NCBI RefSeq assembly: GCF_900116535.1
Contig: NZ_FPAU01000001.1
Location: forward strand, 917,218 to 981,217
DNA from: Kosakonia arachidis
GTDB taxonomy: Bacteria; Pseudomonadota; Gammaproteobacteria; Enterobacterales; Enterobacteriaceae
Direction of reading: 5' to 3'
DNA: 64,000 bases
This document shows, piece by piece, positions 1 to 64,000 of this stretch. The notes under the pieces are model-generated. The model did no database searches. It was not told the origin of the DNA and saw only the letters and a list, made by a program, of their open reading frames with translations. The stretch's first letter is position 1, and the number at the start of each line of letters is the position of its first letter. The position numbers were made by a program, and so were the translations under genes.

Positions 1-13
1 GGAGAATGTAAAA

Positions 14-44
14 GAAAAAAGCCCGTACTTTCGTACAGGCTCTT
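14..44 (-). terminator. Intrinsic terminator of the serX tRNA
   Basis: Reading leftwards, a stem AGCCTGTAC / GTACGGGCT closes a GAAA tetraloop and is followed by six T residues. It lies just past the 3' end of the tRNA gene, so it should end the serX transcript. Confidence 0.85.
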
Positions 45-55
45 ATCTGAAATGA

Positions 56-143
56 TGGCGGTGAGGGGGGGATTCGAACCCCCGATACGTTGCCGTATAC
101 ACACTTTCCAGGCGTGCTCCTTCAGCCACTCGGACACCTCACC
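56..143 (-). tRNA. serX: tRNA-Ser (anticodon GGA)
   Basis: This is an 88-nt class II tRNA gene with a long variable arm, an encoded CCA end, and a T loop containing GGTTCGAATCC. The anticodon GGA is encoded by positions 107-109 on the plus strand. It decodes UCC and UCU serine codons. The sequence and its place beside ghrA match serX of E. coli. tRNA genes of this type are common integration sites, but only 55 bp beyond its 3' end are visible, so an island on that side can be neither seen nor excluded. Confidence 0.97.
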
Positions 144-177
144 ACATTGTCTTCCCGATGTCATCGGGACGGGCGCT

Positions 178-206
178 AATGTAGGGAAAAGCCATTGCGG
201 CGTCAA
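178..206 (-). promoter_or_regulatory. Sigma-70 promoter of serX
   Basis: On the minus strand a -35 box TTGACG and a -10 box TACATT are separated by exactly 17 bp. A G+C-rich discriminator (AGCGCCC) follows, as is typical of stringently controlled stable-RNA promoters. Between promoter and tRNA, positions 153-169 form an 8-bp perfect inverted repeat (TCCCGATG/CATCGGGA), probably part of the processed 5' leader. Confidence 0.7.
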
Positions 207-405
207 TCTTCTTTTTCAACAAATTCGCGCGTTTAGACAAACTTCAAACAACCTGCTTCGTAAACGTTCTGAAATCGCTTTTTTTCTCGTCACGGTACTT
301 TCTCCGCGGCGTACAGAAGAAATTTGTTATGCTGATCACCCTTTTAAAAATCACCAACAGAACCGGAAATTATCCGGATACATCACAACGCGTTTTGGAG
401 TTGGT

Positions 406-1344
406 ATGGACATTATTTTTTATCACCCTTCCTTTAATAGTGATTACTGGATTAACACACTGCATAAGGCAATGCCACATGCACATGTTCGTGCATGGAC
501 AGCAGGCGATAATGCCCCGGCGGATTACGCCCTGGTGTGGCATCCACCTGTCGAAATGCTTAAAGGGCGTAAACTGAAAGGGGTGTTTGCGCTTGGTGCA
601 GGAGTAGATGCCATTCTCGGTCAACTCAGCGCCAACCCAGGGATGCTGGCTGATGATATTCCGCTATTCCGTCTGGAAGACACCGGCATGGGATCGCAAA
701 TGCAAGAGTATGCGGTAAGTCAGGTATTGCACTGGTTCCGGCGTTTTGATGATTATCAGGTGTTAAAACAGCAGTCCCGATGGCAACAACTGGAGGAGTA
801 TGCGCACGGTGATTTTACTGTTGGTATTCTTGGCGCGGGGGTACTGGGTTCAAAAGTCGCGGAAAGCCTGCTGCCGTGGGGATTTCCGGTTCGTTGCTGG
901 AGTCGCAGCCGTAAGTCGCTGCCCGGTATACAAAGTTTTGCCGGCCCTGAAGAACTCGGGGATTTTTTACAGGGCACTCGTGTGCTGATCAACTTGCTAC
1001 CGAATACGTCGGAAACAGTGGGTCTTATTAATCAATCGCTGCTTAACCAACTCGCCGAACACAGTTATGTGATGAACCTGGCGCGCGGCGTCCACGTTGT
1101 GGAAGCCGATCTGCTGGCGGCGCTGGAGAGCGGAAAGGTGAAGGGCGCCATGCTTGATGTGTTTAGCCGCGAGCCGTTGCCCGCCGATAATCCGCTGTGG
1201 GCGCATCCGCGTGTCGCAATGACTCCGCACATTGCGGCGTTCACGAGACCGAACGAAGCCATTGAGTTTATCAGCCACACGATTGGCAAACTGGAGCGAG
1301 GAGAAACCGTCAGCGGGCGCGTTGACAGAGTTCGGGGTTATTGA
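406..1344 (+). CDS. ghrA: Glyoxylate/hydroxypyruvate reductase A
   Basis: A 312-residue cytoplasmic NADPH-dependent 2-hydroxyacid dehydrogenase. It reduces glyoxylate to glycolate and hydroxypyruvate to glycerate. The Rossmann dinucleotide motif G-x-L-G-A-G-V-L-G lies at about 140-148. The catalytic triad typical of the family is present: Arg227 (in LARGVH), Glu256 and His275. Length equals E. coli GhrA, although many residues differ. The frame is open back into the tRNA, but the ATG at 406 follows a GGAG Shine-Dalgarno sequence and starts with MDIIFYHP as in the family, so the upstream extension is rejected. It is followed by its own terminator. Confidence 0.97.
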
Positions 1345-1346
1345 CG

Positions 1347-1369
1347 AAAGCCCGGCCCGGCCGGGTTTT
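1347..1369 (+). terminator. Intrinsic terminator after ghrA
   Basis: A short G+C stem (CCCGG/CCGGG) followed by TTTT begins a few bases past the ghrA stop codon. Confidence 0.65.
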
Positions 1370-1429
1370 GTCATTAAAATCGACACCGATAACTGCTATC
1401 CTTGCAAGAAATAACGACAGGAGTGAGAC

Positions 1430-2167
1430 ATGTACCCCGTTGACCTGCATATGCATACCGTCGCCAGCACCCATGCTTATAGCACGCTTCATGATTATAT
1501 TGCTGAAGCAAAAAGCAAAGGCATCAAACTGTTTGCCATTACTGACCACGGCCCGGATATGGCGGATGCGCCACATTACTGGCACTTCGTCAATATGCGT
1601 ATCTGGCCGCGTCTGGTGGATGGCGTGGGGATTTTACGCGGTATTGAGGCCAACATTAAAAACATTGATGGTGAGATTGACTGCACCGGCCCGATGCTGA
1701 CATCACTCGATCTGATTATTGCTGGTTTCCATGAACCGGTCTTTCCGCCGCAGGATAAAACCACACATACGCAGGCGATGATTGCCACTATGGCCAGCGG
1801 CAACGTGCATATTATTAGCCATCCTGGCAACCCGAAATTTGAGGTTGATATTCCTGCCATCGCGGAAGCTGCCGCGAAATATCAGGTGGCGCTGGAAATT
1901 AACAACTCTTCCTTTATGCACTCACGCATAGGCAGTGAAGCTAACTGCCGTGCGATTGCCGCCGCGGTGCGTGATGCTGGTGGCTGGGTCGCGCTGGGAT
2001 CGGATTCTCACACCGCGTTTACGCTGGGTGATTTCACCGAATGCCGTAAGGTGCTCGATGATGTCGGATTCCCGGAAGAACGTATTCTGAATGTCTCACC
2101 GCATCGCCTGCTGAGTTTCCTTGAGTCTCGTGGCATGGCACCGATTGCTGAGTTTTCTGAACTTTAA
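1430..2167 (+). CDS. ycdX: PHP-domain phosphatase/hydrolase YcdX
   Basis: A 245-residue cytoplasmic protein of the PHP (polymerase and histidinol phosphatase) family. In E. coli YcdX it binds three zinc ions and has phosphatase activity; the natural substrate is not settled. The metal-ligand signature DLHMHT (residues 5-10) and further ligands in ITDHGPD (about 38-44) and near the C-terminus (LGSDSHTA) are intact. It starts with an ATG after AGGAGTG and is followed 19 bp later by ycdY, with which it forms an operon. E. coli work links ycdX and ycdY to swarming motility. Confidence 0.95.
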
Positions 2168-2186
2168 TACTGACTGGAACAATTGA

Positions 2187-2738
2187 ATGAACGAATTTTC
2201 TATCCTCTGCCGCGTGCTCGGCTCGCTGTTTTACCGTCAGCCGCAGGATCCGCTGCTGGTGCCGCTGTACACCATGATCCGCGAGGGGAAGCTGACGGAA
2301 AGCTGGCCTCTGGAGCAGGATGAACTGCTGGAGCGCTTGCAAAAAAACTGCGATGCGCAGGCGCTGGCTGCTGATTACAACGCGCTTTTTGTCGGCGAAG
2401 AGTGCCGGGTGCCGCCGTTTCGTAGCGCCTGGGTGGATGGCGCTACAGAAGCCGAAGCACGTTCATTTTTGTCGAGCCGTGGCATGCCATTAACCGATGC
2501 GCCAGCCGATCATATTGGTACATTGTTGCTGGCAGCCTCCTGGCTAGAAGACCAGTCGACTGAAGACGAAAGCGAAGCACTGGAAACGCTGTTCGCTGAC
2601 TATCTGTTGCCTTGGTGCGGCACGTTCTTCGGTAAGGTTGAAGCCCACGCTACTACGCCGTTCTGGCGTACAATGGCGCCGCTTGCGCGCGATGCGATTG
2701 CAGCAATGTGGGATGAACTGCAGGAAGAATCCGCTTGA
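2187..2738 (+). CDS. ycdY: TorD-family chaperone YcdY
   Basis: A 183-residue, all-helical protein of the TorD/DmsD redox-enzyme maturation family (K-12 YcdY has 184). In E. coli it acts as a chaperone that raises the activity of its operon partner YcdX, apparently by helping zinc insertion. The family feature D-H-I-G-T-L (about residues 107-112) is present, and long acidic and leucine-rich helices fill the rest. There is no signal peptide or membrane segment. The gene sits 19 bp after ycdX. Confidence 0.94.
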   Translation: MNEFSILCRVLGSLFYRQPQDPLLVPLYTMIREGKLTESWPLEQDELLERLQKNCDAQALAADYNALFVGEECRVPPFRSAWVDGATEAEARSFLSSRGMPLTDAPADHIGTLLLAASWLEDQSTEDESEALETLFADYLLPWCGTFFGKVEAHATTPFWRTMAPLARDAIAAMWDELQEESA

Positions 2739-2842
2739 TAATGTGATTTGCATCACTAATTTAATGTAACGGATAATTCATTGTTTCAAGTAATGTGCTT
2801 GTAATCACATAACCTCGGTGCGCATTTGTTATGATGCGCACC

Positions 2843-3325
2843 ATGAACATTCTCCTTTCTATTGCACTGACGACGGGTATCCTCTCTGGCCTTTGGGGTT
2901 GGGTAGCGGTTTCCCTCGGCTTGATTAGCTGGGCGGGCTTTCTCGGATGTACGGCCTATTTCGCCTGCCCGCAGGGCGGGTTGAAAGGGCTGCTTATTTC
3001 CGTCTGTACCGTTATGAGTGGCGTTGTCTGGGCGCAAGTGATTATTCACGGTGCAGCGCTGGCACCGCATTTGGCGATCGTCGGTTATATGATGACCGGC
3101 GTGGTGGCGTTCCTGATGTGTTTGCAAGCCAAAAGTTTGCTGCTCTCTTTTGTTCCGGGCACGTTTATGGGGGCCTGCGCGATGTTTGCCGGGCAGAGCG
3201 AGTGGCGTATGATTGTACCTTCGCTCGCCGTCGGGCTGCTATTCGGCTATGCCATGAAAAATAGCGGCCTGTGGATCGCGGCTCGCCGCGCGCAGTCTTT
3301 GCTAAATGAGCAAGAAAAAATATAA
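2843..3325 (+). CDS. ycdZ: DUF1097 inner-membrane protein YcdZ
   Basis: A 160-residue hydrophobic protein with about five predicted membrane segments. It matches YcdZ (DUF1097), whose function is unknown. I chose the ATG at 2843 because it gives the family N-terminus MNILLSIA; an in-frame ATG at 2831 would add four residues. In E. coli the csg curli genes follow on the other strand; here only 160 bp of A+T-rich DNA separate ycdZ from ymdA. Confidence 0.92.
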   Translation: MNILLSIALTTGILSGLWGWVAVSLGLISWAGFLGCTAYFACPQGGLKGLLISVCTVMSGVVWAQVIIHGAALAPHLAIVGYMMTGVVAFLMCLQAKSLLLSFVPGTFMGACAMFAGQSEWRMIVPSLAVGLLFGYAMKNSGLWIAARRAQSLLNEQEKI

Positions 3326-3485
3326 ACCGCATCAACAAAAAGATCTTTTAAAAACAGAATGATAATCAAAAATGTCCTGTTTTGCGTACCGACACTATTA
3401 AAGTGATTAATTAAAAAAGCCGATGAGTCAGATAGGTGGAATATCTGACTCCCACCATCAAAGATGAGTAATCTGTGAGGTGTTT

Positions 3486-3785
3486 ATGCGGCTTTTCATG
3501 GTATTCCTGTTTCCTCTGTTTATCCTTTTATCTACCACTTCTGTCGGTGCTGCGACGACGGGCGGGATCATTCACTTCCAGGGCGCGATTGTTGAGGATG
3601 GCTGCGATTATCGTTTCCACGCACAGCAACTTCAGCTCTCTTGTCCGCAGGGGAAAAAGGTTGAAACGCGGCAATTTTCTCTTCGCGACATTGATGGGCA
3701 GTCTTTTGCATCGCTGGCGAAAATTGAGGTGCGCTATCTCGATCCTGAGCATTCCAGGGCCATTGTCGTTATCAGTTATCGCTGA
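3486..3785 (+). CDS. ymdA: Small exported protein, YmdA-like
   Basis: A 99-residue protein with a hydrophobic signal peptide (about residues 1-21, ending near SVGA). The mature part begins GGIIHFQGAIVEDGCDY. That opening, with a conserved cysteine pair (GCDY and LSCPQ), resembles the start of type 1 fimbrial subunits, but the protein is too short to be a complete pilin. I chose the ATG at 3486, which follows GAGG by five bases, over an in-frame GTG at 3480. In K-12 ymdA is the gene after csgC; here it survives without any csg gene. Function unknown. Confidence 0.8.
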   Translation: MRLFMVFLFPLFILLSTTSVGAATTGGIIHFQGAIVEDGCDYRFHAQQLQLSCPQGKKVETRQFSLRDIDGQSFASLAKIEVRYLDPEHSRAIVVISYR

Positions 3786-3860
3786 TTGTGACTGCATGTT
3801 GCCCCCCGCCCAGGATACACTTATCGCAAAGACGGTTGGTTGACCGGAAAGGGGGCAAAA

Positions 3861-4403
3861 ATGCAGCCACGTATGCAGGTACTTCAAGGGGATATTACGA
3901 CTCTTGAGGTTGATGTTATTGTGAATGCCGCAAACTCGTCGCTACTAGGCGGGGGGGGTGTTGATGGCGCTATTCATCGTGCGGCAGGACCGGAATTATT
4001 GAAGGCGTGTCAGCAGGTGCGTCAGCAGCAGGGGGAGTGTCCTCCTGGGCATTCGGTGATTACCACGGCAGGAAATTTGCGTGCCAAGGCGGTGATCCAC
4101 ACGGTTGGGCCGGTTTGGCATGGCGGAGGCGAACACGAAGCTCGTCTGCTGGAGGATGCGTACCGTAACAGTTTGTTGCTCGCTGAGGCTAACGGATATA
4201 CCTCGATTGCCTTCCCGGCGATAAGCACTGGTGTATACGGCTATCCGAAACCGGCAGCGGCAGAAATTGCGGTCAATACGGTTTCTGCGCATCTGATCCG
4301 GCGACCGCAGCTACAGCAGGTTTTGTTTGTCTGCTTTGATGCCGAAACAGCGCATCTTTACCAGCATTTATTAACTCAGCAGGGCGAAGAGTCTGCAAAA
4401 TAG
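3861..4403 (+). CDS. ymdB: O-acetyl-ADP-ribose deacetylase (macrodomain) YmdB
   Basis: A 180-residue macrodomain protein that deacetylates O-acetyl-ADP-ribose. E. coli YmdB also inhibits RNase III and affects biofilm formation. The ligand-binding signature [18 protein letters not shown] (about residues 25-42) and the GVYGYP loop are intact. The start at 3861 follows AAAGGGGG by five bases; an upstream in-frame TTG is less likely. In E. coli the next gene is clsC (cardiolipin synthase C), which works better together with YmdB; it is missing here. Confidence 0.95.
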
Positions 4404-4441
4404 GGGAAACGCAGGCCGCTCGTCGTGAGCCGCCTGCGAAA

Positions 4442-5590
4442 TCAACGGGCGGTAGCGTGCGTTTTTACCTCTTTCTCCTGCGGTTTACCGGAGAAGAGAA
4501 AACGCAGCAGCGGAATGCGCAAGTGAATTTCGTACAGCAAAACTGCAATCCCAATGACGAATACCAGCCCGGTGACAAAACCTAACGCGTTCGACTGAAT
4601 ATGTGGGGTTATCCATGCGCCGAAGAGTAGGGTCAGTGGGTGGTGTACCAGATAAATAAACAGAGACGCATTGACAAAATAACTCACTCGCGGCGACTGA
4701 AAATTAAGCAACCGGTGCCCCAGCGAGAACACCACATTCACCATCCACAGCCCCAGCAGCATAGTAATTACCGCTTCAGTCTCATACATCCACGCATCGC
4801 CATTGCCATAGCGCTGGTTAAGCAGATAAGCAACAAACGCCAGCGCTGAGCCAGCCATACACCACGGTGACGGTGTGGTAAAAAGTGATTTTAGTCGTGG
4901 ATTTATGAAAGTCAGCGCACCAAGGATAAAGAATGGAATGTAAAACAGCGACTGCATGACGGCGAAATTAAACAGTGCATCGCGCAATATATCAGGATAC
5001 AACAGAAAAATAATGCGCCGAAATGTGGCCCAGACAATGCCCAGTAGCAGGAACCAGAGGGAAAGCGTCCCGAGTGAAATAGAAGCAAGCAGGCGATCGG
5101 CATGGTTTTTTATTTTTTTAAACAACCACATGCCAACCGTTGTTAATATGACAAGTACCAACAGAAACCATAAATGAGATATCAACTCCCACGACAGTGT
5201 ATTGAATTTGTCATACGCCGATAAGGTGCGCCATTGCTCGGTATTGTTGTTCACATATTGCAACATAATAAATTGTGGCAACGTGAGTAACGGAATTGCG
5301 GTGAGCATCGGTATACCGACGCGCTCAACGCGCACCCTCCACCAGCGTTTCAGAGGATAACGCAGATATAGCATGTATGAAAAATAACCGGATATAACAA
5401 AAAACACCTGCATACGAAACGCATGAATAGCGTCATTAAACAGGGTTAGCCACCAGGAAGGGTAGGTACTGTTAACGTGCCACATATGACTGGAATAAAT
5501 CAGCGAGATGTGGAACGGGATCCCAAGCAGCATTAACCACGCACGGATGGAATCGAGGAAATATTCTCGTTGTGTGGGTACTCTGACCAT
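4442..5590 (-). CDS. opgC: Glucans biosynthesis protein C (succinyltransferase)
   Basis: A 382-residue inner-membrane acyltransferase of the acyltransferase 3 family with about ten predicted membrane segments. OpgC adds succinyl groups to osmoregulated periplasmic glucans made by OpgG and OpgH. The N-terminal [20 protein letters not shown] motif contains the family's conserved Arg and His. The ATG follows GGAGCTAT. It is transcribed divergently from opgGH, with a 253-bp promoter region between them. Confidence 0.96.
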
Positions 5591-5783
5591 ATAGCTCCGG
5601 GCATTCTAAGACTTTTCGCCTTATTCATAAGAAAGATAAGGGTTACATTCGAAACTAACCCTACACTATGCCCTATAACCTGTCTCCAGGATAAGCCTGT
5701 AAAACGACAAAGGTGGGTTTCTTTGCCTGGTCAAAGAGCCAGCGGGCAGAACAATACAGGGATTCAGTTGTCGGATTGGCTGA

Positions 5784-9918
<4,135 letters not shown>

Positions 9919-9931
9919 GCCGACATTAAGG

Positions 9932-9962
9932 AAAATACCGGCCATTGTGCCGGTATTTTTTT
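9932..9962 (+). terminator. Intrinsic terminator after opgGH
   Basis: A perfect stem AATACCGGC / GCCGGTATT with a six-base loop is followed by a run of T, 13 bp past the opgH stop codon. Confidence 0.9.
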
Positions 9963-9991
9963 ACTCTGCAAACAGCAAGGTGAGGTCAGGT

Positions 9992-10219
9992 GTGAGAGTT
10001 ATTCTGATTGTCGTAATGTCCTGTTTATTGAGCGGCTGCGGCAGCATTATTAGTCGAACTATACCGGGGCAGGGCCACGGGAATCAGTACTATCCCGGCG
10101 TGCAATGGGACGTTCGTGATTCGGCATGGCGCTATATTACTGTGCTCGATCTGCCTTTTTCACTGGTGTTTGACACTTTACTATTGCCACTGGATGCACA
10201 TCACGGCCCCTATGAGTGA
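9992..10219 (+). CDS. yceK: Small lipoprotein YceK
   Basis: A 75-residue lipoprotein with lipobox LLSGC at residues 10-14 and a tyrosine- and glycine-rich mature part (DUF1375). Function unknown. The start is a GTG at 9992 preceded by GAGGTCAGG; this gives exactly the K-12 length. An ATG at 9947 is in frame but lies inside the opgH terminator, so it is rejected. The stop codon abuts that of convergent msyB with no gap, so the two transcripts must overlap. Confidence 0.9.
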   Translation: MRVILIVVMSCLLSGCGSIISRTIPGQGHGNQYYPGVQWDVRDSAWRYITVLDLPFSLVFDTLLLPLDAHHGPYE

Positions 10220-10609
10220 TCAGCGCTCATCCCATTCATCTGCGGCGGTCTGACCTTCTTCGGTATCGAGTGGCGGTTCAAGTTGAAATTCTCCCTCGTC
10301 CCATTCGTGCAGCGTATTTTCTTCCTGCCACTCCTGGCTTATTTCGATCTCGTCGAAATCACCGTCAAATACGCTTTGTGCGGCTTCGCCACTAAGCATC
10401 GGCAGACACTCCCCTGGCTCCTCATCATCGGCAAAAAACTCAGCCTGCCACGCGATATCGCCATCCTGAAGAATATACTTTTGCACATTAAATTGCTGCA
10501 CACTGATCTCGTCTTCATCAACATCGGGATTACTGGCAAGAAAAATTTCCCGTGCGGCATCAATTGCTTCAGACAGTGTTGAGTAATATTCCAGTTCGGA
10601 TTCAGCCAT
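10220..10609 (-). CDS. msyB: Acidic protein MsyB
   Basis: A 129-residue, strongly acidic soluble protein (C-terminus rich in Glu, Asp and Trp). In E. coli extra copies of msyB suppress secY and secA defects; its normal job is unclear and expression is RpoS-dependent. I chose the ATG at 10609 because GAGGAG sits seven bases upstream. The N-terminus (MAESELEYYSTL) is slightly longer than in K-12. Confidence 0.93.
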   Translation of the reverse strand: MAESELEYYSTLSEAIDAAREIFLASNPDVDEDEISVQQFNVQKYILQDGDIAWQAEFFADDEEPGECLPMLSGEAAQSVFDGDFDEIEISQEWQEENTLHEWDEGEFQLEPPLDTEEGQTAADEWDER

Positions 10610-10654
10610 GTAAAACTCCTCAAGTCGCAGAAAAAGTACCTGCAAAAATCTATA

Positions 10655-10675
10655 GACGCTGGTTTCGCCAGCGTC
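10655..10675. repeat. Perfect inverted repeat upstream of msyB
   Basis: Eight-base arms GACGCTGG / CCAGCGTC enclose TTTCG. On the minus strand the hairpin is followed by TATAGATTTTTG, so it may be a weak terminator for mdtG, or part of the msyB leader. Confidence 0.6.
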
Positions 10676-10765
10676 AAATGATGGTTGAGGTAATCAGACA
10701 TTTAACAGGAATTAGTCATTATGAAAATGCGGCAGAGCAGGGTGGGGGCCCCGCGCTGTAACCGA

Positions 10766-12022
10766 TCACTCTTTACTGCTGACTACGGATGTTGTGGAAG
10801 TAGGCGTTTCAACATGAAAGCGTGCAGGGCGCTGTAAGCTAAACCAGGAATAGATGGCATTAAATAGCACCACGCCTGCGGTTACGCAAAAGACCGCGCG
10901 GAACCCATAGCTGGCGGAAACCGCTGCACCAATAAGCGGCCCGGTTACATTGCCAATATCACGGAATGACTGGTTATAACTGAAGATGCGCCCGGCAATC
11001 TGGCTGGTTGAGTTATACACCAGCAACGTCTGCACAGCTGGAAGCAATGCACCATCGGCGGCGCCGAGCAGGAAGCGCAGAATCGCCAGTTGCCAGGGGG
11101 CTTGTACTACCGACATGGGTACCAGCAACAGCACGGATATCACCAGCGCGGCCACCAGAATTTTCTCCGGGCCGATGCGATCGCCCAGTTTTCCCAGACG
11201 AGGAGCGCTCATCAGTGCCGCAACGCCTGGCACCGACGCAATTATGCCGCTGATAAACGCGATATTGCTGACGTTACCCATCAACTCGCGTACATATAGC
11301 GTCAGAATCGGGGCAATGGATCCTGTTGCCACTTGAATAATCATGGTGGTGATAAACAGGCTCAGCACCAGTTTTGGGTTTTTCAGCGAGGCAAAAACCT
11401 CTTTAAAGTGCAGCATTTCGCGTTTTGCCACCGGGACAAAATTCTCCCGGATACAGAACAATGTCAGCAGGAAACAGAGGAACAGCACTGACGCGGTGAT
11501 AAAAAAGACCATCCGCAGGCCCCAGTTATCCGCCAGAAGGCCGCCTGCCAGCGGACCAAGCAGTGCCCCGCCGACGCCGCCGGTAGAAAGGGTACCGAGC
11601 GCCCAGCCGCTTTTATTCCGCGGCATTTGTGTCGCAATCAAGGCATTCGCGTTCGGGATAAAGCCACCCAATAAGCCCAAAAGTGCGCGTAAGGCTAAAA
11701 ATTGCCAGACATTTTGCGCCATTCCCATCAGTGCCATGACAATTGCCATGCCCAGCGCCGAACGCAGCAACATAATTTTGCGCCCTTTACGGTCGGCAAG
11801 CCCGCCCCAGAACGGCGAGGCGATGGCAGAAAACAGAAAGGTAATACTAAACGCCAGCCCGGACCATATATTCAGCGCGCCAGGATCGGTTACGCCGAGT
11901 TGCTCAACATACAGTGGCAGGAAAGGCATGACCAGGCTGAAGGCTGCGCCAGTAAGAAAACAACCAAACCAGGTAACGGCAAGATTACGTTGCCAGTTTA
12001 TTGGGGCATCAGAAGATGACAT
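10766..12022 (-). CDS. mdtG: MFS multidrug efflux transporter MdtG
   Basis: A 418-residue inner-membrane DHA1-type major facilitator with twelve predicted membrane segments. The MFS motif [10 protein letters not shown] lies between segments 2 and 3. E. coli MdtG confers resistance to fosfomycin and deoxycholate when overproduced and belongs to the MarA/SoxS/Rob regulon. I chose the second in-frame ATG (12022), which has GGATGG upstream; the ATG at 12028 is an alternative. Gene order next to lpxL is as in E. coli. Confidence 0.94.
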
Positions 12023-12050
12023 AACCATCCGTACAGCGTTGTTGCAACGC

Positions 12051-12088
12051 GCGCATAAGGGAAATTGATAAGCATGCTAATTATGCGC
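12051..12088. repeat. Inverted repeat in the mdtG promoter region
   Basis: Perfect 8-bp arms GCGCATAA / TTATGCGC are separated by 22 bp that contain the palindrome AGCATGCT. The element lies 29 bp upstream of the mdtG start and could be an operator. I could not match it convincingly to a MarA-type box. Confidence 0.45.
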
Positions 12089-12132
12089 TCAGGTAATGGT
12101 TGCTGCAATGTGTGGGACGATTTTTGTGTAGT

Positions 12133-12157
12133 GAAAAAAGCCCGCAATACGGGCTTT
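12133..12157 (-). terminator. Intrinsic terminator after lpxL
   Basis: On the minus strand a stem AAAGCCCG / CGGGCTTT is followed by TTTTTTC, 9 bp past the lpxL stop codon. Confidence 0.85.
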
Positions 12158-12165
12158 ACAGATGC

Positions 12166-13086
12166 TCAGTAACGAGAAGGAACGCCTTCAGGGCGCGTCT
12201 TAAAGCGGCGATGTAGCCACATATATTGTTCGGGAGCCAGCATGATGCAACGCTCCACGACTTTGTTCATCCAGGCGGCTGTCGTTTCTGCATCGTCAAG
12301 CGGAGGAGAGAACTCCGGTTCCAGCATGATCAACTCATAGCCTTTCGCATCCGGCTTACGGCGCGGAACAAAGGGTACAATAGCGGCCTGAGACATGCGC
12401 GCCAGCATCCAGGTGCCGGAAGTAGACGCAGCCTGGTCAACGGCAAAGAAAGGGGCGAAAACGCTGGCTCGCGGGCCGTAATCGTGGTCCGGGGCGTACC
12501 AGACAACTTCGCCAGCTTTCAGCGCACGGATCATACCTTTAAGATCTTTTCGATCGAGCATGCTTTTGTTGGAACGCATGCGGCCCCAGGTCTGCATCAG
12601 ATCAATAACCGGATTATCATTCGGTCTGTAGACACCAATCCCGGGCTCATTCATTCCGAACATGCGCGCGCCCATTTCCAGAGTCAGAAAATGCACGCCA
12701 ATCAGCAAAATACCGCGCTTTTGTGCCTGTACATTGCGAACATATTCAAAACCGGATACATCCATCCAGCGGGCTATTCGGCGATCTGACCAGAACCAGG
12801 CCATGCCCGTTTCCATTAGACCCATGCCGACTGACTCAAAATTTTTGGTAACCATACGCTGGCGTTCTTCGGCGTGCATCTGCGGGAAACAGAGTTCAAG
12901 ATTGCGCTCGGCGATTTTTACACGGCGTCTCATTACACACTTAGCCAGATGGCCAATGCTATACCCCAGGCGATAAATGACCGGATAGGGGAGTTGAACG
13001 ACCAGCCACAGCAAACCCATTCCAAACCAGGTTGGCCAAAAACGAGGGTGTAAAAGTGAGACTGAAAATTTAGGTAAAAGCGTCAT
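12166..13086 (-). CDS. lpxL: Lauroyl acyltransferase of lipid A biosynthesis
   Basis: A 306-residue inner-membrane enzyme that transfers laurate from acyl-ACP to Kdo2-lipid IVA, a late step in lipid A synthesis. The HX4E acyltransferase motif is intact (His132-FLTL-Glu137), after a single N-terminal membrane anchor (about 17-38). Length equals E. coli LpxL. It ends at a terminator and is transcribed divergently from trhO. Confidence 0.97.
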
Positions 13087-13303
13087 GACTGTCCTGTGTT
13101 AAGCAACAATTCCCTGTATTCTCGCATTTTTTCAGAGTTTGCCAAAATCCCGGCGCACGGAATGGCTGTTTCTCCGGTGATTGTTATACCGCAATGAGCA
13201 GATTGAGATGAAATGTAGCGTAAAATGTGTGGATGTAAATTATCAATATTTGCTTTATGATGCCGCCGTTTTTTCACTCTCTACTTTGCAGGATACGTAC
13301 ACC

Positions 13304-14353
13304 ATGCCAGTGTTACACAACCGCATCGCCAACGATGAATTAAAAGCGCGCATGCTTGCGGAAACCGAGCCGCGTATTACGGTCTCGTTTTATAAATATT
13401 TTTCTATTATTAATCCGCAGGAAACGCGCGATGCCCTTTACCAGGCGTTTACCGCACTGAAGGTATTTGGTCGAATTTATCTTGCCCATGAAGGGATTAA
13501 TGCCCAGGTCAGCGTACCGAAAAGCCGGTTCCCGGCTTTGCGTGATGTTCTTTATGCCTTCGATCCGGCGCTGGATGGTCTGCGTATGAATATCGCCATT
13601 GACGATGACGGTAAATCATTCTGGGCGCTGCGCATGAAAGTGCGCGATCGCATTGTTGCTGACGGTATTGAAGATGAGAGTTTTGACGCCAGCGATGTCG
13701 GCGATTACCTGAAAGCAGCGGAAGTGAACGCTATGCTCGACGATCCGGACGCGATTTTTATCGATATGCGCAACCACTATGAATATGAGGTGGGGCATTT
13801 TGACGGCGCGCTGGAGATCCCGGCCGATACCTTCCGCGAGCAGTTACCTAAAGCCGTTGAGATGATGCAGGCGCATAAAGACAAGAAAATTGTGATGTAT
13901 TGCACTGGCGGTATTCGTTGCGAAAAGGCGAGCGCCTGGATGAAACACAACGGTTTTAATAAAGTGTGGCATATTGAAGGCGGGATTATTGAGTATGCCC
14001 GCCGTGCCCGTGAACAGGGGTTGCCTGTTCGCTTTGTCGGGAAGAATTTCGTTTTCGATGAGCGAATGGGGGAACGCATTTCCGACGACGTGATTGCCCA
14101 TTGCCACCAGTGCGGTGCGCCTTGCGACGCGCATACCAATTGTCGCAATGACGGTTGCCATTTGCTGTTTATTCAGTGCCCAACTTGTGCAGAGAAATAT
14201 GAGGGCTGTTGCAGTGAATTGTGTCAGGAAGAGAGCAAGTTGCCAGAAGAGGAGCAGCGTAAACGCCGCGCCGGACGTGAGAATGGCAATAAAATCTTCA
14301 ACAAATCACGTGGACGCCTGAACACTAAAATGGGTATTCCGGATCCGGAATAA
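13304..14353 (+). CDS. trhO: tRNA uridine(34) hydroxylase
   Basis: A 349-residue rhodanese-domain protein (formerly YceA). TrhO makes 5-hydroxyuridine at the wobble position of tRNAs using molecular oxygen. The N-terminal domain (about 20-120) precedes a rhodanese domain (about 140-240) with the loop CTGGIRC (Cys200 and Cys206), and a Cys-rich C-terminus ([18 protein letters not shown]) likely binds metal. I chose the ATG at 13304, giving the family N-terminus MPVLHNRI; upstream in-frame ATGs lack support. The DNA just downstream is decayed. Confidence 0.95.
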
Positions 14354-14392
14354 TACAAACAGGAGGGGGGAAAACTCTCTCCTGCTTATTGT

Positions 14393-14577
14393 CTTCTGCT
14401 GTACACCCTCAACGGAAATAATCAACTTCACATCCTGCGATGCCTGCCCCGTTCGGTCGTAATATTGAAATTTTTCAGCGCAATTTTGCCGGAAGCATCG
14501 AACCCTGAACGTACGCCACGCCATGGATCTTTGACCTTACCGATGAGTTTTGCCACCAACACTACCGGCTTCGTTAC
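14393..14577 (-). pseudogene. yceI: yceI remnant (3' third, frameshifted)
   Basis: The minus strand first reads [20 protein letters not shown] and continues to [14 protein letters not shown]. It then shifts frame and resumes as [15 protein letters not shown]. This aligns with about the last 60 residues of YceI, a periplasmic lipocalin-like protein of 191 residues. The first two thirds, including the signal peptide, are gone, and the original stop codon is also lost. In K-12 yceI lies here, convergent to trhO (yceA). It cannot make a functional protein. The neighbouring cytochrome b561-type gene yceJ is absent too. Confidence 0.88.
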
Positions 14578-14739
14578 TCATGTTTTTTGAATGATTATAA
14601 CTTCTAATGTTCAGATGATTAGTGAGAACCAAGTCAGTCTGGCGGTTAGCAGCAGGATATGTGAGATTTGTGTTGTTCAGGAAAATTGTTTTAATCCCAT
14701 CTTTTTTAAGTGAATTTTAGCTTTTATCCGTAGTTATGG
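14578..14739. other. Gene-free spacer between yceI remnant and yceO
   Basis: These 162 bp are A+T-rich and hold no open frame or recognisable yceJ sequence on either strand. They mark where the yceI/yceJ deletion occurred. Confidence 0.6.
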
Positions 14740-14853
14740 TCAGAACCATACAATATAAATCAGGTCGATAAGCGCAACGAGTAGCCACAGCGTAATATAT
14801 AATATCAAATGCTCACGCACGTTATTAATAAGGTAGTTGAATAAACGACGCAT
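14740..14853 (-). CDS. yceO: Small membrane protein YceO
   Basis: A 37-residue ORF on the minus strand: MRRLFNYLINNVREHLILYI, then a hydrophobic stretch ending IYIVWF. It closely matches the second part of K-12 YceO (46 residues), a predicted single-pass membrane protein of unknown function linked to stress or biofilm phenotypes. GGAGAG lies four bases upstream of the ATG. It is separated from upstream solA by a terminator and is probably expressed on its own. It persists although the two genes after it in K-12 (yceJ, yceI) are gone or broken. Confidence 0.82.
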   Translation of the reverse strand: MRRLFNYLINNVREHLILYITLWLLVALIDLIYIVWF

Positions 14854-14863
14854 GATCTCTCCG

Positions 14864-14895
14864 CAGAAAAATAAAGCGGCCACAAATAAGGCCGC
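14864..14895 (-). terminator. Intrinsic terminator after solA
   Basis: On the minus strand a stem GCGGCC / GGCCGC with an eight-base loop is followed by TTTATTTTT, just past the solA stop codon. Confidence 0.8.
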
Positions 14896-14902
14896 GGACG
14901 GA

Positions 14903-16021
14903 TTATCGGGTAAAGCGTGACAGGGAAAAAGGCGTTAAATCAAAATCGCTGCATTTACCTTGCGCAAATGCACTGGCTATTTCGCCGAACACTGGGGCGA
15001 ATTTAAATCCATGGCCGCTCAGTCCAGTGATAATCAGCGTGTCCGGGTGTTCCGGCAAGGTATCAATAATAAAATCTTCATCCGGCGAGTTATCATAGGT
15101 ACATGAAGCACCATAAAGGCAACCGCCGATGCCTGGCAAGAACTGGCGCAGAAAACCGAAGCACTCTGAACCGTCTCCCGCTTCATCGCCAAAGGGCGTA
15201 CGCTGTTGCGCCTCGTCAATGAGCTGGCCTCCGTTATGACGCCCAATCTTTAGCGCGTTGTCTTCGGCGGGGAAGCCGTAATACTGGTCGCCATTCGGCA
15301 TTTCACCGGTGAAAGCTGGGAAATGATTTTTGCTGCTGTAGCGACCGTCCGCCTGGAACCAGGCGAAAACCTTGCGTACGGGTTGTACCGGAAGTGTTGG
15401 AATTAACTGACGTACCCAGGTGCCGGCACTAATTAACACTTTTTTGCCGACGAACTCCCCTTCCGCTGTTTCGATGGTAATACCTTCAGGGCCATGACGC
15501 AGCGCAGTAACCGGACAGTTAAACAGTTGCGCGCAACCGGCTTGCTGGGCGAGACGGATCCAGGTTTTTACAGCCAATTCGCTCCTCAGCACGCCGGAAT
15601 CGGCTTCGAACAGACCAATATAGTCTTCCGGTACGGTGATTTCGGGCCAGCGGGCCATCAACGAAGGCGCATCCAGTTTTTCTACCGCCAGATCCCATTG
15701 CTTAGCACTGTCGGCGACATTAGCGAGAAAGTCGGAATCAGCCGGTCCGAGGTTGATCACACCGGTCCGTTCGAACACCGCCTCACCACTTTCGCTGGCT
15801 AACTGCTCCCACAACTGTTGGGCGCGCAGCACCAGCGGAACATATTTTTCACCTTCACCATACGCGTGGCGAATAAGACGTGTATCGCCATGATGGCTGC
15901 CTTGCTGGTGTGGCGGGAGATGCGCATCGGTCATCAGCACATTTAGCCCGGCCCGGGTAGCATAGTAGCCGGTCGCAGCACCGACAGATCCGCTGCCGAT
16001 AATAATCAGGTCATATTTCAT
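14903..16021 (-). CDS. solA: N-methyl-L-tryptophan oxidase
   Basis: A 372-residue FAD enzyme of the monomeric sarcosine oxidase family. It demethylates N-methyltryptophan and related N-methyl amino acids oxidatively, giving formaldehyde and hydrogen peroxide. The FAD-binding motif [12 protein letters not shown] is at residues 7-18. Cys307 (in GASCTYD) is the expected covalent flavin attachment site. Length equals E. coli SolA. It stands alone, with its own terminator. Confidence 0.96.
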
Positions 16022-16085
16022 GGTGTTCTCCAGGAAAAAGCGTGTTCAGGAGGGTAATTAACCTGACGGCGTTATACAAGGGTAG

Positions 16086-16113
16086 AAATAATTAAGGCAC
16101 CCTGAAGGGTGCC
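16086..16113 (-). terminator. Intrinsic terminator after bssS
   Basis: On the minus strand GGCACCC / GGGTGCC forms a tight hairpin followed by TTAATTATTT, 27 bp past the bssS stop codon. Confidence 0.75.
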
Positions 16114-16139
16114 TGTTGGTATGAAGGTCAGCATTAACA

Positions 16140-16394
16140 CTAATGCCTACGGTACTCATCTTGCTGGTAATCGCCTGATTCAATCTTGGCAATACCCGCC
16201 TCGAGAATCGATATAAACTGGCGGGCGACATCTGTCGTTAACCATAATGTCTGGCCGACTTCAGTCTCTTCCTGAGCAGCTCTGTTTGGGGTCTGGTAGT
16301 GTAACCGGAGCATCAGGGCGTCGTAACTGTCCACGGTACTGATGTCCCATCCGACCAGTGGATGGGTCTGGATGACTTCATTATTCTTTACCAT
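16140..16394 (-). CDS. bssS: Biofilm regulator BssS
   Basis: An 84-residue soluble protein nearly identical to E. coli BssS in its core (EVIQTHPLVGWDISTVDSYD). E. coli BssS influences biofilm formation through indole and autoinducer-2 signalling; it has no known DNA-binding domain and the mechanism is unclear. I chose the ATG at 16394 because it restores the 84-residue length and lies five bases after GGGGG. Confidence 0.93.
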   Translation of the reverse strand: MVKNNEVIQTHPLVGWDISTVDSYDALMLRLHYQTPNRAAQEETEVGQTLWLTTDVARQFISILEAGIAKIESGDYQQDEYRRH

Positions 16395-16623
16395 CATAAC
16401 CCCCATATTAGCGTGTTTATTTAGACAACGACTTTCGAGGTTCAATGCGTGTTTTATTTGAAGCCTCTTTAGTATATCAACATCTGGGGGTGATGATCGA
16501 ATAAATAAACACTCTGCAACATGTTTTTTGGGCTGTTTGATTTTTTTGAATAAGAAAACGAAACCTTAAACACATATTTTTACTAAAGAATTAGAGAAAT
16601 AATGCAAAGCGTAAAAAACAGAC

Positions 16624-16645
16624 AAAAAAGCCGGGGCGACCCGGC
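16624..16645 (-). terminator. Intrinsic terminator after dinI
   Basis: On the minus strand GCCGGGTCGCCCCGGC is followed by TTTTTT, 24 bp past the dinI stop codon. Confidence 0.88.
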
Positions 16646-16669
16646 AATAAGAACAAACGCAAAGAGAAA

Positions 16670-16915
16670 TTAGTCGTTGATAAACCAGTCGTCTGCGCTT
16701 TCCCAGGTTTCTTGCAAAATTTCACTTATGCGATCTTTATCTTCTTTTGCACCACCAAGCACCGACAAGTTATTAGCCGCAGCATAACGAACAGTGATCT
16801 TGTTATCGTGTTCGGGATAGTAATTATTGAGTCGGCGGGATAATTCGCCTGCCAGCGCATCGATAGCACCTGGCGGTAAAGGTGTGGTTTTGGCAATAGT
16901 CACTTCAATGCGCAT
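16670..16915 (-). CDS. dinI: DNA damage-inducible protein I
   Basis: An 81-residue protein that binds RecA filaments, stabilises them and limits UmuD processing during the SOS response. The acidic C-terminal helix (SEILQETWESADDWFIND) that mimics DNA is present. It is transcribed alone from a promoter overlapped by a perfect LexA box and ends at a strong terminator. Confidence 0.97.
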   Translation of the reverse strand: MRIEVTIAKTTPLPPGAIDALAGELSRRLNNYYPEHDNKITVRYAAANNLSVLGGAKEDKDRISEILQETWESADDWFIND

Positions 16916-16935
16916 AATAGCCCCCTGTGTATTTA

Positions 16936-16951
16936 CTGTATATATATACAG
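16936..16951. promoter_or_regulatory. LexA operator of dinI
   Basis: The perfect palindrome CTGTATATATATACAG matches the LexA consensus CTG-N10-CAG with an alternating TA core, the highest-affinity type. It lies 21 bp upstream of the dinI ATG, in the gap behind pyrC. Confidence 0.95.
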
Positions 16952-16988
16952 TTAATGAAATACCTTTACAACAGGGGACGTAAAATTT

Positions 16989-18032
16989 TTATTGCTTAAC
17001 GCGCCAGCGAACGGTTTCACCCGCGAGGAACGGTACTAGTGTATCATCGGTCAGGGCAATGGTCTCTGGCACGAGGCTTTCGATGCGTTCCAGCTCAATA
17101 AAGCCCTCGTTGAGCGGGAGCCCGTAAAAACGTGGCCCGTTCAGTGAGCAGAATGCTTCAAAATGCTGCAAGGCATTCATCTCTTCAAATACGGTAGCGT
17201 AGCTGCCGAGTGCGGTTGGTGCATTGAAGCAACCGGCGCAACCACAGCTGGCTTCTTTTCGGCGCCGTGCGTGCGGTGCGGAATCAGTGCCGAGAAAAGC
17301 GCGCTCAAATCCGCTGGCGACTAACTCTCGCAGCGCCTGCTGATGGATGTTGCGTTTAAGGATTGGCAAGCAGTAGAGATGCGGACGTACGCCGCCAACC
17401 AGCATATGGTTACGGTTAAACATCAAATGCTGTGGCGTAATGGTGGCCGCCAGGCGTTCGTTGCCCTCGCGCACGTAATCAACCGCGTCTTTGGTGGTGA
17501 TATGCTCAAATACCACTTTCAACCCAGGAAGGCGTTGGCGCAACGGCTCCATTACCGTTTCAATAAAACGCGCTTCGCGATCGAAGATATCGATATCGGC
17601 GTGGGTCACCTCACCATGCACCAGCAGCGGCATACCCAGTTTTTCCATACGCTCCAGCACCAGCATAATGGCATCAATGCTGGTAACGCCATGGCTGGAG
17701 TTGGTGGTGGCATTGGCGGGATAAAGTTTTGCCGCCGTAAAGACGTTTTCGTTAAACCCACGTTCCACTTCATCCGCACTCAGACTGTCGGTCAGATAGC
17801 AAGTCATTAGCGGAGTGAAATCATGTCCCGCAGGTACGGCATCAAGAATGCGCTGGCGGTACGCACGCGCAGCATCCACAGTTGTCACAGGGGGAGCGAG
17901 ATTGGGCATGACAATGGCGCGGGCGTAGGTTTCACTGGTCCACGGCACCACGGTTTTTAACATATCGCCATCACGCAGGTGGACGTGCCAGTCGTCAGGA
18001 CGGCGGATTTTCAAAACCTGGGGTTGTGTCAT
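16989..18032 (-). CDS. pyrC: Dihydroorotase
   Basis: A 347-residue class II dihydroorotase. It interconverts carbamoyl aspartate and dihydroorotate in pyrimidine synthesis. The zinc ligands in HVHLRDGD (about 16-23), the carbamylated lysine in [11 protein letters not shown], the later His ligands and LGTDSAPHA are all intact. I chose the ATG at 18032, which starts [15 protein letters not shown] and follows GGAG; upstream codons belong to the regulatory leader. A PurR box and an SD-masking hairpin lie upstream. Confidence 0.97.
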
Positions 18033-18036
18033 TGGA

Positions 18037-18077
18037 GTGCTCCGGCTGGTGAGAATCAGATGTTTTTTGCCGGGCAC
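18037..18077 (-). promoter_or_regulatory. pyrC leader hairpin for CTP-sensitive control
   Basis: On the minus strand GTGCCCGGC near the likely 5' end of the message can pair with GCCGGAGCAC, which contains the pyrC ribosome binding site. In E. coli and Salmonella, high CTP favours a start site that includes the complete hairpin and blocks translation, while low CTP favours a slightly shorter message. The arms are visible here; the start-site switch is inferred from the family. Confidence 0.75.
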
Positions 18078-18086
18078 TAAGGATAA

Positions 18087-18102
18087 GCGGAAACGTTTTC
18101 GT
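18087..18102. promoter_or_regulatory. PurR operator of pyrC
   Basis: On the minus strand the sequence ACGAAAACGTTTCCGC matches the PurR consensus ACGCAAACGTTTGCGT at most positions, including the central AAACGTTT. It lies about 60 bp upstream of pyrC. Confidence 0.75.
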
Positions 18103-18118
18103 TTGCATCTTTTTCCTG

Positions 18119-18145
18119 AAAAAAAGGGTGCCCGCGAGCACCCTG
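18119..18145 (-). terminator. Intrinsic terminator after yceB
   Basis: On the minus strand AGGGTGCTCG / CGGGCACCCT forms a G+C-rich stem followed by seven T residues. It separates yceB from the pyrC promoter. Confidence 0.88.
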
Positions 18146-18149
18146 TGAC

Positions 18150-18710
18150 TCAGTCGGTGAGGGGGATAATAATTTCGCCTGGCTTCACCTCAATGCCTTT
18201 TGCGTATTTCTTCGCCAGCGCCTCGCCTTTGCTGCTGTCCTCTTTCAGCACATAAGCCGGGCGCTGATTAAAGTAGCTGCGTAGTGACTGGTTCAGATAG
18301 GGCATCAATGTTTGCAGCACCGTCTGCATTTTTTCTGGCTGCACGTCGGCTTTCACCACTTCCATCTCCTGCAAGTAAATGGCGCCTTTCTCTTTATCAA
18401 ACACCGGCAACGCCTTCAGTTTCAGCTTGATGACTGCTTTCTGGTTACCGAAAAGGGATGTCATATCGAGGTTGGCATCGCCGGTCAACATCACTTTGTT
18501 CGGCTCTTCACGACCAATTTCCGCCGCCAGGTTGTTCAGCACAACGTGTGCGTCAGCCACGCCAGGCAGACCAATGTCTTTCGCAAAATTATTGCGTTTT
18601 TGCAGTGCCTGGTTAATTTCCTGTTCGCTGATTGAATATTGGGTCAGTTGGTTACAGCCTACCAGCACGCCGCTCAGCAGTAAGGCAGCGGCAAAAAATA
18701 TCTTCTTCAT
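18150..18710 (-). CDS. yceB: Lipoprotein YceB (DUF1439)
   Basis: A 186-residue lipoprotein with signal peptide and lipobox LVGC (Cys19). The mature domain belongs to DUF1439, which has a lipid-binding-like fold; the function is unknown. Length and gene order match K-12. The next conserved gene upstream, grxB, is decayed here, so yceB must rely on the promoter in the 138 bp before it. Confidence 0.94.
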   Translation of the reverse strand: MKKIFFAAALLLSGVLVGCNQLTQYSISEQEINQALQKRNNFAKDIGLPGVADAHVVLNNLAAEIGREEPNKVMLTGDANLDMTSLFGNQKAVIKLKLKALPVFDKEKGAIYLQEMEVVKADVQPEKMQTVLQTLMPYLNQSLRSYFNQRPAYVLKEDSSKGEALAKKYAKGIEVKPGEIIIPLTD

Positions 18711-18848
18711 AATTCCTCAACGTCATTCCGAAAGCGCCAAAGCCGGTGCGTAGGATGCGTCAGGCACGGTACAAAGGCTAGCGGAAAAAACTGAATGGCT
18801 GGTGGGAACATACGCTTACATCCATCCTTGAGCCCACTAAATAGCCCT

Positions 18849-19178
18849 CTATGAAAGTAGGTTAAGCTGAGTCTGCGTGGTCATAATATCGGCCAGGACG
18901 CCACCTGGCCTGGCCAGTTAATTCCGGCGATAAGAGTAAGGTTATACAGCGGCAGGAAAAGATGAATATCATCCCCGGAGCGCTCGCCGTTGACCGAATT
19001 CGATTTGGCAAGGTGTTTGTCAGCGCCCCGGGATCGTCGCAAATATTTTTCACCAGCCACGCTAGCGTGGCCAGGATATTCGTCGAAATTGTCGCTCGCC
19101 GCCTGTTTCTTCGCAACAAACCGGGCTTGTGTGCCTGCGGTATGGAAAGCTCGTCAAAGGCGGATTTCGCATGGCTCA
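18849..19178 (-). pseudogene. grxB: grxB remnant (5'-deleted, multiply frameshifted)
   Basis: Immediately after the mdtH stop codon, three minus-strand frames together rebuild the C-terminal half of glutaredoxin 2. The pieces are HAKSAFDELS, then NGERSGDDIHLF and LIAGINWPGQVASW in a second frame, LVKNICDDPGAL back in the first, and finally TTQTQLNLLS before a TAG. About the first 105 codons, including the thioredoxin-fold active site CPYC, are missing. The order yceB-grxB-mdtH is as in K-12, so this is a decayed native gene. Confidence 0.92.
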
Positions 19179-19180
19179 AA

Positions 19181-20389
19181 TCAGGCACCTGGTTCAAGCA
19201 TCTGCGGACGAATACGCTTCTGTCCGAATTGCCACAGCAGCGCCATTGAGGTCATCAAACCGATCAGGCCGAGCATCATCCACGGCAATTCAGGCTGATT
19301 GAAGGTTTTGCCGACATCAAACAACCATCCACCGCCGGCGTAACCAAGCGCGCCGCCAAATGCCAGCCCCAGGCGACTGAAACCCATATAGCTGCCGCGC
19401 GCGCGGGCATCAGCTAACTGGGCACTTAAGGTTTCTCGTGCAGGTTCTGCAATAATTGAGCCGATATAGAACATGCAGATAAGCGTAAGTAGTTGCTGCA
19501 ACGTCCCTACCATTCCGACCGGCAGCAGACTGAATGACATCACCAGCAGCCCGGCCATCAGACGATGTTCAAGACGAAAGCGTTTTTCGCTCCAGCGGGC
19601 GATAGGGTAGAGCAAGGTCAGCGACAAACAGGCTTCGATGGCGTACATCCACTTCACTGCTGACGGTGAACCGGCAATATCGTTGACCATGATCGGCAGC
19701 ATCAGCATCACCTGTACCGCCAGCATATAATAGCCGGTCAACGTCAGTACGTAGGTGACAAACCGTTTGTCGCGCAGCACACGTGTCAGCCCTTCGCGCA
19801 CAGGGGCTTTTACCGTAGAGAGTTTCCACGCCGGTAACAGCCAGGCGTTGAACGCGGCGCAGAGCACAAACATTAGCGCACCGGCGGCACACACCAGACG
19901 AAAGTCATATTGCAATAGCCAGCTACCGAGCAATGCGCCGACAACCGCGCCAGCGCTGTCCTGCATCATCAAGATAGAGAAAAAGCGACTGCGCTGGTTT
20001 GAGCGCACCAGTTTGACTACCAGCGCGGAGCGCGGTGGATCGAACAGCGTACCGCCCAACCCCGAAAGAATGCAGGAGAGCCACAGTAGCCAGGGTTCAT
20101 GTGCCATGCCCATGGCGATGAAACCGCCCGCGCGCATCAACATGCCGGTGACGATCAGCGGTTTTGCACCAAAACGGTCGGCAATTGCGCCGCCGAAAAT
20201 GCCCAAACCCTGTTGAATAAATTGTCGCAGGCCGAGTGCAATACCGACCATCAAAGCCGCCCAGCCGAGCTGATCAACAAAACGAATAGAAATGAGTGGG
20301 AAGACAACGAAAAAACCGAGTACCACTAGCATATTATCGACAAGCAGGAAATATTTACCCAGGCTCCTTGCCTGCGATATGCGCGACAT
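19181..20389 (-). CDS. mdtH: MFS multidrug transporter MdtH
   Basis: A 402-residue inner-membrane major facilitator with twelve predicted membrane segments and motif A-like [12 protein letters not shown] between segments 2 and 3. E. coli MdtH gives modest resistance to norfloxacin and enoxacin when overproduced. Length equals K-12. Its stop codon abuts the junction of the grxB deletion, so the deletion spared mdtH exactly. It is divergent from rimJ. Confidence 0.95.
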
Positions 20390-20627
20390 TTCCCCTCCGG
20401 GGAATTAAGAAAGATAAGACATTCTTATTCTGCGTGTTCACCCGGTCTTTTCCCAGATTCGTGGTGACAATATTTTTTTATCAAAAACCGGCTTTGATTC
20501 AGAGTTTTCATCGAAAATGGTTCGCAAAGTGGAAAATGCCATGTTGCTGTTTTCACAGAGTGGCTGCGCAAATGTATAGTAAAGGTGAGGGGTTAAAAGT
20601 GTGGTGAAATGGAAGGAGTGGTAATGC

Positions 20628-21212
20628 ATGTTTGGCTACCGCAGTAACGTGCCGAAAGTACGCTTAATCACAGACAGATTAGTGGTTCGTCTGGTGCATG
20701 AGCGCGATGCCTGGCGCCTGGCGGATTATTACGCCGAAAATCGGCAATTTCTAAAGCCCTGGGAGCCCGTACGTGATGAAAGTCATTGCTATCCTTCCGG
20801 CTGGCAGGCTCGTCTTGGCATGATCAATGAATTTCATAAGCAGGGATCGGCATTCTATTTCGCGCTGCTCGATCCGGAGGAAAAAGAGATCGTCGGAGTG
20901 GCGAATTTTTCCAATGTGGTACGCGGTTCGTTTCATGCTTGTTACCTTGGCTACTCCATCGGACAAAAATGGCAGGGGCAAGGGCTGATGTTTGAAGCAC
21001 TGACGGCGGCGATCCGTTACATGCAGCGCACGCAACATATGCACCGCATCATGGCAAATTACATGCCGCATAATAAACGTAGCGGCGATTTGCTGGCGAG
21101 GCTGGGCTTCGAGAAAGAGGGTTACGCCAAATTGTATTTGCTGATCGACGGGCAGTGGCGCGATCACGTACTTACTGCGCTCACTGCGCAAGAATGGACC
21201 CCGGGTCGCTAA
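20628..21212 (+). CDS. rimJ: Ribosomal protein S5 N-acetyltransferase
   Basis: A 194-residue GNAT-family acetyltransferase. RimJ acetylates the N-terminal alanine of ribosomal protein S5 and helps small-subunit assembly. The acetyl-CoA loop ([10 protein letters not shown], about 116-125) is intact, and the protein is nearly identical to E. coli RimJ. It begins the likely operon rimJ-yceH-mviM, with gaps of 9 and 2 bp. Confidence 0.97.
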
Positions 21213-21221
21213 GGAGCAACA

Positions 21222-21872
21222 ATGAAGTATCAACTCTCAGCGGTTGAGGCGCGAGTTATCGGCTGCCTGCTGGAAAAGCAGATCACCACGCCGGAACAAT
21301 ATCCGCTGTCGATCAACGGTGTGGTTACCGCCAGTAATCAGAAGACCAATCGTGAACCCGTCATGAACCTCAGCGAACATGAGGTACAGGTTGTGCTGGA
21401 TGAACTGGTGAAGCGGCACTATCTGCGCACCGTCAGCGGTTTTGGCAATCGAGTAACGAAATACGAGCAGCGTTTTTGCAACTCCGAATTTGGCGACCTG
21501 AAACTCAATCCGGCAGAAGTGGCGCTCATCACCACGCTGCTGTTGCGCGGGCCGCAAACGCCGGGGGAACTGCGTGGCCGTGCGGAACGCATGCATCGCT
21601 TTAATGATATGGCGGAAGTGGAAACGGCGCTGGAACGACTGGCGACACGGGAAGAGGGCCCGTATGTCGTGCGGCTTCCCAGAGAGCCCGGCAAACGCGA
21701 AAGCCGCTATATGCACCTGTTCAGTGGCGACGTACAGATTCTGGAGAATATGACTGAGGCGGTCACCCCCCCTCCCGAAGAATCGCTGGTGGCGCGCGTT
21801 GAGGCGCTGGAAGAGGAAGTGGCAGAGCTGAAACAGCGTCTGGATTCGCTGCTCGCACATTTAGGAGATTAG
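21222..21872 (+). CDS. yceH: DUF480 protein YceH
   Basis: A 216-residue protein of the YceH/DUF480 family. Two winged-helix-like domains are expected (about 1-90 and 90-170), and the C-terminus is a short coiled coil ([18 protein letters not shown]). No enzyme motif is seen and the function is unknown. It lies between rimJ and mviM in one transcription unit. Confidence 0.94.
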
Positions 21873-21874
21873 GC

Positions 21875-22798
21875 GTGACGAAACTACGTATTGGCGTGGT
21901 CGGCCTTGGCGGCATTGCGCAAAAAGCCTGGCTGCCAGTTGTAGGTGCTGCGACCGACTGGACGCTAGCCGCGGCCTGGTCGCCGACCCGGGAAAAAGCC
22001 CTGCGGGTATGCGAAACCTGGCGCATTCCGTATGCTGATTCGCTGGCGGCATTAGCCGCCCAGTGTGATGCGGTTTTCGTCCATACGTCGACGGCTTCGC
22101 ACTACAGCGTGGTCAGCGAGTTACTGAACCTTGGTGTGCATGTTTGCGTCGATAAACCGCTGGCCGAAAACCTCCAGGATGCTGAGCGGCTTATCGAACT
22201 GGCCGCGCGGAAAAAGCTGACGCTGATGGTCGGTTTTAACCGCCGCTTCTCGCCGCTATATCGCGAACTGAAACAGCAGATGTCGCAGGCGGCGTCACTG
22301 CGGATGGATAAACACCGCACCGACAGTGTGGGGCCGCAGGATTTACGATTCACGCTGCTCGACGATTATCTGCATGTGGTGGATACCGCATTGTGGCTGG
22401 CGGGGGGTACGGCGGCATTACAAAGCGGTACGTTGCTCACAGATGATGACGGCGCAATGGTTTATGCCGAACACCACTTCTCACTGGATCACCTGCAAAT
22501 CACCACCAGTATGCACCGGCGGGCGGGAAGCCAGCGTGAGTGGATTCAGGCCGTTACTGATGGTGCGCTGGTGGATATCACCGATATGCGTGAATGGCGT
22601 GAAGAGCGCGGGCAGGGCATCGTGGCGCGTCCGGTTGCTGGCTGGCAGAGCGTGCTGGAACAGCGTGGTTTTGCCGGTTGTGCGCGCCATTTTATTGAAT
22701 GTGTGCAAAATCAGACGGTTCCGGAAACGGCGGGCGAAGAGGCCATACTGGCCCAACGCGTAGTAGAAAAGCTCTGGCGTGAGGCGATGAGTGAATAA
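21875..22798 (+). CDS. mviM: Gfo/Idh/MocA-family oxidoreductase (MviM/YceM)
   Basis: A 307-residue predicted NAD(P)-dependent oxidoreductase. The N-terminal Rossmann motif GVVGLGGIAQKAW is at about 7-19, and the dehydrogenase motif DKPLA follows near residue 93. The substrate is unknown. The gene starts 2 bp after the yceH stop codon. The old name reflects a virulence screen in Salmonella and its position before mviN (murJ). Confidence 0.93.
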   Translation: MTKLRIGVVGLGGIAQKAWLPVVGAATDWTLAAAWSPTREKALRVCETWRIPYADSLAALAAQCDAVFVHTSTASHYSVVSELLNLGVHVCVDKPLAENLQDAERLIELAARKKLTLMVGFNRRFSPLYRELKQQMSQAASLRMDKHRTDSVGPQDLRFTLLDDYLHVVDTALWLAGGTAALQSGTLLTDDDGAMVYAEHHFSLDHLQITTSMHRRAGSQREWIQAVTDGALVDITDMREWREERGQGIVARPVAGWQSVLEQRGFAGCARHFIECVQNQTVPETAGEEAILAQRVVEKLWREAMSE

Positions 22799-22824
22799 CC
22801 GCCTGTAACATCTGGTGATAGTAA

Positions 22825-24441
<1,617 letters not shown>

Positions 24442-24446
24442 ACAAT

Positions 24447-24472
24447 TTGGCCAGGGGGAACCACCTGGCCAA
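24447..24472. terminator. Shared hairpin between murJ and flgN
   Basis: Arms TTGGCCAGG / CCTGGCCAA form a strong hairpin midway between the convergent murJ and flgN. The flanks are A+T-rich in both directions but lack a long T run, so termination may be partial. Confidence 0.6.
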
Positions 24473-24487
24473 AAAAATGTTTGTCGA

Positions 24488-24901
24488 TTAAATCGAGATT
24501 TTTTTGCCGCCGCGGTTAGCGGAAGCGGTTTGACCGTTGGCGCCGTACAACGTTGGTTCCTGATGAGGCTTCAGTACATCCAACGCCTGCTGATTACGCT
24601 CAATTTGCCCTTCCAGCAGCCATCCATTGTGCTGGTTAAGGTTGCGCAAATGCTGTGTTTTCTGCGTAATAATTTGCCAGCGATCGGCAATATCGTCGTC
24701 AGCGCTGTGCTGCGTCGAACGACGCTGTTGCTCCAGGTAATCCAGCGTTGCGAGCAAGGAACTTTTTTCTTCCGTAATACGCTGTAACGTACTGCCATTC
24801 ACATGGCCCACGGAAAGTTGCTTTTGCTCAGCATCCATCACGTCTTTCAGAGCGCTCAGGATAACTGTCATCTGATCAAGAATGTCTGACAGTCGATTCA
24901 T
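24488..24901 (-). CDS. flgN: Flagellar export chaperone FlgN
   Basis: A 137-residue helical cytoplasmic chaperone for the hook-filament junction proteins FlgK and FlgL. It delivers them to the flagellar type III export gate and influences FlgM translation. The conserved C-terminal stretch (NQHNGWLLEGQIERNQQALDVL) that binds its clients and the export gate is intact. It follows flgM by 4 bp. Confidence 0.96.
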   Translation of the reverse strand: MNRLSDILDQMTVILSALKDVMDAEQKQLSVGHVNGSTLQRITEEKSSLLATLDYLEQQRRSTQHSADDDIADRWQIITQKTQHLRNLNQHNGWLLEGQIERNQQALDVLKPHQEPTLYGANGQTASANRGGKKISI

Positions 24902-24905
24902 TCTG

Positions 24906-25199
24906 TTATTTACTCTGTAAGTAACTCTGCGCTTCGTTAATCAGGGCATCGGCAATCTTGCCGGTATCCATTTTCAGTTCACCATTACGAATCGCGGTTT
25001 TCAATTGTTCAACGCGTTCCGTATTGATGTCATTCGCGCTCGCCTGCATCAGCTTCGCCTGAGCGCCACTGATAGTGACGCTGGTGCTGTTCGCCGTCGC
25101 AGCTTTTTCCAGACGCGCTTTCTGCGACTGGGCGTCGTTGGTTTCACGCTGTTGAACAGTGTTAACCGGCTTCAGAGGCGATGTACGATCAATGCTCAT
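24906..25199 (-). CDS. flgM: Anti-sigma-28 factor FlgM
   Basis: A 97-residue, largely disordered protein that holds FliA (sigma-28) inactive until the hook-basal body is complete, when FlgM is exported. The C-terminal FliA-binding half ([20 protein letters not shown]) is conserved. It is expressed with flgN from a sigma-28 promoter 61 bp upstream and can also be read from the flgA promoter. Confidence 0.97.
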
Positions 25200-25260
25200 A
25201 GTGTTGTCCTCATCGAGGTGTCCTGGCGTTTCGGGCCTGATATCTTTAGTCGTTGCTTAA

Positions 25261-25287
25261 TTATCGGCAGGCAACATAAATTCTTTA
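25261..25287 (-). promoter_or_regulatory. Sigma-28 (FliA) promoter of flgMN
   Basis: On the minus strand TAAAGAAT, an 11-bp spacer and GCCGATAA match the FliA consensus TAAAGTTT-N11-GCCGATAA, missing only in two bases of the -35 element. It lies between flgA and flgM, as in E. coli and Salmonella. Confidence 0.9.
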
Positions 25288-25293
25288 AAAAGA

Positions 25294-25953
25294 TTATAGG
25301 TTAATCAGAATATTCCCATCAGTGCTCACCGTACCGCTGACAATCTGGCCTGAAGACATACGCACGCGGGCATTTTGCGCCACGGCGGCATTATCCAGCG
25401 CTTGCCCTTCGCCGTTCACACTAAAGCCCTCTCCCGATGCCACAACCTGTACCCGCTGTCCCGCTTTTACCCGCCATGCCTGACGCAGCATTGAGAGCTG
25501 AATCGGCTGCCCGGGTAGGAGATCGCGCAGGCTGATCGCATCCTGCGCCTGATTAATATCCAGCATTGTGCGCGGCGGCAATTGATCGAGACGACCGCGT
25601 TTTAATGTCACGCTGCCGGGTTGCAGCGTGCTGCCACGCGCAACAGCTTGCGCCGCCACCACATAATTGCCTGTCGCCTGCACGTTGACCTGCAAAAAGC
25701 GCTTAGCCCCCGCGCAGTTCGCGACAACGTTTACGTTTCCCCATAGCTTTGCGCCACCGACTACGCTCAGTGCGGGCTGATCGCAGGCGGGCAACATGTT
25801 CTGCGGAGTCCGTATATTTACCACTACCTCGTCACTAAAGCCAGCAAGGCGCTGAGCAAAAAATGACGTGAGCTGAGCTTGCAAATCGCTCGCTTGTGTC
25901 AGCGGACTCAAAAACAGTAAGGTCGCGGCTAAACCGCTTTTCAACGTATTCAT
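25294..25953 (-). CDS. flgA: Flagellar P-ring assembly chaperone FlgA
   Basis: A 219-residue periplasmic protein that helps FlgI form the P ring around the flagellar rod. It has a cleavable signal peptide (about 1-20) and a C-terminal SAF domain (about 95-219; VKAGQRVQVVASGEGFSV). I chose the ATG at 25953 because AGGAG lies six bases upstream, giving the K-12 length. Divergent from flgB, with a shared 157-bp control region. Confidence 0.95.
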   Translation of the reverse strand: MNTLKSGLAATLLFLSPLTQASDLQAQLTSFFAQRLAGFSDEVVVNIRTPQNMLPACDQPALSVVGGAKLWGNVNVVANCAGAKRFLQVNVQATGNYVVAAQAVARGSTLQPGSVTLKRGRLDQLPPRTMLDINQAQDAISLRDLLPGQPIQLSMLRQAWRVKAGQRVQVVASGEGFSVNGEGQALDNAAVAQNARVRMSSGQIVSGTVSTDGNILINL

Positions 25954-26110
25954 CGCAGGCTCCTGCCTGTTGATGGGATGCAGAGATTTTAACTGCATGG
26001 CAAATGTATCAACGCAATAAATAGCGACGCATTTTGCCCTTATTCCGGCGATAAGTTTGCCTGAGGAGATTTAAGCTGTTGGCTAAATAATTGTCATCAG
26101 TGGGGGAGCT

Positions 26111-26527
26111 ATGCTCGATAAACTTGATGCCGCGCTGCGTTTTCAACAAGAAGCGCTGAACCTGAGCGCCCAGCGCCAGGAGATTCTGGCGGCAAACATT
26201 GCCAACGCCGATACCCCTGGGTTTCAGGCGCGTGATATTGATTTCTCCAGCGAATTAAAAAAAGTCATGGAGCGCGGGCGTGCTGAAAACAGCGGTGTTG
26301 CGCTGACGCTGACATCTTCCCGCCATATTCCGGCGCAAAACATCTCCGCGCCGTCCGCCGATCTGCTGTACCGCATTCCTGATCAGCCTTCACTCGACGG
26401 TAACACCGTGGACATGGATCGCGAACGTACGCAATTCGCTGACAACAGCGTGAAATACCAGACCGGCTTGACCGTGCTGGGCGGGCAGATCAAAAGCATG
26501 ATGAGCGTTCTGCAACAGGGGAACTAA
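26111..26527 (+). CDS. flgB: Flagellar basal-body rod protein FlgB
   Basis: A 138-residue proximal rod subunit, exported by the flagellar type III system. The N-terminal bb-rod motif ([22 protein letters not shown]) and the C-terminal helix are present. It is the first gene of the flgBCDEFGHIJ operon, read from a class II promoter driven by FlhDC in E. coli. The next gene follows by 4 bp. Confidence 0.97.
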
Positions 26528-26531
26528 GTAA

Positions 26532-26936
26532 ATGGCATTACTGAATATCTTTGATGTCGCCGGTTCTGCGCTCACCGCGCAATCAAAACGTCTGAACGTT
26601 GCCGCCAGTAACCTGGCCAATGCCGATAGCGTAACCGGGCCAGACGGGCAACCCTACCGTGCTAAACAGGTTGTCTTCCAGGTTGACGCTGCCCCGGGTC
26701 AGGCGACCGGCGGCGTGAAAGTATCAGATGTGGTCGAAAGTCAGGCACCGGACAAACTGGTCTATGAACCAGGCAATCCGCTGGCTGACGCCAATGGCTA
26801 CGTCAAAATGCCGAACGTTGATGTGGTCGGTGAGATGGTGAATACCATGTCCGCTTCACGCAGCTATCAGGCAAACGTCGAAGTGCTTAACACCGTTAAG
26901 AGCATGATGCTCAAAACGCTCACCCTTGGCCAGTAA
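26532..26936 (+). CDS. flgC: Flagellar basal-body rod protein FlgC
   Basis: A 134-residue proximal rod subunit. It has the bb-rod N-terminal motif ([12 protein letters not shown]) and the typical C-terminal V-N-T[13 protein letters not shown] helix. Length equals E. coli FlgC. Exported by the flagellar type III system after FlgB. Confidence 0.97.
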
Positions 26937-26947
26937 AGGAGACACGC

Positions 26948-27634
26948 ATGTCTATTGCCGTGAACATTAATGACCCCACTGCTAACAGTAGTGTCTCATC
27001 AACCAACAATAGTGGTACGTCCGCCACAGGCACTAACAGCGCTTCTGACCTACAGAGTAGCTTTCTGACGCTGCTGGTCGCACAGCTGAAAAACCAGGAC
27101 CCGACCAACCCGCTGCAAAACAACGAGCTAACCTCGCAACTGGCACAAATTAGTACCCTCAGCGGGATTGAAAAACTAAACACCACGCTGGGTTCGATTT
27201 CCGGGCAGATTGATAACAGCCAGTCATTGCAGGCATCTAGCCTGATTGGTCACGGCGTTATGATCCCTGGGCAGACGGTGCTGGTAGGCAGCGGAACCTC
27301 CACGCCGTTTGGTGTTGAGCTGACGCAGGCCGCCGACAAAGTCACCGCTACCGTCACGAGCAAAGACGGCACTGTGGTGCGCACGATTGACATCGGTTCG
27401 CTGTCGGCTGGCGTTCATACCTTTAGCTGGGATGGCAAGCTGAGCGATGGGACGGCAGCGCCGGATGGCTCTTATAAAGTTTCCATCTCCGCGAGCACCG
27501 GCTCAACGCAATTGGTTGCGCAACCGCTGCAATTTGCCATGGTACAGGGCGTTACGCTCAACTCCAGCGGCAATGCTTTAGATTTGGGTACCTACGGTAC
27601 AACCACACTCGACGAAGTACGGCAGATTATCTAA
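26948..27634 (+). CDS. flgD: Flagellar hook cap / hook assembly protein FlgD
   Basis: A 228-residue scaffold that caps the growing hook and lets FlgE subunits polymerise. The N-terminal segment (DLQSSFLTLLVAQLKNQDPTNPLQ) is the conserved FlgD signature. The C-terminal half holds the Tudor-like and fibronectin type III domains (about 85-220). It is discarded when the hook-length switch occurs. Confidence 0.96.
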   Translation: MSIAVNINDPTANSSVSSTNNSGTSATGTNSASDLQSSFLTLLVAQLKNQDPTNPLQNNELTSQLAQISTLSGIEKLNTTLGSISGQIDNSQSLQASSLIGHGVMIPGQTVLVGSGTSTPFGVELTQAADKVTATVTSKDGTVVRTIDIGSLSAGVHTFSWDGKLSDGTAAPDGSYKVSISASTGSTQLVAQPLQFAMVQGVTLNSSGNALDLGTYGTTTLDEVRQII

Positions 27635-27660
27635 GCCTTAACACTTATCAGGAGTAAGTC

Positions 27661-28869
27661 ATGGCCTTTTCACAAGCGGTCAGCGGCCTGAATGCTGCGG
27701 CCACCAACCTCGATGTCATTGGTAACAACATCGCCAACTCCGCCACATATGGCTTTAAATCCGGGACTGCGTCTTTTGCCGATATGTTTGCCGGTTCTAA
27801 AGTCGGTCTGGGTGTTAAGGTGGCCGGGATTACCCAGGATTTTAACGACGGTACGACTACCAACACTGGTCGCGGTCTTGATGTCGCGCTGAGCGGCAAC
27901 GGTTTCTTCCGTCTGGTTGACAGCAACGGTTCTGTTTATTACAGCCGTAACGGCCAGCTCAAACTGGACGAGAACCGTAACCTGGTGAACATGCAAGGCA
28001 TGCAAGTCACCGGTTATCCGGCAACGGGGACACCGCCAACGATTCAGACCGGTGCGAACCCGCAGGGCATTACTATTCCAAACACCCTGATGGCGGCGAA
28101 AACCACCACCACGGCAACAATGCAGATCAACCTGAACTCCACGGATCCTGTTCCGTCAGTGACCACGTTTGATCCGACGAATGCGGATAGCTACAACAAA
28201 AAAGGCTCTGTTACCGTTTACGACAGCCAGGGTAACGCGCATGACATGAACGTCTTCTTCGTGAAAAGCTCCACGGCGAACACCTGGAGTGTTTACACAC
28301 AGGACAGTAGCGTAAGTGGCAACGCTGCGACGTTGGCTAGCACGATGGTGTTTGATGCGAATGGCACTCTGACCAGCGGCACTACGGCGAATATCACCAC
28401 CGGTACCGTTAACGGCGCAACCCCGGCGACATTCTCCCTGAGCTTTCTGAACTCCATGCAGCAAAACACCGGTGCCAACAACATCGTTGCGACCACCCAG
28501 AATGGTTACAAACCGGGTGACCTGGTGAGCTACCAGATTAACGATGACGGTACCGTTGTAGGTAACTACTCCAACGAACAGAATCAGCTGTTGGGTCAGA
28601 TTGTGCTGGCAAACTTCGCCAACAACGAAGGTTTGAAGTCCGAAGGCGACAACGTCTGGTCTGCTACGGCTTCTTCCGGTGTGGCGCTACTCGGTACAGC
28701 AAACACCGGTAACTTCGGTACTCTGACCAGCGGAGCGCTGGAAGCTTCTAACGTGGATCTGAGTAAAGAACTGGTGAATATGATCGTCGCGCAGCGTAAC
28801 TATCAGTCAAACGCGCAGACGATCAAAACCCAGGACCAGATCCTTAACACGCTGGTTAACCTGCGTTAA
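27661..28869 (+). CDS. flgE: Flagellar hook protein FlgE
   Basis: A 402-residue hook subunit. The N-terminal rod-type motif (LNAAATNLDVIGNNIANSATYGF) and the C-terminal motif (ELVNMIVAQRNYQSNAQTIKTQD) form the axial core. The middle, rich in Thr, Asn, Ser and Gly, is the exposed variable part. Length is the same as E. coli FlgE. Confidence 0.97.
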   Translation: MAFSQAVSGLNAAATNLDVIGNNIANSATYGFKSGTASFADMFAGSKVGLGVKVAGITQDFNDGTTTNTGRGLDVALSGNGFFRLVDSNGSVYYSRNGQLKLDENRNLVNMQGMQVTGYPATGTPPTIQTGANPQGITIPNTLMAAKTTTTATMQINLNSTDPVPSVTTFDPTNADSYNKKGSVTVYDSQGNAHDMNVFFVKSSTANTWSVYTQDSSVSGNAATLASTMVFDANGTLTSGTTANITTGTVNGATPATFSLSFLNSMQQNTGANNIVATTQNGYKPGDLVSYQINDDGTVVGNYSNEQNQLLGQIVLANFANNEGLKSEGDNVWSATASSGVALLGTANTGNFGTLTSGALEASNVDLSKELVNMIVAQRNYQSNAQTIKTQDQILNTLVNLR

Positions 28870-28889
28870 TCGTCTGACGGGATGGCTTA

Positions 28890-29645
28890 ATGGATCACGC
28901 AATATACACCGCCATGGGCGCGGCCAGCCAGACGCTGAATCAGCAGGCTGTCACGGCCAGCAACCTCGCGAATGCGTCCACGCCGGGTTTCCGTGCACAA
29001 CTTAATGCGCTGCGCGCGGTACCGGTAGAAGGGCTTTCGCTACCTACCCGTACGCTGGTGATCGAGTCGACACCTGGCGCCGATATGACACCAGGCCAAC
29101 TGGATTATACTTCGCGTCCGCTGGACGTGGCGTTACAGCAGGACGGTTGGCTGGCAGTACAGACGGCGAACGGTTCTGAAGGGTATACCCGTAACGGTAA
29201 CATCCAGGTGAGCTCGACCGGCCAGTTGACGATCCAGGGTCATCCGGTGATGGGTGATGCCGGGCCGTTGACTGTTCCTGAAGGCTCGCAAATAACGATT
29301 GCGGCTGATGGTACGATCTCCTCGCTAAACCCGGGTGATCCGGCTAATACCATTGCTCCGGTTGGCAAACTGAAATTGGTGAAAGCCAACCCGCAAGAAG
29401 TGCAGCGCGGCGATGACGGCATTTTCCGTCTGACCCAGGCCGCACAAGCGACGCGTGGCACGACGTTGCAGGACGATCCGAGCGTACGCGTCATGTCCGG
29501 GGTGCTGGAAGGCAGTAACGTTAAACCGGTGGCGGCCATGACCGACATGATCGCCAGCGCGCGTCGTTTCGAGATGCAGATGAAGGTGATCTCCAGCGTC
29601 GATGATAACGCGCAACGTGCCAACCAGTTGCTGTCAATGGGCTAA
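28890..29645 (+). CDS. flgF: Flagellar basal-body rod protein FlgF
   Basis: A 251-residue proximal rod subunit. It has the rod N-terminus (LNQQAVTASNLANASTPGFRAQL) and the C-terminal core motif (MTDMIASARRFEMQMKVISS). Length equals E. coli. Part of the flgB operon; flgG follows after 15 bp. Confidence 0.97.
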   Translation: MDHAIYTAMGAASQTLNQQAVTASNLANASTPGFRAQLNALRAVPVEGLSLPTRTLVIESTPGADMTPGQLDYTSRPLDVALQQDGWLAVQTANGSEGYTRNGNIQVSSTGQLTIQGHPVMGDAGPLTVPEGSQITIAADGTISSLNPGDPANTIAPVGKLKLVKANPQEVQRGDDGIFRLTQAAQATRGTTLQDDPSVRVMSGVLEGSNVKPVAAMTDMIASARRFEMQMKVISSVDDNAQRANQLLSMG

Positions 29646-29648
29646 TAA

Positions 29649-30443
<795 letters not shown>

Positions 30444-30449
30444 GGCGTT

Positions 30450-30477
30450 TTCCGGCGCGGTAAGCGCCGCGCCGGAA
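30450..30477. repeat. Perfect 11-bp inverted repeat between flgG and flgH
   Basis: Arms TTCCGGCGCGG / CCGCGCCGGAA enclose a six-base loop just after flgG. There is no T tract, so this strong hairpin is more likely to protect or pause the message inside the operon than to end it. Confidence 0.7.
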
Positions 30478-30500
30478 CCCTGATTTTGAAGATGAATGCA

Positions 30501-31199
30501 ATGCAAAAATACGCCGTGCGCAGCTACCCGATTATGGCTTTAGTCGCATTAACCCTGACAGGATGTGCCTGGGTTCCGTCTACACCGTTAGTGCAGGGGG
30601 CGACCACCGCCCAGCCCATTCCGGGGCCGGTACCGATGGTGAATGGTTCGATTTATCAGACTGCACAGCCAATTAACTATGGCTATCAGCCGCTGTTTGA
30701 AGACCGTCGCCCGCGTAACGTTGGTGACACGCTGACTATCGTGCTGCAAGAGAACGTGAGTGCCAGCAAAAGCTCGTCAGCGAATGCCAGCCGCGATGGC
30801 AAATCCAGCTTTGGCATGGATACCACGCCGCGTTATCTCGAAGGGCTGTTCGGCAACTCCCGAGCCGATCTGAGTTCTTCCGGTAGCAATACCTTTAACG
30901 GCAAAGGCGGCGCAAATGCCAGTAACACATTTAGCGGCACGCTGACCGTCACGGTCGATCAAGTGCTGATCAATGGCAATTTACATGTAGTGGGTGAAAA
31001 ACAGATCGCCATTAACCAGGGCACAGAGTTCATCCGCTTTTCAGGTGTCGTAAACCCGCGCACCATCAGCGGCAGCAACACAGTTCCGTCCACACAGGTG
31101 GCGGACGCGCGTATCGAGTATGTGGGCAATGGCTACATCAACGAAGCGCAGAATATGGGCTGGCTGCAACGCTTCTTCCTCAACTTATCGCCGATGTAA
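30501..31199 (+). CDS. flgH: Flagellar L-ring lipoprotein FlgH
   Basis: A 232-residue outer-membrane lipoprotein forming the L ring. It has a signal peptide with lipobox LTGC. The mature part has conserved [25 protein letters not shown] and a [17 protein letters not shown] core. I chose the ATG at 30501 for agreement with the family length; an ATG at 30492 and a TTG at 30486 are also in frame, and no start has a strong ribosome binding site. Confidence 0.95.
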
Positions 31200-31211
31200 C
31201 CGGGGTGAATT

Positions 31212-32306
31212 ATGTTTAGATATCTGGCAATGGCGTTGGTACTGGTGGCATCTATTGCCCATGCCGATCGCATCCGGGACCTCACCAGTGTACAGGGCGT
31301 ACGAGAAAACTCCTTGATCGGCTATGGCCTGGTCGTTGGCCTTGATGGCACCGGTGACCAGACCACGCAGACCCCCTTTACCACGCAGACACTGAATAAC
31401 ATGTTGTCGCAGATGGGGATTACGGTGCCGACCGGCACCAACATGCAGCTGAAAAACGTCGCGGCCGTTATGGTCACGGCGCAGTTCCCGGCATTCGCCC
31501 GCCAGGGGCAAACCATTGATGTGGTGGTCTCCTCAATGGGTAACGCTAAAAGTCTGCGCGGCGGCACGCTGCTGATGACCCCTCTGAAAGGGGTCGACAG
31601 CCAGGTGTATGCGCTGGCGCAGGGGAATATTCTGGTTGGCGGCGCTGGTGCGTCAGCAGGCGGCAGTAGTGTTCAGGTGAACCAGCTTAACGGTGGACGT
31701 ATTACCAACGGCGCGGTGATCGAGCGTGAGTTGCCGACGCAGTTCGGCGCAGGGAATACCATCAACCTGCAACTGAACCAGGAAGATTTCTCTATGGCGC
31801 AGCAGATTGCCGACACCATTAACCGCAGCCGTGGTTATGGCAGTGCAACGGCGCTTGACGCCCGTACCGTACAAATCCGCGTTTCCACTGGCGGCAGTTC
31901 GCAGGTCCGTCTGCTGGCCGATATTCAGAATCTTGAAATTGGCGCTACCCAGCAGGATGCGAAAGTGATCATCAACTCGCGCACCGGCTCGGTAGTGATG
32001 AACCGTGAAGTGTCGCTGGATAACTGTGCTGTCGCGCAGGGAAATCTCTCTGTCACGGTCAACCAGCAGGCGAATGTCAGCCAGCCGAATACACCGTTTG
32101 GCGGTGGTCAGACAGTCGTGACGCCACAGACGCAGATCGATTTGCGCCAGAGCGGTGGCTCGCTGCAAAGCGTTCGCGCCAGCGCCAATCTGAATAGCGT
32201 CGTGCGCGCACTTAACGCACTGGGTGCTTCGCCGATGGAACTGATGTCTATCCTGCAGGCCATGCAAAGTGCAGGTTGCCTGCGCGCGAAACTGGAGATC
32301 ATCTAA
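31212..32306 (+). CDS. flgI: Flagellar P-ring protein FlgI
   Basis: A 364-residue periplasmic protein that assembles the P ring with help from FlgA. A Sec signal peptide (about 1-19, ending SIAHA) is followed by [26 protein letters not shown], the family signature. The stop codon shares its last base with the flgJ start (TAATG), implying coupled translation. Confidence 0.97.
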
Positions 32307-33265
32307 TGCTGACAGACAGCCGGTTGTTGTCGAGCGCGGCCTGGGACGCGCAATCACTGAACGAACTGAAAACCGAGACCCGGCAGGATCCGCAGACCAA
32401 TTTGCGCCCCGTTGCCCGTCAGGTTGAGGGTATGTTCGTGCAGATGATGCTGAAAAGCATGCGTGAAACATTGCCGAAAGATGGCATTTTCAGCAGTGAC
32501 TCAACCCGGCTGTACACCAGCATGTATGACCAACAAATTGCCCAGCAGATGACGGCCGGTAAAGGCCTGGGACTGGCAGATATGATGGTCAAACAGATGG
32601 CTGCTCAGCAGGGAACTGCTGAGCCTGCAGAACAATCAGCACAGCAGGTACCGATGAAATTCCCGCTGGAAACGGTCACCACATATCAGAACCAGGCGCT
32701 GACGCAACTGGTACGTAAAGCGATGCCAAAAGCGCCGGAAAGTAGCGATGAACCGCTTTCCGGCGACAGCAAAGACTTCCTGGCGCAATTATCGCTTCCT
32801 GCCCGTCTGGCGAGTGAACAGAGTGGGGTTCCGCATCACCTCATCCTGGCGCAGGCGGCGCTGGAATCTGGCTGGGGTCAACGGCAGATCCCGCGTGAAA
32901 ACGGCGAGCCGAGCTTTAATATTTTTGGCGTTAAAGCCACGCCAGGCTGGAAAGGGCCGACCACGGAAGTTACTACCACCGAATATGAAAACGGTGAAGC
33001 GGTGAAAGTGAAAGCCAAATTCCGCGTTTACAGCTCATACCTTGAAGCGCTCTCCGACTATGTCGGTATGCTGACGCGTAATAAACGCTACGCGGCGGTC
33101 ACCACTGCCGCAACGCCAGAACAGGGTGCGCAGGCGCTGCAAAATGCCGGCTATGCCACCGATCCTAACTATGCTCGCAAACTGACATCCATGATTCAGC
33201 AGTTGAAATCGATGGGTGAAAAGGTCAGCAAAGCGTATAGCACTGACATCCAAAATCTGTTCTGA
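32306..33265 (+). CDS. flgJ: Rod cap and peptidoglycan hydrolase FlgJ
   Basis: A 319-residue two-domain protein. The N-terminal half (about 1-150) is the rod cap that helps FlgB/C/F/G assemble. The C-terminal half (about 155-315) is a glycoside hydrolase 73 glucosaminidase that opens a hole in the murein, with the catalytic Glu in QAALESGWGQRQIP. I chose the ATG at 32306 overlapping the flgI stop codon; the earlier ORF start is within flgI. Confidence 0.97.
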   Translation: MLTDSRLLSSAAWDAQSLNELKTETRQDPQTNLRPVARQVEGMFVQMMLKSMRETLPKDGIFSSDSTRLYTSMYDQQIAQQMTAGKGLGLADMMVKQMAAQQGTAEPAEQSAQQVPMKFPLETVTTYQNQALTQLVRKAMPKAPESSDEPLSGDSKDFLAQLSLPARLASEQSGVPHHLILAQAALESGWGQRQIPRENGEPSFNIFGVKATPGWKGPTTEVTTTEYENGEAVKVKAKFRVYSSYLEALSDYVGMLTRNKRYAAVTTAATPEQGAQALQNAGYATDPNYARKLTSMIQQLKSMGEKVSKAYSTDIQNLF

Positions 33266-33271
33266 AAAGTC

Positions 33272-33298
33272 TCAAGTTTCACCCTCGGTTGCCGATAA
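33272..33298 (+). promoter_or_regulatory. Sigma-28 (FliA) promoter of flgKL
   Basis: TCAAGTTT, an 11-bp spacer and GCCGATAA match the FliA consensus with one mismatch. It begins just after the flgJ stop codon and lies about 45 bp before flgK, so flgK and flgL can be raised as class III genes. Confidence 0.93.
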
Positions 33299-33340
33299 TC
33301 GTCAACAGGACTCATGACTGAATGTATATAAGGAACCTCC

Positions 33341-34990
33341 ATGTCCAGTTTGATTAATAGCGCCATGAGTGGGCTCAGCGCAGCCCAGGCCGCGCTTAAT
33401 ACTACCAGTAATAACATTTCCAGTTATAACGTGGCGGGCTACACTCGCCAGACGACGGTGCTTTCAGCGGCGAAAAGTACGCTGGGCGCAGGCGGCTATA
33501 TTGGTAATGGCGTGACCGTTACTGGCGTTCAGCGTGAGTATGATGCTTTTATCACCAACCAGTTGCGTGCGGCACAAAACCAGAGTAGTGGGCTGACGAC
33601 GCGTTATGAGCAGATGTCGAAAATCGACGATGTGTTCTCAAGCACCACCAATTCACTGGCGACCAGCATGCAGGATTTCTTCTCAAGCTTGCAAACGCTG
33701 GTCAGCAACTCTGAAGATCCGGCGGCACGTCAGGCGCTGTTGGGCAAAGCTGGCAGCATGGTTAACCAGTTCAAAGTGGCTGATCAGTATCTGCGCGATC
33801 AGGACAAACAGGTTAACCTGTCTATCTCATCAAGCGTTGATCAGATCAACAACTACACTCAGCAGATTGCCTCGCTGAACGACCAGATTTCCCGTCTTAC
33901 CGGTGTTGGTGCTGGTGCGTCGCCGAATGACTTACTCGATCAACGCGACCAACTGGTTAGCGAACTGAATAAAATCGTTGGTGTGGAAGTTAGCGTACAG
34001 GATGGTAATACCTACAACCTGACGATGGCGAACGGTTATACGCTGGTGCAGGGCAGTAGCTCTCGCCAACTGGCGGCAGTCGCTTCGAGCGCCGATCCAT
34101 CACGTACAACAGTGGCGTATGTTGATAACACCGCTGGCAATATCGAAATTCCGGAAAAACTGATCACCACTGGCTCGCTGGGTGGTCTGCTGGCTTTCCG
34201 TTCACAAGATCTGGATCAGACACGTAACACATTGGGCCAACTGGCGCTGTCATTTGCCGATTCATTTAACCAACAGCATACGCAGGGTTATGATGCGAAC
34301 GGCGCACAGGGTACTGATTTCTTTACTATTGGTTCCCCAACAACGCTGAACAACTCGAAAAATACCGGTGGTGCTACGTTGACGGCAGCCGTGAGCGACA
34401 GCTCTGCGGTACAGGCGACCGATTACAAAGTAGTTTACGATGGCACAAACTGGAATGTCACCCGCTTGTCCAACAATACCTCGATCACGGTGACACCAAA
34501 CCCGACTGACGGTACGCTGAACTTTGACGGTTTGAAAATTACCGTCGGTGGTACGAGCGGGCCGGGCACCAATGACAGTTTTACCGTTAAACCGGTAAGC
34601 AATGCGGTTGTCAATATGAGCGTGGCAGTGACTGACGAGTCGAAGATCGCTATGGCGCAAGCCGCCAATGACGGTGCGAGCGATAACCGTAACGGCCAGG
34701 CGATGCTGGATCTTCAAAAGGCGACGAAAGTCGGCGGCAACAAAACGTTCAACGATGCGTATGCGACGCTGGTCAGCGACATAGGTAACAAAACGTCTAC
34801 GCTGAAAACCAGCAGCACTACGCAGGGCAACGTTGTGACACAGCTCAGTAACCAGCAACAGTCTATCTCCGGGGTTAACCTCGATGAAGAGTACGGCAAC
34901 CTGCAACGTTATCAGCAATATTATCTGGCTAACGCCCAGGTTCTGCAGACCGCAAGCACGCTGTTTAATGCGCTGCTGGAAATTCGCTAA
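33341..34990 (+). CDS. flgK: Hook-filament junction protein FlgK (HAP1)
   Basis: A 549-residue protein that joins hook and filament. N-terminal core motif LSAAQAALNTTSNNISSYNVAGYTRQ and C-terminal motif DEEYGNLQRYQQYYLANAQVLQTA are conserved; the middle (about 330-460) is variable, as usual. Exported with FlgN as its chaperone. Confidence 0.97.
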   Translation: MSSLINSAMSGLSAAQAALNTTSNNISSYNVAGYTRQTTVLSAAKSTLGAGGYIGNGVTVTGVQREYDAFITNQLRAAQNQSSGLTTRYEQMSKIDDVFSSTTNSLATSMQDFFSSLQTLVSNSEDPAARQALLGKAGSMVNQFKVADQYLRDQDKQVNLSISSSVDQINNYTQQIASLNDQISRLTGVGAGASPNDLLDQRDQLVSELNKIVGVEVSVQDGNTYNLTMANGYTLVQGSSSRQLAAVASSADPSRTTVAYVDNTAGNIEIPEKLITTGSLGGLLAFRSQDLDQTRNTLGQLALSFADSFNQQHTQGYDANGAQGTDFFTIGSPTTLNNSKNTGGATLTAAVSDSSAVQATDYKVVYDGTNWNVTRLSNNTSITVTPNPTDGTLNFDGLKITVGGTSGPGTNDSFTVKPVSNAVVNMSVAVTDESKIAMAQAANDGASDNRNGQAMLDLQKATKVGGNKTFNDAYATLVSDIGNKTSTLKTSSTTQGNVVTQLSNQQQSISGVNLDEEYGNLQRYQQYYLANAQVLQTASTLFNALLEIR

Positions 34991-35004
34991 GTAAGGGGTG
35001 AATG

Positions 35005-35973
35005 ATGCGTATCAGCACGCAAATGATGTATGAACAAAACATGCGCGGTGTCACCAATGCGCAGAGCAAATGGCTGTCCTATGGTGAGCAAATGTCTACC
35101 GGGCAGCGTGTGAACCGTCCGTCTGACGATCCGATCGCCGCTTCGCAGGCCGTGGTGATCTCTCAGGCGCAGGCGCAGAATACCCAGTACGCAACAGCGC
35201 GTACTTTTGCCGAACAAAAAGTGTCGCTGGAAGAGAGCGTGTTGCAGCAGGTAACGACCGCGGTTCAGGGGGCACAGTCCACCATTGTTGAGGCCGGCAG
35301 CGGCTCGCTCAGCGACGATGACCGCGCATCACTGGCCAGCAAACTGCAAGGCTATCGCGATCAGTTGTTGAACCTCGCGAACAGCACTGACGGTAACGGA
35401 CGTTATATTTTCGGCGGCTATAAAACCGAAACGGCACCGTATGATTCTACCGGTACTTACAGTGGAGGCACGCAAAACATCACCCAGCAGGTTGATGCTT
35501 CCCGTAGCATGGTAATTGCCCATACGGGTGATGAAGTTTTTAACCACATCACCAGTAACGCCACGCCTGAACCGACGGATCCGGCAACGGGTGCGCCGGG
35601 TACCTCGGAAACTAATCTGTTTAAAATGCTGGATACGGCCATCGCTGCGCTTAATACGCCAGTTTCCGGTAATGATACGGCCAAAGCGACTGCGCAGGCT
35701 GCGGTTGATAAAACCAGTCGTGGTTTGTCGAACTCCCTGAACAACGTGTTGACGGTTCGCGCGCAGTTGGGTACGCAGTTGAATGAGCTGGACAGTCTTG
35801 ATTCGTTGGGTGATGACCGCGCGCTGGGTCTGACACAGCAGAAAAGCGATCTGGTAGATGTGGACTGGAACTCGGTGATTTCGTCTTACACCATGCAACA
35901 AGCTGCATTGCAGGCTTCTTACAAAGCATTCTCCGATATGCAGGGAATGTCGTTGTTCCAGATTAACAAGTAA
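35005..35973 (+). CDS. flgL: Hook-filament junction protein FlgL (HAP3)
   Basis: A 322-residue flagellin-like protein that links FlgK to the filament. N-terminal MRISTQMMYEQNMRGVTNAQ and C-terminal MQQAALQASYKAFSDMQGMSLFQ are the family ends. I chose the second of two adjacent ATGs (35005), six bases after AAGGGG. It is the last gene of the flg cluster, followed by a strong terminator. Confidence 0.97.
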   Translation: MRISTQMMYEQNMRGVTNAQSKWLSYGEQMSTGQRVNRPSDDPIAASQAVVISQAQAQNTQYATARTFAEQKVSLEESVLQQVTTAVQGAQSTIVEAGSGSLSDDDRASLASKLQGYRDQLLNLANSTDGNGRYIFGGYKTETAPYDSTGTYSGGTQNITQQVDASRSMVIAHTGDEVFNHITSNATPEPTDPATGAPGTSETNLFKMLDTAIAALNTPVSGNDTAKATAQAAVDKTSRGLSNSLNNVLTVRAQLGTQLNELDSLDSLGDDRALGLTQQKSDLVDVDWNSVISSYTMQQAALQASYKAFSDMQGMSLFQINK

Positions 35974-36017
35974 TAGTTTCATTTTGAGCATGTCTTGAAA
36001 CTGGACATGTTCCGTAT

Positions 36018-36049
36018 GCCCGCTCTGTTACCGGAGCGGGCCTTTTTTT
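36018..36049 (+). terminator. Intrinsic terminator after flgL
   Basis: GCCCGCTC / GAGCGGGC forms a stem followed by seven T residues. It sits right against the 3' end of the convergent MFS gene. Confidence 0.9.
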
Positions 36050-36052
36050 GTC

Positions 36053-37276
36053 TTATGCCTTTTTCGCCGCTTTCTGTGCCGCTTGCTGGATGCGACGGGC
36101 ATCGACCAGGCGAATGACCAGCGCGATAAAGCCAGAGAGCGTTGCCAGCACTACCACACCCTGCCATGAGGCGACGGAATAGAGTTTACTGCCCAGTGCA
36201 GATCCCATCGCCATACCGATAAACACACCTGTGAACAGTAACGCATTCAGGCGGCCACGCGCTTGCGGCTCCAGACCGTACACCAGGTTCTGGTGCGCCA
36301 CGAGACTCGATTGCAGACCGAGATCGAAACCGACCGCAGATATCGCAATCAGGATAAGCTGAGCGTGTGGCGGCAGTACCGGCAGCAAAAACATCAGGGC
36401 AAAGGAGAGTGTCACCAGCCCGGCGCCAAGCTGCGTTACTTTTTCAGCGCCGACTTTATCTGCCAGACCACCAGCCAGCGGCGCGGCCAGTGCACCGGCC
36501 GCGCCCGCAATACCAAATGCACCGGCAACGGCGCTGCCCAACTGATATTTTTCCAGCAACATCACTGCAAGCGTAGACCAGAAAGCGCTAAAAGCGATGG
36601 ACAAGAAACCCTGGGCGAAAGCCGCGCGGCGCAGTGCCGGATAACGTTGCCACAGGTGTGCCATCGATTTCATCAGTGCCGGATAACTCAGTGTAGAGTG
36701 GGTGGCAAAGCGCGGTAGCACGGACCACATCAGCACGCCAATCAAGGCAATACTGATGGCAGCGAGTTGATACATTACTCGCCAGCCAAATGCCGCGCCG
36801 ACGAAGCCGCTAACCGTACGAGAGAGCAGAATGCCCAGCAGTAAGCCGGTCATCACCGTGCCGACCATTTTCCCCTGCTTACCCGCTGGCGCCAGAATGG
36901 CTGCTGCCGGGACAATATCCTGCGCCATTGTTGCCGCCATCCCCAGCATCAGGCTAACGAGCAGCAGAGAGGGAAGGTTGTTGGTCAGGCTACAGGCCAA
37001 TAGCAGAATTGCCAGTGCCACGCTTTTTATCAGGATGAGGCGGCGACGGTCATGGCGATCGCCCAGCGGCAGTAAGAACAAAATACCCAGCGCATAACCG
37101 GCCTGAGTCAGTGTGGGGACCAACCCCATGCCATTAACGGTCAGGTGCAGATCGCTGCCCATCAGCGGCAGCAGCGGCTGCGAATAGTAGATAGACGCAA
37201 CGCTAAATCCTGCGCCCAGTGCTAGCGCTAAAATGACCCAGCCAACAGCATCTGTCGAAAGAGAATGACGGTTCAT
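36053..37276 (-). CDS. MFS transporter, DHA1-like (not in K-12 at this site)
   Basis: A 407-residue inner-membrane major facilitator with about twelve predicted membrane segments. A motif A variant (PLGDRHDRRRLI) lies between segments 2 and 3, and a YSQPLLP stretch near residue 30 is typical of a DHA1 drug:proton antiporter subgroup. The substrate is unknown. It is divergent from a LysR-type gene, the usual layout for a regulator controlling its neighbour. In E. coli K-12 flgL is followed directly by rne, so this pair is an insertion relative to that backbone. Base composition is not obviously different from its neighbours. Confidence 0.85.
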   Translation of the reverse strand: MNRHSLSTDAVGWVILALALGAGFSVASIYYSQPLLPLMGSDLHLTVNGMGLVPTLTQAGYALGILFLLPLGDRHDRRRLILIKSVALAILLLACSLTNNLPSLLLVSLMLGMAATMAQDIVPAAAILAPAGKQGKMVGTVMTGLLLGILLSRTVSGFVGAAFGWRVMYQLAAISIALIGVLMWSVLPRFATHSTLSYPALMKSMAHLWQRYPALRRAAFAQGFLSIAFSAFWSTLAVMLLEKYQLGSAVAGAFGIAGAAGALAAPLAGGLADKVGAEKVTQLGAGLVTLSFALMFLLPVLPPHAQLILIAISAVGFDLGLQSSLVAHQNLVYGLEPQARGRLNALLFTGVFIGMAMGSALGSKLYSVASWQGVVVLATLSGFIALVIRLVDARRIQQAAQKAAKKA

Positions 37277-37308
37277 ACTGTATTTCCCCGATATGTTTTT
37301 TATGAATT

Positions 37309-37323
37309 CGTAGACGTGCTACG
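37309..37323. repeat. Short inverted repeat near the MFS start
   Basis: CGTAG-ACGTG-CTACG, 32 bp upstream of the MFS start codon. It may be part of a LysR-type operator together with the larger repeat at 37385-37401. Confidence 0.4.
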
Positions 37324-37384
37324 CAGTGAGTACATTCTTATCTAATGCGCTGTGGCGCGGTAGCTAGCGGAGTGGTAAAACGGT

Positions 37385-37401
37385 TATACGTGAAACGTAT
37401 A
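37385..37401. promoter_or_regulatory. Candidate LysR operator
   Basis: Perfect 7-bp arms TATACGT / ACGTATA are separated by GAA, 12 bp before the regulator's start codon. Dyads of this shape (T-N11-A type) are the usual binding sites of LysR-family proteins. The assignment is by position and symmetry only. Confidence 0.5.
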
Positions 37402-37413
37402 GGCAATATAAAA

Positions 37414-38352
37414 ATGAAGCGTCAGGAACGTATAGATAGAGTGGATTTGATGCGGACGTTTATCCGCATCGTGGAAGCGGGCTCGCTATCGGCGGCGGCA
37501 CGTCAACTGGTAACGACGCAGGCAACGGTCAGCCGTCGTTTGCAGTCGCTGGAAACCCTGCTCGGGGTGAAGCTGCTGCTGCGCACCACCCATGCGATGA
37601 AACTGACCGATGATGGTGAACGCTGCTATCAACATGCAAAACGGGTAGCGGATGCCTGGGTCGCTCTGGAGGATGAACTGAGCCAGTCCGCTGATGAACC
37701 GGTCGGTATTTTACGTGTGCGTGCACCTCATGCTTTTGGTCAGGAGCAGTTGCTTGGACCGCTCACCGAATTTTTGGTGCGACATCCGCAGCTTTCTGTC
37801 GAGTGGATGCTGAACGATAAAAAGGTCGATTTTCTTAGCGTGAACATTGATTGTGCTATTCGTGTTGGCGCAGAAGTGGATCCGACGACAGTGTCTGTGT
37901 TGTTGGCAGAGGTACCCCGCAGCCTGGTGGCTTCTCCGGCTTTGCTGGCACGTTTTCCGGCAATTGAAACCCCGCAACAACTCTCAGCTTTGCCGTGGAT
38001 AGCGCTGAACACTTTTTATCAGCATGAAATTCATCTGACGCATCAGCAAACTGGTGATGCGGAGCAGGTGCCGATCTCGCCAAGATTGTTTACCGACAGC
38101 CTGTACGCTGCGCGGAATACGGCGATTAGTGGTCTTGGTCTGGTGGTTATATCCAGTTGGATGGTGGAAGAGGATATACACAGCGGAAAACTGGTCGCCC
38201 TGTTGCCGGAATGGCAGGCGGCACCGCTACCGGTGCATCTGGTGTACCCATGGGCGCGGTACTATCCGGCGCGATTGCGAAAATTTTTGCAACTGATGCG
38301 TGAAGTGATGCCGGGGCTGGGAGGTATGCGCCAGCCCGCGCGGCAGGCATAA
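37414..38352 (+). CDS. LysR-family transcriptional regulator
   Basis: A 312-residue LysR-type regulator. The N-terminal helix-turn-helix (about 10-60) reads FIRIVEAGSLSAAARQLVTT and continues into RRLQSLETLLG. A type 2 periplasmic-binding-like effector domain (about 90-300) follows. It probably controls the divergent MFS gene. I chose the ATG at 37414 so that the family N-terminus IDRVDLMRTF is complete; an ATG at 37450 would remove part of the first helix. The effector is unknown. Confidence 0.87.
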   Translation: MKRQERIDRVDLMRTFIRIVEAGSLSAAARQLVTTQATVSRRLQSLETLLGVKLLLRTTHAMKLTDDGERCYQHAKRVADAWVALEDELSQSADEPVGILRVRAPHAFGQEQLLGPLTEFLVRHPQLSVEWMLNDKKVDFLSVNIDCAIRVGAEVDPTTVSVLLAEVPRSLVASPALLARFPAIETPQQLSALPWIALNTFYQHEIHLTHQQTGDAEQVPISPRLFTDSLYAARNTAISGLGLVVISSWMVEEDIHSGKLVALLPEWQAAPLPVHLVYPWARYYPARLRKFLQLMREVMPGLGGMRQPARQA

Positions 38353-38378
38353 AAAAGCCGGCCATGAGGCCGGCTTTT
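38351..38378. terminator. Bidirectional terminator between LysR gene and rne
   Basis: AAAAAAGCCGGCC-ATGA-GGCCGGCTTTT is a strong hairpin with A and T runs on both sides. It can end both the rightward LysR transcript and the leftward rne transcript. Confidence 0.88.
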
Positions 38379-38392
38379 GGGCTGTCTGACGA

Positions 38393-41300
38393 TTAGTCAA
38401 CAGATGGCGGTTTCGTTGCCGGTGCGGTGGCAGCGTGGGTGGCGCTGTGACCGCCCGCGGAGCCTTTACCTTCGAAATTGAAGCCCGGGCGTACCCAGTC
38501 ACTGTGACGCGGCGCTTCCGGCATATAGGCCGGTGCAGGCGCTTTAGTCATCGGCGCAGTGGCTACTTTACGAGCAACGACATGTGCCACCGTTTCTTTC
38601 ACCGGTTCAATAACCGGAACCGGGGTTTGTTCGTGAACGACCGGAGTAGTTTCGACGATCGGTTTTTCCTGCGCCGGCGCAGCTTCTCGCGTAACCTCTT
38701 CGGCGACGACACGATCTTCTTCGGCAATCATTTGTGGCTGCTCATCAACCGGCGCGGCGATAACCTCCGGATGGATGGTTTCTACCTCAATGGTCTCAGG
38801 CTCAGCGGCAGGCTGTTGCGGTTCTGATGTCGCGACTGGCTCCGTCACTTCCGTTTCAGCGGCTGGCGCTACAGCTTCAGCCTCTACTGCGGGTTGTTGC
38901 TCAACCACTTCAGTCATCTGTGGAGCACTAACCAGCGCGGTTTCAGCCACCATTGGGGCAACATCCTGCACAGTGGCTACGCTCTCTTCTGCCGCGATCT
39001 CTTTCGCCTGCTCTTCCTGAGAGCGCACAACCGGATAGCGGATCCATACCTTACCGGAAGCCATTTCAGGCGAAGCACAGGCGACGGTCAGCGGCATGGC
39101 TGACTGCAACGGATAACGCTCGTCACGGTAGCGACGACGGCGCTGGCCACTGACGCGCAGATGACGCGGAGAACGACGAGAGCGGCGAGGCATTCCATTT
39201 TCGCGCGATTCGGCATTTCCATCCTGATCCGGGTTGGTTTCCACAATGGCCGGGATCTCGACTTTCGCCATTTCGGTACTCTGAGCGATCGTCTCTTCGG
39301 CAACACTCTCAGCTTGTGCGCTTTCGATGCGAACTTTCTGGTTCAGTTGACGCGGTTTACGACGCGGCATCACCTGTACGCTCTCTTCCTGTTCAGTTTC
39401 CTGTTCAGGTTGATCGGCACGGTTCAGTTCTTTAACATCCTGCGAAACCTGACGTTTGTCATCATTACGGCGACGGTTGCGTTCACGGCGTGGCGGTTGT
39501 TGCTCATCGCGCTGTTTAGTTTTTTCCGTCTCTTCCACTGCCGCAGGCTCACGTACTTCGCGAGTTTCCACGTTTTGCTGCGATTTCTCGCGGCGATTAC
39601 GGCGGTTCTCTTCACGACCTTCGCGGTTTTCGCGATTCTCACGACCTTCGCGCGCCTCGCTGCCTTCAGCGCGGCCATCACGGCGTTCATTACGATCGCG
39701 ACGATTGTTCTGCCGCGGTTTGCGACGATCCTGCTGGCGATCTTGTTTCGCCGGTTTTTCTTCTTCTTTGGCTTCGACGGTTGCCGGGGTCTCTTCACCC
39801 GCAAACAGGCCTTTCAGTGCCGAGAAGAAACGGCTGAGTAATCCTGGCGTTACAGGTTTTTCAGCGACGGCAGGCTCAGCTTTAGCCACAGGTGCAGCAG
39901 CAGGTGCTTGCGGTACAGGAGGAACATCCGGCATGACGAATGTCGCCAGTGCAGGCTGCTCAGGCAGTTTACGTTCGGCATACTCTTCTTCCGATGGCAG
40001 CGCCATTGCTTCTTCGTGCAGCTTCGGTAGCAGGTAGCTCAGGGTTGGCGTCTCTTCCCCTTTACGTACGCGCAGTACGGAGTAGTGAGGCGTATCCATC
40101 TGGTCGTTTGGCACGATCACGCAGCGTACGCCGCCCTGACGGGATTCGATAGCGCTGACCGCAGCACGCTTTTCGTTCAGCAGATAAGAGGCAACCTGAA
40201 CTGGCACGATCGCGTGCACTTCCTGGGTGTTCTCTTTCAACGCCTCTTCTTCGATCAAGCGCAGAATCGACAGCGCCAGCGATTCGTTATCGCGAATAGT
40301 ACCGGTGCCGCTACAACGAGGGCAGACGTGATGGCTGGATTCGCCCAGCGACGGACTCAGGCGCTGACGAGACATCTCCAGCAGGCCAAAGCGGGAAATA
40401 TGGCTGATCTGAATACGGGCGCGGTCCTGACGTACGGCTTCGCGCAGACGGTTCTCAACAGCGCGCTGATGGCGAACTGGCGTCATATCAATGAAGTCAA
40501 TAACAATCAGGCCACCGAGATCGCGCAGGCGCAGTTGGCGTGCGATCTCATCGGCTGCTTCCAGGTTGGTGTTGAAAGCGGTTTCTTCAATGTCACCACC
40601 GCGGGTTGCGCGCGCGGAGTTGATATCAATAGCCGTCAATGCTTCCGTGGAGTCGATAACAATAGAGCCGCCGGAAGGCAGACGCACTTCACGCTGGAAA
40701 GCGGATTCAATCTGCGATTCGATCTGATAGTGGCTGAACAGCGGAATTTCACCGGTGTACAGTTTGATTTTGCTGCTGAAATCCGGACGACCCAGCGCGG
40801 AAATGTGCTGGCGGGCCAGCTCAAGCACTTTCGGATTGTCGATAAGGATTTCGCCAATGTCCTGACGCAGGTAATCACGGAAGGCGCGAACGATAACGTT
40901 GCTTTCCTGATGGATCAGGAACGGCGCAGGACGGCTTTCAGCGGCTTTCTGGATAGCCTCCCAGTGTTTCAGGCGGAAACTCAGATCCCATTGCAGCGCT
41001 TCGGCGGATTTACCCACACCGGCTGTGCGTACAATTAGCCCCATGCCATCCGGCAATTCGAGGCTGGAGAGGGCTTCTTTTAATTCAGTACGGTCGTCGC
41101 CTTCAATGCGGCGAGAGATGCCACCTGCGCGCGGGTTATTCGGCATTAACACCAGATAACTGCCCGCAAGGCTAATAAACGTGGTCAGCGCAGCACCTTT
41201 ATTACCACGCTCTTCTTTATCAATCTGGACGATGACTTCCTGACCTTCACGCAGCACGTCTTTGATATTCGGACGGCCATGCGCGTTGTAGTTGGTGGGG

Positions 41301-41533
41301 AAATATTCGCGTGCGATTTCTTTGAGGGGGAGAAAACCGTGTCGTTCAGCACCGTAATCAACGAAGGCAGCTTCAAGACTCGGCTCAATGCGGGTGATTT
41401 TACCTTTATAGATGTTCGCTTTTTTCTGTTCGTGCCCCGGACTTTCGATATCCAGATCATACAGACGCTGCCCATCCACAAGGGCGACACGCAACTCTTC
41501 TTGCTGAGTTGCGTTGATTAACATTCTTTTCAT
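38393..41533 (-). CDS. rne: Ribonuclease E
   Basis: A 1046-residue endoribonuclease, the core of the RNA degradosome. The N-terminal catalytic half (about 1-530) is nearly identical to E. coli: S1 domain, DNase I-like domain with the metal-binding aspartates in AIDINSA and VIDFIDM, and the zinc-link CPRCSGTGT. The C-terminal half is low-complexity and rich in Arg, Glu, Pro and Ala. It includes the RNA-binding arginine-rich region, [13 protein letters not shown], and a degradosome-scaffold tail slightly shorter than the 1061-residue K-12 protein. It is preceded by a long autoregulatory leader. Confidence 0.97.
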
Positions 41534-42105
41534 CGTAACTTACTCATTATTCTTACATTGACGACTAAGCTGCGGGCAAGATAACGCCTTTCCGGGGAGA
41601 ACCGATGGCCTCGAGACTATTCACGCCGCCAACCTCACGGTTGTCGCTCGCTTAAGAGGCGCAGTGTGTCGGTTGCCTGTATTTCCTGTGGAAAATACAG
41701 CGCAATTATCAGGGGAACAGCCTGGGAAAAACTCTCCAGAGAAGATTCCATCTACCGGTAAGGACTGCAACCCGCAGCCCGCTAACTGCCTGAAAGTTCA
41801 ATACGTCTTACGCCATTGCTGCGTGTATGATCGGACAGGCAAAACTGGTCATTCCGCTTATTTTGCTTGTTTCAACAAGATTCAACACGGAAAACTGCAA
41901 CATTATTCCCTGCGAGCCTTCTTATAGCAAGCTGACTTTTACCATTTATCACCCGGTTACTCACAGTTTTTTCACCTCTCTACGGAGATTGGTTTAATAA
42001 CCACCGAATCAGAAGAATCTAACGTCAGTAGCCAGGTGCAAATGTAAATATAAGCATAGAAAAATGAGTGGCGCTAATCATCATGGCTATTTAGAATCGC
42101 CTCCC
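41534..42105. promoter_or_regulatory. rne 5' leader and rne/rluC divergent promoter region
   Basis: These 572 bp separate divergent rne and rluC. In E. coli the main rne message has a leader of about 361 nt, with hairpins that RNase E uses to cleave and control its own mRNA. Several hairpins are seen on the minus strand here. One is GTTGAATCTTGTTGAAACAA (41867-41886), at the position of the E. coli regulatory hairpin hp2. Another pairs GTATTTTCC with GGAAATAC. A TATAAG hexamer near 41920 on the minus strand may be the -10 of the distal promoter. No gene is seen. Confidence 0.7.
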
Positions 42106-43059
42106 ATGAAAACTGAGACACCATCCGTAAAATTTGTTGCTATTTCCGCTGACGAAGCGGGGCAACGCATCGACAACTTTTTGCGCACCCACTTAAAAGG
42201 GGTGCCGAAAAGCATGATCTACCGCATTCTGCGTAAAGGCGAAGTGCGGGTGAATAAAAAACGCATCAAACCGGAATATAAACTGGAAGCGGGTGACGAA
42301 GTACGCATCCCGCCGGTGCGCGTCGCTGAACGTGAAGAAGAGGCGGTTTCACCGCATCTACAGAAAGTTGCGGCATTAAGCGACGTTATTTTGTACGAGG
42401 ACGAGCATATTCTCGTCCTCAACAAGCCGTCCGGTACAGCGGTACACGGTGGCAGCGGCTTGAGTTTTGGCGTAATTGAGGGGCTACGCGCTCTGCGTCC
42501 GGAAGCTCGGTTCCTCGAACTCGTTCATCGTCTCGACCGTGATACTTCCGGCGTTCTGTTGGTGGCCAAAAAACGTTCGGCGCTGCGTTCGCTACATGAG
42601 CAACTGCGAGGCAAAGAGATGCAGAAAGATTATCTCGCGCTGGTTCGCGGGCAGTGGCAGTCACACGTAAAAGCGGTGCAGGCTCCGTTGCTGAAAAATA
42701 TTCTGCAAAGTGGTGAACGCATTGTGCGTGTCAACAGCGAAGGCAAACCGTCCGAAACACGGTTTAAAGTGGAAGAGCGTTATGAGTTTGCGACGCTGGT
42801 GCGTTGTAGCCCTGTAACCGGTCGTACGCACCAGATCCGCGTACATACGCAGCATGCGGGCCATCCGATTGCTTTTGACGATCGGTACGGCGATCGTGAA
42901 TTTGACAAGCAACTGGCAGCAACCGGTTTGTCACGTCTGTTTTTGCATGCGGCGGCGCTGAAATTTACTCATCCAAACAGCGGTGAGACGTTGCGTATTG
43001 AAGCGCCGCTCGATGATGAACTGAAACACTGTTTGCAGGTGCTGCGTAGCGCCAATTGA
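42106..43059 (+). CDS. rluC: 23S rRNA pseudouridine(955/2504/2580) synthase
   Basis: A 317-residue RluA-family pseudouridine synthase that modifies U955, U2504 and U2580 of 23S rRNA. An N-terminal S4 RNA-binding domain (about 20-80) is followed by the catalytic domain with HRLDRDTSG (catalytic Asp144). I chose the ATG at 42106, giving the family N-terminus MKTETPSVK; an upstream in-frame ATG at 42064 has no support. Confidence 0.96.
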   Translation: MKTETPSVKFVAISADEAGQRIDNFLRTHLKGVPKSMIYRILRKGEVRVNKKRIKPEYKLEAGDEVRIPPVRVAEREEEAVSPHLQKVAALSDVILYEDEHILVLNKPSGTAVHGGSGLSFGVIEGLRALRPEARFLELVHRLDRDTSGVLLVAKKRSALRSLHEQLRGKEMQKDYLALVRGQWQSHVKAVQAPLLKNILQSGERIVRVNSEGKPSETRFKVEERYEFATLVRCSPVTGRTHQIRVHTQHAGHPIAFDDRYGDREFDKQLAATGLSRLFLHAAALKFTHPNSGETLRIEAPLDDELKHCLQVLRSAN

Positions 43060-43062
43060 GCG

Positions 43063-43088
43063 TTTCCCCCTACGGTGCGAGGGGGAAA
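43063..43088. repeat. Hairpin between convergent rluC and hydrolase gene
   Basis: TTTCCCCC / GGGGGAAA enclose a ten-base loop, sitting between the two stop codons. No T tract is seen, so it may be a weak shared terminator. Confidence 0.55.
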
Positions 43089-43096
43089 GCAACAGG

Positions 43097-44248
43097 CTAT
43101 GGCTTCAGCCACTTATCCAGCCACGGAAAGACTTCGTCCTGCTGCTCACGGTAAAACACATGTCCCAGTTGCGGCCAGGTACGCGTGACGAGTTTGTCGT
43201 CGGCGTGCTGCGACTTCCAGACGCGGTGCGCTTTGGCAAAGGCCTCCTTTACCGCTTCCGGCGGAAACAGTTTGTCCTGGCCGCCGCTGAAGATCAGCAT
43301 CGGTTTAGGCGCGGCGATACTGGCAATGTCCGGAATGTCCATTTGTGCTGGCATCCCCGGATGGAGCATAAAAAAGGCGGACTGGCCGCGCAGCACGTTA
43401 TTGCCCGGCAGCAGCAGGCCGTTATACGTACCAAACCATGAGATTACGGCGGTCGCCGCCACTTTGTCGCTCAGTGCGGCCAGTTGCCAGGCGCGAAAAC
43501 CGCCCATCGAGAAGCCCAACACGCCCACGCGTTGGCTGTCCACGCCAGTATATGAGGCGATAAAGTCTACCGTGCGCATATCTTCATAAGCCACTTCGCC
43601 AGCCAGAGAGCGGCCAAGGTTGAAATAGTTACTGGCCAACGCTTGTTGCTGCTCATAAACCATTGGTCCACGATCGCCCCAACCTGGGCTGTCAATGGCG
43701 ATAACCGCATACCCACGTCTGGCCAGCTCATCACCGATAAATTTTCCGCTGAAAAATTTATCAGCCCAGGCTTGTGCGCTGGCGAGCTTTCCAGCGTCGC
43801 CCCAGGGACGGATCACCTTCTCTTTACCGATATCAAATTTCGAACCGTGATCGTGTAACAACACTATTGCGGGATGAGGTCCCGGTGATTTCGGCATCAG
43901 CAGCAGCGCCGTAATACGATTGTCGTCGGTGATATTAAGCGCCAGTTTTTCGGCGGTATAACTGCCTCGCTCTTCTTTGCTGAGAATTTCTGGCACGAAA
44001 GATTTCGTCGAGTTCGGGGTAAGCAATGCTGCGCGAAACAACTGGCGGCTAAGTGTTTTCCACTGAGTAAAATCTTTATAGTGGCCGGAGAGCCAGGAAT
44101 GAGGATAGCGCATCTCTGTTTTCAGCGTTTGCCATGATGCGGGAAGGTTGTCCTCAACCACTCCCTGCGTTTGCCACGGCGCCTGTGCAATGGCACTTGC
44201 GGTGCCGAAAAGTGTCAGCAGCAGAGCCATTTTATTGACTATCTTCAT
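43097..44248 (-). CDS. Exported alpha/beta-hydrolase (not in K-12 at this site)
   Basis: A 383-residue protein with a Sec signal peptide (about 1-22, ending near SAIAQA). The mature part is an alpha/beta-hydrolase of the dienelactone hydrolase / acetyl esterase type. A likely catalytic triad is Ser247 (GFSMGG), Asp325 (GGQDKLF) and His363 (LGHVF), and HDHG near 133 would form the oxyanion hole. The substrate is unknown; an ester in the periplasm is a reasonable guess. I chose the third of three consecutive start codons, five bases after AGGGG. In E. coli rluC and yceF are adjacent, so this gene is extra. Confidence 0.85.
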   Translation of the reverse strand: MKIVNKMALLLTLFGTASAIAQAPWQTQGVVEDNLPASWQTLKTEMRYPHSWLSGHYKDFTQWKTLSRQLFRAALLTPNSTKSFVPEILSKEERGSYTAEKLALNITDDNRITALLLMPKSPGPHPAIVLLHDHGSKFDIGKEKVIRPWGDAGKLASAQAWADKFFSGKFIGDELARRGYAVIAIDSPGWGDRGPMVYEQQQALASNYFNLGRSLAGEVAYEDMRTVDFIASYTGVDSQRVGVLGFSMGGFRAWQLAALSDKVAATAVISWFGTYNGLLLPGNNVLRGQSAFFMLHPGMPAQMDIPDIASIAAPKPMLIFSGGQDKLFPPEAVKEAFAKAHRVWKSQHADDKLVTRTWPQLGHVFYREQQDEVFPWLDKWLKP

Positions 44249-44332
44249 CATCACCCCTGAAATTAAAACGGTGTTTTAATAGTGAAGGTGAATGTAACGT
44301 TTGCTCAAAAAGAAACTGTGATCGCTAAAGCA

Positions 44333-44917
44333 TTAGCTTAACAAGGGGTTACACTGTTCATGGCGTAGCATTTGACACAGTGCGATCAGCGGCAAACCGA
44401 CCAGTGTGTTGGGATCGCGGCCTTCAAGGCGCTCAAACAGCGCAATGCCTAAACCTTCGCTTTTGAAGCTACCGGCACAGTTCAGCGGATGCTCTTTTCG
44501 GATATAGTTATCAATTTCCTGCTCGCTTAAATGACGGAAATGGACGTCGAAAGGCTCACATTCAGTCTGCAAATGACCGGTTGCCGAGTTATATAGCGCC
44601 AGACCTGTATAAAAGGTGACAATATTTCCGCGAGCTTTCATCAATTGCTGTCGGGCATTTTCTTCCGTATGCGGCTTGCCAGTTATTTCGCCGTCCAGTA
44701 CGCACACTTGATCGGAACCAATAATCAGATGCTGAGGATATTTGTCCGCCAGCGATTGCGCTTTTTCCTGCGCCAAACGCAGCACCAGATGACGTGGTGC
44801 TTCACCTGCATGTGGGGTTTCATCAGCCTGTGGCGTGGCGCATTCGAACGCTAAGCCAAGCTTTTCCAGAAGTGCGCGGCGGTATGGAGAGGTCGAAGCG
44901 AGAATAATTTGCGACAT
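44333..44917 (-). CDS. yceF: 7-methyl-GTP pyrophosphatase (Maf family)
   Basis: A 194-residue Maf-type nucleotide pyrophosphatase that hydrolyses modified nucleotides such as 7-methyl-GTP to keep them out of nucleic acid. The N-terminal signature [15 protein letters not shown] and the acidic metal-binding residues in [13 protein letters not shown] are present. It is divergent from yceD, as in E. coli. Confidence 0.95.
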
Positions 44918-45046
44918 ATTTTTTTCACCAAATATGGCTTAACAAAGAGATGCATTTTAAACTGTAGGCCGCAATGTGTGCGAATTATTGGCGAAAGGCA
45001 ACCGTAGGCTGCCTTTTTCTTTGACTATATGACGTTACAAAGTTAA

Positions 45047-45580
<534 letters not shown>

Positions 45581-45584
45581 TTGA

Positions 45585-45770
<186 letters not shown>

Positions 45771-45822
45771 TCACGCGCAAGCGTGATGAAGCTTAGTGAG
45801 GAATTCCCCGCGAAAGCGGGGA
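45771..45822 (+). repeat. Two GNRA-tetraloop hairpins between rpmF and plsX
   Basis: Positions 45771-45786 form TCACGC-GCAA-GCGTGA and 45805-45822 form TCCCCGC-GAAA-GCGGGGA. Both loops are GNRA tetraloops. The second lies 27 bp before the TTG start of plsX. Neither has a T tract, so they probably act as RNA structure within the operon mRNA. Confidence 0.75.
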
Positions 45823-45849
45823 TAGACCGAACCGGGCTGCGACGATACC

Positions 45850-46938
45850 TTGACACGTCTAACCCTGGCGTTAGATGTCATGGGGGGCGATTTTGGCCCT
45901 TCCGTGACGGTGCCTGCAGCTTTGCAGGCACTGAACTCTAATTCACAGCTCAACCTTCTTTTAGTCGGCGATCCCGACGCTATCACGCCATTACTTGCCA
46001 AAGCTGATTTCGAGCAACGCTCACGTTTGCTCATTATTCCTGCACAATCAGTTATTGCCAGTGATGCCCGGCCCGCACAAGCGATCCGCACTAGTCGCGG
46101 TAGCTCGATGCGTATGGCTCTGGAATTAGTGAAAGAAGGGCGTGCTCAGGCTTGCGTTAGCGCAGGCAATACTGGCGCGTTGATGGGGCTGGCGAAAATG
46201 TTGCTCAAACCGATTGAGGGGATTGAGCGTCCTGCGCTGGTGACGATGTTGCCCCATCAGCAGAAGGGCAGAACTGTTGTGTTGGATCTCGGTGCGAACG
46301 TGGATTGCGACAGTAGGATGCTGGCGCAGTTTGCGGTTATGGGGTCAGTGATGGCTGAGGAGATCCTGGGTATCGCTAACCCGCGAGTAGCACTGCTGAA
46401 CATTGGTGAAGAAGAAACCAAAGGTCATGACAATATTCGTGATGCAGCGGCTCTTTTACGATCGGCCCCCTCAATGAACTACATTGGTTATCTGGAGGCG
46501 AATGAACTTCTGACTGGCAAAACGGATGTGTTAGTTTGTGACGGTTTTACTGGAAACGTCACACTAAAAACCATGGAGGGGGTTGTCAGGATGTTTCTTT
46601 CGCTGCTGAAATCACAAAGCGAAGGGCAAAAAAGGGCGTGGTGGCTGATTTTATTAAAACGTTGGTTACAAAAAAGCCTGAGCAGGCGATTCAGTCACCT
46701 CAACCCCGACCAGTATAATGGCGCCTGTCTGTTAGGATTGCGCGGCACTGTGATTAAAAGTCACGGAGCAGCGAATCAGCGAGCCTTTACCGTCGCGATT
46801 GAACAGGCAGTGCAGGCGGTGCAGCGGCAGGTTCCACAGCGAATTGCCGCTCGCCTGGAATCTGTGTATGCGCTTTCGGCATCCTCCCCCCTGGGCGGTG
46901 ATAACCGGAATGTGTGTATATTACCCAAGAGTGACTGA
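45850..46938 (+). CDS. plsX: Phosphate acyltransferase PlsX
   Basis: A 362-residue enzyme that makes acyl-phosphate from acyl-ACP, linking fatty acid and phospholipid synthesis. The N-terminus [25 protein letters not shown] and the GNTGAL and GFTGN motifs are conserved. The start is a TTG at 45850, as in E. coli, with a poor ribosome binding site. The C-terminal tail (after ARLESVYA) differs from the K-12 protein I recall and is a few residues longer. Confidence 0.95.
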
Positions 46939-46944
46939 GCGTAC

Positions 46945-47898
46945 ATGTATACGAAGATTATTGGTACCGGCAGTTATCTGCCTGAGCAGGTTCGAACAAA
47001 CGCCGATTTGGAAACAATGGTGGAAACCTCTGACGAGTGGATTGTCAGCCGTACAGGGATCCGTGAGCGCCGTATTGCTTCGGCAAACGAAACTGTCTCA
47101 ACCATGGGCTATGAGGCCGCTAAACGCGCGCTGGAAATGGCCGGCATCGATAACGATCAAATTGGCCTGATTATTGTTGCGACAACTTCTGCAACGCACG
47201 CTTTTCCGAGCGCGGCGTGCCAGATCCAGAATATGTTGGAAATTAAAGGTTGTCCTGCGTTTGACATCGCTGCAGCATGCGCTGGGTTTACCTACGCGTT
47301 GAGCATCGCCGATCAATATGTTAAATCCGGCGCGGTAAGACATGCGCTGGTGATTGGGTCGGACGTGTTGGCACGCACATTAGATCCAAACGATCGCGGT
47401 ACAATTATTCTGTTCGGCGATGGTGCCGGTGCGGTGGTATTGGGCGCTTCAGAAGAGCCCGGTATTATCTCAACCCACATGCACGCTGACGGTAGCTATG
47501 GTGAGCTGCTGACACTGCCTAACCTCGATCGCGTGAACCCAGAAAACCCGACTTATTTAACGATGGCGGGCAACGAAGTGTTCAAAGTCGCGGTGACGGA
47601 ACTGGCGCGTATTGTTGATGAAACATTAGCCGCTAATAATCTCGAGCGAAGCGCGCTGGACTGGCTGGTGCCGCATCAGGCTAACCTGCGTATTATCAGC
47701 GCCACGGCGAAAAAGCTTGGTATGGCGATGGATCACGTTGTAGTTACGCTGGATCGTCATGGCAACACCTCTGCGGCTTCTGTTCCCAGCGCACTGGATG
47801 AGGCGGTGCGCGATGGGCGTATCAAACCTGGCCAGCTGATTCTGCTTGAAGCGTTCGGCGGTGGGTTTACCTGGGGTTCCGCGCTGATTCGTTTCTAA
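46945..47898 (+). CDS. fabH: 3-oxoacyl-ACP synthase III
   Basis: A 317-residue ketoacyl synthase that condenses acetyl-CoA with malonyl-ACP to begin fatty acid synthesis. The catalytic triad is intact: Cys112 (AACAGF), His244 (VPHQAN) and Asn274 (GNTSAAS). It follows plsX by 6 bp in the fab operon. Confidence 0.98.
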
Positions 47899-47914
47899 GT
47901 ATAAGGATAAGAAG

Positions 47915-48844
47915 ATGACGCAATTTGCTTTTGTTTTTCCGGGGCAAGGTTCCCAGACCGTCGGCATGCTGGCGGATATGGCGGCAGCTTACCCGGTCAT
48001 TGAAGAAACGTTTGCCGAAGCCTCTGCTGTTCTGGGTTATGACCTCTGGGCGCTGGTGCAGCAAGGCCCGGCAGAAGAGCTTAATAAAACGTGGCAGACA
48101 CAGCCGGCGCTGCTGAGCGCATCTGTTGCGTTGTGGCGTGTGTGGCAGCAGCAGGGCGGCAAAACGCCGGTACTGATGGCTGGGCATAGTCTTGGCGAGT
48201 ATTCAGCGCTGGTATGCGCCGGTGTTATCGCTTTTGCCGATGCAGTACGGCTGGTTGAGCTGCGCGGTAAATTCATGCAGGAAGCCGTACCTGAAGGTAC
48301 CGGCGCGATGTCAGCTATCATCGGTCTTGATGATGAATCTATCGCAAAAGCGTGTGAAACCGCAGCTGAAGGACAGGTTGTTTCTCCGGTGAACTATAAT
48401 TCTCCGGGTCAGGTGGTGATCGCAGGCCATAAAGAGGCCGTTGAACGTGCTGGTGCAGCCTGTAAAGCCGCTGGTGCTAAACGCGCGTTGCCGCTGCCTG
48501 TCAGCGTACCGTCCCACTGTGCACTGATGAAACCGGCTGCTGAAAAACTGGCTGTTGAGCTGAACGCTATAACATTTAATGCTCCGCAGATCCCGGTTAT
48601 TAATAATGTGGATGTGAAGTGCGAAACGTCGCCGGAAGCCATTCGCAGTGCGCTGGTGCGTCAGTTGTACAGCCCGGTGCAGTGGACTAAAAGCGTTGAG
48701 TTTATGGCATCGCAGGGTGTTGAACACCTGTATGAGGTCGGCCCGGGTAAAGTTCTTACCGGTCTGACAAAACGTATTGTTGACACACTGACTGCGTCGG
48801 CTGTCAATGAGCCAACTGCGATGTCAGAAGCACTTGCGCAATAA
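47915..48844 (+). CDS. fabD: Malonyl-CoA:ACP transacylase
   Basis: A 309-residue enzyme that loads malonate onto ACP. The nucleophile Ser92 lies in GHSLGEYSA; the partner His201 is in the VPSHCALM region. Length equals E. coli FabD. Starts 16 bp after fabH. Confidence 0.98.
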   Translation: MTQFAFVFPGQGSQTVGMLADMAAAYPVIEETFAEASAVLGYDLWALVQQGPAEELNKTWQTQPALLSASVALWRVWQQQGGKTPVLMAGHSLGEYSALVCAGVIAFADAVRLVELRGKFMQEAVPEGTGAMSAIIGLDDESIAKACETAAEGQVVSPVNYNSPGQVVIAGHKEAVERAGAACKAAGAKRALPLPVSVPSHCALMKPAAEKLAVELNAITFNAPQIPVINNVDVKCETSPEAIRSALVRQLYSPVQWTKSVEFMASQGVEHLYEVGPGKVLTGLTKRIVDTLTASAVNEPTAMSEALAQ

Positions 48845-48856
48845 AAGAGGAAGACC

Positions 48857-49591
48857 ATGAATTTTGAAGGAAAAGTCGCGCTGGTTACCGGCGCAAGCCG
48901 TGGAATTGGTCGTGCCATTGCTGAAACGTTAGCTGCTCGCGGGGCAAAAGTTATTGGTACCGCAACGAGTGAAAATGGCGCGCAGGCTATCAGTGACTAT
49001 TTAGGTGCGAAGGGTAAAGGTCTGCTGCTGAACGTGACCGATGCCGCATCTATTGAATCGGTTCTGGGGAACATTCGAGCTGAGTTTGGCGAAGTTGATA
49101 TTCTGGTTAATAATGCCGGAATCACTCGTGATAACTTGCTGATGCGCATGAAAGATGATGAGTGGAGCGATATTCTCGACACTAACCTTTCATCTGTTTT
49201 CCGTCTGTCAAAAGCGGTAATGCGGGCTATGATGAAAAAGCGTCACGGGCGTATTATCACTATCGGTTCTGTGGTTGGTACCATGGGAAATGCTGGTCAG
49301 GCCAACTACGCTGCGGCGAAAGCGGGTCTTATCGGTTTCAGTAAATCGCTGGCGCGTGAAGTTGCGTCCCGCGGTATTACGGTGAACGTTGTTGCTCCGG
49401 GCTTTATTGAAACGGACATGACGCGTGCGCTCTCTGATGATCAGCGTGCGGGTATACTGGCGCAAGTTCCTGCGGGTCGCCTTGGCGGTGCTCAGGAAAT
49501 CGCCAGTGCGGTTGCATTTTTAGCCTCTGACGAGGCAGGTTACATCACTGGTGAAACTCTGCACGTCAATGGCGGAATGTATATGGTCTAA
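48857..49591 (+). CDS. fabG: 3-oxoacyl-ACP reductase
   Basis: A 244-residue short-chain dehydrogenase that reduces beta-ketoacyl-ACP with NADPH. The cofactor motif TGASRGIG (11-18) and catalytic Ser138, Tyr151 and Lys155 are intact. It follows fabD by 12 bp; a nested inverted repeat and the acpP promoter follow it. Confidence 0.98.
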   Translation: MNFEGKVALVTGASRGIGRAIAETLAARGAKVIGTATSENGAQAISDYLGAKGKGLLLNVTDAASIESVLGNIRAEFGEVDILVNNAGITRDNLLMRMKDDEWSDILDTNLSSVFRLSKAVMRAMMKKRHGRIITIGSVVGTMGNAGQANYAAAKAGLIGFSKSLAREVASRGITVNVVAPGFIETDMTRALSDDQRAGILAQVPAGRLGGAQEIASAVAFLASDEAGYITGETLHVNGGMYMV

Positions 49592-49653
49592 CCACGATTA
49601 AAATTATTTGCGTTATGAGGGGGAAAGGCCTCAAAATAGCGTAAAATCGTGGT
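49591..49653. repeat. Nested inverted repeat after fabG
   Basis: Outer arms ACCACGATT / AATCGTGGT (49591-49599 and 49645-49653) enclose inner arms TGAGG / CCTCA. It begins at the last base of the fabG stop codon. It could be a processing site or attenuator between fabG and the much more highly expressed acpP. Confidence 0.6.
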
Positions 49654-49672
49654 AAGAACTGCCGGGATTTAG

Positions 49673-49700
49673 TTGCAAATTTTTCAACATTTTATACACT
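49673..49700 (+). promoter_or_regulatory. acpP promoter
   Basis: A TTGCAA -35 and a TACACT -10 are separated by 16 bp, about 45 bp upstream of acpP. E. coli acpP has its own strong promoter at this point, needed because ACP is among the most abundant proteins. Confidence 0.65.
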
Positions 49701-49745
49701 ACGAAAACCATCGCGAAAGCGAGTTTTGATAGGAAATTTAAGAGT

Positions 49746-49982
49746 ATGAGCACTATCGAAGAACGCGTTAAGAAAATTATCGGCGAACAGCTGGGCGTTA
49801 AGCAGGAAGAAGTTACCAACAATGCTTCCTTCGTTGAGGACCTGGGCGCTGATTCTCTTGACACCGTTGAGCTGGTAATGGCTCTGGAAGAAGAGTTTGA
49901 TACTGAGATTCCGGACGAAGAAGCTGAGAAAATCACCACCGTTCAGGCTGCCATTGATTACATCAACGGTCACCAGGCGTAA
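49746..49982 (+). CDS. acpP: Acyl carrier protein
   Basis: A 78-residue acidic carrier of growing acyl chains. The phosphopantetheine attachment serine lies in GADSLDTVE (Ser37 counting Met, Ser36 in the mature protein). The sequence is essentially that of E. coli AcpP. Confidence 0.99.
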
Positions 49983-49993
49983 GTGAACATCTC

Positions 49994-50021
49994 CAGGCGG
50001 TCACTCGACCGCCTGAGTTTT
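49994..50021 (+). terminator. Terminator or attenuator after acpP
   Basis: CAGGCGGT / ACCGCCTG form a strong stem followed by AGTTTTAT. Read-through to fabF, 52 bp further on, is likely partial. Confidence 0.7.
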
Positions 50022-50027
50022 ATCTAG

Positions 50028-51314
<1,287 letters not shown>

Positions 51315-51330
51315 CCGTCTGCTCTGTTTT

Positions 51331-51355
51331 AAAGGCCCGCTTGTCGGGCCTTTTC
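51331..51355 (+). terminator. Intrinsic terminator after fabF
   Basis: AAGGCCCG / CGGGCCTT with a five-base loop, followed by TTTT, 17 bp past the fabF stop codon. Confidence 0.88.
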
Positions 51356-51428
51356 TATTCAGTTTTCTCCCCTTGTTCTCTGCTTTCCATCCTGCCAAAC
51401 TGTCCGGCAACACGCTTAAGGAGCCTCT

Positions 51429-52244
51429 ATGTTCTTGATTAATGGCACAGAGCAACAACAGCTTGCGGCCAGTGACCGGGCCGTTCAGTTTGGTGATGGC
51501 TGCTTTACTACCGCGCGTATCCTTGCCGGGCAAATCCAGTTTGCATCCGAGCATATACAGCGCTTGCGTCTGGCATGTGAACGGCTATTTATTCCTTTTC
51601 ATGACTGGGATCTGCTGGCGCAGGAGATGGCATTGCTGGCGCAGGAAAAAGCCGACGGCGTGGTCAAAGTTATCCTCAGCCGTGGTGGCGGAGGTCGTGG
51701 CTACAGCGCGGCGAACTGCGATTCACCGACACGTATTCTTTCTGTTTCAGCCCGGCCCGCACACTACGCGCGCTGGCAGCGAGAAGGCGTTACATTGACG
51801 CTGAGCGATGTATGCCTCGGGCGTAATCCGATGCTAGCGGGGATCAAACATCTTAATCGTCTGGAGCAAGTGTTAATCCGTGCCGGGCTGGAGCAGACCA
51901 CTGCTGATGAAGCGCTGGTGCTGGATAGCGATGGATGGATCACCGAATGCTGCGCGGCCAATATTTTCTGGCGGCAAGGACAGGAGGTTTTTACGCCACG
52001 CCTCGACTATGCCGGAGTTGATGGCATCATGAGGCAATATTGTATGCGACAACTTGCATCTTCGGGTTTTCGCGTTGTCGAAGTGAATGCGCGCGAGCAA
52101 GTGCTGGCGCATGCCGAGGAAGTGGTTATTTGTAATGCGTTGATGCCGGTCGTCCCCGTTCGCCAATGGGGGGAACTGTGCTGGTCAGCGCGTGATTTGT
52201 ACCAATTTTTAGCCCCACTGTGTGAGCAGATAAATCAGTCATGA
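51429..52244 (+). CDS. pabC: Aminodeoxychorismate lyase
   Basis: A 271-residue PLP enzyme of fold type IV. It converts 4-amino-4-deoxychorismate to p-aminobenzoate and pyruvate in folate synthesis. The PLP-binding lysine is Lys140 in AGIKHLNR. It begins the pabC-mltG-tmk-holB-ycfH operon; its stop overlaps the mltG start by 4 bp (ATGA). Confidence 0.96.
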
Positions 52245-53263
52245 AGAAAATGTTACGCGTTGTTCTCCCGCTGCTGGCGGTATTAGTGATTGCTGCATGG
52301 GCCGGAGTCTGGAAGGTTCGTCAACTGGCGGATTCCACGATCCTCACCAAAGATGAAATCATTTTTACCCTGCCAACCGGAACCGGCCGGGTGGCGCTGG
52401 GTGAATTGCTGTATCAGGAAAAAGTGATCAATCGCCCGCGTGTTTTCCAGTGGCTATTGCGCCTGGAACCCGATTTGTCGCACTTCAAAGCGGGAACCTA
52501 CCGTTTTACGGCGGGTATGACCGTGCGCGAAATGCTTCAATTACTGGCGAGCGGCAAAGAGGCGCAATTTCCACTACGTCTGGTGGAGGGAATGCGTGTG
52601 AGTGATTATCTGAAACAGCTACGTGATGCGCCATACCTTAAGCACACGCTGAAAGATGATGATTATGCCACTGTCGCACAGGCGCTGAAGCTGGAACACC
52701 CAAACTGGGTGGAAGGCTGGTTCTGGCCGGATACCTGGATGTATACCGCAAACACAACGGATGTCGCGCTGCTCAAGCGTGCGCACCAGAAAATGGCGCG
52801 GGCCGTTGAACAGGTCTGGGAAGGGCGCATGGACGGCCTGCCGTACAAAGATCAGAACCAGTTAGTGACCATGGCGTCCATCATCGAAAAAGAGACAGCT
52901 GTGGCCAGCGAGCGCGATCAGGTGGCCTCGGTCTTTATTAACCGCCTACGTGTCGGGATGCGTTTGCAAACCGATCCGACGGTGATCTACGGGATGGGTG
53001 CACGCTATAATGGTAAGCTGTCGCGCGCCGATCTGGAGACTCCGACGGATTACAACACCTATGTGATTAGCGGTTTGCCGCCAGGGCCGATTGCCACGCC
53101 AGGTGAAGCCTCGCTGAAAGCGGCAGCGCATCCGGCGAAGACGCCATACCTCTATTTTGTGGCCGATGGAAAAGGTGGACACACATTTAATACCAACCTC
53201 GCCAGCCATAACCGGTCAGTGCAGGACTATTTGAAAGTGCTTAAGGAAAAAAATGAGCAGTAA
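52241..53263 (+). CDS. mltG: Endolytic murein transglycosylase MltG
   Basis: A 340-residue inner-membrane lytic transglycosylase of the YceG family that cuts nascent peptidoglycan and may set glycan chain length. It has one N-terminal membrane segment (about 5-25), a LysM-like region (about 60-110) and catalytic Glu218 in IIEKETA. Overlaps pabC by 4 bp and tmk by 11 bp. Confidence 0.96.
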
Positions 53264-53894
53264 ATACATCGTTATTGAAGGGCTGGAAGGCGCCGGTAAA
53301 ACGACGGCACGCGATGTCGTCGTCGAAACACTGAAAGAGTTGGGCGTCAGCGAGATGATATTTACGCGCGAGCCGGGCGGTACGCTGTTGGCGGAGAAGT
53401 TGCGCAGTCTGGTGCTGGATATCCGCTCCGTTGGTGACGAAGTGATTTCTGATAAAGCCGAAGTCCTGATGTTTTATGCTGCGCGTGTCCAACTGGTGGA
53501 AACGGTGATCAAACCGGCGTTGGCGCGCGGTTGCTGGGTCATTGGCGATCGGCACGATCTCTCCACTCAGGCCTATCAAGGCGGCGGCCGCGGTATCGAT
53601 CAAGGCATGCTGGCGACGTTGCGCGATGCCGTACTGGGCGATTTTCGCCCTGATTTAACCCTGTACCTCGATGTCACGCCTGAGGTTGGCCTGAAACGCG
53701 CCCGTGCACGCGGCGAGCTGGATCGTATTGAGCAGGAGTCGCTGGATTTCTTCAATCGCACCCGTGCGCGTTACCTTGAGCTGGCCGCGCAGGATGTCTC
53801 TATTCGCACTGTGGATGCCACGCAATCGCTGCAAGACGTGGTGCGCGACATCCGTCAGACTGTTACCGTATGGGTGCAGGAGCAGGGCGCATGA
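53253..53894 (+). CDS. tmk: Thymidylate kinase
   Basis: A 213-residue kinase that phosphorylates dTMP to dTDP. The P-loop GLEGAGKTT is at 10-18; the DR(F/Y/H) motif appears as GDRHDLS, and the lid has [12 protein letters not shown]. Overlaps both neighbours, the 3' end sharing ATGA with holB. Confidence 0.97.
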
Positions 53895-54895
53895 AATGGT
53901 ACCCGTGGTTGCGATCGGACTTTGAACAACTGGTCGCCAGTTATCAAAACGGACGCGGACACCACGCATTACTTGTTCACGCACTACCTGGCATGGGAGA
54001 GGACGCACTGCTCTATGCGCTCAGCCGTTTTCTACTGTGTCAAACGCCGGAAGGGCACAAAAGCTGCGGCCACTGTCGCGGCTGTCAGTTGATGCAAGCG
54101 GGAACCCACCCGGATTACTACGTCCTTGCACCGGAAAAGGGCAAAACAACGTTGGGGATTGATGCGGTGCGTGAAGTGAGTGAAAAACTCTATGAGCATG
54201 CACGTCTTGGCGGGGCGAAAGTGGTCTGGATTCAGGACGCTGCGTTACTCACCGATGCTGCTGCCAATGCATTACTGAAAACGCTGGAAGAGCCACCAGC
54301 TCAGACGTGGTTCTTCCTTGCCTGCCGGGAACCCGCCAGGTTACTGGCGACACTACGCAGTCGCTGTCGCTTGCATCATATCGCGCCACCCGCGGAAAGC
54401 TATGCCAGCGCGTGGCTTAGCAGGCAAGTCACGGTATCACAAGATGCTATTTTTAGCGCGCTGCGTCTGTGTGCTGGGTCTCCAGGCGCGGCCGAAGCGC
54501 TGTTGCAGGAAGAACACTGGGCGCAGCGTCAGGCACTCTGTCAGGCAATTGAAAACGCGCTGAATAGCGGTGACTGGTTCACCATGCTGTCGGTGCTTAA
54601 CCATGAGCGGGTGGCGGAACGTTTGCAATGGGTTTGTGCGCTGTTCCTTGATGCTCTAAAAGTACAGCAGGGGGCGACGTTGTTGACCAACGTTGATATG
54701 CCAGTGCTGATACACAACCTTGCCCATCAGTTACGCAGTGAGGCATTGCATGCTCTGCTGCATGACGTGTTTACTTGCCGTGAACAGTTGCTGAATGTCG
54801 TGGGAGTGAACCGCGAGCTGCTACTCACCGATCTTTTGTTAACACTGGAACGGCACCTGCAACCAGGCGCCAGGCTTCCTGTATCCCACCTTTAA
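53891..54895 (+). CDS. holB: DNA polymerase III delta' subunit
   Basis: A 334-residue AAA+ clamp-loader subunit, without ATPase activity itself. The zinc-binding cysteines are in [16 protein letters not shown], and the SRC motif is in LRSRCRLH. I chose the ATG at 53891 that overlaps the tmk stop; this gives MKWYPWLR and the E. coli length. The sequence differs from E. coli mostly in the C-terminal third. Confidence 0.97.
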
Positions 54896-54905
54896 GAGAA
54901 ACATT

Positions 54906-55700
54906 ATGTTTTTAGTCGACTCGCACTGCCATCTTGATGGTCTGGATTACACATCTTTGCACAAAAATGTTGATGACGTACTGGCGAAAGCTGCCGCGCG
55001 CGATGTGAAGTTTTGCCTGGCCGTCGCCACCACACTGCCCGGATATCGCAGTATGCGCGAGCTGGTGGGTGAACGCAGTAATGTGGTGTTTTCCTGCGGC
55101 GTCCATCCGCTGAATCAGGACGAAGAGTATGACGTGGCGGCCCTGCGTCAGTTAGCAGCCGAAGATGGCGTTGTGGCAATGGGGGAGACAGGGCTGGACT
55201 ATTTCTATACTCCGGAAACCAAAGCGCGTCAGCAGATCTCCTTCCGCAACCATATCCGCATCGGACGCGAACTGAATAAACCGATTATCGTGCATACACG
55301 CGATGCCCGCGCCGACACGCTGGCAATTTTGCAGGAAGAGCAGGTTCAGAATTGCGGCGGCGTACTACACTGCTTTACTGAGGATCGTGAAACAGCAGGC
55401 AAGCTGTTGGATATGGGGTTTTATATCTCTTTCTCCGGCATTGTTACTTTTCGCAATGCGGAACAACTACGCGACGCAGCACGTTATGTGCCGCTGGATC
55501 GGTTGCTGGTCGAGACCGATTCTCCGTATCTTGCGCCCGTACCGCACCGCGGTAAAGAGAACCAGCCCGCAATGACACGCGATGTGGCAGAGTATATGGC
55601 AGTTCTGAAAGGTGTTTCTATTGAGGAGTTCGCACAGCAGACTACGCAAAACTTTGCCCGCCTGTTCCATATTGATCTCGCCAGGTTGCAATCTCTCTGA
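54906..55700 (+). CDS. ycfH: TatD-family metal-dependent hydrolase YcfH
   Basis: A 264-residue TIM-barrel hydrolase of the TatD family. Metal ligands His7 and His9 are in DSHCHLD, Glu in GETGLDYF, and later His/Asp in HTRDA and ETDSPYL. Members are DNases or possibly D-aminoacyl-tRNA deacylases; the in vivo substrate of YcfH is not settled. Last gene of the pabC operon. Confidence 0.94.
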   Translation: MFLVDSHCHLDGLDYTSLHKNVDDVLAKAAARDVKFCLAVATTLPGYRSMRELVGERSNVVFSCGVHPLNQDEEYDVAALRQLAAEDGVVAMGETGLDYFYTPETKARQQISFRNHIRIGRELNKPIIVHTRDARADTLAILQEEQVQNCGGVLHCFTEDRETAGKLLDMGFYISFSGIVTFRNAEQLRDAARYVPLDRLLVETDSPYLAPVPHRGKENQPAMTRDVAEYMAVLKGVSIEEFAQQTTQNFARLFHIDLARLQSL

Positions 55701-55763
55701 AATATCATCTTATTTTAGTACTCGTAATTAATAAACGATCAGAGTAAAGTTCAGCGCCATAAA

Positions 55764-55808
55764 AAAAGCGGTGATGGTCATTTTTCATACGTCGGTCATC
55801 GCCTTTTG
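55764..55808 (+). terminator. Intrinsic terminator after ycfH
   Basis: GCGGTGATG pairs with CATCGCC (one G-U pair, one bulge), flanked by A and T runs, about 65 bp past the ycfH stop codon. Confidence 0.6.
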
Positions 55809-55846
55809 TAAATCTGTGTGAGTTTTAAGACGGCCGCTAACTGAAA

Positions 55847-55862
55847 CGTGACTGCCGTCAAA
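55847..55862 (+). promoter_or_regulatory. Putative CRP site of ptsG
   Basis: CGTGA-CTGCCG-TCAAA resembles the CRP consensus TGTGA-N6-TCACA, centred about 42 bp upstream of the expected ptsG start point. E. coli ptsG depends on CRP bound at about this place. Confidence 0.65.
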
Positions 55863-55874
55863 CAAAGCTGAAGG

Positions 55875-55898
55875 GATTTATTTTACTGTGTGTAATAA
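55875..55898 (+). promoter_or_regulatory. Mlc operator and P1 promoter of ptsG
   Basis: TTATTTTACTGTGTGTAATAA is an A+T-flanked dyad of the Mlc/NagC type, overlapping the expected -10 and start of ptsG P1. In E. coli Mlc blocks ptsG here until PtsG, while carrying glucose, sequesters Mlc at the membrane. Confidence 0.75.
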
Positions 55899-55978
55899 AT
55901 AAGGGGCGCTTAGATGCCCTTCCCAAGGCGCGGTTCTCCCCCCGTGCCAACGCGTGAAAGCGCAACAAAAAGCACTAA

Positions 55979-55999
55979 TACTCAGGAGCACTCTCAATT
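55979..55999 (+). promoter_or_regulatory. SgrS pairing site in the ptsG leader
   Basis: The 21 bases before the ptsG start include ACTCAGGAGCACTCTCAAT, identical as far as I recall to the E. coli segment that pairs with the small RNA SgrS. SgrS/Hfq blocks ptsG translation during glucose-phosphate stress. The sgrS gene itself is not in this window. Confidence 0.75.
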
Positions 56000-57433
56000 A
56001 TGTTTAAGAATGCATTTGCTAACCTGCAGAAGGTCGGTAAATCGCTGATGCTGCCAGTATCCGTACTCCCTATCGCAGGTATCCTGCTGGGCGTCGGTTC
56101 TGCAAACTTCAGCTGGCTGCCAGAAGTGGTTTCTCATGTTATGGCCGAAGCGGGTGGTTCCGTTTTTGCCAACATGCCGCTGATTTTCGCTATCGGTGTT
56201 GCGCTTGGCTTCACCAATAACGATGGCGTTTCTGCTCTGGCTGCGGTTGTTGCCTACGGTATCATGGTGAAAACCATGGCTGTGGTTGCACCTCTGGTTC
56301 TGCATTTACCTACTGAAGAGATCGCTGCAAAACACCTGGCGGATACCGGTGTGCTCGGCGGGATCATCTCCGGTGCGATTGCCGCATACATGTTTAACCG
56401 CTTCTACCGTATCAAGCTGCCTGAGTATTTGGGCTTCTTCGCGGGTAAACGCTTTGTACCGATTATTTCTGGCCTTGCAGCGATTTTCACCGGCGTGATC
56501 CTCTCCTTCATTTGGCCGCCGATTGGTTCCGTGATCCAGACATTCTCTCAATGGGCTGCCTACCAGAACCCGGTTGTTGCATTCGGTATCTACGGCTTCA
56601 TCGAACGCTGTCTGGTACCGTTTGGCCTGCACCACATCTGGAACGTGCCTTTCCAGATGCAGATTGGTGAATTCACCAACTCTGCTGGTCAGGTATTCCA
56701 CGGCGATATTCCGCGCTACATGGCAGGCGACCCGACTGCGGGCAAACTGTCCGGCGGCTTCCTGTTCAAAATGTATGGTCTGCCGGCTGCCGCTATTGCT
56801 ATCTGGCATTCTGCTAAACCGGAAAACCGCGCGAAAGTGGGCGGTATCATGATCTCCGCAGCGCTGACCTCGTTCCTGACCGGTATCACCGAGCCGATCG
56901 AGTTCTCTTTCATCTTCGTTGCGCCGATCCTGTACGTTATCCACGCTATTCTTGCAGGTCTGGCATTCCCGATCTGTATCCTGCTGGGTATGCGTGATGG
57001 TACGTCGTTCTCTCACGGTCTGATTGACTTCATCGTACTGAGCGGCAATAGCAGCAAACTGTGGCTGTTCCCGATCGTCGGTGCTTGCTATGCCGTGGTT
57101 TACTACACCGTGTTCCGCGTACTGATCAAAGCGCTTGATCTGAAAACGCCGGGCCGTGAAGACGTGACCGAAGACACCAAAGCTGGAGTCAGCAGTGAGA
57201 TAGCTCCGGCCCTGGTTGCAGCGTTTGGCGGTAAAGAAAACATCACCAACCTGGATGCGTGCATCACGCGTCTGCGTGTCAGCGTAGCTGACGTAGCGAA
57301 AGTGGATCAGGCTGGCCTGAAGAAACTGGGTGCTGCAGGTGTGGTTGTCGCTGGTTCCGGCGTTCAGGCAATTTTCGGTACCAAATCCGATAACCTGAAA
57401 ACCGAAATGGATGACTATATCCGCGCTAACTAA
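56000..57433 (+). CDS. ptsG: Glucose-specific PTS enzyme IICB
   Basis: A 477-residue glucose permease/phosphotransferase of the inner membrane. The IIC domain (about 1-380; ten or so membrane segments with [10 protein letters not shown]) carries glucose, and the IIB domain (about 390-477) passes phosphate from Crr via Cys421 (LDACITRL). The leader holds CRP, Mlc and SgrS sites. Nearly identical to E. coli PtsG. In K-12 fhuE follows on the other strand; here it does not. Confidence 0.98.
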
Positions 57434-57453
57434 GCCGTAGTCTGGGGAGACTG

Positions 57454-57479
57454 AGGGAGCCTATTGGCTCCCTTTTTTA
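57454..57479 (+). terminator. Intrinsic terminator after ptsG
   Basis: GGGAGCC-TATT-GGCTCCC followed by TTTTTT, 20 bp past the ptsG stop codon. Confidence 0.92.
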
Positions 57480-57905
57480 CGTGTGCAGTTCATGCCTGAA
57501 AGCCTGAAAAGCCCTGTCCATCGCGAAGTGTGCTGATCGCTCTGCAGAAGTGATTTGAGGGCATAGTAGGTGAAACCTTAAAGTCCGAGCAGTTATGCGT
57601 GGCAGGTATCGCTGGAAGCCATGATGTCTGCCCCGTCAGGGGCATCCGGGCACAGCCATAACGGTAATGTCCGTTTTTCCGGGAATATCCTCATGAAAAT
57701 TATCCTCAAATGTAATATTCATAATTGAAATACCATTTCATTCACTCGGCATTGAAAGGCAAAAGGTTCCTGCGGCTGAAAAGGGTGCAAAGGCGAAAGA
57801 AAAAGAGCGTTATGGTTGAAACAACAAGAGAATCTCGATCATACTCTAGGGCACTTAATTGACGATGGCTGCGGATTCGCTCCGCGCCTGAAAAAGGAAA
57901 ACGTC
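57480..57905. other. Non-conserved spacer where K-12 has fhuE
   Basis: These 426 bp separate ptsG and hinT. No part of fhuE (an outer-membrane receptor of about 729 residues) is recognisable in any frame. Apart from the short candidate ORF at 57593-57694 and a small GCCCC/GGGGC stem near 57632-57645, I see no gene. The last 100 bp lead into hinT and probably hold its promoter. The origin of the 57480-57700 part is unknown. Confidence 0.6.
57593..57694 (-). CDS. Candidate 33-residue ORF, unknown
   Basis: On the minus strand an ATG at 57694 follows GAGGAT by about eight bases and opens a frame of 33 codons beginning MRIFPEKRTLPLWLCPDAPD. It ends at TAA. It has two cysteines, no clear membrane segment, and I recognise no family. 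The ribosome binding site is the main support; such short frames also arise by chance. Confidence 0.3.
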   Translation of the reverse strand: MRIFPEKRTLPLWLCPDAPDGADIMASSDTCHA

Positions 57906-58265
57906 ATGGCCGAAGAAACCATTTTCAGTAAAATCATTCGCCGAGAAATTCCCTCGGATATTGTCTACCAGGATGAACTGGTCACCGCCTTTCGCGATAT
58001 CTCTCCACAAGCGCCGACGCATGTGCTTATTGTGCCGAATATCCTCATTCCCACGCTGAATGATGCCACTGAAGCGCACGAGCAGGCGCTCGGCCGTATG
58101 TTGACTGTTGCGGCCAAAATCGCCCGCGACGAAGGCATCGCCGAAGACGGATACCGTCTGATCATGAACTGTAATCGTCATGGTGGTCAGGAGGTTTACC
58201 ATATCCATATGCACCTGTTGGGCGGGCGACCAATGGGGCCAATGCTTGCTCATAAAGGTCTGTAA
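57906..58265 (+). CDS. hinT: Purine nucleoside phosphoramidase HinT
   Basis: A 119-residue HIT-family hydrolase that cleaves AMP-lysine and other adenosine phosphoramidates. The histidine triad HIHMH lies near residues 99-103. I chose the ATG at 57906, giving the family N-terminus [10 protein letters not shown] and the K-12 length, with AAGGAAAACGTC upstream. ycfL follows after 1 bp. Confidence 0.97.
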
Positions 58266-58266
58266 G

Positions 58267-58641
58267 ATGATAAATGGGCGTGTCGCGCTGTTGCTGGCGG
58301 CGCTGGGGCTGGTGGGATGCAGTTCGCGCCCGACTATTCCGGTCGCCAGCGATCAAACGCTGGTGATGGAGTCTGGTATTCTGGCGGCAGGTATTATTGC
58401 GGAACCACCGGAAATGGGCTCGCATGAGCTTCAACCCTCCGCCTCCTCCCGATTGTTTAATGAGCGGCAGCAGCCTGTGACAGTGCACTATCGTTTTTTC
58501 TGGTATGACACCAGAGGTCTGGAAATGCACCCGCTGGAAGCGCCGCGTAGCATTACAATCCCGGCGCGTTCCGGCGTGACGCTGTATGGCAGCGCTAACT
58601 ATTTGGGTGCACACAGCGTCAGACTTTATCTCTATCTCTAA
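58267..58641 (+). CDS. ycfL: Lipoprotein YcfL (DUF1425)
   Basis: A 124-residue lipoprotein with signal peptide and lipobox LVGC. The mature part belongs to DUF1425 (FNERQQPVTVHYRFFWYD is its hallmark). Function unknown. The ATG at 58267 lies one base after the hinT stop; an earlier in-frame start lies inside hinT and is rejected. Confidence 0.92.
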   Translation: MINGRVALLLAALGLVGCSSRPTIPVASDQTLVMESGILAAGIIAEPPEMGSHELQPSASSRLFNERQQPVTVHYRFFWYDTRGLEMHPLEAPRSITIPARSGVTLYGSANYLGAHSVRLYLYL

Positions 58642-58651
58642 GGAGTGACAC

Positions 58652-59311
58652 TTGATTAAAACATTTGGACGCTTCACGTTACTGACCACGTTGGCGGTGT
58701 TGCTGTCGGGGTGTATCAGTAGTCAACAGCCTGCGCCGGTTGAACAGGCAGGCGGCGCTCAGCAACCCACACAGCCGCAGCCACAGCCGCAGCCGACACA
58801 ACCCGTTCCGACAGTACCGTCGGTTCCGACGTTGCCGCAGCAGCCTGGCCCAATCGAACATCAGGATCAAACCGGGCAGCCCGCGCCGCGTGAACGCCAC
58901 TATGACTGGAACATCGCGGTGCAGCCGATGGTCGGAAAAATGTTGCAGGCTAGTGGTGTCAACTCTGGCAGCGTTTTGCTGGTCGATAGTGTAAACAACC
59001 GGACCAATGGCTCGATCAACACTGCCGAAGCCACCGAAGCGGTGCGCAATGCGCTGGCCAATAACGGCAAATTTACGCTAATTACCGCGCAGCAGCTCTC
59101 GCTGGCGAAACAGCAACTGGGTCTCTCCCCACAGGACAGTCTGGGTACCCGTAGTAAAGCCATGGGTATTGCCCGCAACGTTGGGGCACAGTATGTGCTT
59201 TATTCCAATGCGACCGGCAATGCCAGCGCACCCGCGTTACAAATGCAATTGATGCTGGTGCAGACAGGTGAAATTATCTGGTCGGGTAAAGGTGCGGTTC
59301 AGCAACAATAA
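58652..59311 (+). CDS. lpoB: Penicillin-binding protein activator LpoB
   Basis: A 219-residue outer-membrane lipoprotein that reaches through the murein and activates PBP1b (MrcB). A signal peptide with lipobox LSGC is followed by a Pro/Gln-rich disordered tether (about 25-75) and a globular domain (about 80-219) with [17 protein letters not shown]. The start is a TTG, eleven bases after AAGGAG. It overlaps thiK by 20 bp. Confidence 0.96.
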
Positions 59312-60107
59312 ACAGACGCGTGACACTGTGTTGTCACGCTATTTTCCGACGTATACTCCCGTCGCCGGCCAGAATAGCGGGCTAAGCGGCGGGAGTTGTC
59401 TTATTCATGATGGCCAACACACATTGGTGCTACGCCAGCATCATCAGGCCGTCTCATCGCCATTTCTGCGCCAGTACCGTTTGCTCCGCCGCTTGCCTGC
59501 AACCCTCGCGCCGCGTCCGCGGCTCTATGCTGGCACCTGGATGGCGGTGGACTTTATACCTGGCGAGATCAAAACGGCCTTAGCACAGCCTGATGTACTG
59601 ACGGCATTACTCCGTGATTTACACCGTCAGCCTCTTTTTGGCTGGCGTATCACGCTGCTGCCGCTACTGGAGCGATACTGGCAGCAGAGCGCGCCGACAC
59701 GGCGCACTCCCTTCTGGTTGCGGCAGTTAAAGCAGTTAAGAAAACAAGGCGAACCCCAGCCGCTGCGACTCGCGCCGTTGCATATGGATGTCCATGCGGG
59801 AAACCTGGTGCACAGCGCCGCGGGTTTGCGGCTCATCGACTGGGAATATGCTGGCGATGGTGATGTTGCTCTCGAGCTCGCCGCAGTATGGGGGGAGGAT
59901 GAGGCGCAGCGCCAGCAATTGGTTGCGCAGTATGCTCAGCAGGCGGCGATCGATCCGGTAACATTACAGCAGCAGGTTCGACGCTGGCGGCCCTGGGTAT
60001 GGATGTTGATGGCGGGCTGGTTTGAATGCCGCTGGCAGCAAACGGGCGAACAACAATTTATTACGCTGGCAGATGCTACCTGGCGGCGGTTACAGAATAA
60101 AGAATAA
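59292..60107 (+). CDS. thiK: Thiamine kinase
   Basis: A 271-residue kinase of the choline/aminoglycoside kinase fold that phosphorylates salvaged thiamine. Conserved motifs are [10 protein letters not shown] (catalytic loop, Asp) and LIDWEYAG (metal-binding Asp). I chose a GTG at 59292 that matches the K-12 N-terminus (RFSNN); the ATG at 59268 is also in frame. The start lies within the 3' end of lpoB. Confidence 0.91.
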
Positions 60108-60118
60108 GAGAGGTCAGT

Positions 60119-61144
60119 GTGGGTCCGGTAATGTTGGATGTGGAAGGGTATGAACTGGATGCGGAAGAGCGCGAGATTCTGGCGCATCCGCTGGTGGGCG
60201 GCCTGATCCTCTTTACCCGTAATTATCATGATCCTGAGCAACTGCGTGAACTGGTGCGCCAGATCCGCCAGGCTTCGCACCACCGCCTGGTGGTGGCCGT
60301 TGATCAGGAGGGCGGACGGGTGCAGCGCTTTCGCGAAGGCTTCACGCGTTTGCCTGCGGCCCAGGCTTTTGCCGCTCTGCACGGATTAGAAGAGGGCGGA
60401 CGGCTGGCACAAGATGCCGGCTGGTTGATGGCCAGTGAAATGATCGCCATGGATATTGATATCAGTTTTGCCCCGGTGCTGGATGTTGGGCATATCAGCG
60501 CCGCCATCGGCGAACGTTCTTACCATGCCGATCCGGCTAAAGCGCTGGTAATGGCGAGCCACTTTATCGATGGCATGCATAGCGCGGGAATGAAAACGAC
60601 CGGTAAGCATTTTCCGGGGCACGGCGCGGTAACCGCGGATTCACACAAAGAGACGCCGCACGATCCGCGCCCGCTTGCGGAGATCCGCGCGCAAGATATG
60701 TCGGTGTTCTGCTCGCTTATTGAGCAAAACAAACTGGATGCCATAATGCCGGCGCATGTGATTTATACCGATGCCGATCCGCGTCCTGCCAGCGGTTCAC
60801 CGTGGTGGTTGAAAACGATTCTGCGCGGCGAGCTGGGTTTTAACGGTGTAATTTTTTCTGACGATTTGTCAATGGAGGGCGCGGCAATCATGGGAAGCTA
60901 TGCTGAACGCGGACAGTCATCGCTGGATGCCGGTTGCGATATGATACTCGTCTGTAATAATCGTAAAGGCGCGGTCAGCGTGTTAGATAACCTGTCGCCG
61001 ATCAATGCAGAACGTGTTACACAATTGTATCATAAAGGTTCATATTCTCGTCAGGAGTTGATGAGTTCGGCGCGCTGGAAGGCTGTCAATAAAGCACTGG
61101 AGCAGTTGCATGAGTGCTGGCAGGAGCAGAAAGCCGCCCATTAA
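60119..61144 (+). CDS. nagZ: Beta-N-acetylglucosaminidase NagZ
   Basis: A 341-residue cytoplasmic glycoside hydrolase 3 that removes N-acetylglucosamine from recycled muropeptides. The family motif KHFPGHG and the nucleophile Asp in [11 protein letters not shown] are intact. Where an AmpC/AmpR system exists, NagZ products act as inducers of beta-lactamase. The start is GTG (GTGGGTCCG) after AGAGGTCA. Confidence 0.97.
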
Positions 61145-61180
61145 CCCCTGAGGACGCGATGTCGAAGTGGTGAGGATACA

Positions 61181-61723
61181 ATGATTATCTATTTACACGG
61201 TTTTGACTCAAACAGCCCCGGCAACCATGAGAAAGTGTTGCAGCTACAGTTTATCGATCCGGATGTTCGCCTGTTAAGCTACAGCACGCGGCATCCGAGA
61301 CATGATATGCAGCATCTGTTGAAAGAAGTCGACAAGATGCTGCAGCTCAACGTAGATGAACGTCCGCTGATTTGCGGGGTCGGTCTTGGAGGTTACTGGG
61401 CCGAGCGCATTGGTTTTCTCTGCGACATCCGCCAGGTAATATTCAATCCAAATTTATTCCCCCATGAGAACATGGAAGGGAAAATTGACCGACCGGAAGA
61501 GTATGAAGACATTGCCACTAAGTGTGTCGCTAACTTCCGCGAGAAAAACCGCGATCGCTGCCTGGTAATCCTATCGCGAAAAGATGAAGCACTGGACAAC
61601 CAGCGCGCTTCCGATGAGTTGCATCATTACTATGAGATTGTCTGGGACGAAGAACAGTCGCATAAGTTTAAAAACATCTCGCCGCATTTACAGCGAATTA
61701 AGGCCTTTAAAACCCTCGGTTAA
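61181..61723 (+). CDS. ycfP: UPF0227 esterase-like protein YcfP
   Basis: A 180-residue cytoplasmic protein with an alpha/beta-hydrolase-like fold (YLHGFDSN at 4-11). The GxSxG nucleophile elbow is replaced by GVGLGGYW, so it is unlikely to be a standard esterase. Function unknown. Ends at a strong terminator. Confidence 0.94.
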
Positions 61724-61730
61724 GCCTCTC

Positions 61731-61768
61731 CCCGGCAGGTTTTCGTCTGCCGGGCTTCTCTTTTTTCT
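61731..61768 (+). terminator. Intrinsic terminator after ycfP
   Basis: CCCGGCAG / CTGCCGGG with an eight-base loop, followed by CTTCTCTTTTTT. Confidence 0.88.
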
Positions 61769-61831
61769 CCTCTCCTGACGGGCCGTTTTTCGCTGCATAA
61801 CGATACTTGTTTAATTTTTATGCATGAAAAC

Positions 61832-61845
61832 TTGATTCATATCAA
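61832..61845. promoter_or_regulatory. FNR box of ndh
   Basis: TTGATTCATATCAA is a perfect match to the FNR consensus TTGAT-N4-ATCAA. E. coli ndh is repressed by FNR without oxygen from sites upstream of the promoter. This box lies 134 bp before the start codon. Confidence 0.88.
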
Positions 61846-61979
61846 TTTTGGTATGACCATTGAACCGTTCATGATATTCTCGACGTCAAAGTGAAGTTGC
61901 GAGTGCGTAACCTATTGTTAATTAAGAGCTATTATTATAACTTTTAATTAACAATTGGTTAATATTTTAGGGGGTCATT

Positions 61980-63284
61980 TTGACAACACCGTTGAGAAAA
62001 ATTGTGATCGTAGGTGGTGGCGCTGGCGGTCTGGAACTGGCAACACAGTTAGGTAAAAAGCTGGGACGCAGTAAAAAAGCCAAAATTACGCTGGTCGATC
62101 GTAACCACAGCCATTTATGGAAACCCCTACTGCACGAAGTGGCAACCGGTTCGCTGGATGAAGGTGTTGATGCGCTGAGCTACCTGGCTCACGCAAGGAA
62201 TCATCATTTCCAGTTCCAACTGGGTTCTGTGGTGGATATTAACCGCGAAAGCAAAACCATCACCCTGGCGGAATTGCGTGATGAGAAGGGCGATCTGCTG
62301 GTGCCTGAACGAAAACTGGCTTATGACACGCTGGTGATGGCACTGGGCAGTACCTCGAACGATTTCAACACGCCCGGCGTGAAAGAGCACTGCATCTTTC
62401 TCGATAACCCACACCAGGCGCGTCGCTTCCATCAGGAAATGCTCAACCTGTTCCTGAAATATTCCTCTAACCTCGGTGCTAACGGCAAAGTCAATATTGC
62501 GATTGTCGGTGGAGGCGCGACCGGCGTTGAACTCTCCGCAGAGTTACATAATGCGGTGAAACAGCTTCATAGCTACGGTTACAAAGGGCTGACGAATGAA
62601 GCGCTGAACGTCACGCTGGTGGAAGCGGGTGAGCGCATTTTGCCAGCGCTGCCGCCGCGTATCTCCGGCGCCGCACATAATGAGCTGACCAAAATGGGCG
62701 TACGCGTTCTGACCCAGACGATGGTCACCAGCGCCGACGAAGGCGGTCTGCATACCAAAGAGGGCGAATACATCAGAGCCGATCTGATGGTATGGGCGGC
62801 GGGGATCAAGGCTCCGGACTTTATGAAAGAGATCGGCGGCCTGGAAACCAACCGCATCAATCAACTGGTGGTTGAGCCGACGCTACAAACGACGCGAGAT
62901 GCGGATATTTACGCCATTGGCGACTGTGCTTCTTGCGCCCGTCCGGAAGGCGGATTTGTTCCGCCGCGCGCGCAGGCTGCTCATCAGATGGCCACTCTCG
63001 CGTTGCATAACATCCTGGCGCAGATCAAAGATAACCCGCTGAAATCTTACGCTTATAAGGATCACGGTTCATTGGTTTCTTTGTCGAACTTCTCTACCGT
63101 GGGTAGCCTGATGGGTAACCTGATGCGTGGTTCAATGATGATTGAGGGTCGTATCGCCCGTTTTGTATATATCTCGCTGTACCGTATGCACCAGATTGCG
63201 CTGCACGGCTATTTCAAAACGGGTCTGATGATGTTGGTCGGCAGTATTAACCGCGTGATCCGCCCGCGTCTGAAATTGCACTGA
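61980..63284 (+). CDS. ndh: NADH dehydrogenase II
   Basis: A 434-residue peripheral membrane flavoprotein that passes electrons from NADH to quinone without pumping protons. The FAD motif VGGGAGGLE (11-19) and the NADH motif [10 protein letters not shown] (about 174-183) are intact, and the C-terminal membrane-binding amphipathic region is present. The start is TTG, the same as in E. coli, after AGGGGGTCAT. Under FNR control. Confidence 0.97.
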
Positions 63285-63479
63285 TCCTGTTTCGCTGCTC
63301 TCCTGGTCGTCGGCCGGGGAGCAGTATATCTCGCTGCCTGGTGCGCGTATGCCGGTAGGAGAACTCTGAATATCCTCTTTTACACCACCTGTACCCCTAT
63401 TTTTTCGTATTTTCCGATTGGCTTTACTATTGCTCAAGTTGCAAAATTGTTACCAATAGTCAACCAGGGAGATAATCCT

Positions 63480-64000
63480 GTGAATAAATCAATGTTAGCG
63501 GGTATCGGTATTGGCGTGGCCGCTGCACTGGGCGTTGCCGCAGTGGCCAGCCTGAATGTTTTCGATCGCGGTCCTCAATATGCGCAGGTTGTTTCATCCA
63601 CGCCAATCAAGGAAACAGTAAAAACGCCGCGTCAGGAGTGTCGCAATGTTACCATGACGCATCGCCGCCCGGTGCAGGATGAGAACCGTATCACCGGTTC
63701 TGTACTTGGCGCAGTGGCTGGTGGTGTACTTGGTCACCAGTTCGGTGGCGGAAGAGGAAGGGATGTCGCAACAGTAGTCGGCGCGTTAGGTGGCGGGTAT
63801 GCTGGTAACCAACTCCAGGGCGGTATGCAGGAGCGTGACACCTATACCACCACCCAGCAGCGTTGCAGCACGGTATATGATAAATCGGAAAAAATGCTCG
63901 GCTACGACGTAACTTACAAAATCGGCGACCAGCAGGGAAAAATCCGCATGGATAAAGATCCGGGGACGCAGATTCCGCTGGATAAAAATGGTCAGTTGAT
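63480..64000 (+). CDS. ycfJ: Glycine-zipper protein YcfJ (partial)
   Basis: The first 173 codons of a gene cut by the window edge; K-12 YcfJ has 179 residues, so only a few codons are missing. It begins at a GTG (GTGAATAAATCAATG) after AGGGAG. An N-terminal hydrophobic segment (about 5-25) anchors or exports it, and a glycine-zipper region (GSVLGAVAGGVLGHQFGGG) follows. E. coli YcfJ affects biofilm formation; its mechanism is unknown. Confidence 0.93.
   Translation, partial: MNKSMLAGIGIGVAAALGVAAVASLNVFDRGPQYAQVVSSTPIKETVKTPRQECRNVTMTHRRPVQDENRITGSVLGAVAGGVLGHQFGGGRGRDVATVVGALGGGYAGNQLQGGMQERDTYTTTQQRCSTVYDKSEKMLGYDVTYKIGDQQGKIRMDKDPGTQIPLDKNGQL

Follow-up and report, generated by a model that had tools for sequence, protein, structure and literature searches.

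A decaying glutaredoxin 2 gene in Kosakonia arachidis and the recurrent absence of grxB in Enterobacteriaceae

Glutaredoxin 2 (Grx2), the product of grxB, has been assigned several roles. Passages in published work name GrxB, together with GrxA and GrxC, as a reductant of PAPS reductase (PMC7949104), and describe its use in ArsC-dependent arsenate reduction (PMC12821715, citing Shi et al. 1999). Grx2 is credited with up to 80% of total glutaredoxin activity (PMC5807413, citing a paper that by its title deals with human Grx2), and deletion of grxB from Cronobacter sakazakii is reported to lower both acid tolerance and biofilm formation (PMC5807413). Among titles and opening lines of abstracts – a scope that left subscription journals mostly outside – we found none on grxB loss or on the grxB leader. 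The closest counterparts of the locus described here are the intact grxB genes (glutaredoxin 2: TIGR02182, NF007702; PF04399) of sister Kosakonia such as strain SP1. The copy in K. arachidis – found in a 64,000-nucleotide stretch of contig NZ_FPAU01000001.1, hereafter the window – shares with them its position, its strand and codons 106–215, whereas the 215 intact codons, CPFC active site, promoter and ribosome site of the sister genes have all been lost.

The order on the minus strand of the window (from a genome of 5.14 Mb in 23 contigs) is mdtH (20389–19181), the grxB remnant (19168–18837) and, as right-hand neighbour, the lipoprotein gene yceB (18710–18150). Both neighbours are intact, as judged by their open frames and by identity to four relatives: MdtH, a multidrug efflux MFS transporter of 402 aa, is 96.5–97.3% identical, and YceB 96.8–97.3% identical, to the proteins of sister genomes G003, G008 and G010 and of Kosakonia oryziphila (97% for MdtH against K. 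oryziphila REICA_142 and strain SP1). The three sister genomes carry an uninterrupted mdtH–grxB–yceB series. What lies between the two genes in the window corresponds to codons 106–215 of grxB plus the stop, spread over three frames of the same strand. When an intact Kosakonia GrxB was compared by tblastn with the minus strand of 18800–19220, residues 113–197 matched at 19147–18893 (50.6% identity, E 6.6e-26), residues 199–215 at 18890–18840 (64.7%, E 0.002, with one internal stop), and residues 106–200 from 19170 (32.7%, E 1.3e-8), the last being a good match by eye over only its first dozen or so codons. The nucleotide local alignment scored 350, whereas none of 200 mononucleotide shuffles scored above 31.

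The remnant carries an in-frame stop and four frame-changing indels, a number that depends on the alignment. A functional GrxB has a full-length open frame of about 215 codons, which is broken here over three frames with an internal stop; it has an N-terminal thioredoxin fold with a CPxC active site, which went with codons 1–105; and it has the C-terminal helical domain PF04399, which survives in part (positions 29–113 of 130, 37.1 bits against a cut-off of 32.8 in a search of the whole genome). The 111-aa open reading frame that spans the remnant and the end of mdtH (18862–19197, minus strand) is a chance frame, with no NCBIfam match at E 0.001 and no Pfam match at E 0.1. An earlier note, made from the letters alone, had described a decayed grxB beside an intact mdtH, lacking roughly its first 105 codons and with them the active site; both points are borne out. 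By itself, the remnant is an ordinary pseudogene.

The edges of the deletion repay attention. Relative to G003, where a 68-nt stretch that includes the mdtH stop precedes grxB, 370 bp are missing from the window, and grxB resumes within codon 106. The earlier note placed the endpoint exactly after the mdtH stop. It does adjoin that stop (TGA, 19183–19181), but not to the nucleotide: the next 9 to 12 nt (19180–19169) align with the old mdtH–grxB spacer of intact loci, with one substitution, and by that alignment these 12 nt still contain the TTG of what, in relatives, is the predicted grxB −35. Their last three nucleotides, TGC (19171–19169), are also present in intact sisters just before the point at which the grxB match resumes, a microhomology that fits illegitimate recombination and is too short to stand as proof. 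A deletion between such short repeats would have taken codons 1–105 together with the ribosome site and the −10 of the predicted promoter. A breakpoint just outside the mdtH stop would need no special mechanism, because a deeper deletion would presumably harm mdtH: deletions here may halt before they reach mdtH or the yceB promoter, since going further would damage a gene that is kept. In the surveyed loci mdtH is intact by construction, these having been found through MdtH matches. On the other side, a block about 77 nt before yceB (18797–18777, minus strand, its edges drawn by eye) is perhaps part of the yceB promoter. With no chance control for any of the counts, its loose pattern is found 69–81 nt before yceB in 49 of 51 loci that lack grxB, at 77 nt in both loci with a remnant, and in 28 of 30 intact loci, at least one of these last matches lying elsewhere.

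Evidence on the mode of decay comes from the distribution of change over codon positions, which in the window remnant is even. Against the intact grxB of G003 there are 19, 20 and 17 differences at positions 1, 2 and 3 (111, 112 and 110 sites), against G008 18/23/20 and against SP1 18/24/19, with 82–83% nucleotide identity to the three sisters over codons 106–215. The same window–G003 pair differs by 16/4/71 in mdtH and 5/2/32 in yceB, and two intact grxB genes (G003 and G008) differ by 2/0/13 over codons 106–215. The bias that marks a gene under selection is thus absent: the remnant is decaying neutrally. Its first and second positions have changed (39/223, 17.5%) about as much as the third positions of mdtH (71/402, 17.7%). 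Inactivation would accordingly be old on the window branch, because nearly all of the change at positions 1 and 2 should fall there. Frameshifts, stop and even change alike are what drift of the remaining sequence after the deletion would produce.

How far the loss extends beyond this genome was asked at several scales. In the window's genome PF04399 matched at the remnant only (whole-genome profile search), so there is no second grxB. Within the genus, 14 of 15 genomes gave a match – 12 full-length genes and two remnants, in the window and in K. oryziphila – and one (G004) gave none. A set of 80 named loci in Enterobacteriaceae was made up of the best MdtH matches, and is thus tilted to relatives of Kosakonia and holds mdtH throughout by construction. 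In 28 of these loci grxB is intact in the mdtH–yceB interval, one (K. oryziphila) has a remnant and 51 have nothing. The 51 include Klebsiella pneumoniae, Raoultella, Enterobacter cloacae, K. oryzendophytica and 12 of 14 Citrobacter. As in the window, the same gene is gone from the same interval; unlike the window, no tblastn match to GrxB is left, and mdtH and yceB stand 108–180 bp apart, save at one locus with a gap of 18 bp and N. K. oryzendophytica (L049/L127), with a gap of 126 bp, represents a second, separate and clean absence within Kosakonia. Fifty of the 51 genomes were searched whole (the one left out, L118, is a second, partly masked Trabulsiella), and 49 of these, as drafts, held no PF04399 match anywhere. 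The exception is Leclercia UBA3338 (L115), which has no grxB between mdtH and yceB and a 215-codon PF04399 frame elsewhere (G447:C30:109201-109575, E 2.4e-29). Relocation as a general explanation was rejected, a copy being found elsewhere in only this one of the 50 tested genomes.

On a tree of mdtH and yceB with 83 rows the pattern of presence and absence takes no fewer than 13 changes or, with regain barred, 16 losses (counted as absent clades). The loss, which the earlier note had called unusual, is common in the family: the constancy of grxB in E. coli misleads. There, a grxB match covering 80% or more of the query is present in 5375 of 5426 genomes; an equal number match a query that includes mdtH, and the region itself may be missing from the remaining 51. 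In the GTDB family as a whole, matches occur in 164 of 391 genomes, both remnants counted in; we did not take this figure to show loss among free-living bacteria, many of the listed misses being reduced genomes (14 of the 20 listed, from 227, are of 2.0 Mb or less). Other genera were covered by 20 fetched loci. Nine of them have mdtH and yceB immediately on either side of grxB, with GrxB 57–84% identical, although one of the nine (L150) has a contig as long as that of L060 and is not independent of it. The remaining 11 have no mdtH or an incomplete one in the stretch, or have yceB at a greater distance or not at all. Presence of grxB looks like the old state, and we infer that the changes were losses. 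Not every absence need be a separate event. Escherichia whittamii and 'E. coli' E69 (L057 and L065) bear near-identical scars, each with a gap of 174 bp between mdtH and yceB, and the tree sets E. whittamii beside a strain that bears grxB and apart from E69. Because the scars are so alike despite this separation, the deleted allele may have spread by recombination, and some absences may be one allele that has moved.

The second remnant, in K. oryziphila REICA_142 (L045/L126), bears on the timing of inactivation. Like that of the window, its left deletion starts by the mdtH stop and it has replacements in common with the window; unlike the window, that deletion is longer (428 bp relative to G008, from the TTTG adjoining the stop to about codon 122–123), and grxB has also lost its 3′ end, to another deletion of about 124 bp. 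The two genomes are sisters on the mdtH and yceB tree (SH-aLRT 99). In 185 common columns their remnants share five identical derived bases that occur in none of six intact relatives, where about 0.7 would be expected by chance from the simple product of the two change rates. Four of the five change the amino acid: three fall on leucine or proline residues that never vary among the 30 intact GrxB, and the fourth on a position occupied by E in 22 of these and by D in 8. Because of these four shared replacements at conserved codons, grxB was probably inactivated before the two lineages split. That each lost the gene independently, after the split, is unlikely, though it would account for the fact that the remnants have no deletion endpoint, frameshift or indel in common. 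It would also suit the somewhat greater third-position change of the K. oryziphila remnant, which differs from G003, G008 and SP1 by 9/6/10, 6/5/11 and 7/7/13 (about 62 sites each); these less even counts fit a later or partial relaxation, or equally small numbers. Differing endpoints are no obstacle to inactivation before the split, since the longer deletion of K. oryziphila can have arisen atop a shorter one, which it would have enlarged.

Two further objections concern the window remnant itself, and a third the direction of change in the family. An open stretch of 85 codons still scores 38.5 bits against PF04399, a significant match, and the sequence is compatible with weak expression, so that one might suppose a surviving Grx2 C-terminal helical domain at work without its thioredoxin half. 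We consider this highly improbable: nothing is left of the grxB −10, ribosome site or start, the remnant is interrupted by frameshifts, change is spread evenly over its codon positions, and K. oryziphila has lost even more. An error of assembly or sequencing is scarcely credible, given that several lesions would have to fall in one gene flanked by two clean ones, and that the independent K. oryziphila assembly holds a related remnant with shared changes. The patchy distribution might alternatively record repeated gain of grxB by transfer, and the count of 13 changes on the tree gives no direction. Such gain is nonetheless very improbable in view of the shared gene order and the GrxB identity of 57–84% in the nine loci from other genera, the single promoter layout of all 30 intact loci, and the remnants in two Kosakonia, which show loss under way. 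We therefore hold, with a probability of about 0.93, that the locus is a dead grxB whose −10, ribosome site and codons 1–105 would have been lost by a short-repeat deletion, with neutral drift of the rest thereafter, and that this is one of many recurrent losses.

The earlier note asked what might replace Grx2, and no added glutaredoxin appears to do so. GrxA, GrxC, GrxD (of the Grx4 family) and NrdH are intact in the window's genome, each above its NCBIfam cut-off, and presumably suffice. PF00462 matches at four places in this genome and at three to six in the other 14 genomes of the genus. For 50 genomes drawn from the 80 named ones, comprising every keeper of grxB (28) and 22 of the other 52, the counts average 4.46 among keepers and 4.09 among the rest, although some hits in keepers may be the N-terminus of GrxB, as was seen once. 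A replacement glutaredoxin from this family was thus rejected, losers having counts no higher than keepers. A role for ArsC as the reason for keeping Grx2 was rejected as well: because every one of these 50 genomes has an ArsC (PF03960) match, whether it keeps grxB or not, arsenate does not account for the retention of Grx2. Taken with the distribution, these data make it likely that grxB is a hot spot of parallel loss, deleted from the mdtH–yceB interval about a dozen or more times within Enterobacteriaceae, the tested genomes having gained no further glutaredoxin, and that the window and K. oryziphila capture one such loss half-way.

If this is true, Grx2 would serve a conditionally needed, niche-dependent function and would not be part of the core. 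The half-decayed gene ties the many clean absences of related genera to a process, and it carries a warning that the glutaredoxin set of E. coli is not standard for the family. Relatives that naturally lack grxB are, moreover, material for asking what Grx2 does.

The intact loci offer a separate and testable regulatory idea, that of a promoter set within a hairpin in the grxB leader. In all 30 the gene has 215 codons, and in all 30 the region between mdtH and grxB contains TTGNNN and CATACT exactly 17 nt apart, CATACT ending 31–81 nt before the start codon; we predict these to be the −35 and −10 of a grxB promoter. In a hairpin of this leader the ribosome site GGAGGAG forms the right arm, and the left arm overlaps the predicted −10 (for example L046:4223-4280 and L128:2235-2292, in an alignment, A1, of 28 rows). 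A transcript from this promoter would start past the left arm and leave the ribosome site free, while read-through from mdtH would be predicted to bury it. Support for the hairpin from covariation is modest. In 28 of the 30 leaders (two Buttiauxella with longer leaders were set aside beforehand) the cells of a 12-pair helix hold standard pairs at a rate of 89.0%; shuffles, which related sequences can exceed without any structure, give 86.4%, and sliding the helix gives 47–63%. Three pairs have changed on both sides, in five cells, and a slide of +1 also gives three such pairs (three cells); the covariation term of RNAalifold is only −0.18, with one of nine pairs changed on both sides. Thirteen leaders folded singly gave z from −1.55 to −6.77. 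The active site of the proteins encoded at these loci (residues 9–12) is CPFC in 24 of the 30 and CPYC in six: two Escherichia, two Superficieibacter, Pseudescherichia vulneris and Enterobacter sp. kpr-6.
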